Positions 1-51,243 of a stretch of 51,243 nt of DNA are shown here, one piece after another (the stretch's first letter is position 1; each line of letters begins with the position of its first letter). A model generated the notes under the pieces. That model was not told the DNA's origin. It searched no databases and was given only the letters and a program-made list of their open reading frames with translations. Source of the DNA: Gammaproteobacteria bacterium (GTDB taxonomy: Bacteria > Pseudomonadota > Gammaproteobacteria > Beggiatoales > Beggiatoaceae); the NCBI GenBank assembly GCA_003645255.1, contig QNES01000008.1:1-51243 (forward strand), in the 5' to 3' direction. A program made the translations under genes and the position numbers.

Positions 1-1
1 A

Positions 2-148
2 GAAATAGATAAACGCCCTATTCTGAAAAATCAGTTTCAATTAAAAAGCAAACTGCAAATGTACTATTTCAATTTGATGATAAAAGTGCCTTGGAAATTC
101 AGGGTTAAATGTATGGATATTCTGAGGAAGCTATTGATTTCGTATTAA
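2..148 (+). CDS. 3' end of an unidentified CDS (5' truncated by window edge)
   Basis: Frame 2 is open from the window edge to a TAA at 146-148, giving about 48 residues with no internal stop. The tail is basic and aromatic (PWKFRVKCMDILRKLL) and has no recognisable domain. It lies on the same strand as the glycan genes downstream, so it may be the end of another glycan gene, but that is only context. An open stretch of this size in AT-rich DNA could also arise by chance. Confidence 0.35.
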   Translation, partial: EIDKRPILKNQFQLKSKLQMYYFNLMIKVPWKFRVKCMDILRKLLISY

Positions 149-233
149 CCAATGAACATATTAACAATTCAAACAACAATTAAAGATTTATTAACTAAGT
201 TAATCATGTAATTTGTATAATAAATCTTTTTTT

Positions 234-434
234 ATGATAGGTAGAATAAGAGCTCTATTTTGGGGAATGTTTTTTAAATACCTTGGAAAGGGTACCACGA
301 TTGCTCATTCATTTATAGGCTCTTTACCACACCTCATATCTATAGGTAATAATACTACTATAGGAATCAGATGTATTTTTGGTGCTCATGGTAATGGTAG
401 TATTGAAATTGGTAATAATGTTGCGATAGCATAG
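234..434 (+). pseudogene. N-terminal fragment of a hexapeptide-repeat acyltransferase
   Basis: The fragment of about 66 residues carries left-handed beta-helix hexapeptide repeats (ISIGNNTTIG, then GNGSIEIGNNVAIA). This is the pattern of sugar O-acetyltransferases, which are usually 180-220 residues. The frame stops abruptly at TAG (432-434) in the middle of a repeat, and no continuation is visible in the other frames, so I read it as a truncated gene. An upstream TTG at 213 is in frame, but the ATG at 234 is the likelier original start. Intact relatives acetylate surface polysaccharides, which fits the cluster that follows. Confidence 0.6.
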
Positions 435-797
435 GTGTTCGGGATAATTTGTAAGAAGTTGAAAAAGAAGGTGATTTTCTGATAAAATAATTAATATTAA
501 AAAATAAACATATCGAAAAATCACCATGAATGAGCTTAACACACTAGAAAAACTTAAACGTAGCATCAGCATTAGAAAATGAGTGTTCTACTCTTTATAC
601 AGAAGATTTACAACATAATCAATTAATTGAAAATAAATTAAGGGTAAAGCGGCTATAATTATGCTTAATCTTGTTTGAGTATCTAAATCTTTACGTCTTG
701 TCAATTTATGGAATATTTCCTTAGTGATTTTGTGGAAATTTATATTTTATCATAAAAAATTAGTCAAGAAACTGGAAAATGAAGGGTGCCACTTATA
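435..797. other. Gene-poor AT-rich spacer with gene debris
   Basis: This spacer separates the acyltransferase fragment from the first glycan gene. Apart from the PIN remnant inside it, I see no intact gene. The sequence directly after the acyltransferase stop (GTGTTCGGGATAATTTG) marks a sharp change in content and could be the end of a mobile element, but I cannot find a matching inverted end. The last 130 bases before the SGNH gene are AT-rich and could hold a promoter; no clear -35/-10 pair stands out. Confidence 0.4.
551..658 (+). pseudogene. C-terminal remnant of a PIN-domain (VapC-like) toxin
   Basis: Reading from 551 gives NLNVASALENECSTLYTEDL followed by QHNQLIENKLRV, ending at TAA 656-658. 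The block VASALE..C..LYTEDLQH is typical of the last strand and helix of PIN-domain ribonucleases, where the acidic residues belong to the metal site. There is an in-frame stop just upstream (TAG 545-547), and the N-terminal two thirds of the domain are missing. The usual C-terminal INPF is replaced by VKRL. I infer a dead fragment of a VapBC-type toxin. Confidence 0.5.
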
Positions 798-2135
798 ATG
801 AAGATATCAAAATATTTTTATATCATTTCGATTAATATTTTATTAACAATAGTATTATTTATAATTGTTGATTTATGTTCTAATCTATTTCATGATGTTA
901 AAATCAGCTATATTTTAGAAAAAATAGAAATACGACAAAATTACCTAATCTCATTAGAAAAACAGTCAGGTAAAGTTAATAAAATTTTTTCAGGAATTGC
1001 ATTGCATCCTTACTTTGGTTGGATAAATGTGCCTAACAAAAAATTTAATGAAATAGATACTGTATTGAATAGGATTGATCCATATCATAATACGTATTCT
1101 ACAAACAACTGGGGGTTTCCAAGTTCATTTGATTATCCATATATAAGACAACCTGATGATTTTTTAGTGTTTATTTTGGGCGGGAGTGTTGCAGCCTATT
1201 TCGGTATTGTAGAAGGCAGTCATTTTGTAAAAAAATTAAAGGAGATTGGAATAAAAAAATCAATTAAATTAATAAATCTTGCTTCCTTTGGTTATAAACA
1301 ACCACAACAACTTAATGTATTTTTACATGCCATTGTTTCAGGAATGAAACCAGATTTGGTAATAAACATTGATGGGTTTAACGAAATTGGGCTAGGTTAT
1401 TCTAATAAAGTCCATTATTCAATGAATCCAGTCTATCCATCAGGACATCATTGGTTTTCAAATATTTTTGAATTATCAAATGAATTGGGTTCAAGAAAAG
1501 ATATTGTAAAATTATTAGCAAACAAATATTCATTAAATGAAATGGAATTAAGGCTGTATAAGTATCTGACAAAATTCTCGGGTTCAAATATAGTAAGGAT
1601 TGTATTGCTAACCATTTATGATTATATGAAAGTTCAAGAAGCTAAAATTGAAGAAAGTATATCAATAAAAGCTTCAAGTTCGTCAAATATAACTAAAAAT
1701 TTTTACAGTTCTGTGTATCAATCTGATACGAATTTTCATAGTTCTTGTGAGTATTTGGTATCTATATGGAGAAATAGTGTCAATCTTATTGATAATGTAT
1801 GTGATAAAATGGGATGTTTTTTTGTTGAGGTTGCACAACCAACTTTCTCTTACAAATATAGCAAAGATGTTTTAACAGCAAATGAAAAAAGCTCTTTTTC
1901 TCATGGAACTTGGGATCAAGGAATAAAATCTTGTTATGGTATTCTTGAAAAAGATATAGGTATTATGAAAACAAAAGGCTTAAATACATTAAATTTGATA
2001 AGAGTATTCAAATCAATAAACAGTGATATATTTGTAGATCAAGTTCATTTTAATAAAAAGGGATATGATATTTTTTCAAATAAGATAATAGATTATCTTT
2101 CCTTGAGAATTGATCATATTAAGAACACTAAATAG
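798..2135 (+). CDS. Membrane-anchored SGNH/GDSL-type hydrolase-like protein
   Basis: The protein has about 445 residues. An N-terminal membrane anchor (residues about 7-27) precedes an extracytoplasmic domain with SGNH-hydrolase blocks: GGS with the putative nucleophile at about Ser130, GFNE as block III (about 193-196), and DQVHFNKKGYD near the C-terminus as the catalytic Asp-x-x-His. Family members are esterases or O-acetyltransferase partners that act on glycans, so a role in acylating or deacylating a surface polysaccharide is inferred. I chose the ATG at 798; a GTG at 786 is in frame, but the GAAGG at 781-785 is too close to serve it. The gene is the first of an AT-rich same-strand run, and a second SGNH gene lies two genes on. 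The substrate is unknown. Confidence 0.7.
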   Translation: MKISKYFYIISINILLTIVLFIIVDLCSNLFHDVKISYILEKIEIRQNYLISLEKQSGKVNKIFSGIALHPYFGWINVPNKKFNEIDTVLNRIDPYHNTYSTNNWGFPSSFDYPYIRQPDDFLVFILGGSVAAYFGIVEGSHFVKKLKEIGIKKSIKLINLASFGYKQPQQLNVFLHAIVSGMKPDLVINIDGFNEIGLGYSNKVHYSMNPVYPSGHHWFSNIFELSNELGSRKDIVKLLANKYSLNEMELRLYKYLTKFSGSNIVRIVLLTIYDYMKVQEAKIEESISIKASSSSNITKNFYSSVYQSDTNFHSSCEYLVSIWRNSVNLIDNVCDKMGCFFVEVAQPTFSYKYSKDVLTANEKSSFSHGTWDQGIKSCYGILEKDIGIMKTKGLNTLNLIRVFKSINSDIFVDQVHFNKKGYDIFSNKIIDYLSLRIDHIKNTK

Positions 2136-2149
2136 CTGTAGTAAAATCT

Positions 2150-3184
2150 ATGAAAAGTATTATTCCACAAATCTCAATTATAATTGTAAATTGGAATGGG
2201 AAAAAATGGATCAAAGACTGTTTTGATTCGATATTACTCCAAACCTTTAAAGACTTTGAAATAATCTTTGTTGATAATGCTTCAACAGATGATAGCATTG
2301 AATTTGTTAAGGCTAATTATCCAAATGTAATTATTGTGTCTAACTCAAGCAATTTAGGGTTTGCAGGCGGAAATAATGCTGGCTATAAAGTTGCTAAAGG
2401 TGAGTATATATTTCTCCTGAATACTGATACAAAATTAGAACCAAATGTTTTAGAACTAACACTAGAAGCTTTCGATAAATTACCAAAAGTTGCTGCTGTA
2501 CAGCCTAAACTTGTGTTAATGAAAGAGCCGGATTTAATGGATTCATGTGGTTCCTTTTGGACAGATACAACAATATTATATCATTATGGATTAGCAAAGA
2601 ATGTACATTTAGAAAAATACAATGTGCCATTGTATGTTTTTTCCAATAAAGGTGCAGCAATAATGCTACGTAAAAATATCATAGATGAAATTGGTTTGTT
2701 TGATGATGAGCAGTGGTGTTATTATGAGGAGAGTGATTTATGTCACCGTATTTGGATTTATGGGTATGAGTGTCTTTATTACCCGAAATCAACTGTTTTA
2801 CATGCAGTTGGAGGTACATCAACTCAATTTGATAACTCATTCGTACAATTTCACAGTTTTAAAAACAAGCTCCATAGCTATTTAAGCAACTTTGAGTTAC
2901 TAACATTGTTAAAAGTTGTTCCAATGCACTTATTGGTGGTGATGGTTTCATGTATGATATGGATTGCTTCTGGAAAGATCAGTTTGGCTTTTGCAGTTTT
3001 GAAATCTATAGTATGGAATATAAAAAATGCTAGGGGTATATTAAAAAGACGAAAGCAGATACAATCAATTCGTAAATGTAGTGATTCGGAGGTTTTTGTC
3101 AAAACTAAAAGGAATCCTAAACTAGCTTATTACCGTTTAATGATGTCTGGTTATGAGGGGCTTAAAAAGTATGAGGATGAGTGA
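2150..3184 (+). CDS. Family 2 glycosyltransferase (rhamnosyltransferase-like)
   Basis: The 344-residue protein opens with IIIVNWNGKKWI, followed by VDNASTDDS (nucleotide-sugar binding) and LNTDTKLEP, which holds the DxD-type metal motif near residues 95-103. The order and wording are typical of the GT2 subgroup around the rhamnosyltransferase WbbL. A hydrophobic stretch near residues 245-280 suggests that the C-terminal part rests on the inner membrane. It should transfer a sugar from a nucleotide donor to a lipid-linked glycan on the cytoplasmic side; the sugar cannot be read from sequence. Its stop overlaps the next start as GTGA, which suggests translational coupling. Confidence 0.87.
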   Translation: MKSIIPQISIIIVNWNGKKWIKDCFDSILLQTFKDFEIIFVDNASTDDSIEFVKANYPNVIIVSNSSNLGFAGGNNAGYKVAKGEYIFLLNTDTKLEPNVLELTLEAFDKLPKVAAVQPKLVLMKEPDLMDSCGSFWTDTTILYHYGLAKNVHLEKYNVPLYVFSNKGAAIMLRKNIIDEIGLFDDEQWCYYEESDLCHRIWIYGYECLYYPKSTVLHAVGGTSTQFDNSFVQFHSFKNKLHSYLSNFELLTLLKVVPMHLLVVMVSCMIWIASGKISLAFAVLKSIVWNIKNARGILKRRKQIQSIRKCSDSEVFVKTKRNPKLAYYRLMMSGYEGLKKYEDE

Positions 3185-4500
3185 TTATTATGGATTCAAA
3201 TGTTATTAGATTAATAGGTATAGACATTGAAAGAGCGATAGTACTTCTTTTTTTCGCTTTTGTTGTTTTTATTTTGCTTAAAATCTTTGGTACGATTTAT
3301 AAGAAAAGAAAATATCGTTGGTTTGCAGCTCCTTTTTTATTACTGTTCCTTCTTTTGTCATTTTCTGAGATAGTAACGAGGAGTTTTTTTTATTTAAAAT
3401 ATGATGAACTGGGGATGTTGATTTATCCCTTACGAGCATATACAGAAAATAATCTACGATTAATTTGGACTCCACCGCATAAGTTGGAAAAGAATGGTTT
3501 GGTAGAAACTTCAGGCGATTCGTATGTAAGATTTATGACAGGGCTGAACTATGTTAAAGCCTTTCAAAATTCTAACAGATTTCGTTTTAAACCACCTATT
3601 TCTAAACAGGATGGAATTAATATTTACTGTCTTGGTGGTTCAAGTACATGGGGACCAGTTTCTGATGGAAAAACTTACCCAGATATTTTGCAAGTTTTAT
3701 TGAACAATGAAAAACACATAGTTAATGTTTGGAACTTGGGAAAACCTGCACATTCGTCTCCTCTATTTATACAAAACCTTCAACAAAGTGGGTTGCTATC
3801 TGAGCAAAAACCGGATATTATTATTTTATATATAGGGCATAACGATTCTCATGAGATACTTTTAATGCATGAATCCTATAGTAAAACTAAAAGGGAAGTA
3901 TTTTTGTCAGTTAACAAATATCCTATTGTAAAATACTCTTTTTTAGCAAGGGCAATATGGTTGGTTTCTTTACAGGAAAAACTCAAAGATATTGAGAAAA
4001 GTGTTCTTTCCAAAAAATGGAATCACGAAGAGATAGAAAAAGAAAAAGGAATTCCTACTCATCTTGCTTTGCAAGAGAACCTTCAAAATAAGCTCGTTGA
4101 GTTAATAAATTTTTCTAAAGAGATTAATCCTGACATAAAAATTGTTTTAGTGCCGGAATATTCTCAATACATTATGCCGATTACAAAATTCAAGAAAAGT
4201 TATGATTTTTTAGAGTTAAAAAGCATAATTGATAAACAGGAAAGAATAGAGGCGTACAAGATCATTAATTTTGCGTTTTGGGCAAAAGAAAAAATAATGC
4301 AAGATATTGCTGCAAAAAATAGCAATGTTTTTTATTTGGGTAATGAGTTTTTTGATGTATATGCCCCATCGAGTTTGTTATCTGATGAGGTTCATTTAAC
4401 TGAATTTGGAGATGATATTTTGGCAAGAAATATTGTTCAATTTCTTAACATGAAAGGGATCATTGGTTCTCCTTCTAAAGGTAGTATCATATTAAAATGA
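3181..4500 (+). CDS. Membrane-anchored SGNH hydrolase family protein
   Basis: Two hydrophobic segments (about residues 18-37 and 48-66) precede an SGNH domain. Block I is LGGSSTWGP with the nucleophile at about Ser154-155, block III is GHNDSHE with the conserved G-x-N-D, and block V is DEVHLTEFGDD with the catalytic Asp and His. All four blocks look intact, so an active esterase is likely. It resembles alginate/cellulose O-acetylation partners in layout, but the exact subfamily is not clear. The start is taken as the GTG that overlaps the previous stop; an ATG nine bases on (3190) is the alternative. It overlaps the next gene as ATGA. Confidence 0.78.
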   Translation: MIIMDSNVIRLIGIDIERAIVLLFFAFVVFILLKIFGTIYKKRKYRWFAAPFLLLFLLLSFSEIVTRSFFYLKYDELGMLIYPLRAYTENNLRLIWTPPHKLEKNGLVETSGDSYVRFMTGLNYVKAFQNSNRFRFKPPISKQDGINIYCLGGSSTWGPVSDGKTYPDILQVLLNNEKHIVNVWNLGKPAHSSPLFIQNLQQSGLLSEQKPDIIILYIGHNDSHEILLMHESYSKTKREVFLSVNKYPIVKYSFLARAIWLVSLQEKLKDIEKSVLSKKWNHEEIEKEKGIPTHLALQENLQNKLVELINFSKEINPDIKIVLVPEYSQYIMPITKFKKSYDFLELKSIIDKQERIEAYKIINFAFWAKEKIMQDIAAKNSNVFYLGNEFFDVYAPSSLLSDEVHLTEFGDDILARNIVQFLNMKGIIGSPSKGSIILK

Positions 4501-5162
4501 TTAACAATTATCAAGATTATTTTAAAGAACACTATAATTGTAATTTTAGTATTCAAGATACTAATTTACAAATGAATTTCTTGTATTCACAACTCCAATA
4601 TTCGCTGGGGTTAGTTAATAAACCATTAACAAACCAAAAAGTTTTAGAAGTTGGTTCAGGTATGGGAGCTTTAGCAAAATTGATTCTTCAACATGATGTT
4701 AGTAAATATATTGGATTAGAATTAGATAAAGACATCGTTGACTTTTGCAATCAGAATATCTCAAATAATTTTATTAATCTTTCTTTAACAGAGTATATTC
4801 TGAGCGGTAAAGAGAAATTTGATTTGATTTTTGCTTTTGAAGTTCTTGAGCATTTTGAAAACCCATTAGAAGAAATAACTAACATTTATAATTTGTTGAA
4901 TGATAAAGGCATTTTTATTGGTACTTCTCCATACCCGTTTAAGAAAAATGTTCTTGCAGACGAAACACATTTGTATGTTCTTCATCCATTGAATTGGAAA
5001 CGCTTGTTTGAAATGTCAGGGTTTTCTGAGGTTAAAATATATCCTATGACATCTCTACCATATATTTGGAGGATAAATAAAAAATTTAATATTATTTTTC
5101 CTTTTTATTTTCCAGTGAAGCACTTTATTTCTACAACGTTGATTGTTGCCAATAGGGATTAA
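4497..5162 (+). CDS. Class I SAM-dependent methyltransferase
   Basis: The 221-residue protein has the Rossmann methyltransferase pattern: VLEVGSGMGALAK (motif I, residues about 49-61), an acidic residue in LELDKD that would bind the ribose of SAM, and FAFEVLEHFENP (motif IV). This matches the UbiG/Methyltransf_11-12 group. In a glycan operon it probably methylates a sugar or a lipid-linked precursor; that is inference from neighbours. It starts inside the previous gene's stop (ATGA), consistent with one transcript and coupled translation. Confidence 0.82.
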   Translation: MINNYQDYFKEHYNCNFSIQDTNLQMNFLYSQLQYSLGLVNKPLTNQKVLEVGSGMGALAKLILQHDVSKYIGLELDKDIVDFCNQNISNNFINLSLTEYILSGKEKFDLIFAFEVLEHFENPLEEITNIYNLLNDKGIFIGTSPYPFKKNVLADETHLYVLHPLNWKRLFEMSGFSEVKIYPMTSLPYIWRINKKFNIIFPFYFPVKHFISTTLIVANRD

Positions 5163-5166
5163 ATTT

Positions 5167-6189
5167 ATGGTCAAGCTAATTAATAATTACAAACATAAAT
5201 ATTATTTGTATTTTCAATTTTTCTTGCGATATCCTAGCTATAAGAAATATAAAAATGTTATAGTTAGTCTTTATGAGCAACATACAAATAAATCCAAATT
5301 AATAAGTATGCCTTGGATTATCTCTATTGATCCATGTAATAAATGTAATTTGGCTTGTCCATTGTGTGCAACAGGCAGTGGAAATTCTTCAGCAAAGAAA
5401 AAGCATTTATCTTTTGAAAAATTTAGGGAATACTTTGATCAAATAAAAAATTATATATTTTTCGTTCGCTTATATAATTGGGGAGAACCGTTTTTCAATA
5501 AAGACATTCTAAAAATGATCGAATATTCACATAAAAACAACGTGGGTGTTGTAGTGAATTCCAATTTCACTGTTGTCAGTAAGGATATTATTGAACAAAT
5601 TGTTATACAAAAACTGGATTATCTGATTTTGTCAATTGATGGAGTTACTCAGGAAAAATATGGTGTTTACAGAAAGAAAGGGATAATTAGTAAAGTATTT
5701 GAAAACTTAGAATATTTGGTTGCCATGAAAGTTAAACATCAATCAAAATATCCTATTATTCAATGGCAATTTTTGCAAAATGGTTCTAATAAATCTGAGT
5801 TGAAATTAGCTTATGAGAAATCAAAAGAGTTGGGAATTAATGTATTTTCGGTGTATTCTCTTAGTCCCTTTACTATAATTAACCAAAAAGTAAATGAGAA
5901 AATATACGATGAACTTGGGATTGATCCAAATCAAAAGGTTTCTTCTATTTCAAACAAGAAATGTCATTTTCTCTGGAATTCTCTTAACATAAAACCTACT
6001 GGACTGGTTGATCCATGTTGTGCTATATACAATGATGATGATAGTTTTGGAGATTTAAACCAGCATAACATTTTTGAAATTTGGAATAATGAAAAATATC
6101 TAAGAGGTAGAAATTTATTTCTAACTAAAATCAAACAAGATAATCAAGCGGTGATTTGTGATCGTTGCGATTTGTTTACAAAATCCTAA
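5167..6189 (+). CDS. Radical SAM protein with SPASM-type C-terminal domain
   Basis: The protein has about 340 residues. The radical SAM cluster motif CxxxCxxC is CNLACPLC (Cys60, Cys64, Cys67), and an extra Cys lies just before it (Cys57). NWGEP a little later and DGVTQEKYG fit the radical SAM barrel. The C-terminal part has the SPASM layout of spaced cysteines (KCHFLW, then DPCCAIYN, then CDRCDLF), which binds auxiliary 4Fe-4S clusters. The best start is the ATG at 5167, five bases after the methyltransferase stop; a TTG at 5143 is in frame but overlaps. SPASM enzymes often modify peptides, and some act on sugars or cyclitols. No precursor peptide is visible here, so a glycan substrate is likelier. 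Confidence 0.82.
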   Translation: MVKLINNYKHKYYLYFQFFLRYPSYKKYKNVIVSLYEQHTNKSKLISMPWIISIDPCNKCNLACPLCATGSGNSSAKKKHLSFEKFREYFDQIKNYIFFVRLYNWGEPFFNKDILKMIEYSHKNNVGVVVNSNFTVVSKDIIEQIVIQKLDYLILSIDGVTQEKYGVYRKKGIISKVFENLEYLVAMKVKHQSKYPIIQWQFLQNGSNKSELKLAYEKSKELGINVFSVYSLSPFTIINQKVNEKIYDELGIDPNQKVSSISNKKCHFLWNSLNIKPTGLVDPCCAIYNDDDSFGDLNQHNIFEIWNNEKYLRGRNLFLTKIKQDNQAVICDRCDLFTKS

Positions 6190-6231
6190 TACAATTCTTT
6201 CTAAAACAGGGGATTAGGAAAAAAGATAAAT

Positions 6232-6531
6232 ATGAAATATGATGAAGATAATGATCTGGTGCTTAACAGTGGAGAAATTCCATTGCGTAGTGACGTAAGT
6301 TATAAAAAGATAATAAAAATATGTCAATCTTTGGAATTAATGATATGCAATGAATCCTTCAATAGCTTCCGCTTATATACACCGTTAGTGTTATTAAGCA
6401 GGTTAATAGGTGATAAAGCATTTCCCTTTTTTAATCCATTTCTAGCTGGCTTAATTTATTCAGAAAGTCTTTTCAAATCCATTTTGAAAAACCAGTTTGA
6501 AATATATTTGATTAGTGTAATAAAAAAATAA
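6232..6531 (+). CDS. Small unrecognised protein in the glycan operon
   Basis: The 99-residue protein is not recognised. It is acidic at the N-terminus and hydrophobic and basic from about residue 55 on (LLSRLIGDKAFPFFNPFLAG). The C-terminal half resembles the loose tail seen in some class I methyltransferases, so it may be a fragment of a once longer enzyme, but no SAM-binding motif is present. Its stop overlaps the next start as TAATG, suggesting coupled translation with the large membrane protein. AT content matches its neighbours. Confidence 0.5.
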   Translation: MKYDEDNDLVLNSGEIPLRSDVSYKKIIKICQSLELMICNESFNSFRLYTPLVLLSRLIGDKAFPFFNPFLAGLIYSESLFKSILKNQFEIYLISVIKK

Positions 6532-9143
6532 TGAATAAAGATACTAAATTTTGGATAATACTGAACATATTATTTACCATCATACTTTTTGTTATACCAT
6601 TTTTTTGGTTCAAAAACGGAGAAATGGATTTAGGAGGAGACTCTTCCCGTTTATATTTCCTTGATCCTATGGCATGGAATGAGAATATAGCCTATTATTT
6701 AAACAACTCTTTTGCCCCACTAGATGGATTTACCCCAAATTCAATGATAATTCCCTTCAACTGGTTTTTAACATTGATAAGCAGCTTAATTGGTAAAGGA
6801 GCGACTTTAAATAATTTTATTAATGGGCTACTTCTTTGTGGGATGTATATTTCGGTATATCTTTCCATCCAAGAACTTTTTAAAGGTTTAAAGATAAAAA
6901 TTACCAAAAATGAGATTATTTGTGCTTCCTTAGCGGGGCTATTTTATGCACTTTCTCCAATATTATTTTATGAATCATTTTATAAAACATTGTATTCTGT
7001 TTACGGGTATGCCATTTACCCTATTATGTTTTTTTTGTTTCTTCGCTTTGCCAATACTGAGAAATTTTTATATCTTGCAATAATATTACTGATAAGTTTT
7101 GTATTTTCTGTCAATTTCAGTTTATTTACTGTACCTTGGTTTGCCGCATTTTTTTTATTTATTATTCCATTTGTGATTATTTATCACTATCTACAAAATT
7201 CATTTAATAAAAAAATATTAGGTTACTACGGATTATTTATTTTTTTAGCTATATTGATACATATTTTTTCATTAATACCAGAAATTTATTATCTTTCAAC
7301 GCCTAAATTAGGCGTAGTCAATATTCTATCTGAAGAATCAAGTACAAATCGTGGGCTTGCTTATTTTCTTTCTGTTTCTCCTTATATCAAGTTGATTTAC
7401 AATTTAACGAATCAACCCCAATATCTTATTTCCAGTGGTTTCCATCCTCAAGCTCACCTTTATTGGGATTATGGAATACGTTTTCATTTCATATATTTTA
7501 TCTATCCCTTAATTATAACTGTAGGAATTTTACTGGTTTCTCAATTACGTAATAGTTTAGAAAAGAAAATTTATATACTATTAACTATTTTTTTTATTAT
7601 CTTCTTATTTTTGATGACAGCTAATATTGGAGGGTTATTTTGGTTGTATGAAAGTGCATTTTCAATTCCCGGATTTCAAATGTTTAGAAGCTTTTATACA
7701 AAATTCGCTGCTGTTTTTGTATTTATATATGCCCTTCTGTTTGGGATGTCTTTAAGACTTATTTTTAAGCATCTCAATGTTTCAAAGATAATTATAATTT
7801 TGTGTTTATCAACAATGATCTTATTCCAATCAATTCCTCTGCTGACAGGTAAGTTTATGAATGAAGTACCTCTTTGGCTATCAAAAGATGTACCTCTGCC
7901 TAATAAATTTAATGAGGAATATAAAAATCTGCTTAGTTCAGTCAAAGATGTTCAATTTGAAACAAGCTTTATGTCATTTCCCTTAACGAATGAGCAATAT
8001 AGTGTTATAGCGGGTGAATATGGGGGTGCGTATTTTGGACCAACACCTTTGGCTTTTCTTGCTGGGAAAAAAGATTATAACGGACTTGGTTCTTTTTTAA
8101 TGTTTAGAACTACCTTAATCAGAGCTATAAATGAGAAAAATTATAATTTATTCAATAATTTAATGGCTATATTGAATATTCGTTATTTTATTGTTAGTAC
8201 CGATAATAACTTCTATAACCGTTTTCCAAGTTATCCTTATTCTAGTGAGGTTAAAAAGTCATTTCCTGATACTCAATCAATGCAACGGTTTTTTTCTTAT
8301 GGAAAATATCAAAAATTAGTTGACAATAAAAGGTATGACATTTTTGTGTCTAAGCATCAAGAAAAAATATTACCTCCGCTGTATATTGCTGATGATATTA
8401 TTGTTAATAATTCTGTTAAAAAGATGCTTAACTCTCAAAGGGTTCTTCAAGATAAGACTAATATTGCATTTGTTCACCTCAAAAATGCTGATAGCACCTT
8501 GTCTAAAAAAATTAAACATAGTGATGCTAAAAATGCTACCATCGAATTTAAACGAATAAATCCAACAAAATACAGAGTTATTGTACATGGCGTAAAATCT
8601 GATGTTTTCCTATCATTTCTTGAGTCATTTTTACCACAATGGAAAGTATTTCCAATTAGTTATGATAGTTTGAATGGATATTATACGGATAAACCTTGGA
8701 ATCAAAAGTCCATACTCAACAAAATTAATAAGGCTGGCAGTGAAGAACTTGAAAGATATCATAACAAAGGTTTAATTAGTGCGAGAGGAAACGCTTTTAT
8801 TTCAAAGCAATACCGGCGAACTATTCAAAATAATAACCTTGATGATGGAAATATATTTACTACATTTAATGTCTTACCACTAGATGAAAAATATCATTTT
8901 CCGGTTAATAATTATGCTAATGGATGGCTCCTCGACTTGGATTATTTGACAAAGCATTACCCGGAATCAATTAGTAAGCGGGCTTCAGGTTTATATGATG
9001 TTAATTTAATAATAGAATTTGAGGCACAAAAAACCCTCTATTATTCAGCAATTATTAGTGGAATAACGGTATTAATACTATTAATATATGTGTTATGGCA
9101 TATTGATTTTAAATTATGGATAGTAAAATTTAGGCATTTTTGA
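6531..9143 (+). CDS. Large polytopic membrane protein, GT-C glycosyltransferase-like
   Basis: The 870-residue protein begins with a membrane helix (residues about 8-26) followed by a conserved-looking acidic loop, GEMDLGGDSSRLYFLDP (30-46), the place where GT-C enzymes carry their catalytic acidic residues. About a dozen more hydrophobic segments fill the region to residue 440, then comes a long soluble domain and a last membrane helix near 845-865. This layout is shared with AftD-like arabinofuranosyltransferases and YfhO-like proteins, which use lipid-phosphate sugars on the outer face of the membrane. I assign it to the GT-C-like group by topology and the acidic loop only. It ends overlapping the in-frame TTG of the following methyltransferase. 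Confidence 0.6.
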   Translation: MNKDTKFWIILNILFTIILFVIPFFWFKNGEMDLGGDSSRLYFLDPMAWNENIAYYLNNSFAPLDGFTPNSMIIPFNWFLTLISSLIGKGATLNNFINGLLLCGMYISVYLSIQELFKGLKIKITKNEIICASLAGLFYALSPILFYESFYKTLYSVYGYAIYPIMFFLFLRFANTEKFLYLAIILLISFVFSVNFSLFTVPWFAAFFLFIIPFVIIYHYLQNSFNKKILGYYGLFIFLAILIHIFSLIPEIYYLSTPKLGVVNILSEESSTNRGLAYFLSVSPYIKLIYNLTNQPQYLISSGFHPQAHLYWDYGIRFHFIYFIYPLIITVGILLVSQLRNSLEKKIYILLTIFFIIFLFLMTANIGGLFWLYESAFSIPGFQMFRSFYTKFAAVFVFIYALLFGMSLRLIFKHLNVSKIIIILCLSTMILFQSIPLLTGKFMNEVPLWLSKDVPLPNKFNEEYKNLLSSVKDVQFETSFMSFPLTNEQYSVIAGEYGGAYFGPTPLAFLAGKKDYNGLGSFLMFRTTLIRAINEKNYNLFNNLMAILNIRYFIVSTDNNFYNRFPSYPYSSEVKKSFPDTQSMQRFFSYGKYQKLVDNKRYDIFVSKHQEKILPPLYIADDIIVNNSVKKMLNSQRVLQDKTNIAFVHLKNADSTLSKKIKHSDAKNATIEFKRINPTKYRVIVHGVKSDVFLSFLESFLPQWKVFPISYDSLNGYYTDKPWNQKSILNKINKAGSEELERYHNKGLISARGNAFISKQYRRTIQNNNLDDGNIFTTFNVLPLDEKYHFPVNNYANGWLLDLDYLTKHYPESISKRASGLYDVNLIIEFEAQKTLYYSAIISGITVLILLIYVLWHIDFKLWIVKFRHF

Positions 9144-9163
9144 GAGGGAATGGATGGCTTGTT

Positions 9164-9869
9164 ATGAACAACTTACTTTCAATTACTGAAAGATTAAAGA
9201 ATCCAAAGGTATCTAAATTAGAAAAATTGGTAAGGATAGAATTTATAGATGTTGTGAAAAATCTCAATATTAATAAAGTACTTTCCATAAGTTGTGGTGA
9301 TGGTACTTGGGAGTATTTAGTTTTTCATCATGCAAAAAGCATAAAAGAAATCATTGCTACCGATATTGTAGAATGCCCTGTATCTAAATCTGACCAATTG
9401 TTACTAAAAGACTTAGGTAATTGGAGTTTTACTAAAGTGGATGCATCTGGTATTTTACCTTTTGAGGATAACTATTTTGATTTTGTGTTTCATCAGGATG
9501 TTGTTGAACATACAGATAAACCATACACATTTCTAAAAGAACAATATAGGGTTTTACGGGGGGGGGGGGACATTATTATGTGGCACTCCCAATCTATTTC
9601 GCCCTGCTAATATAATTAAATTAATTACTGGACATTTACGGTTTCCAGTAAAAATCGGTTATAACAAGCAAATCGGTGATTATATTCATGTTCAAGAATT
9701 TTATGAACAACAATTAAAATTGATATTAGCAGAAATTGGTTTTAAGGATATACAAGTTAAGCATTGTTTTTTTGGTTTTCATTTTGCGAATATATGTTTT
9801 TCAATGTATCCGACAAGCGATTTAGGTAAAACACTGAGTCATTTTTTGGTATTTACTGCTAAGAAATAA
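9164..9869 (+). CDS. Class I methyltransferase split by a frameshift in a 12-G tract
   Basis: The first reading frame runs from ATG 9164 and has motif I (ISCGDGTWEYLVF), TDIVECP, and FHQDVVEHTDKP (motif IV), then enters a run of twelve G and stops at 9608-9610. In the next frame the same protein continues with TLLCGTPNLFRPANIIKL up to AFTAKK-like FTAKK and TAA at 9867-9869. With eleven G the frames join as VLRGGGTLLCGTPN, the normal methyltransferase strand (compare the usual VLKPGGTLL-TPN). So the full protein would be about 235 residues. The break is either a slipped-strand on/off switch or a sequencing error. An in-frame TTG at 9140 overlaps the previous stop. Confidence 0.75.
9558..9569. 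repeat. Poly-G tract (12 G) inside methyltransferase gene
   Basis: Twelve consecutive G occur inside a gene that is otherwise AT-rich, at the Gly-Gly turn of the methyltransferase. The tract sits exactly where the reading frame changes. No other G run of this length was noticed in the window (the next longest are about seven). Confidence 0.95.
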
Positions 9870-9874
9870 AATTC

Positions 9875-9914
9875 AGCGAGCGTAGGGTGGGTAGAGCGTC
9901 AGCGAAACCCACCT
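9875..9914. repeat. Dispersed GGTGGGT...ACCCACC palindrome
   Basis: GGTGGGT (9886-9892) is inverted as ACCCACC (9907-9913), making a seven-pair stem. The flanking GCGAGCGTAGG recurs after the HepT gene (near 11300), and a similar TAGGGTGG occurs near 48343. Such mobile palindromes are common in Thiotrichales and cyanobacteria. Here it may act as a transcript end after the glycan operon, although no T run follows. Confidence 0.6.
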
Positions 9915-9965
9915 AAACCACCTTTTGAATTGATGAAAAAACATCAATAAGAACAGGTAAATTAT

Positions 9966-10595
9966 ATGGGATTTAGCAACTTCAAAACAGAAATAGAAGT
10001 GGCAAAAAGGTTTAACTTAAAAACAGATAGCAAACCTTTTGTAAAAACATTACCTCTCAAAAATATACCAGATTACAAATTTGAAGAAATCCAAGAAAAT
10101 TTCAAAGATCCTTTAAGTTTTCTATCAGAATCTGCTACCTGTGAAGATATTATCAAACCAATATTAAAAGTACTTGATAAATGTTATCCCAACTTTCGTG
10201 TTTGGTCGCATGTTAGCTACAATGTTGACCCTGATAACGACCTTTCTGGTACGCCAGACTTTTTAGTAGCCCCAACAACTCAAATACGCGGCGAATTTGG
10301 TATTCCCCCTCTTTGTGTAATAGAAGCCAAAAAAGCGGATTGGGAACAAGGTTGGGCACAAGCACTAGCTGAAATGTATGCGGCTTCAACACAAGGAGCA
10401 ACAATGTGCTATGCAGTCGTTACCACTGGTGAAGACTGGCAATTTGGTAAATTTGACAAAAAAAATACCTTATTCATAAAACAGTTAAATAAAATATCAG
10501 TTTTAGATGATAATGATGAACCAAGCAATCTACAAAAATTATTCGATGCCTTAAACTGGTTGTTTGATAAAGCGAGTAAAGTTAAAATTATCTAA
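9966..10595 (+). CDS. PD-(D/E)XK nuclease-like protein (HsdR N-terminal-like)
   Basis: The 209-residue protein shows a PD-(D/E)XK core: GTPDFLVA with Asp98, then CVIEAKKAD with Glu120 and Lys122, followed by a helix containing QALAEMYAA with a conserved Gln. This is the pattern of the type I restriction enzyme R-subunit N-terminal domain found as a stand-alone protein. No methylase or specificity subunit is nearby, so it is not part of a full type I system here. It sits just before a toxin-antitoxin pair, making a small defence-type patch. Its function is unknown; nuclease activity is plausible because the core residues are intact. Confidence 0.65.
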   Translation: MGFSNFKTEIEVAKRFNLKTDSKPFVKTLPLKNIPDYKFEEIQENFKDPLSFLSESATCEDIIKPILKVLDKCYPNFRVWSHVSYNVDPDNDLSGTPDFLVAPTTQIRGEFGIPPLCVIEAKKADWEQGWAQALAEMYAASTQGATMCYAVVTTGEDWQFGKFDKKNTLFIKQLNKISVLDDNDEPSNLQKLFDALNWLFDKASKVKII

Positions 10596-10637
10596 TAATG
10601 TTTTCATCTCATGCGAAGCTAAAATCAATTTGATGCA

Positions 10638-10934
10638 ATGATTCTAAAACGAGTTCAAACGATTGTTGATAAAATTGCCGAAGAATGTCACCGGCGGTTT
10701 GGTGACGAAGTCACTCTTATTTGGTTTGGTTCATGGATAAAAGGGAATGCATATAAACAATCAGATATTGATTTAGCGATTGAATACCGTGATAAATTGA
10801 ATCAAATTGAAATAGTTGCTTTTAAAAATTGGTTAGAAGAGTTGCCAACTCTGTATAGTATTGATTTTGTTGAAATAAATAAAGCAAATCATTTATTGAA
10901 AACAGAAATAAAGCAGTATGGAAAAATATTATGA
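10638..10934 (+). CDS. mntA: MntA-type nucleotidyltransferase antitoxin
   Basis: The 98-residue protein is a minimal nucleotidyltransferase: GSWIKGN (Gly31-Ser32) followed by SDIDLAIEY with the two catalytic Asp (43 and 45). Proteins of this size paired with a HEPN partner are MntA antitoxins, which can add AMP to HepT and so silence it. The gene overlaps the next as ATGA, as expected for the module. The function is taken from the family; nothing in the sequence suggests loss of activity. Confidence 0.8.
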   Translation: MILKRVQTIVDKIAEECHRRFGDEVTLIWFGSWIKGNAYKQSDIDLAIEYRDKLNQIEIVAFKNWLEELPTLYSIDFVEINKANHLLKTEIKQYGKIL

Positions 10935-11314
10935 GTAATAAACCTAAATTACAGAGTTTTAGAAAATCGGTTGCTAATCTAAAATCGATTTTAGTTGAGT
11001 CAAAAACTGGGATTGTACGTGATGCTGCGATTAAACGTTATGAACTTTGTTATGAATTATCTTGGAAATCTGTCCAAGATGCATTAAGAAATGAAGGATT
11101 AGAAATTTGTAAATCTCCCAAAGGTTGTTTTAAACAAGCTTTCAAACTAGGTTGGATTGAGGAAGAAGAGGCTTATGCAGACATGGTGCAAAACCGTAAT
11201 CTAACGACACATACTTATAATGAAGACTTAGCAGACGAAATTTATAATAATCTTGGCGAATATTTATCTTTATTTGAATCTTTGGTGGTCAAATTGGAAG
11301 CGCAGCGAGCGTAG
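10931..11314 (+). CDS. hepT: HepT-type HEPN toxin (nucleotidyltransferase substrate-binding family)
   Basis: The 127-residue all-helical protein is of the HI0074/HEPN family. The HEPN ribonuclease motif R-x4-H is RNLTTH (Arg89 to His94), followed by a Tyr two residues on (TY), the residue region that MntA modifies. The block RYELCYELSWKSVQDALR is typical of the family. With MntA it forms a type VII toxin-antitoxin module that may protect against phage or stabilise the region. The catalytic motif looks intact. Confidence 0.8.
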   Translation: MSNKPKLQSFRKSVANLKSILVESKTGIVRDAAIKRYELCYELSWKSVQDALRNEGLEICKSPKGCFKQAFKLGWIEEEEAYADMVQNRNLTTHTYNEDLADEIYNNLGEYLSLFESLVVKLEAQRA

Positions 11315-11386
11315 GATGTCCAACCTATTTAATATTTCAATATTGTTTGGTTAAAAAATTGGCAATGAGTTGTTTTAAAAACAATA

Positions 11387-11416
11387 AGGATAGACACAAG
11401 TCTGTCCTTTTTTTTT
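11387..11416 (+). terminator. Rho-independent terminator after mntA-hepT
   Basis: AGGATAGAC pairs with GTCTGTCCT (one G-T pair) around the loop ACAA, followed by nine T. It lies just before the next membrane-protein gene and should end the toxin-antitoxin transcript. Confidence 0.8.
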
Positions 11417-11432
11417 GTAGGCAGGTATATTT

Positions 11433-12182
11433 ATGAACGCTTTATTATTGAATCGCTTAGTTGGCTTGATAGCACCTATTATTGCTTATATGGGTTTGGT
11501 ACTATCAGGCTGGGAAAATCTAATGGTGGCTAAATCGGTATTGGCTACTTTACTTATTTTATTACCAGGGGTGGTTTGGCAAGAGTTAAGAATGACAAAA
11601 TCATTGCAGCACCGTTTCAAGTATCCGATAGGGTTTTATCTGTTATTGGTTATCGCTTGGAGTGTTTGGCGTGCCTTGCATTTGGAAGAATGGTCTCATA
11701 ATCCAGAGGTTTTATGGTATTTATTGCCCTTAACGGCGCTTGGTTATTTTTGGATACACTATATATCTAACTTTAAAGTGTTAAAACTGGTTTGGAACCG
11801 ACACTTGCCACAAATGATTTTTTGGCTAATCATTGCCAATTTATTATATTGGCAGGGCTTACAACACCTTTCTGGACATCGCGAAAATTATTTCTTTACT
11901 TTTGGTGGAATTGCAGTGGTATTTGTTTGGGCTAAATTAACCCAATTGGTAAAGCCGGTGCTAACCACCCATTGGCGCAAAATGGCTGATATAATTTATG
12001 GGGGCGCGGGTACGCATTATATTGTTGGTTTTATACTGATTTTAATGATGGTAGCTTTGTTGGTGGTACTGAAATTGGAAATAATGGCAGAACAGCTAGC
12101 TGTCATAGGCTATTATATGTTAGTCGTTGGCGTTATTTTAGAAGCATGGGCTTTGCGTACAGATGAAAAGATTTCTTCGTAA
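11433..12182 (+). CDS. Polytopic inner-membrane protein of unknown function
   Basis: The 249-residue protein consists of seven or eight hydrophobic segments with short loops. I recognise no family. It overlaps the flippase gene by 20 bases, so the two are likely co-translated and may work together in lipid-linked glycan export. The start ATG follows the terminator by 16 bases, so its promoter must lie in or before the terminator region. Confidence 0.6.
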   Translation: MNALLLNRLVGLIAPIIAYMGLVLSGWENLMVAKSVLATLLILLPGVVWQELRMTKSLQHRFKYPIGFYLLLVIAWSVWRALHLEEWSHNPEVLWYLLPLTALGYFWIHYISNFKVLKLVWNRHLPQMIFWLIIANLLYWQGLQHLSGHRENYFFTFGGIAVVFVWAKLTQLVKPVLTTHWRKMADIIYGGAGTHYIVGFILILMMVALLVVLKLEIMAEQLAVIGYYMLVVGVILEAWALRTDEKISS

Positions 12183-13389
12183 CAATTTTCTGATTCTCAT
12201 CTTGATGAATCTAGGCAACGTTTTTGCCTATTTATTCCAAATGGTGATTGGGCGAGTATTATCACCGGATGATTTTGGTGCCTTTAACGCCCTCAACTCA
12301 CTAGCAATTGTTATCTCTGCACCGATGGCAGTCTTGCCACTCGTATTTTCCCGCTATACCGTTCAGCTATCTGCGGATGGACTAGGGCAAGTCAAAACCT
12401 TACTGATAGATAGTTTTCGGATACTGTCATTGCTGGCAGTGGGTATTTTTGCTCTCGGACTCATTGCCCTGCCCTTGTTGAAAGACTACCTGCATTTGCA
12501 AGAGTCAACGCCGATAATCATTATGTTAACCCAATTACTGTTATCCTTATTTGTTCCCGTTTTATTAGGCACTCTTCAGGGATTACAGCGTTTTGTTTTT
12601 TTCGGTATCGGATCAAGTGGCACTGCATTTTTACGATTAATTGGTGCAATACTCTTTGTCTATGTGTTGGGATGGGGCGTTAATGGTGGATTATTGGCAA
12701 GCGTTTTTGCAACCTTTGGAGCGATGCTGATCTGCATAATGGGTTTAAAAGATATTTGGCAACAAGAACGTCAACTATTGCCGGTGGGACTTTACCGCGA
12801 AATGGGAAAATATGCTTTACCGGTACTGATATTCACCTCAATGATGATGGTATTAGGTAATCTGGATATCGTTTTAGTGAGACATTATTGCTCCAGAGAA
12901 GAAGCTGGACTTTATGCCACCGCCGCTATTTTGGGTAGAATTGCTCTTTTTCTGCCCGGTGTTTTATTAGTTGTACTCTTTCCAGAAGCAGCAAAAGCCA
13001 AAGATGAAAACAATGAAGATCAACGCATTTTATGGTTAAGTATAGCAATGACTGCCCTATTAGGAGGCGGATTTGCACTGATTTGTTATCTTTGGCCGGT
13101 AGAACTAACTGTTTTACTCTTCGGCACGAAATATCAAGCCGCCGCCCCCCTGTTACAAACCATTAGTTTAGCAATGGCCTTACTAGCAGTGGCAAATGTT
13201 ATATTTGTCTATAGCCTAGCCCATCATAAATTTATATTTTTATTCCCCCTTGTAGGAGGAGTTATAACAATGCTAAGTTTAGTTTTTGTTTACCATGACA
13301 GTGCCATGACGATTGCTAATATATTATTAGGTGCTATCATGGGGATTTTGGTAATCACATTGGGGCTAAAAACAGTTAAAATATTATAA
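12163..13389 (+). CDS. Oligosaccharide flippase family protein (Wzx/MATE-like)
   Basis: The 408-residue protein has about 12 membrane segments and the N-terminal signature of polysaccharide flippases: NVFAYLFQMVIGRVLSPDDFG, here IGRVLSPDDFGAFNALNS at residues about 26-43. These proteins move undecaprenyl-linked oligosaccharides across the inner membrane. It could serve the glycan genes upstream, though a terminator and a toxin-antitoxin pair separate them. Some PelG/exopolysaccharide-type exporters look alike, so the exact subfamily is open. Confidence 0.78.
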   Translation: MKRFLRNNFLILILMNLGNVFAYLFQMVIGRVLSPDDFGAFNALNSLAIVISAPMAVLPLVFSRYTVQLSADGLGQVKTLLIDSFRILSLLAVGIFALGLIALPLLKDYLHLQESTPIIIMLTQLLLSLFVPVLLGTLQGLQRFVFFGIGSSGTAFLRLIGAILFVYVLGWGVNGGLLASVFATFGAMLICIMGLKDIWQQERQLLPVGLYREMGKYALPVLIFTSMMMVLGNLDIVLVRHYCSREEAGLYATAAILGRIALFLPGVLLVVLFPEAAKAKDENNEDQRILWLSIAMTALLGGGFALICYLWPVELTVLLFGTKYQAAAPLLQTISLAMALLAVANVIFVYSLAHHKFIFLFPLVGGVITMLSLVFVYHDSAMTIANILLGAIMGILVITLGLKTVKIL

Positions 13390-13512
13390 GTAGGTACACA
13401 TAAATATTTTAATATTTTTGTTTTCTGCTAAAGCACTGATTATTAACGGATTTCTAAAAATAGAAAATGTTAAAAGACTTTTTAGTAGCTACTTATCTAT
13501 ATTAAAAACAAG

Positions 13513-13959
13513 ATGCAAAAACGTGCCGCTAATCGTAGACAAAGGAGAGCAAGACTGTGGTATAGAAAGAGGCGGTTTAATAACCGCTCATCAAGCAAGC
13601 GTGCTTTCAGGTTGCCTGTCTCAATCAAAGCTATAGTTTTTCAGATAATTAATTTTACCAGGGCGAACACTTATGTTCGCCCCTACGTCAAGTATTTTAT
13701 TGTAGGGGCAGACCACCGCGAATGCCCTTTAGGAAATTATTTATCTGAACATCTATAATGTAGAAGAGGTTATTAGAACGATAAACCAATTACCTTTACC
13801 GATTAAAGCGGTTGTTATAGAAGATGTGCAGATTGATATTGCGAAACTGAATGAGACCAAGTTAAACGGTAAATATTATCAACAATCAAAGCGCAGCTCA
13901 GAAAATCTCAGGCTGGCGACTTTGATTCGTGATACTTCTACTATTGTGGAGTTTAAACT
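13513..13959 (+). pseudogene. iscB-like (RRXRR / OMEGA nuclease) gene remnant, interrupted
   Basis: Two segments belong together. From 13513 the frame reads QKRAANRRQRRARLWYRKRR then FNNR, an arginine-rich block like the bridge-helix region of IscB proteins (RR-RR-RYR--RF-NR). From 13757, in another frame, it reads NVEEVIRTINQLPLPIKAVV, IEDVQIDIAKLN, then LNGKYYQQSKRS and LATLIRD, resembling the IscB stretch that ends in a conserved G-x-x-YQQG before the HNH insert. The N-terminus and the HNH domain are missing. The gap between the segments is a short TA-flanked element; exact removal rejoins the frames. Assignment is by pattern memory, not a search. Confidence 0.6.
13632..13757. mobile_element. 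MITE-like element (copy 1) inserted in the iscB remnant
   Basis: The element runs from TAG at 13634 to CTA at 13755 and is flanked by TA on both sides (13632-13633, 13756-13757). Its ends are imperfect inverted repeats: TAGTTTTTCAGATAATTAA against TAGATGTTCAGATAAATAA. A TA target duplication is typical of Tc1/mariner (IS630)-type transposition. Inside are two other repeats: GGGCGAACAC-TTAT-GTTCGCCC and GGGGCAGACCACCGCG, the latter also near 24230. It encodes no protein. Related copies lie at 35253, 42978 and 50729. Confidence 0.72.
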
Positions 13960-13990
13960 GATAACTAATAACTAATAACTAATAACTAAT
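13957..13990. repeat. TAACTGA/TAACTAA heptamer array before ubiE
   Basis: About five tandem heptamers of the type TAACT(A/G)A run straight into the ATG of ubiE, so the usual ribosome-binding position is occupied by the repeat. Arrays of this kind are reported from marine Beggiatoaceae. Confidence 0.85.
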
Positions 13991-14729
13991 GACTGAAAAC
14001 ACCACCCATTTTGGTTTTACCCAAGTGCCATTGAAAGAAAAAGTCCACCACGTTGCCCAAGTATTTGATTCTGTGGCAAGCCGCTATGATTTAATGAATG
14101 ATCTAATGTCTTGTGGTATTCATCGTTTGTGGAAACGCTTTACGATTGAATTATCGGGCATACAGCGTGGACAAAAAGTCCTTGATTTAGCTGGGGGAAC
14201 CGGCGATTTAGCCACTAAGTTTGCTAAATTAGTGGGAGAGCAAGGGCAAGTCGTTTTAGCTGATATTAATGCGGCTATGTTAGAAGTTGGGCGTGATCGC
14301 TTGCTTAATAAAGGTATATTGGTTGACTATGCACAAGTCAATGCAGAATCCTTGCCCTTTGCCGATAATTATTTTGATCTCATTACGATAGCTTTTGGGC
14401 TGCGTAATGTGACGGATAAGGAGGCTGCTCTTCGTTCAATGTTACGGGTTTTAAAACCGGGCGGACGTGCTTTAATATTGGAATTTTCAGAATTAAAAAT
14501 CCGCCCTTTAAAACCGTTGTATGAACTGTATTCTTTTAAAGTATTACCCCGATTAGGTCAATGGATAACTAAAGATGCTGAAAGTTATCGCTATTTAGCG
14601 GAATCCATTCGTATGCACCCCAACCAAGACACTTTACTTGAAATGATGCAAAAGACGGGTTTTGATCGCTGTGATTATCATAATTTAAGTGGTGGTATTG
14701 TTGCGGTGCATAGAGGCTATAAATATTGA
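13989..14729 (+). CDS. ubiE: Ubiquinone/menaquinone C-methyltransferase UbiE
   Basis: The 246-residue protein is nearly the length of E. coli UbiE (251). [20 protein letters not shown] is the family N-terminal signature, [12 protein letters not shown] (64-75) binds SAM, and [13 protein letters not shown] is the UbiE motif. It transfers a methyl group to the benzoquinol ring in ubiquinone synthesis. The following RDD protein gene, ubiJ and ubiB complete a ubi locus, as in many Gammaproteobacteria. No Shine-Dalgarno is visible because a heptamer array abuts the start codon. Confidence 0.95.
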
Positions 14730-14736
14730 TAATTGA

Positions 14737-14759
14737 GGGCAACCACAAGGGATTGCCCC
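14737..14759. repeat. GGGCAATCCCTTGTGGTTGCCC-type hairpin repeat
   Basis: This inverted copy of a dispersed hairpin lies between ubiE and the RDD gene. Other copies are at 39420, 46365 and 46408. It creates a false upstream extension of the RDD reading frame. Confidence 0.75.
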
Positions 14760-14777
14760 TACAAATGGATAACTAAT

Positions 14778-15272
14778 ATGATTACGTCTTTGACCGAATA
14801 TGCAGGATTTTGGCGACGCGCCTTGGCGCTCTTTATAGATATACTCTGGATAGCTCCCCTGTTATTGTTTATATCTTATATGCTTTATGGTAGCCACGAA
14901 ATTAACAGTGGCACGCTACCCATTGAATGGCAGAGTGTCTTTCTTAAAGACTTCTGGCAAATATTTTTGATTAATGAAGTTTTGCCCGCCCTGTTGATTA
15001 TTTTGTTCTGGATTAGCTACGGGGCAACGCCTGGTAAATTTTTATCAGATTGCAAAGTTGTTGATGCCCAGACTGGCAAACCAATTACACCCAAACAAGC
15101 CCTATTGCGTTATCTTGGCTATTATCTTTCTGCCATTGTATTCTTTTTAGGTTTTTTATGGGTGTTGTGGGATAAGCGTCAACAAGGTTGGCATGATAAA
15201 ATGGCTGGCACAGTGGTTGTTATACACGATGAAGCAACGATTCCTTTACATCAACTGGAGAGTTACCATTGA
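14778..15272 (+). CDS. RDD family membrane protein
   Basis: The protein has about 164 residues with the RDD hallmark near the N-terminus (FWRRALALFIDILW: Arg, then Asp) and three membrane segments. GATPGKFLSDCKVVD and KRQQGWHDKMAGTVVV are typical family blocks. The biochemical role of RDD proteins is poorly known; some are linked to ion transport. The ATG at 14778 is preferred because the frame upstream of it is formed by the hairpin repeat. The gene overlaps ubiJ by the TTGA at its end. Confidence 0.85.
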   Translation: MITSLTEYAGFWRRALALFIDILWIAPLLLFISYMLYGSHEINSGTLPIEWQSVFLKDFWQIFLINEVLPALLIILFWISYGATPGKFLSDCKVVDAQTGKPITPKQALLRYLGYYLSAIVFFLGFLWVLWDKRQQGWHDKMAGTVVVIHDEATIPLHQLESYH

Positions 15273-15874
15273 TCAATCCAATCTCTGCAAAAGTGTTAGA
15301 AACACTGATCAATCAAGCACTACATTGTGATCCCTCTAGTTTAGAGGCTTTAGGTCAATTATCTGGCAAGATTATTCGTCTTGAATTAACTGATCTTGAT
15401 CTGAATTACACTTTGTTTCCTGATGAACAGGGCATTATTATATTTAGTGACTATGAAGGTGAAGTGGATGTCCAGATCACGGGGGCACCTTTTACCCTTT
15501 TACGTTTATTGCTACAACGCGGGACCCAACTGTCAAATGAACCAGATATCACCCTCAACGGGGAAATAAACCTTGCTCAACAAGGGTTGCTCATCTTTCA
15601 AGGATTAAACATTGATTGGGAAACACAATTCACAAAATGGTTCGGGAGTCAGTTCGCGCATAATTTAAGCACCGCACTTCTACAATGTCAAGACTATGCT
15701 GATGGGCAATTCAATACCTTACAACGCAAACTCAGCGAACACTTGCAAGAAAAAACTCGCCATTTACCTAGGCGTACTGAAATAAATAGCTTATCGAATG
15801 CGATAAATACATTGCGTGACGATCTTGAGCGTTTAGAAAAACGTGTAGAAGTTTTAACAACAGCTAATCAATAA
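15269..15874 (+). CDS. ubiJ: Ubiquinone biosynthesis accessory factor UbiJ (SCP2 domain)
   Basis: The 201-residue protein has an N-terminal SCP2-like lipid-binding domain (residues about 5-115) and a C-terminal coiled-coil (about 165-198), the layout of UbiJ. UbiJ holds hydrophobic ubiquinone intermediates in the soluble Ubi complex. Its place between ubiE and ubiB is the conserved one. The start is a TTG overlapping the previous stop, supported by GGAG eight or nine bases upstream; no ATG lies nearby. Confidence 0.88.
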
Positions 15875-15923
15875 TCATAACTGGAAAATTCTCAATTTCC
15901 AATTCCAAATTTCAAAAAAAAAT

Positions 15924-17588
15924 ATGAAAATTTTTCGTCAGATCATGCGTATGCTGACCATTTACCGTATCATTGTGCGTTATGGGCTTGATGAGTTACT
16001 ACTGTCCACCAAGATTTTTCGCCCACTACGCTTATTAGCTTATTTAGTCCCTGGCTATTGGTTACGCCCGAAAGACCTTAGTCGGGGAAAGCGCATTTTA
16101 TTTGCTTTACAAGAACTGGGTCCCATTTTTGTCAAATTTGGTCAAATTCTATCAACTCGCCGCGATTTATTGCCGGATGATATTGCCCTAGAATTGGCAA
16201 AATTACAAGATAAAGTCACCCCCTTTAGTGGTGAAGAAGCCCGCCAAATTCTTGAAAAAGCTTATGCGCGTTCCTTAGATGAAGTCTTTGCCCGTTTTGA
16301 GATGACACCAATAGCCGCAGCTTCAATCGCCCAAGTTCATGCTGCTCGTTTACATAATGGGCGGGAAGTCGTGGTTAAAGTCTTACGCCCTGGTATAAAA
16401 CCCAGGATTCGTAAAGATATTGAATTACTGTTTTTATTCGCAGAACTTGCGCAGCGTTACTGGGCTGATGGTCGTCGCCTACGTCCCATGGAAGTCGTCG
16501 CAGAATTTGAGAAAACGCTTTACGATGAATTAGATTTAGTACGAGAAGCCGCTAATGCAACTCAGCTCAGGCGTAATTTTAAAGATTCTGACTTGCTTCA
16601 TGTCCCCGAAATTGAATGGGATTATACCTTATCTAATGTTATCGTGATGGAACGTATCAGTGGTATCCCCATTAGCGATATAGCGGCTTTAAAGCGTCAT
16701 GGTGTCAATTTAAAATATCTTGCCGATGCAGGCGTTGAGATTTTCTTTACTCAAGTGTTTAGAGATAACTTTTTTCATGCGGATATGCACCCAGGCAATA
16801 TTTTTGTCGATATTCGCAACCCTTATCGTCCCTCTTATATTGCAGTGGACTTTGGTATTATGGGGACGCTTAGTACTGAAGATCAACATTATTTAGCTGC
16901 CAATTTCCTCGCCTTCTTTCGCCGCGATTATCATCGAGTTGCGGAATTACATGTCCATTCAGAATGGGTCCCACCCGGTACGCGAATAGAAGAATTTGAA
17001 GGCGCTATTCGCAGTGTTTGTGAACCCATTTTTGATAAGCCTTTGAAAGAAATCTCATTTGGAATGGTACTATTGCGCCTATTTCAAACGGCGCGGCGTT
17101 TCAAAATGGAGGTGCAACCCCAATTAGTTCTGCTCCAAAAAACCCTCCTGAATATTGAAGGTTTAGGGCGACAACTCTATCCTGATTTAGATTTATGGCA
17201 AACGGCTAAACCCTTCTTAGAACGATGGATGGATGAACGAATCGGGTTACGCGCCTTTCTCAAGGGCATCCGAACTAATTTACCCAAATGGGCAGAAAGT
17301 TTACCCGAAGTTCCAATGCTAATCCATGAAACACTCGTTCAACACCAAGAAGATTCGGCGCATATCAAACGCATCAGCCAAGAAATTAGCCAACTACGTA
17401 AAGAAATGCACCTATGGCATGAGCGTTTCATACATATCTTAGTTGGCAGTGCCCTCATTATTAGCTCCAGCATCATTATATCCTTGAAAATATACGGTTT
17501 TTTCAATATGAATATGCTCATATTAGGTGTCATCTTGGGAACGATAGGGAGTACCCTATTGTTATTGGCATGGAGTTCAGAAAAATAA
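15924..17588 (+). CDS. ubiB: UbiB atypical kinase/ATPase of ubiquinone synthesis
   Basis: The 554-residue protein (E. coli 546) is of the ABC1/ADCK family. It carries the KxGQ motif (KFGQ, 71-74) that replaces normal kinase features, an A-rich nucleotide loop ([11 protein letters not shown]), the lysine in VVKVLRP, and the metal site HADMHPGN and VDFGIMG. Two C-terminal membrane helices (about 510-550) anchor it. UbiB ATPase activity supports ubiquinone assembly, probably by extracting lipid precursors. Just upstream is an AATTCCAAATTTC-type repeat (15882-15912). Confidence 0.95.
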
Positions 17589-17642
17589 ATTAAAATCGGG
17601 CAGATAAACTATAAAATTTCATATCTAAAGGATTCGATAAAT

Positions 17643-18203
17643 ATGGCTAGAACAGCTTCTAATATGATGCCATTAGGCACAACTGCACCAGATTTTACTT
17701 TGCTTAATACGGTTACCAACGAAATGGTGACACTTAATCACTTAAAATCTGATACCGCCACTGTGATTATGTTTATTTGCAATCATTGCCCTTATGTTAA
17801 ACTTGTGCAAGAACAATTAGTCAAATTGGCTAATGATTATCAAGCAAAGGGCATTTCTTTTATTGCGATTAGTTCTAATGATGTTGTCAACTATCCTGAT
17901 GACTCGCCGGAAAAAATGAAGGAAGCCGCACAACAGTTGGGTTATCCTTTTCCTTATTTGTATGATGATACCCAGGAAATTGCTCAAGCTTATCAAGCAG
18001 CTTGTACGCCTGATTTTTATCTATTTGATGGGGCACTAAAGTGTGTTTATCGGGGGCAATTGGATGATGCACGACCGCAAGGTGATGTCCCCGTAACAGG
18101 TAAGGATATACGCGCCGCTTTAGATGCGATATTGACAAATGAGCTGGTAAATTCAGCTCAAAAGCCTAGTTTGGGTTGTAATATTAAATGGAAAGTCTTA
18201 TAA
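17643..18203 (+). CDS. Thioredoxin-fold redoxin (AhpC/TSA-like)
   Basis: The 186-residue protein begins its fold at TTAPDFTLLNT and carries CNHCPYV (about residues 46-52), a CxxC-type redox centre in the peroxiredoxin-like 1 group, followed by a YDDTQEIAQAYQAACTPDFY segment. A third Cys lies near the C-terminus (SLGCNIKWK). It is cytoplasmic by the absence of a signal peptide. The reaction is not known for the group; a thiol reductase or peroxidase role is likely. Confidence 0.8.
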   Translation: MARTASNMMPLGTTAPDFTLLNTVTNEMVTLNHLKSDTATVIMFICNHCPYVKLVQEQLVKLANDYQAKGISFIAISSNDVVNYPDDSPEKMKEAAQQLGYPFPYLYDDTQEIAQAYQAACTPDFYLFDGALKCVYRGQLDDARPQGDVPVTGKDIRAALDAILTNELVNSAQKPSLGCNIKWKVL

Positions 18204-18250
18204 ATTAAAGGATTTCTACTGAAACCTCAAAAAGTTAATAGGATATTTTT

Positions 18251-18862
18251 ATGAAATTACGTTGGTTATTTTTTGTTTTAATGTGTTTACCTTCTTGGCT
18301 TTATGCCCATGAAGTTTTGGATAAATTTTTACGAGAACTGCATACATTACAAGCGCAATTTGTACAAAAGCTCTATAATGAAAAAGGTAGCTTATTGGAA
18401 AGTTCGCAGGGTAAAATGTATATGCAGCGTCCTAATCGGTTCCATTGGGATTATCAACAACCCTATAATCAATTAATTGTTGCCGATGGGGAGAGAGTAT
18501 GGATCTATGACAGTGATTTAGAGCAAGTGACGGTGAAAAATTTAGATCAAGCATTGGGTAAAACGCCTGCTTTTTTACTGAGTAGTAGCCGTCGTATGGA
18601 AGAGGATTTTTTTATCAATTTGCTATCCTCTAAAAATGGCGTAATGCGTTTTGAGCTAATTCCTAAAGACGCACAAGCATCGTTTGATAGTATGCGTATC
18701 AACTTGAGTGGAAAAAAGATGTTAGGGCTTGAACTGATAGATAATTTGGGACAAACAACTTTCATTACTTTCAATAAAATGAAACAAAATCAAAAATTAA
18801 GTAAAGAATTGTTTATATTTACCCCCCCAGCCGGCGTGGATATTATTACTGATGATAATTAG
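18251..18862 (+). CDS. lolA: Outer-membrane lipoprotein carrier LolA
   Basis: The 203-residue precursor has a signal peptide (cleavage after about residue 19, LYA-HE). LRELHTLQAQFVQKLYNE, MYMQRPNRFHWDY and WIYDSDLEQVTV are typical LolA blocks. LolA carries lipoproteins from LolCDE across the periplasm to LolB. It stands alone here; in many relatives rarA follows, but here a palindrome and a convergent gene do. Confidence 0.93.
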   Translation: MKLRWLFFVLMCLPSWLYAHEVLDKFLRELHTLQAQFVQKLYNEKGSLLESSQGKMYMQRPNRFHWDYQQPYNQLIVADGERVWIYDSDLEQVTVKNLDQALGKTPAFLLSSSRRMEEDFFINLLSSKNGVMRFELIPKDAQASFDSMRINLSGKKMLGLELIDNLGQTTFITFNKMKQNQKLSKELFIFTPPAGVDIITDDN

Positions 18863-18908
18863 TGTCCATTCAGGGTATGGACATCTATAAAAGTTTTGTC
18901 CCTGCTAC

Positions 18909-18943
18909 AAGACCTGCCAGGTTTTTAAAACCTGGCAGGTCTT
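18909..18943. repeat. CCTGCCAGG palindrome, copy 1
   Basis: AAGACCTGCCAGG and its inverse CCTGGCAGGTCTT surround TTTTTAAAA, giving a hairpin with arms of about 13 bases. It lies between the convergent lolA and PilN-like genes and could serve as a two-way terminator. Confidence 0.85.
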
Positions 18944-19013
18944 GGCTAAAACTTATTGCCCTTCGTCAAAAATATATTAATTGTAGGGAGAAACCTGTGT
19001 GTTTACCTTCCCA

Positions 19014-20309
19014 TTATCGCTTATCTGGAAAATATTCTGACCAATAAGCGTCGAAATCAAAATTTTTCAATTTAAAAGTAATACCAAATCTGCGTTCTTT
19101 TTTGCCCTTTTCTTGAGTCGTATCACGGCTCTGCTCAACATTATTAATATGCGACTGCTGGCTTAATATTTCTATCAATTGAGTCGGATTGGGACTATAT
19201 CCTTCAAGCTTGATAAAGCCTGTTTCTATCTTAAAACTGATAATCCAACTGTCTTTAGGAATCAGTTTATTCAAAGTTTCAAGAACAGGCACAACTTGTT
19301 GTTGAGGAAAATATTTAATGGGAGCAATGGTTTTTTCTATAGCTCCAACTTCAGCACGTAATTGATTGATATCGAAAGTACGATGTGTTAAATCTACCAA
19401 ACGTTGTTTGAGACGTTTTTCATAATCAATCGCAAAGTAAATGCCCCCCATGAGAGCAGCGACAAACAATAGCATAATTGCCATTAAACGTAATCGCTTT
19501 TTTTGAAGCGCTTCTTGTACCATACGCAATACCGCACGGGGTGGAAAAAAGGCATAATCATACGCTGCCGGGGGTGGAACCGGCAACTCTTCCCAATCCT
19601 TCACACTCGTTTTATGCACATGTTCGACATCATCAGTGAAGGTTGATAGCACTTCATCCAACTGTTGATTAAACTCAGCTTCCTGACAATCTAATTTAGA
19701 TATATGCAAAAAGCGTTGGATAACGTTACCTGACCATTGAAGACAAGTGATGCTGTTGTCATCTTCATCATACACCTGGTAATCACTGACCGAAGTGTGT
19801 GGTAAAACCACTAAAGGACGTGGTAGAATACACGCTAAAAATAACCCTTCCTTATCAAAAGCTTGCCATAATTCTTCCGCCCGTTTGGTAGCCATCCACA
19901 AAGCGTAAGTTTGTTCCCCATCGATGGGTGCTTGTACAGCAAGCAGTAATGGTTCTGTCAAGCCAGGCAATAATGTTGGCAATTGTAGATTGACAACATT
20001 TTTAAGATTTTGCGCAGTAATAGCCACCGGTGGTAGCTTTAATTGAGTTGCAACAAATTCTGAACTGGGTAAAGTGAGTGCAATCCGTGATTGTTTAGTG
20101 GTTCTAGGTAATAAACGTCGCGCCGCCGCCGCCATTTCTGTCGGTGTCAATTTAAATACAGATTCATCAGGTTGTGCGACGAGATTAGTGTGTTTGGCAT
20201 GTAGTAATGTTGTACCATATACGATTAGGCAAATATCGCATGAAACCTGGTTTTTTCGTCGTTTTTTAATTCGTGTTTTTTTGACTCGCTTGGTAAATTT
20301 AAATTTCAT
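19014..20309 (-). CDS. PilN/GspL-like assembly protein
   Basis: The 431-residue protein has an N-terminal ATPase-fold-like half as in GspL/PilM proteins (IALTLPSSEF, then VNLQLPTLLPG), one membrane helix near residues 272-292 (LMAIMLLFVAALMGGIYFAI), a coiled-coil segment, and a PilN-type periplasmic domain (VVPVLETLNKLIPKDSWI). Such proteins link the cytoplasmic and periplasmic parts of type II secretion or type IV pilus machines. No other gsp or pil genes are near, so which machine it serves is unknown. The N-terminus is very basic (KFTKRVKKTRIKKRRK). Confidence 0.65.
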   Translation of the reverse strand: MKFKFTKRVKKTRIKKRRKNQVSCDICLIVYGTTLLHAKHTNLVAQPDESVFKLTPTEMAAAARRLLPRTTKQSRIALTLPSSEFVATQLKLPPVAITAQNLKNVVNLQLPTLLPGLTEPLLLAVQAPIDGEQTYALWMATKRAEELWQAFDKEGLFLACILPRPLVVLPHTSVSDYQVYDEDDNSITCLQWSGNVIQRFLHISKLDCQEAEFNQQLDEVLSTFTDDVEHVHKTSVKDWEELPVPPPAAYDYAFFPPRAVLRMVQEALQKKRLRLMAIMLLFVAALMGGIYFAIDYEKRLKQRLVDLTHRTFDINQLRAEVGAIEKTIAPIKYFPQQQVVPVLETLNKLIPKDSWIISFKIETGFIKLEGYSPNPTQLIEILSQQSHINNVEQSRDTTQEKGKKERRFGITFKLKNFDFDAYWSEYFPDKR

Positions 20310-20379
20310 GTTACACTTTTAATATACTATAATTGGAAAAATTTATTCGTCATGAATTATACAGGTACAATTGAAAAAA

Positions 20380-21729
20380 ATGAAACAAAAACGTCAATTT
20401 TTTGGGACAGATGGAATACGGGGTACTGTCGGTATTCCACCGATTACACCTGATTTTATACTTAAATTGGGTTTTGCCCTGGGCAGTGTTTTAAAAAATG
20501 GGTATAGTAGAAATAAAGTATTAATAGGTAAAGATACCCGTATTTCGGGTTATATGTTTGAATCTGCTCTGCAAGCTGGGTTATCTGCTGCAGGCATGGA
20601 CATACGTTTGCTTGGTCCCATGCCAACCCCGGCTATTGCTTACTTAACACGGACTTTCCATGCTGTCGCCGGTATCGTTATCAGTGCCTCACATAATTCT
20701 TTTCAGGATAATGGAATTAAATTTTTTTCAGGGGAGGGAAGCAAATTACCTGATGAAGTAGAATTAACTATTGAAGCTGAAATGGAAAAACAAATGCGAA
20801 CCGTTGCCCCAGATCGGTTAGGCAAAGCAGAGCGTATTGAAGATGCGGCAGGTCGCTATATTGAGTTTTGCAAAAGTACGATTCCTTATGATGTTAGCTT
20901 CAAAGGATTAAGAATCGTAGTTGATTGTGCTCACGGTGCGACTTACCATGTGGCACCCAGTGTTTTTCGTGAATTAGGTGCCCAAGTTGAAACCATTGGT
21001 ACTCAACCAAATGGCTTAAATATCAATGCAGGTTATGGTGCTACCCAACCCCAAGCCCTACAAACTGCTGTTTTATATCAAAATGCTGACTTAGGCATTG
21101 CTTTAGATGGTGACGGTGATAGGGTTATCATGGTTGATGCCAAGGGCGAAATAGTGGATGGTGATGAATTATTATTTATTATTGCCCAAGCTCGTCATAA
21201 AGTCAATACTTTACAGGGATGTGTCGTTGGTACCGTGATGAGCAATTTAGGACTCGAACAAGCTCTTGAAAAAAAGGGGATTCCATTTAAACGAGCGGCG
21301 GTAGGAGATCGTTATGTCCTGGAAATGTTAAAAGAAACTGGTGGCAATCTGGGTGGTGAATCATCCGGGCACATTATCTGCTTAGATCGCACAACGACAG
21401 GCGATGGTATTATCACCGCCCTACAAGTCTTAGCCGCAAGTGTGCAAACAGGTTTACCTTTACATATTTTAAAAACGGGAATGCATAAATGTCCACAGTT
21501 GATGATAAATGTACCTATTACACCAGGATTAGATATTATCTCCCAACCTTCAATACAAAAAGCAGTCACCGAGGTAGAACAACAACTCAAAAATCAGGGG
21601 CGTGTTTTACTACGTAAAAGTGGCACCGAACCACTTATTCGGGTTATGGTTGAAGGTACTGACATGCAAAAAGTTGAAAACGCTGCCCATCAATTAGCAG
21701 AAGTTGTGAAAGTAGAAGCTAATGGTTAG
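20380..21729 (+). CDS. glmM: Phosphoglucosamine mutase GlmM
   Basis: The protein has about 449 residues. [11 protein letters not shown] opens the fold, [12 protein letters not shown] contains the phosphorylated serine (about Ser103), DGDGDRV binds the metal, GESSGH binds sugar, and [15 protein letters not shown] binds phosphate: the complete set. It converts glucosamine-6-phosphate to glucosamine-1-phosphate for UDP-GlcNAc, hence peptidoglycan and LPS. An in-frame TTG lies nine bases upstream (20371) with AGG before it; either start is possible. folP/ftsH, its common neighbours, are absent. Confidence 0.95.
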
Positions 21730-21775
21730 GAATGGTTTCAAAATAACTTCCTGTTTTGTCTTTTGGCTTAGTTTC

Positions 21776-21791
21776 CACCGGTGGAACCTGT
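21776..21791. repeat. CCACCGGTGGAAC repeat, copy 1
   Basis: CCACCGGTGG is a perfect palindrome; the 13-mer CCACCGGTGGAAC recurs at about 28011, downstream of thiC. In this copy it lies between glmM and the next gene. Confidence 0.6.
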
Positions 21792-21857
21792 GCAATTCAC
21801 ATTCAACCCACTGAGGGGTTGGGACATCTAGTTTCACAATTCACAATTCACAATTTT

Positions 21858-23180
21858 ATGAATCCTTTTATTCAAAAATTAGTCGAAGATCTCAAAACGT
21901 TTTCTTCAGAACTACTTTTGCCCGGCTTACATGCCACTCAACAAGTGTCGACAAATATGGGAACTGTCGCCAGCACGACAGCTTCGTTAAAATCAATTGA
22001 TTTTTTGACTGGATTAATACCCAAATTGATAGCAGATTTACAGACAACAGGTGCTACCCATAAAGTGATAGTACATTATAGCCCCTGTCCTAAACGAGCT
22101 ACTTTTTCTCGTCGTGCGAGCGATTATCAACAAGATACAGCAAAGCGTCTTTTGCCCGCACATTGGTTAAGTATTTTGCCCGTGACAGAACTGGATACTC
22201 GCCCATTACGTTGGTTAGTCCATTTGCTTGATTTACAGCAAACCGCTTTAGAAAAAGTGCATAAACGAACTATTAAATATATTGATGACTCTTTGCTAAC
22301 ACAACAAGGTGATTCAAGTTATGCACAAAATGATCGTGCAACCTTATTAAGTATGCGTTCACGTTTAGATGAAGCCCAAGCTAAATTAGAACATGCCAGA
22401 ACAATGATGATGCGGGTAGTCGGTGTGAGATTAGTGCCTTCTTCTAATTTACCTCACCCTTATCCGCGTTCATCAGCCTGGCTTCGTTTAAGGCGTTTCG
22501 CTCAACAGTTGATACAACCGAAAGAGTTTTTGCCCTTTTTTTTACATAATCTTTTACATGGCACAGTAGAAATTGCTGATACACCTTATTTATATCAACG
22601 TTGGTGTGGAGTGAAATTGCTGCATGCCTTTGAGTTGTTAGGCTGGGTATATTATGATGATCCGACTGGGGCTCTATTTTTAGGGGGTGAAGTACGTTTG
22701 TATAAAGCTGATGTAGAACTCAGTATTTGGATAGAACCTCGATTATCACGACGTAAAGTCCATCCAAGCGGATTTATTTGTAAAGAAGTGACAGAAACAC
22801 ATCCTGATTACCTAATCGTGACACCTGGACCAAGTGGTATAGATGCTTTTATTTTGGATCCGACGACAACGGCTGATAAGGAAATTCGTCTGAGTAAATC
22901 AAAATATCTGAGTACCATAGAAGCCATTGCTATGGCAAGCGTTGCTGGTCTTCCCGTTGTACGTAATCCTTTGAGGGCATGGTCAGCTTCTCCATTGCAT
23001 ATGCCGCATTGTGACTTGGAAGATTATGAAGGATGCACCGGGACGATTCCCATGCATCCTTTAGATTGGAAACCACAGCCCATTTTGAGTTGGGTTCGAG
23101 ATATTCATGATTATGCCCTAGCATGGGGAACTGGCAAAATGTTAAACGATAGTCTCAATAAGACTAATCTTAATGGTTAA
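21858..23180 (+). CDS. McrC/DUF2357-like protein with degenerate nuclease domain
   Basis: The protein has about 440 residues. The middle (LPHPYPRSSAWLRLRR, then LYQRWCGVKLLHAFELLGW) resembles the helical part of McrC/DUF2357 proteins, which partner AAA+ GTPases in restriction. The C-terminal part has HPDYLIVTPG and FILDPTTTADKE where PD-(D/E)XK enzymes have their metal site, but the expected D/E-x-K is DPT, so catalysis may be lost. No McrB-like ATPase is adjacent. The ATG at 21858 follows a CACAATT repeat and is preferred to the longer frame, whose first 34 residues are repeat DNA. The family call is uncertain. Confidence 0.45.
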   Translation: MNPFIQKLVEDLKTFSSELLLPGLHATQQVSTNMGTVASTTASLKSIDFLTGLIPKLIADLQTTGATHKVIVHYSPCPKRATFSRRASDYQQDTAKRLLPAHWLSILPVTELDTRPLRWLVHLLDLQQTALEKVHKRTIKYIDDSLLTQQGDSSYAQNDRATLLSMRSRLDEAQAKLEHARTMMMRVVGVRLVPSSNLPHPYPRSSAWLRLRRFAQQLIQPKEFLPFFLHNLLHGTVEIADTPYLYQRWCGVKLLHAFELLGWVYYDDPTGALFLGGEVRLYKADVELSIWIEPRLSRRKVHPSGFICKEVTETHPDYLIVTPGPSGIDAFILDPTTTADKEIRLSKSKYLSTIEAIAMASVAGLPVVRNPLRAWSASPLHMPHCDLEDYEGCTGTIPMHPLDWKPQPILSWVRDIHDYALAWGTGKMLNDSLNKTNLNG

Positions 23181-23313
23181 TGGGGTATAAAAAAATGCAT
23201 TTTAAAAAAAATAGGGTATTTCTATAAAATACTATACAAAGAAATGACTTAAATCGGCGTTTCCGGATGAACACTCTCTAAGGAATTAGGATTCAATAAT
23301 ACCCTCGAAAACT

Positions 23314-23346
23314 AAACCTGCCAGGTTTTTAAAACCTGGCAGGTTT
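23314..23346. repeat. CCTGCCAGG palindrome, copy 2
   Basis: The arms AAACCTGCCAGG and CCTGGCAGGTTT surround TTTTTAAAA. Together with upstream CCTCGAAAACTAAACC this block is repeated in inverse orientation at about 48418-48452. Confidence 0.85.
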
Positions 23347-23383
23347 GGACATTTAAGATTTGGGTATTATTAAATCCTGACTC

Positions 23384-24046
23384 CTAAGACATTTTAAATA
23401 TCTCATCTTTGATGAAAAGTAAATTTTTATAAATTCCTTTTAGCTCTTCAATCTTTGTGCTGTCAAAGTTTATAGAAATAAAAAACTGATATTTATCTTC
23501 TGATAATTTTTCTAATCTCACAAAATTCCAAATAGCACCAACAATATAAGCACCTTTCATTGTATTAAAATTATTTAATTCAACGCCTGCTATCAATTCA
23601 GCTAAAAGCTGTGATTCTGGATAACTGCTTTCTTTGCCTTTTTTAAATTCTTGAATAAAGAAATAGGGTTTTTCTGAATATTCCAAACCTTTTGAAATTA
23701 AAAAATCGGTTGTGCCTGTCAAAATAAATTTATCGGTTTGATAGGTTATTTTTTCTTCATAAAAATCTCTTATTTCTTTATTGATATTTCTAAAATCAAT
23801 TTTATTTAAAATAGGCGCAATAAATTTTACCTTTAAGTCTTCTTCTTTGTAAATTCTAATAAAATGAAATTCTTTGTTTAGAAGTTCAGTTAAAAATTTA
23901 ATTTCACTATCTTTAATAATGATTGGGTTATTAAACCAATTATCAAAAATATTATTTGAAAATTGTTGTTTTATATTAACTAATTTTCTTAACTCATAGT
24001 CTTTAATTTTGCTAAAATAATAAACAGGAATATCTTCCTTTATCAT
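23384..24046 (-). CDS. PD-(D/E)XK-like protein of unknown function
   Basis: The protein has about 220 residues and is very AT-rich, Lys- and Ile-rich, unlike its neighbours, which suggests recent transfer. GTTDFLISKG (with Asp) and YFFIQEFKKGKESS (Glu-x-Lys) are placed as in PD-(D/E)XK folds, followed by a helix with QLLAELIAGVE. That resembles the small HsdR_N-like protein at 9966 in plan but not in wording. Phe-rich N-terminal half is unrecognised. I prefer the ATG at 24046 over a start seven codons upstream. Confidence 0.5.
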   Translation of the reverse strand: MIKEDIPVYYFSKIKDYELRKLVNIKQQFSNNIFDNWFNNPIIIKDSEIKFLTELLNKEFHFIRIYKEEDLKVKFIAPILNKIDFRNINKEIRDFYEEKITYQTDKFILTGTTDFLISKGLEYSEKPYFFIQEFKKGKESSYPESQLLAELIAGVELNNFNTMKGAYIVGAIWNFVRLEKLSEDKYQFFISINFDSTKIEELKGIYKNLLFIKDEIFKMS

Positions 24047-24186
24047 TGCTAATCCCCTCATTGACAAATACAGTGCAGCAATTAATTAATGATATGGTAC
24101 ATTGCCTTGATTTAAATCAATTTTATAACGACTCAGTCTTTAATGAAAGAAATAGTCTTTCTGGCTATATTCTTAATGTTAGGGCA

Positions 24187-24218
24187 GAAATCCGATTTTT
24201 TAAAAATCGGATTTCTTT
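24187..24218. repeat. AAATCCGATTTTT inverted repeat
   Basis: AGAAATCCGATTTTT is followed directly by its inverse AAAAATCGGATTTCT, a hairpin with about 15-base arms. A near copy is inside the element at 48182-48323. It lies between divergent or unrelated genes, followed by the GGGCAGACCACCGC repeat also found at 13708. Confidence 0.8.
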
Positions 24219-24255
24219 AAATTGTATGGGCAGACCACCGCATCCCCAAATCAAA

Positions 24256-24810
24256 TTAACTATTTTCTAGCAATTCATCAACAAAAGCAGCTAAATTCTC
24301 ATATACAGGAATACGATCAAATTTAGAATGAAATTCTTTTATATGATGCAATGTCTGTTGCCCTTTACCCGTCAGTACTAAGACTGGCATTGCGCCGACT
24401 GCATTCGCCGCTTGTAAATCGCGTAGTGAATCTCCCACTGCCGGCACATTGTTTAAAGAAATACTTAAACGATTAGCCAAATCTTTAAAAAGTCCAGAAC
24501 GAGGTTTACGACAGGTGCAATTTTCTTTATCGCTATGTGGACAAAAGAAAATAGCTTCAATTCTCCCATTAACATTAGCCAATTGTTTATGCATTTTTTG
24601 ATGAATCTGATTAAGGTCTTCTAATGTAAACAAACCACGCGCCAAGCCAGATTGATTGGTGATAATAACCACCCAATATTCAGCTTGATTAAGACGCGCA
24701 ATGGCTTCAAGACTGCCTTTAATAGGTTTCCACTCATCAGGGGATTTAACAAAATCATCCGAATCATGATTAATCACGCCATCTCTATCAAGTATCAGTA
24801 ATTTTTGCAT
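24256..24810 (-). CDS. gmhB: D-glycero-D-manno-heptose-1,7-bisphosphate 7-phosphatase
   Basis: The 184-residue HAD phosphatase has the nucleophile motif LDRDGVIN (Asp8, Asp10), TNQSG (motif II), and GDSLRDLQAA (motif IV). The zinc-binding insert of GmhB is present as CPH...CTC (Cys90, His92, Cys98, Cys100). It removes the 7-phosphate in ADP-heptose synthesis for the LPS inner core. It is alone here, without glyS or plsC, its frequent partners. Confidence 0.92.
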   Translation of the reverse strand: MQKLLILDRDGVINHDSDDFVKSPDEWKPIKGSLEAIARLNQAEYWVVIITNQSGLARGLFTLEDLNQIHQKMHKQLANVNGRIEAIFFCPHSDKENCTCRKPRSGLFKDLANRLSISLNNVPAVGDSLRDLQAANAVGAMPVLVLTGKGQQTLHHIKEFHSKFDRIPVYENLAAFVDELLENS

Positions 24811-24838
24811 TGTTCAGTTATCAATAGAAACGACAAAT

Positions 24839-24863
24839 CTGACAGGTTTCTAAAACCTGTCAG
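24839..24863. repeat. CCTGACAGG-type palindrome, copy 3
   Basis: CTGACAGGTTT and AAACCTGTCAG surround CTA, between the carbonic anhydrase and gmhB genes on the same strand. It could attenuate read-through from one to the other. Confidence 0.75.
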
Positions 24864-24964
24864 GGCGGTATATTATTTTTGAGTAAGTCCCTCAGAAATT
24901 ATCATTAAATTAAGCGTTCGCCTTCCTTGTGAAATGATTTTTTCTGAACATCAAATACATTCGC

Positions 24965-25753
24965 TTAATCAGAAGAAAGTACCTTACGATCATTTAAATC
25001 TTGCAAAGGGCGTGCATTGTGAGAATAAACAGCTTGATATTGTTCCAACTGTTTGGTAGAAATCGACATCGGCTGTTTGAGTACAATCCAGTTCACCCCT
25101 TCTGTACAGGGGGGTGTGGTCAAAGAACCATCATAGTTATAGTAACTTCTATCCTTGGGTAACAGTTGATTAATATCAATCTGCACATCATGTTTTTGGG
25201 CTTCCCCCACACTTGTCGGCATAACATTCCACAAAGTTTCAATGAGGGGATTAGCCACTTCACCCGCTTTTAACAACAGTGCCACCACCGCAAGTTTGTT
25301 CTGAGCATTCTGATGGACCAGATGGAGCACCATATCAGAACGTATATTATTAATGGCACCTTCGCTAGGCGCATGGGTATGGAATTGGAGCAATTGATAG
25401 GTTTCATCACCTACTTTTAAAGTCCCAGCTTCATCAGCATTCATCTTGATAGTATGTCCATTGTTTTCAATCACCAATGGAATGGGATTATAATTAAATT
25501 CAAGCAGAGGTAAATCTGTTGTTGAACTATCAACAATATTGATAGGAGATTGTTTTTTACCAGTGGCACACGCAGCGTATTTCTCAGACAAACTTCCCCA
25601 ATGTTCAGGACCTGTGTCGCCTTGATAACTCCAATGCATATCATGGGATGATTTTTTATCAACACTTTCATCCGTCTTATCATTGGCGTTGCAAATACTC
25701 ATTTGTAAACCAAGTGCCGTTATTATCGCAATAGCGAGATTTTTATATAACAT
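24965..25753 (-). CDS. Alpha-class carbonic anhydrase, periplasmic
   Basis: The protein has about 262 residues with a signal peptide (LAIAIITALGLQMSICNA). HWSYQGDTGPEHWG, KKQSPINI and SLTTPPCTEGVNWIV are alpha-CA signatures. The zinc ligands are HTH in QFHTHAPSE and His in VLHLVH; the proton-shuttle His is in NNGHTI and the gatekeeper Thr in LTTPP. The residue before the third zinc ligand pair, Glu117 in the human CA II numbering (ELHLVH), is Val here, which is unusual. It interconverts CO2 and bicarbonate outside the inner membrane, useful to an autotroph. The ATG at 25753 with AGGTAG upstream is preferred to the in-frame upstream start. Confidence 0.9.
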   Translation of the reverse strand: MLYKNLAIAIITALGLQMSICNANDKTDESVDKKSSHDMHWSYQGDTGPEHWGSLSEKYAACATGKKQSPINIVDSSTTDLPLLEFNYNPIPLVIENNGHTIKMNADEAGTLKVGDETYQLLQFHTHAPSEGAINNIRSDMVLHLVHQNAQNKLAVVALLLKAGEVANPLIETLWNVMPTSVGEAQKHDVQIDINQLLPKDRSYYNYDGSLTTPPCTEGVNWIVLKQPMSISTKQLEQYQAVYSHNARPLQDLNDRKVLSSD

Positions 25754-25943
25754 TAAATTTCTACCTGTTTTTGTCAATTGGAAAAAGTAAGTGAAAATAT
25801 TTCATCATTTTTCAATTTATATTCTAACACATCAAACTTAAAAAATATAAACTTGATTTCCATTAATCTTTCAATTTTTTTGACAGCAGTGATCTATGAT
25901 TTGATAAAAATGGTTTTTTTTATTCAAGCACAACAACTTATGA

Positions 25944-25949
25944 TATAAT
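25944..25949 (+). promoter_or_regulatory. Putative -10 box of the thiC promoter
   Basis: TGATATAATG holds a consensus TATAAT with an upstream TG-like context. The riboswitch begins about eight bases later, the right distance for transcription start. The -35 region (TATTCAAG) is weak. Confidence 0.55.
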
Positions 25950-25956
25950 GCCTTTT

Positions 25957-26030
25957 GCTAGGGGTACCATTGTTGGCTGAGAACACACCCTTTGAACCTG
26001 AACCAGCCTATACTGGCGTAGGGATGCATA
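25957..26030 (+). ncRNA. TPP riboswitch (THI element) upstream of thiC
   Basis: The conserved THI-box strings are all present in order: AGGGGTACC, GGCTGAGA, ACACCCTTTGAACCTGAACC and TACTGGCGTAGGGA. The element binds thiamine pyrophosphate and should switch off thiC. Downstream, GCAC-TAA-GTGC followed by eight T (26049-26067) may be the terminator stem of the expression platform, though it is short; hiding of the AAAAAGG ribosome site is the alternative. Confidence 0.95.
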
Positions 26031-26055
26031 TATCTACTTATTTCTTTTGCACTAA

Positions 26056-27969
<1,914 letters not shown>

Positions 27970-28005
27970 AAACTTAACATAACGAATGGGGTTCCATGAA
28001 TGTGA

Positions 28006-28030
28006 GTCGCCACCGGTGGAACCGGTGGTA
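28006..28030. repeat. CCACCGG...CCGGTGG inverted repeat after thiC
   Basis: CCACCGG and CCGGTGG flank TGGAA, between the convergent thiC and STAND genes. It shares CCACCGGTGGAAC with 21778. No T run follows, so a terminator role is uncertain. Confidence 0.65.
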
Positions 28031-28031
28031 A

Positions 28032-29738
28032 CTAAAACTTAACCTTATCAGGAAACCGAGGTTGCCACTGCCAGTTTGGAGACGCTTCTTGTGCTTGATT
28101 GAGTAAAGCTTGAATATCCTTGTTGTTGTGTGAGGATTTTTCACCCAGTAGATTATCAAGGAGTTGATTGGCTAATTCTTGCTTATGAGTTATTAAAAGC
28201 AAAGCGGTATCATGCAATGCTTTCTTGACTTCTTCAATCTGTTTGTTTTTTATCCATTCATAGTCATTTAGCAGAGCATATATACTTGTTGCTTGCAATT
28301 TATTTTTTAGCCAGTCAAAATTTAACAAAAGAGATTTTAATTCGTTATCACGTCCAGCATTATGCATGTGCATACAAAGATATTCAAAAAAATAACCATC
28401 ATCAGGACCACTAATCCAACCATGCTGTTTACACTGGAGACGATAGGCAGCTAACAAATGACCATGCAATTTTTCTAAATCCGACTCAGCACTGATATAA
28501 TTATGTTGGGAGGTGTGTAAACTCAAATATCGCTGTGATGAAGTCTCATTGAGCTGCAACAACCCGTATTTAGCGAATTTGTTAATCAATGCTTTCGCTT
28601 GGTATTCTCGAATTTGATACAAATAACGCCATAACATAAGAACCACCGATTCAGGAATGCGCGAATAACCCCCAAAAACCGCTAACGTCATATAATAGTC
28701 ACCCTCATCTCCCAATAACTCTAGATTAAGTTGCAATGCTTGCATCAAGGCACGAGGATATTTATTTGGAAATTCATAATCCTCATTAAGTAAACGATCC
28801 AGCAAAGTCTTTAATTTGGATAGTGGACCTTGACGTGCAAGGTTGGCTATCAGCTTGAGTGCCAAAGGTAAATAACCACAAGCCTGTACCATCTGTTTCA
28901 TATCAATGGGAATAGAAGAAACGGTCACATTGGGTCGTGCTAGAGAATAAATAAAAAACGTTATGGCTTGCTTTTCAGAAAATGGTTTGAGCGTATAATT
29001 TTTGGCCTCTTTTATAAAATACTGAATCACCTCCAACATATTATTTTCAGTGGTCGTTACCAAAAGTTGATAACGTTCCCCTCCAACATGAAATGCCAAA
29101 ATATCTTCTGCTTCCAAGACATCATCTAAAATCACCAAACAACGGCGTGTTGTACATAATTCACGCAAACGCTCGGTCGCCTTTTCAACCTCAAAAATAT
29201 CACTTGAACTTCCACCTAAAGCTTGAATAAGCGTAATTTGGTGAGCGAGCACTTCAACATCAGTACCCAAATTAAACCAAAATATATTTTCTGCAAAGGT
29301 TTCTCGAATCTTAACATCTCGCACTAAAGCACTTGCCAGAACTGATTTACCTGTACCACTAGAACCTTGGAGGATAATAGGCGGTTTTGCCTGCTCAGAC
29401 ATTTCCATAAGTAATGCTGATTGAATTTCACTGAAAAGAAACGAATCAGGCACAAAATGCGCTGGTAATTCTGGTATTTTGTTTAACCAATCATATTGTT
29501 GCTTTTCTGAAACATTTTGTTTTTCGATCACAGTTTGAGGAGCCACTGTTTTAGAAGCCATTGTTTGTAACTTAGTAGCAGAATTAGCACTGGATTTTTC
29601 ATCCTTTTCAACGCGTTTCGCCAGTGTCGCCATATTTTGCAAAAGTTCTTCAAACTGAGAATGGGATATAATGACAGCCTTTTTGTTCCCTGCTTCGTCA
29701 ATAATGTATTGTAATTGTAAAGAATTTTTATCTAACAT
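28032..29738 (-). CDS. NB-ARC (STAND) NTPase with antitoxin-like N-terminus, no WD40 sensor
   Basis: The 568-residue protein has three parts. Residues 1-40 (QYIIDEAGNKKAVIISHSQF, then EELLQ) look like a Phd/YefM-type antitoxin. Residues about 98-330 are an NB-ARC NTPase: P-loop GSSGTGKS (125-132), Walker B LVILDD (201-206), and GYLPLAL (288-294). Residues about 420-555 are the APAF1-like helical region (PDDGYFFEYLCMHMHNAG, LLNFDWLKNKL, IQALLNQAQ). It stops right where related proteins begin their WD40 repeats (NWQWQPRFP then a stop). STAND proteins are signal-sensing switches, several of them antiphage. This one lacks the usual sensor, so it is truncated or partners another protein. Confidence 0.8.
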   Translation of the reverse strand: MLDKNSLQLQYIIDEAGNKKAVIISHSQFEELLQNMATLAKRVEKDEKSSANSATKLQTMASKTVAPQTVIEKQNVSEKQQYDWLNKIPELPAHFVPDSFLFSEIQSALLMEMSEQAKPPIILQGSSGTGKSVLASALVRDVKIRETFAENIFWFNLGTDVEVLAHQITLIQALGGSSSDIFEVEKATERLRELCTTRRCLVILDDVLEAEDILAFHVGGERYQLLVTTTENNMLEVIQYFIKEAKNYTLKPFSEKQAITFFIYSLARPNVTVSSIPIDMKQMVQACGYLPLALKLIANLARQGPLSKLKTLLDRLLNEDYEFPNKYPRALMQALQLNLELLGDEGDYYMTLAVFGGYSRIPESVVLMLWRYLYQIREYQAKALINKFAKYGLLQLNETSSQRYLSLHTSQHNYISAESDLEKLHGHLLAAYRLQCKQHGWISGPDDGYFFEYLCMHMHNAGRDNELKSLLLNFDWLKNKLQATSIYALLNDYEWIKNKQIEEVKKALHDTALLLITHKQELANQLLDNLLGEKSSHNNKDIQALLNQAQEASPNWQWQPRFPDKVKF

Positions 29739-29873
29739 CGTTAATAGTTAATTATTAATGGTTAATGAAAAAGAATATACCAGTCTTGAAAACTATTTTT
29801 TCAATACATTTTGTAAAAATCGTCTTTCTAAATCATTAAGCATTAGACATAGCGATTTAATGTAAAGCATTAA

Positions 29874-31091
29874 TTAAATTCGAGCATAAAGTCCCCCTGG
29901 ATTGAGCGTCACTAGCCCACGTAATTCAAGCATTAACAACATGGATGACACCGAAGCGGCGGTGAATCCACATTTTTCAACTAAAGCATCAATTGATGTG
30001 GGACCAGCCTCCAAAAGATTCAATAATTGGACATCATTACTATCCAAATCACTTGGATTATTTTTGGGTTTTGTACGGACAGGTTGAGACGCGGGAGAGT
30101 CCGTTGTCGTGCTTGAAGGAACCGGGTGTATTTCGTTATTTGTATTTTGTTTAGGGGAAAAATGAGGTGTTTCTATTTTATTTGGAGTAGTCAATGAGCG
30201 ATAAATCTGCAAATCTTCCAGAATATCGGTTGCCTTTTCCACCAATTTAGCCCCTTTCTTTTTAATCAACTGATGGCATCCTTTTACCAATGGATTATTA
30301 ATGGACCCAGGAATGGCAAAAACTTCACGTTCTTGTTTAAGTGCATGCTTTGCGGCATATAAGGCACCGCTTCGTTCAGGTGCCTCTACAACCAAAGTTC
30401 CTAAACACAAGCCACTGACTACACGACTACGAATGGGAAAATGACGGCGTTGAACCGATGTTCCTAGTGGTAATTCTGATACTAATGCACCCGTTTCAGC
30501 AATTTTATGGGCAAGTTCACGGTGTTGAGGGGGATAAATGCGATCTAATCCGGTCCCAGCAACTGCGATAGTTTTACCCGAACCAGCTAATGCACCACAA
30601 TGGGCTGCACCATCAATCCCCAACGCCATGCCACTGGTAATCGTCAAACCTTGATGAGATAAATATTCTGCAAATTCTCTCGCCGTTTGCTCACCTTCGG
30701 AACTGGGATAACGTGTTCCCACTATGGCTAATTGCTTACTAGAAAGTAATGCAGCATCACCATGTATAAATAATAGTGGAGGACGATCTGCAATTTTTTC
30801 GCTGCGCAATAGGGGTGGATAGTCTGGATGGTCAAGAGTCAGCAAATGATGATTTGGTTTGTCCAACCATTGCATATCTTTTTCAACCGCAAACCAGTCA
30901 GGATTTTGGAGGTAGTTTTGCAATTTTTCCTTCAATTTTACCTTCAATTTTAAATCCTGCCATTCTGATTGATCAGCCTCAAACACGCCGCGTGGACTTT
31001 TAAAGTGCTTAACCAGGATTTGGAAGGTGATAGGACCCACATTCGGGGCACGCACTAAAGCTAACCAATATTCTTCTTCAGCTTTGCTCAA
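29874..31091 (-). CDS. dprA: DNA-processing protein DprA, full length
   Basis: The 405-residue protein has the N-terminal SAM-like region, a Rossmann-like DNA-binding fold (LAIVGTRYPSSEG, TSGMALGIDGAAHCGAL, IAVAGTGLDRIYP, HFPIRSRVVSGL) and a C-terminal winged helix (SNDVQLLNLLEAGPTSIDAL). It binds single-stranded DNA and loads RecA during natural transformation. The start is TTG, with AGGA seven bases upstream. It is the second of two dprA-like genes in tandem. Confidence 0.93.
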   Translation of the reverse strand: MSKAEEEYWLALVRAPNVGPITFQILVKHFKSPRGVFEADQSEWQDLKLKVKLKEKLQNYLQNPDWFAVEKDMQWLDKPNHHLLTLDHPDYPPLLRSEKIADRPPLLFIHGDAALLSSKQLAIVGTRYPSSEGEQTAREFAEYLSHQGLTITSGMALGIDGAAHCGALAGSGKTIAVAGTGLDRIYPPQHRELAHKIAETGALVSELPLGTSVQRRHFPIRSRVVSGLCLGTLVVEAPERSGALYAAKHALKQEREVFAIPGSINNPLVKGCHQLIKKKGAKLVEKATDILEDLQIYRSLTTPNKIETPHFSPKQNTNNEIHPVPSSTTTDSPASQPVRTKPKNNPSDLDSNDVQLLNLLEAGPTSIDALVEKCGFTAASVSSMLLMLELRGLVTLNPGGLYARI

Positions 31092-31154
31092 TGGATATTC
31101 CTATTTTGGTAAATGCTCAAAAAAGTCATGAAGTCTTCGATCAAACCTGAGTAG

Positions 31155-32030
31155 TTACAAATAAATTTGCAATTCTTCAAGTATGTCATCCACGGTTTCC
31201 ACTAATTTAGCACCCTCTTTAATCAAGTGATGGCAACCCTTGACTAAGGGATTATGGATAGAACCAGGTATAGCAAAAACCTCCCGCCCCTGTTCAAGGG
31301 CAAAGCGCACCGTTAGTATCGAAGTACTCGGCTTTGGAGCTTCAATCACCAAAGTACCTAAACTCAAACCACTGATAATCCTGCAACGGGAGGGAAAATG
31401 CTGGCGTTTAATCTGTGTTCCAGGCGGAAATTCGGATATCAAAGCCCCTTTTTCCGCAATTTTATGTGCAAGAACATAATGTTGAGTGGGGTACACTTCG
31501 TCTAACCCCCGCACTGCAACGGCAATAGTTTTACCGGTTCCTGCCAGTGCGCCCCAATGGCTTGCACTTTCAATACCCACTCTCATACCACCGGTAATAG
31601 TAAAACCCAAGTAGGATAAATTTTTCGCAAATGCTTGAGCCATTTCTTCACCTTCTGGACTAGAATGACGGGTACCAACTATAGCCAGTTTTTTCAGTTC
31701 AGATAAAACAGCACAATTACCTTGAACAAATAACAGTGGTGGCGGATCATAAATTTCGCGCAAGAGGCGAGGATAATCCTGATGAAGCAAAGTTAATAAA
31801 TGATGACCCGGCTGTGCCAGCCATTGCATATCTTTTTCGACCGCATACCAATTAGGATGTTGTAGATAACACCGCAAATCACAGGCTAGACCCTGCCATT
31901 CCCAGCAACCTGCCTCAAACACATTACGTGGGCTACCAAAATAATTGATGAGGCGAACAAATCTTCGCACAGATAAACAGGGAGCATGGGCAAGAGCCAG
32001 CCAATATTCTTCACCCACATTTTGGTTCAA
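31155..32030 (-). CDS. Second, shorter DprA paralogue without the winged helix
   Basis: The 291-residue protein matches the neighbouring DprA through the Rossmann-like domain (LAIVGTRHSSPEGEE, HFPSRCRIISGLSLGTLVIE) and ends at the same point where the neighbour's linker starts. It lacks the C-terminal domain and shows changes in conserved places: SGMALGIDGAAH has become GGMRVGIESASH, and AVAGTGLD has become AVAVRGLD. So it arose by tandem duplication and has drifted; whether it still binds DNA is open. It starts with TTG overlapping the stop of the gene upstream (TTGA). Confidence 0.88.
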   Translation of the reverse strand: MNQNVGEEYWLALAHAPCLSVRRFVRLINYFGSPRNVFEAGCWEWQGLACDLRCYLQHPNWYAVEKDMQWLAQPGHHLLTLLHQDYPRLLREIYDPPPLLFVQGNCAVLSELKKLAIVGTRHSSPEGEEMAQAFAKNLSYLGFTITGGMRVGIESASHWGALAGTGKTIAVAVRGLDEVYPTQHYVLAHKIAEKGALISEFPPGTQIKRQHFPSRCRIISGLSLGTLVIEAPKPSTSILTVRFALEQGREVFAIPGSIHNPLVKGCHHLIKEGAKLVETVDDILEELQIYL

Positions 32031-32890
32031 GGGACAGTCACAATATCAAGTAAATTAATCTGCAAATAGGAGGACATCACCAAAGCATAACTGACGCGGT
32101 CAAATACACGAAATACTAGCACAGTACCCGCCCGTCGTTTTGGTAAAGCAATACCTTCCCCACTGATCTTTTCAAATTGATCCTTGCCCTTTAAAACCGC
32201 CAACAAATGACCTCTTTCCATTCCATCATCTAAGCCCTTATTAATGACCACTATTTGATATTGAGAAATCATTGAAGTGTCACCAACTACTGCAATAATG
32301 TACGCATCTTCTAACATTTTTGGTGAATGGGGATAGATATCTTCTTGAAAAACTTGTTTATTTAAGGGTAGCAACCGATCACCTAGTCGAATTTCATTAA
32401 CTGCAGCAGTCACTTCTAAGAGTGATGGTTCAGCAGTCACTTTAAGTATTGCCTTTCCAATATAGATAGCCTCATAAGCCAATATTTCATTATCATCATC
32501 TTCTAAGGGACTACGATAGGCTTGACCAAGGCGTATTATAGTATATTTGTCTCCCACTTGTTCGTCATCAAGCCCCTTAACATAAATTTGACTACCTTTA
32601 GTTGAAAACAGCGATTCTTCAAGATTAGCAATAATAGAACCGGCAAACTCAATTTCTTCTTCTGTGATCAATTGGGGACGATTAAGAAATGCTCGAATCG
32701 TTTCCATCTTAATAGTAGGAATACTATGCTTCCGTTCAATAATCCGCACCTGTGGTGATAATTTTACAATACGTCCACTATCACTTAACTGCAATAACCT
32801 GACATCATCATTTTGAGCAGGTGAATTATCAATACTATAAACCATCAATAATAAGAACAGTAAAATATTTTTTTTAATCATAAATATCAT
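32027..32890 (-). CDS. dprA-associated secreted protein (LysM-protein relative)
   Basis: The 287-residue protein has an N-terminal hydrophobic signal (IKKNILLFLLLMVYSIDNSPA). In many Gammaproteobacteria a LysM-containing protein is encoded just before dprA; this protein has the later part of that family (VKGLDDEQVGDKYTIIRLGQ, VINKGLDDGMERGHLLAV) but I see no clear LysM fold at the N-terminus. It is probably periplasmic and possibly binds peptidoglycan. The likely start is the second Met (IKK...). It is coupled to the short dprA paralogue by a 4-base overlap. Confidence 0.7.
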   Translation of the reverse strand: MIFMIKKNILLFLLLMVYSIDNSPAQNDDVRLLQLSDSGRIVKLSPQVRIIERKHSIPTIKMETIRAFLNRPQLITEEEIEFAGSIIANLEESLFSTKGSQIYVKGLDDEQVGDKYTIIRLGQAYRSPLEDDDNEILAYEAIYIGKAILKVTAEPSLLEVTAAVNEIRLGDRLLPLNKQVFQEDIYPHSPKMLEDAYIIAVVGDTSMISQYQIVVINKGLDDGMERGHLLAVLKGKDQFEKISGEGIALPKRRAGTVLVFRVFDRVSYALVMSSYLQINLLDIVTVP

Positions 32891-32949
32891 TAAAAATTAT
32901 AATCGCAAGGCTTCATGCATGGTAAACCTTACTTATTTCAGGCACGTTC

Positions 32950-34050
32950 CTAAGTAAAACCCGAACATTTTTTTTGACTACTCCACCAAATACGACAAGC
33001 CCCCTCATCAGAAACCATACAGGGTCCAATTGGACGACGCGGCGTACAAATTTTACCATAAAGTTTGCACTGATTTGGGTAGATTTTCCCAAGCACTACC
33101 TTAGCACAGTCACAGCCAGCCGGCATTTCACCTAGCCGCTTGCGGCTATTATCAGCATAAGATGGCAAACAAATACGAGCATCATGCATGGCATAATTTT
33201 CCCTTAAAACAAAACCAGAACGGGGAATAATACCAATTCCTCGCCAATTAGCATCCACAATTTTCATCACTTGTTTCAAACACCGTTTGCCGGTGGGATT
33301 ACCACTATCGCGCACGACTTCAGAATAACAGTTATCAAGAAAAGGTTTATTTTCAATCAGTTGGCGCAATAGGGAATAAAACGCTGCCAACAAACTTTCT
33401 GAAGTAAAACCAGCCACAGCTGTGGGTATAGAATATTGTTCTGCAACAAAAGCCCATTCCTTTGCACCCATAATGGTAGAAACATGACCTGGGGCTACCA
33501 GTGCATCGAAACCAGGTTCATCGGAATCTAATAACATTGACACCGCCGGCCAGGTTAAACGGCCGGACATCAATACATACAAATTATCAGGCACACCTTC
33601 AGCCAGCATAGAGGCAACCGGTACCATCGTTGTTTCAAACCCAGCCGCAAAAAATACGACCGGCTGATGATGGTTTTTTTGGGCAATGTGAACTGCTTCT
33701 GTCGGTGAAGCAATAGGACGAATATCAGCACCGGCGGCGCGGGCTTGTTCCAAGGAGCGTATCTCCCGATGCGGCAAATTAACAGGTACTCGCAGCATAT
33801 CACCAAAAGTAACCAAGGTCACAGATTCTTTCAAAGCGAGTTGTATCGCTTCATATATATCCTCTTCAGGACAAATACACACTGGACAACCTGGTCCTGG
33901 TATAAGACTCATATTTTTTGGAAGTACACTGCGTAGCCCCGCCTGAGTAATGCTTCGCTCATGTCCGCCGCAGACATTCATAATTTTAACGGGATTTGGC
34001 AGCGTCAAAGCCTGAATTTTTTTCAGCCAAGCTTTGGCATCAAGCAACAT
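32950..34050 (-). CDS. hypD: NiFe hydrogenase maturation protein HypD
   Basis: The protein has about 366 residues from the ATG at 34050, preceded by AGAGG. VCGGHERSITQAGL, LIPGPGCPVCICPEEDI and FAAGFETTMVP are HypD signatures, and the C-terminus has the 4Fe-4S cysteines (GCDCAKV, QCKLYGKIC). HypD with HypC builds the Fe(CN)2CO group. An open frame extends upstream into hypB but looks spurious. hypC, normally next to hypD, is missing here. Confidence 0.95.
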   Translation of the reverse strand: MLLDAKAWLKKIQALTLPNPVKIMNVCGGHERSITQAGLRSVLPKNMSLIPGPGCPVCICPEEDIYEAIQLALKESVTLVTFGDMLRVPVNLPHREIRSLEQARAAGADIRPIASPTEAVHIAQKNHHQPVVFFAAGFETTMVPVASMLAEGVPDNLYVLMSGRLTWPAVSMLLDSDEPGFDALVAPGHVSTIMGAKEWAFVAEQYSIPTAVAGFTSESLLAAFYSLLRQLIENKPFLDNCYSEVVRDSGNPTGKRCLKQVMKIVDANWRGIGIIPRSGFVLRENYAMHDARICLPSYADNSRKRLGEMPAGCDCAKVVLGKIYPNQCKLYGKICTPRRPIGPCMVSDEGACRIWWSSQKKCSGFT

Positions 34051-34093
34051 AGTAATGAGCCTCTGAGTGGAAAAACAATGAATTGTCCCTATT

Positions 34094-34813
34094 TCACTGA
34101 GTACGATTTTTATTTTGCTGGATTTCACTGTGTAACCAGTTAAACCAATCATCCAATTTCAAATCTTTTTTCGCTGAAACAGGCATCAAAGGAATGTCTT
34201 TAGCAAGTGCTCTCAGGTTTTGTTCCACATTTTCAGCACTAAAGTCGTCAAGCACTGGTAATAAATCCGTTTTGCTCAATAGCACCAAATCCGACGCACG
34301 AAACATCACAGGATATTTAGCCGGCTTATCATCTCCCTCCGTGACAGATAACAGCGTCACATTACGGTGCTGTCCCAAATCAAAACTGGCAGGACAAACC
34401 AAATTACCCACATTTTCAATAAATAAAACATCCAAATCGTTGAGATCAATTTTATGTAGAGCATGATGAATCATTTTAGCATCCAAATGACAAGCACTAC
34501 CTGTCGAAATTTGTACCGCCGTCACGCCCTTAGCACGGATCCGCTCTGCATCGTTTTCAGTTTCCAAGTCTCCCTCAATAACTGCCATTGCTAAATCTGA
34601 TTGTAAAGCTTCAATAGTGGCTTCTAAAAGAGTCGTTTTACCTGAACCGGGAGAAGACATCAAATTAATACATAAAACTCCCGCCTTATCAAAATGGCTA
34701 CGGTTATGGGTAGCTTGATGATCATTTTCAGAAAGCAAATTTTTGAGTACAGTTACAATACCATCTTTTTCTTCAAAACGGGGTGTAATATTACATCCAC
34801 AAGTGTCACACAT
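34094..34813 (-). CDS. hypB: Hydrogenase nickel incorporation GTPase HypB
   Basis: The 239-residue protein starts MCDTCGCN, the high-affinity nickel motif CxxCGCN; the ATG at 34813 is chosen for that reason. The P-loop SSPGSGKTT (53-61), EGDLETENDAERI, and SVTEGDDKPAKYP follow. The histidine-rich stretch of some HypB is reduced to a few His (31-40). It delivers Ni to hydrogenase with HypA. It is followed on its strand by hypD after a 43-base gap that is too short for hypC. Confidence 0.95.
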   Translation of the reverse strand: MCDTCGCNITPRFEEKDGIVTVLKNLLSENDHQATHNRSHFDKAGVLCINLMSSPGSGKTTLLEATIEALQSDLAMAVIEGDLETENDAERIRAKGVTAVQISTGSACHLDAKMIHHALHKIDLNDLDVLFIENVGNLVCPASFDLGQHRNVTLLSVTEGDDKPAKYPVMFRASDLVLLSKTDLLPVLDDFSAENVEQNLRALAKDIPLMPVSAKKDLKLDDWFNWLHSEIQQNKNRTQ

Positions 34814-35032
34814 ATTATATTTACCCACCCTACCTAAAATGTTAATAAAGTTTGCTTTATTCAGGAAGAAATCTAATAATTATGTTTTATATTTCATAAA
34901 CTCATCAAATTATAAAAACCTAAAAAATCAATCACTTAAGATTCAGGTTTTAATAAATCAAAAAGTTGAACTGTTAAATCTTAGTTTCAGATTTTATTAA
35001 ATTCGCATTCCTTAAAATTTTTATTAAAAACG

Positions 35033-35147
35033 GCTTTGTACAGGACAAAAAGTTGTAACTCATTGATTCTTGGTAAAGTGCTAAATAAAAAACTTATGTA
35101 AAATCATATAGTTATACATAAGCACCCATTTTTATCCTGTACAAAGC
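35033..35147. mobile_element. 115-base element with 19-base terminal inverted repeats
   Basis: The left end GCTTTGTACAGGACAAAAA and the inverse of the right end, GCTTTGTACAGGATAAAAA, match at 18 of 19 bases. The interior has its own short hairpin (CTTATGTA...TACATAAG). It codes for nothing and looks like a non-autonomous element. No clear target duplication is seen. Confidence 0.75.
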
Positions 35148-35252
35148 TAAATAATTTAAAAATTGACATCAGCTCTAATATTTACGATTTTTACATTTTA
35201 TCGAAAATATTGATAATGAAATTTTATCATTTAGATTAAAAATAATTGTATA

Positions 35253-35342
35253 TATAGATGTTCAGGTAAATAACTTTCAAAAACCTGTCAGGTATTTGAA
35301 TTTTTCCAGGTTTATCGTGTGAATTTATTTATCTGAACTATA
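35253..35342. mobile_element. MITE-like element (copy 2)
   Basis: The ends TAGATGTTCAGGTAAATAA and, inverted, TAGTTCAGATAAATAAA are flanked by TA on both sides (35253-35254, 35341-35342). The interior carries a degraded CCTGTCAGG palindrome. It belongs to the same family as the element in the iscB remnant. Confidence 0.65.
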
Positions 35343-35680
35343 ATTATATTATTTTTAATTATGATATAATTATATTTTAATATTTTAAAATCATACATTT
35401 GCTAAATTGTAAAAACTGTCAATTTCTAGAATAAGTCAATTTCTAATTTTCTATGTTAATGTTTTTGCTTCGCATAAACTTTAAGCTCAAATTGATTTTA
35501 CTAAAAATCAGTATTTTTTTGGAGATCGCTAAAACTTAAAATTGACGAAGGTATTTTTAAAAACCTTGAATTTTAACACTCTAAGACTGAATAATAACTA
35601 GCTAGTTAGTAGAGTGATTTTATAGAATGCCTTTCATTGATGTTAAATAATTTGTTGTGCTAAAATAAATTATTTTTGTG

Positions 35681-35727
35681 ATCATAAAAAAACTTGATTA
35701 TGGAATACTAAATTAGTATTTTATGAT
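35681..35727. promoter_or_regulatory. Nested inverted repeats upstream of dsrA
   Basis: The outer pair ATCATAAAA/TTTTATGAT encloses the inner pair AATACTAA/TTAGTATT (perfect 8-base arms, 35704-35711 and 35713-35720). They end 77 bases before the dsrA start. They could be operator sites or a leader hairpin; this is inference. Confidence 0.4.
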
Positions 35728-35804
35728 AAACTAAAGTTTAATTTATGAAATAGCAAACTTGAATTATCATAATAATTGATATGTTAACTAAAGGAGCTTG
35801 ATTT

Positions 35805-37046
35805 ATGAGCAAACCAATGCATGATACTCCCATGCTTGACCAACTAGAAAGTGGACCTTGGCCTAGTTTTGTAACTGGACTCAAGCGTCTGGCCAATGAT
35901 GAAGGTAAACCGTATCAAGATACAATGGTTGATCTTCTAGGTCAATTGGAATTATCTTATAAAACCCGCAAGGGCTATTGGAAAGGTGGCACACTTAGTG
36001 TGCGAGGCTATGGAGGGGGTGTTATCCCGCGTTTTTCTGAAGTGGGCGATCAATATCCAGAGTCCAAAGAGTTTCATACCCTACGTATTATGCCACCTGC
36101 TGGTATGCATTATGATACCAAAATCTTGCGTGAGTTGTGTGATGTTTGGGAAAAACATGGCTCCGGTTTGATTGCTTTTCATGGACAAAGTGGCGATATT
36201 ATGTTCCAAGGTGCCAAGTCCAATAAAATTCAAGATGCTTTTGATGATCTGAATGATATAGGGTTTGACATGGGCGGCGCGGGACCGGCAGTACGGACGG
36301 GAATGTCCTGTGTGGGTGCGGCTCGTTGCGAACAGTCTTGTGTCAATGAGCAGAAAATTCTCCGCTTGTTAGTGAATAATTTTTTGGATGATATGCATCG
36401 TCCGGCCTTGCCTTATAAATTTAAATTTAAGGTATCTGGCTGTCCCAATGACTGTATGAATTCAGTGCAACGATCTGATATGTCCGTCATTGGCACCTGG
36501 CGTGATGACATGAAAGTCGATCAGGATGAAGTCAAGGCGTATGTCGCGCAAAAAGGGCGTAAGTATATCGTGGATAACGTTATCACTCGCTGCCCAACAA
36601 AGGCTTTGTCACTTAATGATGACGACACCTTAGCCGTTGATAATCGTAATTGTGTGCGTTGTATGCATTGCATTAACGTGATGACCAAAGCATTGTCTCC
36701 TGGTGATGACAAGGGCGTGACCATTCTGATGGGTGGTAAACGTACTTTGAAGATTGGTGATTTATTCGGTACGGTGATTGTGCCCTTTATGAAGCTTGAG
36801 ACGGAAGAAGACTACGAAGGGTTAGTGGAAATGGCTGAAAATGTCATTGACTTTTTCGCCGAAAATGCGTTAGAACATGAACGCACAGGTGAAATGATTG
36901 ATCGTATTGGTTTGGCTAATTTCCTGGAAGGAATTGGCTTGGATGTGGTTCCCAATATGATATCTGAACCCCGTCGGAGTTCTTATGTCAATATGGTTGA
37001 TTGGGATGAAGAAGCCCAAAAGTGGAATGATCGTAAGGCAGCTTGA
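35805..37046 (+). CDS. dsrA: Dissimilatory sulfite reductase alpha subunit DsrA (oxidative type)
   Basis: The 413-residue protein holds the sirohaem-[4Fe-4S] motif as C-x5-C (CVGAARC, Cys169 and Cys175) and C-x3-C (GCPNDC, Cys213 and Cys217), and a ferredoxin domain with NCVRCMHC (Cys283, 286, 289). With DsrB it forms the cytoplasmic sulfite reductase, which in sulfur oxidisers runs in reverse to make sulfite from sulfane sulfur. The oxidative direction is inferred from dsrEFH next door, which sulfate reducers lack. AAGGAGC precedes the ATG at good spacing. The gene opens the dsr cluster. Confidence 0.97.
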   Translation: MSKPMHDTPMLDQLESGPWPSFVTGLKRLANDEGKPYQDTMVDLLGQLELSYKTRKGYWKGGTLSVRGYGGGVIPRFSEVGDQYPESKEFHTLRIMPPAGMHYDTKILRELCDVWEKHGSGLIAFHGQSGDIMFQGAKSNKIQDAFDDLNDIGFDMGGAGPAVRTGMSCVGAARCEQSCVNEQKILRLLVNNFLDDMHRPALPYKFKFKVSGCPNDCMNSVQRSDMSVIGTWRDDMKVDQDEVKAYVAQKGRKYIVDNVITRCPTKALSLNDDDTLAVDNRNCVRCMHCINVMTKALSPGDDKGVTILMGGKRTLKIGDLFGTVIVPFMKLETEEDYEGLVEMAENVIDFFAENALEHERTGEMIDRIGLANFLEGIGLDVVPNMISEPRRSSYVNMVDWDEEAQKWNDRKAA

Positions 37047-37049
37047 ATT

Positions 37050-37083
37050 AACTGATAACTAATAACTAATAACTGATAACTGA
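37050..37083. repeat. TAACTGA/TAACTAA heptamer array between dsrA and dsrB
   Basis: About five heptamers fill the 52-base spacer between dsrA and dsrB, leaving only the ribosome-binding site (AGGAGG, 37087-37092). Arrays within an operon should be transcribed. Confidence 0.85.
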
Positions 37084-37098
37084 ATTAGGAGGTTATTT

Positions 37099-38166
37099 AT
37101 GCCACCACGGATGCCCATCGAAAGCGGTGTACCGGATCCGTTCCAATATATGCACCCGCTTATGGCGAAAAATTACGGTGCATGGAAATATCATGAACGT
37201 CCTCGCCCTGGTGTTTTATGCCATACCGCAAAAAGCGGCGAAAAAATATGGACGGTGCGTGCGGGCACGCCACGGCAATTGGACTTATATACTATTCGGA
37301 ATCTGTGTGATATTGCGGATAAATACGCTGAAAGCCATGTTCGCTTTACTATTCGCAGCAATATTGAATTTATGGTTTCCGATGAAGCATCGGTGCAGCC
37401 ACTTGTTGATAAACTGACATCTGAAGGTTTCCCTGTTGGCGGTACTGGTCCTTCTGTCACTATGATTGCCCATACGCAAGGTTGGTTACATTGTGATATT
37501 CCAGCGTCTGATGCATCTGGCGTTGTTAAAGCGTTGATGGATGAATTGCACGAAGAATTCACCCACGAAAATATGCCTAACAGGGTACACATGTCCACTT
37601 CTTGTTGTCAAATCAACTGTGGTGGACAAGCCGATATCGCCATTAACATTCAACACACTAAACCACCTAAGATTAATCATGACTTAGTGGCTAACGTGTG
37701 TGAACGACCGTTGGTTGTAGCCCGGTGTCCGGTTGCTGCCATTCGTCCTGCATTGGTTAATGGTAAACCTTCGTTAGAAGTGGATGAAAAGAAATGTATC
37801 TGCTGTGGAGCTTGCTATCCACCTTGTCCGCCCATGCAGATTAATGATCCAGAAAATTCCAAACTGGCTATTTGGGTGGGTGGTAAAAATTCCAATGCTC
37901 GTGGTAAGCCGACTTTCCATAAATTGGTTGCCGCTGGTATACCTAATAATCCACCCCGTTGGCCTGAAGTTGCTGCCATTCTCAAAAAGATCCTGAATGT
38001 TTACAAAGGTGATGCAAAAGATTGGGAACGTCTTTCTGACTGGGTAGAACGAATTGGGTGGCCTCGTTTCTTTGAATTAACCGAGTTGCCGTTTACCAAG
38101 TACCATCTTGATGACTGGCGTGGTGCCCGTGATAGTTTGAATGCTTCGGCACACATTCGTTTTTAA
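37099..38166 (+). CDS. dsrB: Dissimilatory sulfite reductase beta subunit DsrB
   Basis: The 355-residue protein has the sirohaem/cluster region STSCCQINCGG (Cys169, 170, 174) and a ferredoxin domain KCICCGACYPPCPPMQI. DsrB carries the catalytically active sirohaem in the alpha2beta2 enzyme. A perfect AGGAGG lies seven bases before the ATG. It is separated from dsrE by a 95-base spacer of GAATTGTG repeats. Confidence 0.97.
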   Translation: MPPRMPIESGVPDPFQYMHPLMAKNYGAWKYHERPRPGVLCHTAKSGEKIWTVRAGTPRQLDLYTIRNLCDIADKYAESHVRFTIRSNIEFMVSDEASVQPLVDKLTSEGFPVGGTGPSVTMIAHTQGWLHCDIPASDASGVVKALMDELHEEFTHENMPNRVHMSTSCCQINCGGQADIAINIQHTKPPKINHDLVANVCERPLVVARCPVAAIRPALVNGKPSLEVDEKKCICCGACYPPCPPMQINDPENSKLAIWVGGKNSNARGKPTFHKLVAAGIPNNPPRWPEVAAILKKILNVYKGDAKDWERLSDWVERIGWPRFFELTELPFTKYHLDDWRGARDSLNASAHIRF

Positions 38167-38167
38167 T

Positions 38168-38242
38168 TGTGAATTGTGGATTGTGAATTGTGAATGATTA
38201 TGAATTGTGAATTAGTCATTCACAATTTACAATTCATAATTA
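38168..38242. repeat. AATTGTGA repeat block between dsrB and dsrE
   Basis: Direct repeats of GAATTGTG are followed by inverted copies (CACAATT, ATTCATAATT), so the transcript can fold: ATTATGAATTGTGAA pairs with TTCACAATT..ATTCATAAT. Similar AATTGTG or AATTGGGA repeats occur at 21834, 44251 and 44326. Confidence 0.7.
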
Positions 38243-38261
38243 AATAAAGGAGTCTTATATA

Positions 38262-38654
38262 ATGAAGTTTGGTATTTTGGTCAATGAAGGGCCGTATCAA
38301 CACCAAGCCTCTGATTCTGCTTATCAATTTACTAAAGCAGCCTTGGAAAAGGGACATGAAATTTTTCGTGTTTTTTTCTACCATGATGGGGTTTATAATG
38401 CATCGCGCCTACTGGTGCCACCGCAAGATGACCGTCATATTGCTAACCGTTGGTCCGCATTATCTAAAGAATATAAGCTAGATTTGGTCGTTTGTATTGC
38501 GGCTGCCCAACGACGGGGTATGCTAGATGAGAATGAGGCTAAACGTCAAGGCAAAGATGCTCATAATATTGCCGAGGGGTTCCACATCTCTGGTTTAGGT
38601 CAGCTGATTGAAGCGGGTATTCAATCGGAACGTTTAGTGGTATTTGGAGACTAA
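38262..38654 (+). CDS. dsrE: Sulfur relay protein DsrE
   Basis: The 130-residue protein is the standard size. LVVCIAAAQRRG contains the active cysteine, Cys78 as in Allochromatium. DsrE is the persulfide-carrying subunit of the DsrE2F2H2 hexamer, which hands sulfur from TusA to DsrC. AAGGAG lies nine or ten bases upstream of the ATG. Confidence 0.96.
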   Translation: MKFGILVNEGPYQHQASDSAYQFTKAALEKGHEIFRVFFYHDGVYNASRLLVPPQDDRHIANRWSALSKEYKLDLVVCIAAAQRRGMLDENEAKRQGKDAHNIAEGFHISGLGQLIEAGIQSERLVVFGD

Positions 38655-38666
38655 GGGGAATATAAA

Positions 38667-39089
38667 ATGGAAGATGAAGTAATCAAAAAATTCCTGTATG
38701 TCAACCGCAAAGCTCCTTATGGTACTATCTATGCGTTAGAGTCCTTAGAAGTGGTGTTGATTGGAGCTGCGTTTGACCAAGATGTTAGTTTGGCTTTTAT
38801 TGATGACGGCGTTTATCAATTGAAGAAAGACCAAAAAACATCGGTCGATTCTGGGATTGGTATGAAGGATTTTTCAAAAACATACCTTGCCTTGGGTGAC
38901 TATGATGTCAATAAAATCTATGTGGATAAAGCGTCCCTAGATGAACGTGGTTTAACGGCTGATGATTTGATGGAACTGGTGTATGAAGATGAAGATGATG
39001 ATTATAAGGAAAAATCTTCTATTTCAATAGTCAATCAAGATGAATTAGCCCTGTTAATGGAACAACAAGATGTGGTGTTAAGTTTCTAA
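38667..39089 (+). CDS. dsrF: Sulfur relay protein DsrF
   Basis: The 140-residue protein of the DsrE/F fold (FLYVNRKAPYGTIYALESLE) lacks the cysteine of DsrE, as is usual for DsrF. It is the structural partner in the DsrEFH hexamer. The gene follows dsrE by 12 bases, with AAGGGG before the ATG, and dsrH follows by 8. Confidence 0.95.
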   Translation: MEDEVIKKFLYVNRKAPYGTIYALESLEVVLIGAAFDQDVSLAFIDDGVYQLKKDQKTSVDSGIGMKDFSKTYLALGDYDVNKIYVDKASLDERGLTADDLMELVYEDEDDDYKEKSSISIVNQDELALLMEQQDVVLSF

Positions 39090-39097
39090 GTGGGAGA

Positions 39098-39403
39098 ATG
39101 GATATGTTACATACGGTCAATAAGTCACCGTTTCAAACTAACTCGCTAGAAACTTGTTTGCGTTTTGCTCGTGCAAGTCATAGCGTTTTGCTGTTTGAAG
39201 ACGGTATTTATGGCGCACTCAAGGGGACACGCCTTGAATCGCTTATCACCGATAGCTTAAAAAGCTATAGTATTTATGTGTTAGTGCCTGATGTTGAGGC
39301 GCGAGGTATGAGGATAGGTGATGTCATTGATGGTGTCAAGCCCGTTGATTATGCAGGTTTTGTCGATTTAGCCGCTGAGAATACGGTACAGGCGTGGTTA
39401 TAG
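39098..39403 (+). CDS. dsrH: Sulfur relay protein DsrH
   Basis: The 101-residue protein begins MDMLHTVNKSPF and has Cys20 (LETCLRFA), the conserved cysteine of DsrH. It completes the DsrEFH complex. The second Met (39104) is better spaced from GGGAG, but the first keeps the usual family length. Confidence 0.95.
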   Translation: MDMLHTVNKSPFQTNSLETCLRFARASHSVLLFEDGIYGALKGTRLESLITDSLKSYSIYVLVPDVEARGMRIGDVIDGVKPVDYAGFVDLAAENTVQAWL

Positions 39404-39419
39404 TTTTTATTTTTTATGT

Positions 39420-39443
39420 AGGGGCAATCCCTTGTGGTTGCCC
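39420..39443. repeat. GGGCAATCCC hairpin repeat before dsrC
   Basis: GGGGCAATCC and GGTTGCCC form a stem around CTTGT in the 132-base spacer between dsrH and dsrC. It may partly end or process the transcript, letting dsrC be set apart from the genes before it. Confidence 0.65.
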
Positions 39444-39535
39444 TTTGCTTTGAAAAACCGGGTTGGAAAATGGTTTGGTTTCAAACAATAGTTTGGATGG
39501 TGTTTTCGTTCACAATAAAATGAGGATTATACATA

Positions 39536-39868
39536 ATGGCAATTGATGTCAATGGTAAAACCGTCGATCTTGACGAAGAAGGTTATTTAACTGATCTAAA
39601 GGATTGGAATGAAGATGTGGCTAAAGTGTTAGCCAGTCAAGATGAGATTGAACTGACTGAAAGTCATTGGGAAGTCGTGAAGTTCCTACGTGACTACTAT
39701 GACGAGTATCAAATTGCCCCAGCCGTCCGTGTGCTGACTAAGGCAATTGGCAAAAAATTGGGTAAAGATAAGGGCAACAGCAAGTATCTGTATGAATTGT
39801 TCCCTTATGGTCCTGCTAAACAAGCTTGCCGTTTTGCAGGTTTACCAAAGCCAACGGGCTGTATCTAA
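39536..39868 (+). CDS. dsrC: Sulfur carrier protein DsrC
   Basis: The 110-residue protein ends CRFAGLPKPTGCI: Cys98 and the penultimate Cys109 are the C-x10-C pair of true DsrC. DsrC accepts sulfur from DsrEFH, presents it to DsrAB and passes the resulting trisulfide to DsrK. It has its own spacer with a hairpin and GAGG before the ATG, which would fit separate, high expression. Confidence 0.97.
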   Translation: MAIDVNGKTVDLDEEGYLTDLKDWNEDVAKVLASQDEIELTESHWEVVKFLRDYYDEYQIAPAVRVLTKAIGKKLGKDKGNSKYLYELFPYGPAKQACRFAGLPKPTGCI

Positions 39869-39900
39869 AAATTAACCACTCTTTCTCTTTCCCATTTTTG

Positions 39901-39915
39901 ATCTTTATTAAAGAT
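39901..39915 (+). other. Short hairpin between dsrC and dsrM
   Basis: ATCTTT and AAAGAT surround ATT, just before the dsrM ribosome site. No T run follows, so it may be an RNA processing or stability element rather than a terminator. Confidence 0.35.
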
Positions 39916-39940
39916 GGGAGGGGGTAATAAGGAAGCACTT

Positions 39941-40720
39941 ATGGGATTTTGGACTACGTTTTATGCGCTGTCATTTTATGTAGCAACCTTGATTTTAATA
40001 TTAGGGGTGGGCTATAAAATATATCAATACACGAAAACGCCTGCCCCTTTAAAAATACCCACAACACCTGCCCCCTTAACTACAGGTGGTGTTGTTATTC
40101 GTATGCTCTTGGAAGTTATACTATTTAAAAGCCTATTTCGTTCCAACAAGTGGATTTGGCTTTTTGCAATGATATTTCATGGTGCCTTATGGGTAATTTT
40201 GCTCAGGCATCTGCGCTATTTTATTGATCCACAGTGGGTTATTTATCCAATTTGGGAATTGGTGGAATTAATTCAACCCTTTGGTAAGTATGCTAGTTTT
40301 GCCATGTTGTTTGGATTGCTAGGATTATTAGCACGTCGCCTGTTTGTAGAACGGATGCGTTATATTAGCAGTGCTTCGGATTACTTAATGCTTGTCTTAT
40401 TGTTAGTGATTGGTGTTAGTGGAGTATTGATGAGTTTTGTCACGCGCACAGATATTGTACAGTTTAAAGCGTTCATGTTGAGTGTCATCAGTTTTCAATG
40501 GCAAAACTTTGAACTGTCGGCATATCAAATGCCACCTGATAGTATGTTATTGGTGCATCTCGCTGCAGTCATACTATTAATGATTGTATTTCCGTTTAGT
40601 AAATTACTCCACGCGCCAGGTGTCTTTTTTAGCCCAGGTCGTAATCAAGTGGATAATGCACGGGAAAAACGCCATGTTGCTCCCTGGGCGATTAAACAAT
40701 TTGAAGCACCGCAAACTTAA
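39941..40720 (+). CDS. dsrM: DsrM, haem b membrane subunit (NarI-like)
   Basis: The protein has about 259 residues and five or six membrane helices. IFHGALWVILLRHLRYF carries histidines suited to bind haem b, and later MLLVHLAAVILLM another. DsrM passes electrons between DsrK and the quinone pool in the DsrMKJOP complex. I prefer the ATG at 39941 because AAGGA lies six bases before it; an ATG at 39914 is in frame. Confidence 0.93.
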   Translation: MGFWTTFYALSFYVATLILILGVGYKIYQYTKTPAPLKIPTTPAPLTTGGVVIRMLLEVILFKSLFRSNKWIWLFAMIFHGALWVILLRHLRYFIDPQWVIYPIWELVELIQPFGKYASFAMLFGLLGLLARRLFVERMRYISSASDYLMLVLLLVIGVSGVLMSFVTRTDIVQFKAFMLSVISFQWQNFELSAYQMPPDSMLLVHLAAVILLMIVFPFSKLLHAPGVFFSPGRNQVDNAREKRHVAPWAIKQFEAPQT

Positions 40721-40729
40721 GGAGGGGTT

Positions 40730-42229
40730 ATGGCTAAAGCAAAGTTTGAAACGCCCGAATTCAGACCCTATCCGGTTATACCTGTCATCAAACCGGGTGT
40801 GATGAAGGATAGTCGCTCTTTTGTGTCGAAACCTGGGATGCAAGAGTCGTTGGGTTATCCTGGTGAATTGGTTGATAATTGGCAGGAAGTTGCCATTAAT
40901 AAATTAGGTGAATTATTAACCAAGTACCGCTCCTTGCGTGTTTACCTGGATACTTGTGTCAAGTGTGGCTCATGTACAGATAAATGTCATTATTTTATAG
41001 GAACGAATGATCCTAAAAATATGCCCGTTGGGCGGCAAGATTTATTGCGGCAAGTCTATCGTCGTTATTTTACCTTAGCAGGTAAATTATTTCCAAAATT
41101 AGTCGGCGCAAAGGATTTGACTAGAGACATGCTTGATGATTGGTATAACTACTTTCATCAATGTTCACAATGTCGCCGCTGTTCAGTCTATTGCCCTTAT
41201 GGGATAGATACGGCTGAAATATCTATGGCTGCTCGCGAAATATTAGATGCTGTGGGTTATGGGCAGAAATACTGTAATGAAATTATTGAGAAAGTCTATA
41301 AAATTGGTAATAATTTAGGATTACCTGGTCCCGCTATTCGCAATACTTTAGAAGGCTTAGAAGAAGATATTAAGGATGAAACTGGAGTTGATGTACGCTT
41401 GCCCTTGGATGAAGAAGGCGCAGAAGTGCTATTTGTGCCACCCTCTGCTGATTTTTTTGTCGAACCCCATGTTGATGGTTTAATTGGATATGGAAAAGTT
41501 TTTCATCAATCCGGCATCTCTTGGACAATGAGTTCTCATGCATCTGAAGCCGGTAATTTTGGCATGTTTATTGGTAGTTATGAAAACATGCGCCGAGTAT
41601 CAATGCGTATCCGTGAGGCTGCGCTTGATCTAAAAGTGAAGCGTATCGTTTTTGGTGAATGTGGACATGCTTGGCGTGTGGCTTATGCTTTCTTGAATAC
41701 GTTGGCTGGACCATTTGATTTTCTTGATAAGCGTTATCCTATACCGCAGCATATCTGTGAATTTACTTATGATCTGATTCAAAAGGGCGCATTAAAACTG
41801 GATAAATCCGCGAATGATCATCGTAGGGTGACTTACCATGATTCCTGTAATGTCGCACGGGCAACTCGCATGGGTCATAAGCCAGGTGGACAATTTGTGA
41901 TTCCCCGCGAAGTGATCAAGGCTTGTTGTAACCATTTTTACGATATGCCGTCTGACACCATTTATGATGAAACCTATTGTTGTGGTGGCGGTGGTGGATT
42001 ATTGACTGATGAGTTGATGGAAGTTCGTGTGAAAGGGGCATTGCCGCGTATGGAAGCCCTAAAACAGGTTACTGATGATCATCAAGTGACTCATATGGCA
42101 ACCATTTGTGCTATTTGCAAGAGTCAATTTACAAAAGTTGTGCCTTATTATGGTTTTGATATGGATCAAATCATCAGCGTCCATCAACTGGTTGGTGATG
42201 CGATTGTATTAAATGTTAATGAGGTATAA
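40730..42229 (+). CDS. dsrK: DsrK, heterodisulfide reductase-like iron-sulfur subunit
   Basis: The 499-residue protein has two 4Fe-4S motifs (CVKCGSCTDKC, Cys76-86; CSQCRRCSVYC, Cys145-155) and CCG-type cysteines for the special cluster (YHDSCNVAR, ETYCCGGGGG). It is the catalytic HdrD-like subunit that handles the DsrC trisulfide. A strong AGGAGG precedes the ATG, nine bases after dsrM. In most sulfur oxidisers dsrL comes next; here a 173-base spacer with a palindrome does. Confidence 0.96.
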   Translation: MAKAKFETPEFRPYPVIPVIKPGVMKDSRSFVSKPGMQESLGYPGELVDNWQEVAINKLGELLTKYRSLRVYLDTCVKCGSCTDKCHYFIGTNDPKNMPVGRQDLLRQVYRRYFTLAGKLFPKLVGAKDLTRDMLDDWYNYFHQCSQCRRCSVYCPYGIDTAEISMAAREILDAVGYGQKYCNEIIEKVYKIGNNLGLPGPAIRNTLEGLEEDIKDETGVDVRLPLDEEGAEVLFVPPSADFFVEPHVDGLIGYGKVFHQSGISWTMSSHASEAGNFGMFIGSYENMRRVSMRIREAALDLKVKRIVFGECGHAWRVAYAFLNTLAGPFDFLDKRYPIPQHICEFTYDLIQKGALKLDKSANDHRRVTYHDSCNVARATRMGHKPGGQFVIPREVIKACCNHFYDMPSDTIYDETYCCGGGGGLLTDELMEVRVKGALPRMEALKQVTDDHQVTHMATICAICKSQFTKVVPYYGFDMDQIISVHQLVGDAIVLNVNEV

Positions 42230-42323
42230 CCATTGCAATTACGAAGTATTTGCGGATGTTTGCCCTTTTTAGTATATCAATATGGGTTTAGGTAAATAAT
42301 TAAGGTTTGAGTCAGATTTGTAA

Positions 42324-42356
42324 AAACCTGTCAGGTATTTAAGACCTGACAGGTTT
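42324..42356. repeat. CCTGTCAGG palindrome, copy between dsrK and dsrJ
   Basis: AAACCTGTCAGGT and ACCTGACAGGTTT surround ATTTAAG. It lies where dsrL would be expected. Confidence 0.8.
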
Positions 42357-42402
42357 AGCAAAGTGAGAGCCAATTCTAATTCAAACCATTGAGCATAGAG
42401 AG

Positions 42403-42894
42403 ATGTATTTCGATATGAAAGCACGTTATTTAAGCATTTTAGGAAAGTTGATGTTAGGGCTGCTGTTGAGCCTAACTGTCAATGCCGCTGAACCGGTAAC
42501 AAGCGGGAGTGTAACCATACCTAACCCGCCTAAGGCTAAAACAAACTTTTCTGCCGAACAGCCCTGTGTTGAGCCAATTGATGTGATGCGTCGCAGTCAT
42601 GGTTTATTTCTTAAACACTCTCGTAATGATACGATGCGTCATGGGATGCGGACTTCAAATTACAGTTTAGTCACCTGTATTAATTGTCATGTGACTTCTG
42701 ATGAGCATGGTAATTATCCAAGTGTCAAAGAGGGAACAGAACATTTTTGTCGTAGTTGTCATAGCTACGCTGCGGTGACTATTGATTGTTTTCAATGTCA
42801 TGCCAGTCATCCTGAAGAAGTCATATCGTCTAAGGTCAATGAGGTCAGTTCGATAAAATTGGATTCATTAGGCACCCCTAACACATCACCCTAA
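42403..42894 (+). CDS. dsrJ: DsrJ, periplasmic tri-haem cytochrome c
   Basis: The 163-residue protein has a signal anchor (LGKLMLGLLLSLTVNAA) and three CxxCH haem sites: CINCH (92-96), CRSCH (116-120) and CFQCH (129-133). The Cys at 55 (AEQPCVEP) matches the unusual Cys ligand of DsrJ. It is the periplasmic subunit of DsrMKJOP. An ATG four codons on (42415) is an alternative start. Confidence 0.95.
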   Translation: MYFDMKARYLSILGKLMLGLLLSLTVNAAEPVTSGSVTIPNPPKAKTNFSAEQPCVEPIDVMRRSHGLFLKHSRNDTMRHGMRTSNYSLVTCINCHVTSDEHGNYPSVKEGTEHFCRSCHSYAAVTIDCFQCHASHPEEVISSKVNEVSSIKLDSLGTPNTSP

Positions 42895-42904
42895 TTTTTC
42901 CATT

Positions 42905-42936
42905 CAGTTATTAGTTATTAGTTATTAGTTATCAGT
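42905..42936. repeat. Heptamer array, inverse orientation (after dsrJ)
   Basis: This is the reverse complement of the TAACTGA/TAACTAA arrays seen elsewhere, about four units, just after the dsrJ stop. Confidence 0.8.
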
Positions 42937-42977
42937 AAAAACAGCTTCTTTGCCATTCACAAAATTTGCTTTTAATT

Positions 42978-43040
42978 TATAGACGTTCAGAAAAATAAAT
43001 TCTGATTTATTTTCTGTGAAATTATTTATCTGAAAAACGA
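42978..43040. mobile_element. MITE-like element (copy 3), short
   Basis: The ends TAGACGTTCAGAAAAATAA and, inverted, TCGTTTTTCAGATAAATAA resemble the other copies; the interior is almost absent. The left TA is present, the right flank is not clear. Confidence 0.5.
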
Positions 43041-43148
43041 TTTAATTGATTATACTGTGCGTGAAAATCAGTTTAGCTTCGCTGACCAGAGGTTCGTGAA
43101 TATAAAATGCCCGAAATACTATAATTGGGTTAAATTTTATCACGCTCC

Positions 43149-43184
43149 ACTGATAACTGATAACTGATAACTGATAACTGATAA
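43149..43184. repeat. TAACTGA heptamer array upstream of the inserted gene
   Basis: Five near-perfect TAACTGA units (ACTGATAACTGATAACTGAT...) end 15 bases before the ATG of the gene between dsrJ and dsrO. Confidence 0.88.
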
Positions 43185-43199
43185 GAATTGGATAAAATA

Positions 43200-44243
43200 A
43201 TGTCAATTGAAGAAAAAGTTGAACGGTTCGCTCGACAAGTTATTAGGCATCATGGTTTTCGTTTGAACGAAGGTTTTGCTTGCCTTGTCCCAGATACGAA
43301 GTCGTATGCCCCCAATGAGGGGCTGTTTTTATGGGTTTTTTCAGTTAGGCGCAAACGCTTTGAAACAAGACTCGAAAAGTTCCATCTCGCTCCAAGAATC
43401 AAGCGAATGGAAAACATGCTTGGCTTACCAGAACAAGAATATTCAAAACTGTATGTCTCAATTGAGTCTTACATGGAATCTCTCAAAAACATTGGTTTTT
43501 CAGACATTGGTAAAGGGGTTGACTTGTTTTGTAAAGGGAAGTTGTATAACCTTCAAGCCGATGCTGAATTGTTTGAGAATAACTTGGAAGCTCTCAAGAA
43601 ATTGGAAGAACTGACGATCAAAAATCCAATTGTCGATTTTGCGGAAGATTGTGGCTATTTTAAAGTGAAAAATAAAAAGACGTTAGTGTGGGATGAGGTA
43701 TTTGGGACTAAATCAACCACAGCTGGTGGACAGCATAAAAAAGCCTCGCCTAAGCACAAGTCACGCATGTTTACCAGAACACCGCTTTCTGATAAACTCA
43801 AAAGACTTGCCACGCAACAACCTGTTTTGATGCCAGACTGGGAGAAAAAACAGGCTGTTTGGATCAAGCAAATCAAGGAAGTTTATAAAAAGGTTGAACT
43901 TTGGTTGTCCGAACATGTTAAGAGTGGCTATATAACTCTTAGCACTCACAAAGTTGTGTTATCTGATTCAATCAATGGCGATTATGAAGTGACATCGCTG
44001 GAGTTGGATATTGTTGGGGAACATCAAGTTGTCTTTCAACCGGTTGAAATGAATATATTGGATGCAGTGGGTCGTGTGGATTTACAGCATCGTGGTAGTA
44101 ACGCTCACAATGTCATGTTATTACTTGTCGATAAGGGTAAAAACCAGTTTGGGTGGACATTATGGAAGAGTCTCAATGAAGAGCGGCAGCCATTTAATAA
44201 GGGAACGCTTGAGGCGTTATTGAATCAATGGATTGGGGACTGA
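43200..44243 (+). CDS. Unrecognised protein encoded between dsrJ and dsrO
   Basis: The protein has about 347 residues, is soluble, without signal peptide or cysteine motif. An N-terminal helical half (VERFARQVIRHHG..., then long amphipathic helices) is followed by a Lys-rich middle (GGQHKKASPKHKSR) and a beta-rich C-terminal third (YEVTSLELDIVGEHQVVFQP). I do not know it from any dsr cluster, where dsrJ and dsrO normally adjoin. Repeats on both sides suggest it came with a rearrangement. The C-terminal part could be a fold that measures or binds a ligand, but nothing supports a function. TTG at 43188 is an alternative start. Confidence 0.6.
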   Translation: MSIEEKVERFARQVIRHHGFRLNEGFACLVPDTKSYAPNEGLFLWVFSVRRKRFETRLEKFHLAPRIKRMENMLGLPEQEYSKLYVSIESYMESLKNIGFSDIGKGVDLFCKGKLYNLQADAELFENNLEALKKLEELTIKNPIVDFAEDCGYFKVKNKKTLVWDEVFGTKSTTAGGQHKKASPKHKSRMFTRTPLSDKLKRLATQQPVLMPDWEKKQAVWIKQIKEVYKKVELWLSEHVKSGYITLSTHKVVLSDSINGDYEVTSLELDIVGEHQVVFQPVEMNILDAVGRVDLQHRGSNAHNVMLLLVDKGKNQFGWTLWKSLNEERQPFNKGTLEALLNQWIGD

Positions 44244-44250
44244 GTTAGTT

Positions 44251-44352
44251 AATTGGAAATTGGGAATTGGAAATTGGGAATTGGGAAAAATAGAATAATA
44301 GTTAATCAAGAATTCATCTCAATTCACAATGACTATGTTTCACAATTCACAA
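44251..44352. repeat. AATTGGGA and CACAATT repeat block before dsrO
   Basis: Tandem AATTGGAAATTGGG units (44251-44286) are followed by ACAATTCACAATT units (44325-44352). Similar blocks precede the McrC-like gene (21834-21856) and dsrE. Confidence 0.75.
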
Positions 44353-44374
44353 TTTTATTAAGGAACTGTATTAT

Positions 44375-45118
44375 ATGAACGAAGAATTTTCACCTACTCA
44401 AAATCGCCGTGACTTTCTTAAAAATACTGCCGTCGTTGCCGGCATAACAGTTGTTCCTGGTGTGCTGTTATATACAGGTTCGATGGCTCATCAGCCTGAG
44501 AATGCTGTCACATCGGATCGGCGTTGGGGAATGCTCATTGATACGACTAAATGTACTTCAGGGTGCGATGCGTGTGTCAATGCTTGTATAGAAGAACATG
44601 GACTGACTGAAGAGGTCCGTGCTGAAGTAAAACCACAGTGGATACGCAAAGTGGGTTTACGCGATAAGCAAACAGGTAAGGAACATTCTTTGCCCATGAT
44701 GTGTCAACATTGTGAAAAACCACCTTGCGTCGATGTTTGTCCGACGGGGGCTTCATTTAAACGTGCTGATGGTATCGTTTTGGTGGATAGGCATATTTGT
44801 ATTGGTTGTCGTTATTGTATGATGTCTTGTCCTTATAAGGCACGGTCCTTTGTTCATGAAACTTTGGAAAATCAAAAGCCCCATTCTCCGCGTGGTAAGG
44901 GGACTGTCGAAGCCTGTAATTTATGTGTCTATCGGGTCGATAAGGGACTTAACCCTGCTTGTGTGGAAGCTTGCGAAAAGGACGGTCAGAAAGCAATGCT
45001 ATTTGGGGATCTGAACGATCCCAATAGTGAGATTCACAAAAGGTTGAAAGAAATCGGTAGTACCGCATTGCGAGCTGATATGCGACTGAATCCGGGCATA
45101 CGTTATCAAGGACTATAA
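44375..45118 (+). CDS. dsrO: DsrO, periplasmic ferredoxin-like iron-sulfur protein
   Basis: The 247-residue protein has a twin-arginine signal (RRDFLKN at 11-17 and a hydrophobic stretch to about 42), so it is exported folded. Cysteine groups CTSGCDACVNAC, CQHCEKPPCVDVC, CIGCRYCMMSC and CNLC bind four-iron clusters. It passes electrons between DsrJ and DsrP in DsrMKJOP. AAGGAA precedes the ATG. dsrP follows by three bases. Confidence 0.96.
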   Translation: MNEEFSPTQNRRDFLKNTAVVAGITVVPGVLLYTGSMAHQPENAVTSDRRWGMLIDTTKCTSGCDACVNACIEEHGLTEEVRAEVKPQWIRKVGLRDKQTGKEHSLPMMCQHCEKPPCVDVCPTGASFKRADGIVLVDRHICIGCRYCMMSCPYKARSFVHETLENQKPHSPRGKGTVEACNLCVYRVDKGLNPACVEACEKDGQKAMLFGDLNDPNSEIHKRLKEIGSTALRADMRLNPGIRYQGL

Positions 45119-45121
45119 ACT

Positions 45122-46339
45122 ATGAAGAAAGTGAATTTTTGCGTTATTGAAGGTAAAAGTGCTGGTTTTTACGGTGGAATAGTCATCTCAACGCTCATGA
45201 TTCTATTGGGCTTGTTTGCCGCTTATAATATGGAGCATCATGGACATATTATCACCGGTATGAATAATCAAATTGTATGGGGGATGCCACATATTTTTGC
45301 GATTTTTTTGATTTTGGCAGCATCGGGTGTTTTGAATGTGGCTTCAATCAGTTCTGTTTTTCGCAAAGTCTTTTATCATCCCTTGGCACGTTTGTCGGCT
45401 TTACTGGCTATCACTTTGCTGCTTGGTGGATTGAGTGTTTTAGTGTTGGATTTAGGTCGTCCAGATCGTATTGTGGTTGCCATGACTTCTTATAATTTTA
45501 AGTCCATTTTTGCTTGGAATATTGTCTTATATAATGGATTTTTGGTTGTGTGTGCCATCTATTTGTGGTTTATGATGGAACGGCGTATGCAGCGTTATTA
45601 TCCGACTGTCGGGCTGATTGCGTTTATCTGGCGTTTGATACTAACAACCGGTACTGGCTCCATTTTTGGTTTTTTGGTGGCTCGTGAGGCTTATCACACC
45701 GCCGTTATGGCTCCCTTATTTATTGCTCTGTCTTTAGCTTTGGGATTGGCTGTTTTTTTAATCGTGTTGTTCATTGACGATTGTTCAGAGAAACAGTGTT
45801 CATTGGGTGAAGGCGTATTGCATCGACCAAAAACCCTGTTAGGGGTATTTATTGGTGCGGTGTTTTATTTTGTGCTGGTTTATCATATCAGTCATCTTTA
45901 TTTCACGGGTCGCCATGGTGTGGAATACTTTATTTTAGCGGGTAGCGGTATTTATACAGTATTGTTTTGGGGTGGCTATTTCTTTTTGGGGACTATATTG
46001 CCACTGTTATTGCTTTACCATGAAAGGTTTTCTCATAGCCATGTCAGTATTGTCGCTGCGTCTTTCTTGACGCTTTTAGGTGGATTTGCCCTATTGTATG
46101 TGATTATCATTGGTGGGCAAGCTTATCCATTAGAAATTTTCCCAGGTATGGAAGTGATTAGTTCTGGCTTTTTTGATCAGGCTAAAATACATTCTTATAT
46201 CCCCAGTGGTTGGGAGATTATGTTAGGGATGAGTGGTATTGGTATTTCGGCACTTTTGACGGTATTAGCTTTAAGGATATTACCTTTTATGCCTAGTAGT
46301 TTAGCTGATAGTGAAATTGAAGAGGCATTTAGGTGTTAA
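45122..46339 (+). CDS. dsrP: DsrP, NrfD-like integral membrane protein
   Basis: The 405-residue protein has about ten membrane helices and the NrfD/PsrC fold; no haem or cluster motif is visible. It should exchange electrons between DsrO and the quinone pool. It is the last dsr gene here: dsrN, dsrR and dsrS, which follow dsrP in Allochromatium, are not in the window. A terminator-like hairpin lies 70 bases downstream. Confidence 0.95.
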   Translation: MKKVNFCVIEGKSAGFYGGIVISTLMILLGLFAAYNMEHHGHIITGMNNQIVWGMPHIFAIFLILAASGVLNVASISSVFRKVFYHPLARLSALLAITLLLGGLSVLVLDLGRPDRIVVAMTSYNFKSIFAWNIVLYNGFLVVCAIYLWFMMERRMQRYYPTVGLIAFIWRLILTTGTGSIFGFLVAREAYHTAVMAPLFIALSLALGLAVFLIVLFIDDCSEKQCSLGEGVLHRPKTLLGVFIGAVFYFVLVYHISHLYFTGRHGVEYFILAGSGIYTVLFWGGYFFLGTILPLLLLYHERFSHSHVSIVAASFLTLLGGFALLYVIIIGGQAYPLEIFPGMEVISSGFFDQAKIHSYIPSGWEIMLGMSGIGISALLTVLALRILPFMPSSLADSEIEEAFRC

Positions 46340-46364
46340 TTGTTAATTGTTAATAATGGGCATT

Positions 46365-46388
46365 GGGGCAATCCTTTATGGTTGCCCC
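46365..46388. repeat. GGGCAATCC hairpin repeat after dsrP, first copy
   Basis: GGGGCAATCC and GGTTGCCCC surround TTTAT, 26 bases after the dsrP stop. It is followed by a second copy. Confidence 0.7.
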
Positions 46389-46407
46389 TAGCTATTCAAG
46401 GTAGTAT

Positions 46408-46436
46408 GGGCAATCCCTTGTGGTTGCCTTTTTTTT
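46408..46436 (+). terminator. Hairpin repeat plus T run, likely dsr terminator
   Basis: GGCAATCC and GGTTGCC (one bulge) form a stem around CTTGT and are followed by eight T (46429-46436). The dispersed repeat thus seems to serve as terminator of the dsr transcript. Confidence 0.65.
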
Positions 46437-46513
46437 GTAGTTGCCTTTTTTTGAAGTAGTTGAATAAATTTTTAGAAGCCATTCCCCATTAACCATTAAT
46501 CTCCTAAATAGTT

Positions 46514-46699
46514 ATGTTAACAACAACCTTCTACAAAGAACACCCCTTCGCACAATATATCCGTATTTTAGGTAATGGCAAAAAAGGGGTTCGCCCCCTA
46601 ACGCAAGAAGAAGCCTATTCTGCTATGAAAATGATTATGGCGGATGAAGTGGAACCTGCACAATTGGGGGCATTTATGATGCTCATGCGTGGTGGATAG
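46514..46699 (+). pseudogene. Truncated TrpD-like (glycosyl transferase family 3) N-terminal fragment
   Basis: The 61 residues YIRILGNGKKGVRPLTQEEA, then MIMADEVEPAQLGAFMMLMR, match the N-terminal helical domain of anthranilate phosphoribosyltransferase-like proteins of the TrpD2/YbiB group. The frame stops in GGTGGATAG where the helix should go on, and the PRPP-binding domain (normally up to about 320 residues) is missing; a convergent gene begins 32 bases on. So the rest was deleted. Confidence 0.7.
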
Positions 46700-46730
46700 A
46701 ACAGACTTTACGACTTATTCTTTTGCTCAA

Positions 46731-48134
46731 CTATTTCAACTGTCTCACTATTTTAGCAACTGTGATGCGCGTTTTCACACCACTTTGACCAAATTCATTG
46801 TTGTTAATGAATATCGCATATTCATCATTCAACAGTGCGAGTCCTTCAATATTAGAATCTAAATCTGACATTTCACGGCGAGAATCAAATACCAATTTCT
46901 TGTTCAATGGTATAATACCTTGAACGGCTAAATTTGACTGAGTTTCTAAAGATAAAGATGATGAATTCGGCGCTTCAATATCCCAATTACTGCCTAAAAT
47001 ATTAGTGGCTGTGTCTAATGATACCCGGTAGAGTTTGGTATGCCGAATGACGCGCTCCAAAATAATTAGCTCATCAGTGTCTAAAGCGACCATTTCACTG
47101 ACTTTGACATCGCTTTGTTGGTTTGTGTTATCGGCAGTAAAAGTATTCGGTTCTTCCAGAGTATAGATATATTCACCCACTACGCTTTCAAAATCGCCCT
47201 GTTGGAGACTTAGCTTAAATAAGCGAACATAACGAGAATAAGAAAATGCGCTTTCAGAAGGATTTGCCAATGGGCTTTCCATGATAAAATACAAAAACTG
47301 CTCATCGGGACTGATAGCCAGTGATTCAATACCCCGATTCAGATGACGTTTTTTCAAAATAGCGGGTAAAAATCCACTCACTCGATAATTAGCATCCACT
47401 AAACTGTTTTCTACGCCAATTGGCACAATGCGTTCAAGGATGCGTCCATTAGCCGCAACATGAACCAAACTGGGGGCATATTCTTCTGCTAACCAGAAAG
47501 TGCCATTAGACAATTTGACTATTGCCTTTGGATTAATACCGGCTGGATCAAAATCCAGTGAATTGCCCTGATTATCATAGCCGTTTTCCGTTGCCATCCC
47601 GATTGAAGGATTCGGCAATCCAGAAATGGGATTATCATCGCGATCCTTGATGGTAATGGTTTGCTTGACTTCATAACCCACCTTTGCACCGATAGCGCCA
47701 CCGGTGTCAATATTAAACTTGTAAATGGTGGGCGTGAAATCGGTTGAGGCAAAGATAGTGCCATTATTATCAATATCATCAATTACCCGAACCCCTGCAC
47801 CGGTCACACTACCAAAACAGAAATTTTCGACACCTACGATGTCTGTGCTGTCATCACAAGGTATATTAGGTCCCCTATCAGTGATGGTATAAAATTCATC
47901 AACTGGATCATCTTTAAAATGAAAAGCCCCACTCCCCATGTTTATATCAAAGCTCAGGGTTTTGCCCCCCTTAAAGGATACCGGTGTCATTGGCTCCTCA
48001 ACATCAATCACCTCTTCACTGAGCGTAATGCTGGAGACAAGGTTACTGATCACATCTTCATCATCATCACTGCATCCAGTTAAGTTGACAATAATTGATG
48101 AAATAAGCAAAAAATAGAAAAAGCGTAAGTTCAT
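46731..48134 (-). CDS. Lipoprotein of the phytase-esterase-like family
   Basis: The 467-residue precursor has a lipoprotein signal with lipobox LTGC (Cys21) followed by Asp residues. YTITDRGPNIPCDD, then TFWLAEEYAPSLVHV, NRGIESLAISPDEQFLYFIM, and SNIEGLALLNDEYAIFINNN are hallmarks of the esterase-like activity of phytase family, a six-bladed beta-propeller. The substrate may be organic phosphate esters; it is not certain. An IDDIDNNGT loop may bind calcium. Confidence 0.85.
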   Translation of the reverse strand: MNLRFFYFLLISSIIVNLTGCSDDDEDVISNLVSSITLSEEVIDVEEPMTPVSFKGGKTLSFDINMGSGAFHFKDDPVDEFYTITDRGPNIPCDDSTDIVGVENFCFGSVTGAGVRVIDDIDNNGTIFASTDFTPTIYKFNIDTGGAIGAKVGYEVKQTITIKDRDDNPISGLPNPSIGMATENGYDNQGNSLDFDPAGINPKAIVKLSNGTFWLAEEYAPSLVHVAANGRILERIVPIGVENSLVDANYRVSGFLPAILKKRHLNRGIESLAISPDEQFLYFIMESPLANPSESAFSYSRYVRLFKLSLQQGDFESVVGEYIYTLEEPNTFTADNTNQQSDVKVSEMVALDTDELIILERVIRHTKLYRVSLDTATNILGSNWDIEAPNSSSLSLETQSNLAVQGIIPLNKKLVFDSRREMSDLDSNIEGLALLNDEYAIFINNNEFGQSGVKTRITVAKIVRQLK

Positions 48135-48181
48135 AAATGGTTAGCTCCTTATTTAAATTTAAATTAATTCTAATTTGTTAC

Positions 48182-48323
48182 ATGAACCTATCCCACTATT
48201 CAAAAATGCGGAACCCTTCATTCCAATCGTTTGGTTTTTAAGCAAAAAACGAGGGTAAAGAAATCAGATTTTTTCAAAAATCGGATTTCTGAGCTGCAAA
48301 AATGAATAGTGGGATAGGTTCAT
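48182..48323. mobile_element. 142-base element with 21-base perfect terminal inverted repeats
   Basis: The first 21 bases (48182-48202, ATGAACCTATCCCACTATTC..) are exactly inverted at the end (48303-48323). Inside is another hairpin, AAATCAGATTTTTTC-AAAAATCGGATTT, related to 24187-24218. It codes for nothing and looks like a non-autonomous transposon. Confidence 0.8.
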
Positions 48324-48537
48324 TTAAGAAAATCAACGAGTAGGGTGGATAAAGTTTTTAGCCTTAGAATAAAGACTAAGGTATGAGATTTTAAGAACTG
48401 AAAAAATTTTCAAGCCAAACCTGGCAGGTTTAGTTTTCGAGGTATTATTTAATTTTCATTCCTAATGTAATCATTTCGCCTAAGCCGATTCATTTATGTT
48501 AACTAAAACTAACAAACATTAACAATAGCACCCATAA

Positions 48538-48716
48538 GGGTGGGGGAATCTCCCAAAGATCTTTGATATGATTCAAAGATCGCAGATAACAACTCAAGTT
48601 GACTTGGTTCTCGCCAATTTTAAGGATTGCCAGTTTCAGGTTTTACCAGTCTCACATTTGAAGTAAGAACCAAATACCTGCCACTTAAACACTAGCTAAG
48701 TTGACTCTAGCTGTAC
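48538..48716 (+). ncRNA. Candidate structured RNA, HEARO/omega-RNA-like
   Basis: The stretch folds into successive elements: CACCC-ATAA-GGGTG, then GGG-GAATCT-CCC, then GATCTTTGA/TCAAAGATC, then CAACT-CA-AGTTG, then a long-range pair TTGGTTCT (48604-48611) with AGAACCAA (48666-48673) enclosing smaller stems, and lastly AGCTA/TAGCT around AGTTGACTC. The sequence is less AT-rich than its flanks. The order and wording call to mind the HEARO RNAs found upstream of iscB, but no iscB follows; only the relic at 13.5 kb is in the window. Strand is inferred. Confidence 0.4.
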
Positions 48717-48766
48717 GACATTATACTCAAAAAATAGAATTTGTCAAGAAAAGATTTTTGTTAACT

Positions 48767-48807
48767 TTCGAGGTTTCTGTTTTTCTCCGAAAAACAGAAA
48801 CCTCGAA
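48767..48807. repeat. Perfect 19-base inverted repeat
   Basis: TTCGAGGTTTCTGTTTTTC is exactly inverted after a 3-base loop (TCC). With A-rich and T-rich sides it could terminate transcription in either direction. Confidence 0.85.
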
Positions 48808-49050
48808 TCGATAAAGATGAGACTTATTTTTGTTAAATTTTATGAGTTTTTGTTAATAAAAAATTTACCTTCCCAAAAAATGTATTATACTCTGCATTGC
48901 TATAAATTGCATTTTTTTACTTTCACTTGATTTAGATTTAAGGAAATCGTTTTTTAAAGAAAAACTAAAACATCGAATTCTTGCATATCATTTTCATCCA
49001 TTTTGAACACGTTCAGTATATAATGATATAGGCTTTGTTTTGGAACAAGC

Positions 49051-49095
49051 TTTCGAGGTTCAAGTTTTTTTATCGAAAAAAATTGAACCTCGAAA
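49051..49095. repeat. Long hairpin upstream of nuoM
   Basis: TTTCGAGGTTCAA plus seven T pairs with its inverse, one mismatch apart. It shares the TTTCGAGGTT end with the hairpin at 48767 and lies 47 bases before the nuoM start. Confidence 0.8.
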
Positions 49096-49106
49096 AAGTA
49101 ATTTTT

Positions 49107-49139
49107 ACTGATAACTGATAACTGATAACTGATAACTGA
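49107..49139. repeat. TAACTGA heptamer array before nuoM
   Basis: Near-perfect TAACTGA units end two bases before the nuoM ATG, so there is no ordinary Shine-Dalgarno. This is the same arrangement as at ubiE. Confidence 0.88.
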
Positions 49140-49141
49140 AT

Positions 49142-50662
49142 ATGGCTAATTTATCTTTATTAAGTGTACTCATTTGGCTACCTATTTTAGGTGGTATTTG
49201 GGTGCTCATTATTGGCGACAAACAAGCTTCTATTGTTCGTCCTATTGCATTAGTTGTGTCAATGCTGACATTTATTTTGTCGTTAATACTATATCTTGGG
49301 TTTGACACGACCACTGCTGATATGCAATTCACCGAAAAACTGTCTTGGATACCTGCCTTTGGTATTAATTACCATTTGGGGGTAGATGGCATTTCTATGC
49401 CTTTGATTATATTGACCACTTTCACTATGGTGCTTGTGATTTTATCCGGGTGGGAAGTAATCAAATATAAGCCTGCCCAATATCTAGGTGCCTTTCTATT
49501 TATGGAAGGTTTGATGGTTGGCGTGTTTTCGGCTTTGGATGCCATGTTATTTTATGTGTTGTGGGAAGCGATGCTCATACCTATGTTTCTTATTATTGGT
49601 ATTTGGGGTGGTCCCCGGCGCGTTTATGCGACTATTAAGTTTTTCCTTTATACCTTTTTTGGCTCAGTATTAATGCTTGTGTCATTGTTGTACCTCTATT
49701 TTCAAGCTAATAGCTTTGGCATTTTAGATTTCCACACTTTGCCAATTTCCTTAGAGGCGCAAAAATGGATTTTCTTAGCCTTCCTAGTCGCCTTTGCGGT
49801 CAAAGTACCTATGTGGCCGGTACATACCTGGCTACCCGATGCCCATGTTGAAGCACCCACTGGTGGCTCCGTGATTTTAGCCGCTATCATGTTGAAGATG
49901 GGTGGCTATGGTTTCTTACGCTTTAGCTTACCTATTACGCCGGATGCGAGTCGTGAATTAGATTGGCTCATTATTGCCCTATCGCTCATTGCTATTGTGT
50001 ATATTGCTTTTGTGGCTTTGGTGCAGCAAGACATGAAAAAACTGATTGCCTATTCATCTATTTCCCACATGGGATTTGCGACTTTAGGCTTTTTCATTGG
50101 GTTTATGATTTATGATAATACGGGTTCAATGGATGGGGGGGTGATGGCTATTGAGGGCGGTATGGTACAAATGGTATCGCATGGTTTTATTTCGGGTGCC
50201 CTATTCATAAGTGTCGGTGTACTATATGACCGCTTACACAGTCGTAATATTGCTGATTACGGCGGTGTGGCTAATGTCATGCCCCATTTTGCCTTCTTTA
50301 TGATGCTATTTGCGATGGCAAACGCAGGTTTACCAGGCACTTCTGGCTTTGTCGGCGAGTTTTTAGTCATACTTTCCTCATTTAAGGCCAATTTCTGGAT
50401 AGCCTTCGCCGCCGCTAGTATTATGATTTTTGGAGCTGCTTATACCTTATGGATGGTTAAACGGGTAATATACGGTGCCGTCACTAAAGATAGTGTTGCT
50501 GGCTTAAAAGACATCGGTAGGCGCGAAACCTTTATTTTGAGTGTCCTAGCGATTGCGGTCTTATTATTTGGTATTTTTCCCGCACCGCTATTAGAAGTGA
50601 TGGAAGTCACTGTACAACATTTGTCAGAACACATTTTACAAACGAAAGTGCCGTTAATGTAA
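49142..50662 (+). CDS. nuoM: NADH-quinone oxidoreductase subunit M
   Basis: The 506-residue protein has about 14 membrane helices. WEAMLIPMFLIIGIWGG carries the key glutamate of proton channels, and KVPMWPVHTWLPDAHVEAPT with ILAAIMLKMGGYG is the antiporter-like signature; HMGFATLGFF follows. NuoM is one of the proton-pumping subunits of complex I. nuoL and nuoN, which normally flank it, are not here: it is bounded by repeat DNA on both sides. The start is the ATG straight after the heptamer array. Confidence 0.97.
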   Translation: MANLSLLSVLIWLPILGGIWVLIIGDKQASIVRPIALVVSMLTFILSLILYLGFDTTTADMQFTEKLSWIPAFGINYHLGVDGISMPLIILTTFTMVLVILSGWEVIKYKPAQYLGAFLFMEGLMVGVFSALDAMLFYVLWEAMLIPMFLIIGIWGGPRRVYATIKFFLYTFFGSVLMLVSLLYLYFQANSFGILDFHTLPISLEAQKWIFLAFLVAFAVKVPMWPVHTWLPDAHVEAPTGGSVILAAIMLKMGGYGFLRFSLPITPDASRELDWLIIALSLIAIVYIAFVALVQQDMKKLIAYSSISHMGFATLGFFIGFMIYDNTGSMDGGVMAIEGGMVQMVSHGFISGALFISVGVLYDRLHSRNIADYGGVANVMPHFAFFMMLFAMANAGLPGTSGFVGEFLVILSSFKANFWIAFAAASIMIFGAAYTLWMVKRVIYGAVTKDSVAGLKDIGRRETFILSVLAIAVLLFGIFPAPLLEVMEVTVQHLSEHILQTKVPLM

Positions 50663-50670
50663 TCGGCTTT

Positions 50671-50702
50671 AAACCTGACAGGTTGAAAAAAACCTGTCAG
50701 GT
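50671..50702. repeat. CCTGACAGG palindrome after nuoM
   Basis: AAACCTGACAGGTT and AACCTGTCAGGT flank a short A-rich loop, nine bases after the nuoM stop. A terminator role is plausible. Confidence 0.75.
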
Positions 50703-50728
50703 CTGTTTTAGAACGTTTGGATGAGCGA

Positions 50729-50846
50729 TATAGTTTTTCAGATAAATATCTGAAAACCTATAAACGGTTACTGCGTTTCACAGAAAAGAAACCCAGTTTC
50801 TTTTCGAACCGTAGGTGAATAAAAAAATTATTTTTCTGAACCTCTA
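50729..50846. mobile_element. MITE-like element (copy 4)
   Basis: The ends TAGTTTTTCAGATAAATA and, inverted, TAGAGGTTCAGAAAAATAA match the family. The left TA is present; the right flank is CC. Its right end supplies the TAG stop codon of the minus-strand gene that follows. Confidence 0.6.
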
Positions 50847-51243
50847 CCATTCCAAAAATTCCTCAGCCATCCCAATCCCATGCTTAATACAAAAATCTTG
50901 CGCCTTAGCAACAAAACCCCCTCGTGAAAAATAGGCGGGCAAAATAATCGCGTTGGGAAATTGACTTTGATAAATTTCCACTTTCTCCTGAAAATCTTCA
51001 ACCAAAGTCAAGCTGATGGCGGTTTGAGTTTTTTTAACTTCAACTAAAACCACTCGCCCACAAGCCGATTCTGCCACGATATCCAGTTCCATTGTCTTGC
51101 CATCTTCACGCTGAATGAGTACCCGTTCTTTTACTTTTTGCAAATTCAAAGGGGTGGTGTCAAGCACGTTTTTGAAAAACTGGGATAAAGCAAAACGTTT
51201 TCGACTCCGAAACGCGACGGCTAAGATATGTTCCGCGAATTTA
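50844..51243 (-). CDS. PD-(D/E)XK nuclease-like protein (5' end beyond the window)
   Basis: The frame is open to the window edge (FAEHILAVAFRSRKRFALSQ precedes the GTG at 51167), so the gene is longer than the 107 residues from that GTG. MELDIVAES and VVLVEVKKTQ give the Asp and Glu-x-Lys of a PD-(D/E)XK core, followed by a helix (VEDFQEKVEIYQSQ) and IILPAYFSRGGF. Similar domains end several proteins of unknown function in filamentous sulfur bacteria and cyanobacteria. The stop codon falls inside the end of a MITE-like element, so the C-terminus may have been cut. Confidence 0.6.
   Translation of the reverse strand, partial: KFAEHILAVAFRSRKRFALSQFFKNVLDTTPLNLQKVKERVLIQREDGKTMELDIVAESACGRVVLVEVKKTQTAISLTLVEDFQEKVEIYQSQFPNAIILPAYFSRGGFVAKAQDFCIKHGIGMAEEFLEW

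Follow-up and report, generated by a model that had tools for sequence, protein, structure and literature searches.

The intergenic DNA upstream of nuoM in the window, by which we mean the whole stretch of 51,243 nucleotides analysed here, carries an element that we interpret, with a probability of about 80%, as a non-autonomous IS607 derivative whose stand-alone guide RNA (reRNA) programs TnpB in trans. The element has aligned ends, a promoter match, a covarying structure, a 3′ module and pseudoknot shared with tnpB, and multiple copies with different guides. A preliminary description had proposed a HEARO-like structured RNA on the plus strand at 48538-48716; helices do exist there, and strand, extent and family are other than first read.

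The element and its ends

The element lies between a phytase-like gene (46731-48134, minus strand) and nuoM (49142-50662, plus strand), in DNA that had been called gene-free and indeed holds no open reading frame of at least 100 amino acids between 48134 and 49142. Its ends were set by aligning 15 copies with unrelated flanks: one edge of the alignment reads ...ATCGG, the other GG followed by the left end, and the sequences beyond are unrelated. The window copy has GG at both junctions (48485-48486 and 48868-48869), and its left end (GGTAAATT...) is about 10 nt shorter than in most relatives (GGTTTATGCATAGTAAAT...). The resulting extent, 48485-48869, exceeds that of the RNA first proposed. The parts are listed in Table 1.

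Table 1. Positions in the window of the element and of its predicted parts.
Feature	Position	Strand	Remark
Whole element, probable non-autonomous IS607 derivative	48485..48869	-	385 bp, no protein gene, one nested palindrome
Promoter TTGACA-16 nt-TATAAT	48720..48747	-	12/12 match
Predicted stand-alone reRNA scaffold	48485..48713	-	start inferred from promoter; fold z = -2.70; P1-P5 covariation
5′ module, helices P1-P3	48589..48680	-	
P1	48676-48680/48637-48641	-	
P2, family register	48662-48667/48647-48652	-	
P3	48626-48630/48589-48593 and 48613-48619/48597-48603	-	
P4, nine perfect pairs	48558..48581	-	equivalent helix before UUUGG-P5 at tnpB 3′ ends
P5 with pseudoknot loop GATTC (48546-48550)	48543..48554	-	
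Hairpin P6 (CACCC/GGGTG)	48529..48542	-	
Hairpin P7 (TGTTAA/TTAACA), transposon right end	48497..48524	-	outside covariation count
Pseudoknot 3′ strand GAATC, adjoining terminal GG (48485-48486)	48487..48491	-	
Last 16 codons and stop of IS607 tnpB, SLGDSPTLMGAIVNVC	48509..48559	-	translation identical to C202 tnpB
Predicted guide (transposon flank) CTTAGGCGAAATGATTACAT	48465..48484	-	by analogy with IS607 reRNA (PMC10711439)
Nested TTCGAGG...CCTCGAA palindrome	48767..48807	-	unrelated repeat within element

Promoter and strand

Promoter-like sites number four in 48100-49200 against 4.5 expected, so that their number is uninformative and only a perfect match is informative. One such match exists: TTGACA-16-TATAAT on the minus strand (48747-48720) is a perfect sigma-70 promoter and the only 12/12 match in this interval. 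A promoter-like site was also found upstream of 42 of 61 copies, compared with 133 of 1220 mononucleotide-shuffled upstream stretches, and these sites form two clusters upstream of the modelled RNA, at 61-62 nt in 14 copies and at 39-42 nt in 20. Three points place the conserved RNA on the minus strand, opposite to the first reading: the sole 12/12 promoter match, the direction in which its ancestral tnpB 3′ end reads, and the covariation, which was counted on that strand.

The stability of single folds gives modest evidence when taken alone, and the decisive evidence is comparative. On the plus strand, the fold of 48538-48716 had z = -1.73 (10 of 200 shuffles as good) and that of 48520-48740 z = -2.47 (4 of 200), and on the minus strand 48485-48713 reached z = -2.70 (1 of 200). 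The perfect nine-pair stem reported earlier was recovered (48558-48566 with 48573-48581) and corresponds to P4, one of six helices supported by covariation. The eight-pair long-range stem is likewise present in the plus-strand fold of 48538-48716. A candidate long-range GGUUC/GAACC pairing, which lies outside the counted helices, keeps its letters in nine of the 11 aligned copies, its GAACC side being missing from L086 and L087.

Covariation and pseudoknot

Covarying copies were found in other Beggiatoaceae, as the preliminary description had suggested should be looked for. Alignment A1, made of 11 stand-alone copies and evaluated on the minus strand for six helices with 31 pairs, showed 95.0% standard pairs and two-sided changes in 11 pairs. 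Its covariation score was 0.339 compared with 0.163 after shuffling (0 of 500 shuffles as high), and at most 0.056 when the helices were slid; further pair types were in no excess over shuffles (446/500). With P5 set one column off, the same alignment gave 91.8%, nine pairs and a score of 0.298. The larger alignment A2 comprises 62 copies that were found with the model R1 and fitted to it, and hence leans towards the structure; it showed two-sided changes in 24 of the 31 pairs and a score of 0.289 compared with 0.127 (0/500). Both R1 and A2 carry P5 one column off, where 44.9% are paired. Read in the family register, P2 of the window copy has lost three of its six pairs, and an alternative six-pair hairpin (48663-48668/48650-48655) forms.

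In the IS607 reRNA a pseudoknot joins guide-adjacent nucleotides with an apical loop and is needed for activity (PMC10711439). In the present RNA the loop of P5 is complementary to the nucleotides before the terminal GG, as GATTC/GAATC in the window copy. Among 45 stand-alone copies scored (59 were given), 43 form all five pairs, with GATTC/GAATC in 36, GATAC/GTATC in six and GATGC/GTATC in one, and the other two form four and three pairs. At tnpB loci five pairs form in all 11 scored (12 given), in three combinations (8, 2 and one GATAA/TTATC); the twelfth locus, L142, has by eye a fourth combination, GATCA/TGATC. Another pseudoknot candidate, CGAU before P4 with AUCG, was dropped, as CGAU is not kept in L081, L082, L086 and L087.

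The 3′ scaffold is common to the window RNA and to tnpB transcripts, as judged from 97% identity over 78 bp, from R1 and from the folds of tnpB tails. In each of the 12 tnpB loci given, the best R1 match fell at the 3′ end of tnpB, each match being weak (E 0.0076 to 0.87), and single folds of ten tnpB tails mostly showed P4-P5-P6 and the right-end hairpin; in L148 the P4-P5-P6 module comes after the tnpB match. The RNAalifold consensus of the ten tails was poor (-3.0 kcal/mol), owing to a variable distance between reRNA and stop codon, but contained both the pseudoknot and the hairpin that precedes P4. For P1-P3 there is no established counterpart in tnpB transcripts.

The parent transposon

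Neither tnpA nor tnpB is present in the element, the latter being left only as its last 16 codons, and since no tnpB lies directly upstream we regard the RNA as a variant and not as an ordinary IS607 TnpB reRNA. A piece of contig C202 in the window's genome consists of a tnpB 3′ end and the transposon right end, and it is this DNA that is 97% identical to the window over 78 bp. The right end of the element is the same as in IS607 elements with tnpA and tnpB. In two related loci, L085 and L089, both genes are in full-length frames, and Pfam assigned Resolvase and MerR to TnpA and Cas12f1-like_TNB and HTH_OrfB_IS605 to TnpB of related loci, which, judged by domain content, is the IS607 make-up. 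The zinc-ribbon cysteines around YTSKTVSWTG appear by eye to be mostly lost in the TnpB of L089 and L085. Left ends of elements with tnpA and tnpB align clearly with those of stand-alone copies from GG on in L080 and L085 (two of four testable loci) and more weakly in L089; no such end was found by alignment in the decayed L013, and L090 is truncated at a contig end. With both ends matching an autonomous element, the left one at the level of the family, and with no transposase, the element has the properties of a MITE-like IS607 derivative.

IS607 elements recombine at GG dinucleotides (PMC10711439). When the flanks of ten copies were joined at one GG, ends could be located in four, whose open frames spanned 400, 221, 54 and 49 codons, and we consider only one of these convincing, L074, whose joined 1.2 kb is an open frame from end to end, 400 codons in all. 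For the window copy no empty site was found: its joined flanks were set against the sequence upstream of nuoM from three relatives, and nothing aligned beyond repeats, because this region is not conserved in congeners. The cognate tnpB found in the window's genome (C202) has one stop inside its match, and the tnpA match of the same element is decayed, with six stops.

These observations bear on the main competing explanation, that of an inert mini-transposon moved by TnpA in trans, whose RNA features are tnpB 3′ remnants serving no RNA function. It draws on the broken cognate tnpB, on copies with truncations or damaged helices (no readable 3′ end or guide in 13 of 62, three broken P2 pairs in the window copy) and on the fact that bacterial MITEs and PATEs are common, among them a PATE-like remnant of IS605 that retains 58 nt of tnpB (PMC7290912). 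It does not lead one to expect compensatory two-sided changes in 24 of 31 pairs, a covarying pseudoknot together with a conserved promoter, or a 5′ module that is absent from tnpB, and we consider it unlikely.

Two predicted types of guide RNA

In two loci, L190 and L114, the promoter and P1-P3 are those of the family and the 3′ module is a different one (GGGGAGCUUACCCC / GGGAGCUUACCCC ... GUAAGAG). The same 3′ module follows a divergent tnpB on contig C1 of the window's genome, whose open frame encodes 444 amino acids and whose 3′ module is unlike that of the window RNA; by eye it has a pseudoknot of its own, CUUAC/GUAAG. Since L190 and L114 join the family P1-P3 to the C1-type 3′ module, the data suggest a modular RNA with one 5′ part and two TnpB-specific 3′ parts. 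L116 has the same P1-P3 module and looks incomplete.

Copies, distribution and guides

The genome of the window contains near-identical partial copies on C98, C156 and C135 (97-98%), all cut by contig ends, diverged copies on C16 and C118, and the 78-bp piece on C202. The copy on C118 (L015, G000:C118) is truncated, with promoter, P1 and P2 intact and unrelated sequence thereafter. In another genome, L083 (G019:C61) is a stand-alone variant with an enlarged 5′ part and the same P4-P5-P6 and right end. At E≤0.01, R1 matched in 12 of the 42 family genomes, with 59 matches in G019, 14 in G051, 10 in G018, four each in G046 and G000, three in G001, two in G024, and one each in G002, G045, G049, G052 and G054. 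A tnpB match at E≤1e-40, not in every case of the cognate lineage, was found in eight of the 12 RNA-bearing genomes compared with five of the 30 others (Fisher p = 0.003). At this threshold no tnpB was found in the RNA-bearing G002, G045, G046 and G051, of which G045 is 63% and G046 84% complete.

A search outside the family with an 18-letter pattern returned 38 genome_contigs stretches and one viral stretch. R1 was run on 20 of these 39. Six matches reached E<0.001, every one of them in a Thiomargarita/Parabeggiatoa record; in the 14 other records of the 20 it gave only L209, at E = 0.21. The remaining 19 stretches are, by title, Thiomargarita/Parabeggiatoa records.

A readable 3′ end with at least 20 nt of flank was available for 49 of 62 copies, and no two of these 49 flanks share the same first 12 nt; the other 13 have no readable 3′ end or guide, partly through contig ends. 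The predicted scaffold ends at the transposon right end with GG, and by analogy with IS607 reRNAs the flank would be used as the guide. The predicted guide of the window copy matches its own genome at its own site with no mismatch and at one 3-mismatch site that has no GG before it; the reversed control pattern had no match in that genome.

The diversity of these flanks also bears on a reading in which the RNA was co-opted, for example as a trans-acting regulator through a TnpB-like (TldR-like) repressor or as a host small RNA, the guide end being irrelevant. Copies in genomes with no detected tnpB, and a P1-P3 module common to two reRNA types, would fit such a role. Guides that differ in 49 of 49 readable copies and derive from the flank, as in a mobile element, and the retention of a TnpB-type pseudoknot make it improbable in our view.

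Rfam families

Scanned at the gathering score, the window gave a single Rfam match, a TPP riboswitch (25950-26041, 61.6 bits). RAGATH-18, which is said to be included in Rfam 15, was therefore not matched at this score in the window, and eight related loci gave no Rfam match at the same score. A permissive scan of 48140-49141 on both strands (E≤10) gave 36 matches, all below cut-off and mostly TTCGAGG hairpins outside the reRNA.

The covariance search for HEARO (RF02033) called for in the preliminary description returned no HEARO match on either strand of 48140-49141 at E≤10. Stand-alone IscB guide RNAs have reportedly been described, in one paper and from other organisms, and such RNAs are like the present one in being guide RNAs apart from the nuclease gene, but they belong to an unrelated RNA family with an unrelated nuclease. 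No iscB lies beside the RNA, whose neighbours are the two genes named above; the 3′ half, pseudoknot and transposon end are common to IS607-type tnpB genes, not iscB; and the sense strand is the opposite one. A HEARO or IscB omega RNA, as first proposed, is thus ruled out for practical purposes by the scan, by the sequences shared with tnpB and by the TnpB-type pseudoknot. What stands of the original proposal is a guide-RNA-like RNA of the OMEGA kind, stand-alone and detached from its protein gene; the HEARO family and the plus strand do not. The sole HEARO match in the window's genome (L016, G000:C241:4506-4636) is partial, lies at a contig end and scores 54.9 bits, below the cut-off of 83; it may be an IscB omega RNA at a separate site of that genome. 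For the "relic at 13.5 kb" mentioned in the preliminary description, an Rfam scan of 13000-14100 gave nothing at E≤1.

Proposed mechanism and its implications

According to the explanation we favour, a trans-programming IS607 derivative, an IS607-family transposon would have lost tnpA and nearly all of tnpB, keeping both ends as well as a complete, rebuilt reRNA (omega RNA) scaffold with its own minus-strand promoter. Transcription would start near 48713, and the RNA would fold into P1-P7 and the pseudoknot and run past the terminal GG, so that host sequence from 48484 downward would serve as guide. A TnpB encoded elsewhere would bind this RNA in trans and, guided by the flank, cut the matching empty site beside GG; repair would then restore the mini-element, which would be copied back or retained, and TnpA would move it in trans. 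The window copy may be idle now, because the cognate tnpB found in its own genome is broken; alternatively, the assembly, which consists of 313 contigs and breaks at these repeats, may lack intact copies. The earlier suggestion of a fossil does not simply hold for the family, in which structure and promoter are kept across copies, even though the cognate tnpB found in this genome is broken.

More broadly, we give even odds to the idea that mini-transposons equipped with a promoter and a TnpB guide RNA of their own together make up a dispersed repertoire of many guides that acts in trans. Each copy would program a shared TnpB against its own empty site, and P1-P3 would be combined with the 3′ scaffold of one or other of two TnpB lineages (GAUUC/GAAUC and CUUAC/GUAAG types). 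As each copy would direct the shared nuclease to its own empty site, protein-less elements would gain RNA-guided retention, which suggests that MITEs are able to use it. The guide RNA of TnpB, the protein from which Cas12 descends, normally belongs to the tnpB gene itself. If the idea is true, the guide RNA would here have turned into a mobile unit in its own right, driven by its own promoter and multiplying in the absence of the nuclease, with dozens of distinct guides in one genome, and would represent a natural step from a cis-acting transposon guide to a trans-acting guide set such as CRISPR. Separate promoter-driven guide scaffolds, of two types for two TnpB lineages, could also provide compact tools.

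Comparison with known systems

The closest known counterpart is the reRNA of the IS607 element ISXfa1 (PMC10711439), which likewise ends at the transposon GG, takes the flank as its guide and pairs guide-adjacent nucleotides with an apical loop in a pseudoknot, and whose parents are likewise IS607 elements with TnpA, TnpB and GG crossover. The window element differs in having no tnpA or tnpB, a promoter of its own and the extra 5′ module P1-P3, and its scaffold is longer (about 229 nt compared with about 150 nt). The reRNA derived from RAGATH-18 (PMC11061315) is also an IS607 TnpB guide RNA; 64% of RAGATH-18 RNAs lie beside tnpB, hence some do not. It differs in that none of the eight loci here had an Rfam match at the gathering score, and the relevant passages of that paper make no mention of stand-alone use.

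IS200/IS605 PATEs and MITEs (PMC7290912, PMC4853749) resemble the element in being protein-less, in keeping transposon ends, in some cases with a tnpB 3′ remnant, and in being moved in trans; MITEs have been reported in Ca. Thiomargarita nelsonii, and IS605-derived ones predicted (PMC4853749). The window element differs from them in its IS607 ends (GG in place of IS605 palindromes) and in its promoter and conserved guide RNA fold, and the relevant parts of both papers draw no link between MITEs and TnpB guide RNAs. In the open-licence PMC literature we found no stand-alone or MITE-borne TnpB guide RNA. IS607 reRNAs and protein-less IS derivatives are thus known separately, and the novelty would lie in a promoter-driven guide RNA that, as far as its sequence can tell, constitutes a nuclease-less mini-transposon.

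Other features of the window

The TTCGAGG...CCTCGAA palindrome nested in the element occurs again at 49050-49096 and belongs to a family common in the window's genome, which accounts for most of the 73 genome matches to the query 48440-48900; it is also nested in the reRNA element copies L014 and L084 and inside the C202 tnpB. Beside the element, an inverted repeat at 48183-48325, whose ends measure about 21 nt (ATGAACCTATCCCACTATTCA), looks MITE-like by eye. The TPP riboswitch lies upstream of an open reading frame at 26056-27969. Directly before nuoM, tandem TAACTGA heptamers occupy 49108-49138, a heptamer cited as frequent in marine Beggiatoaceae (PMC4853749).
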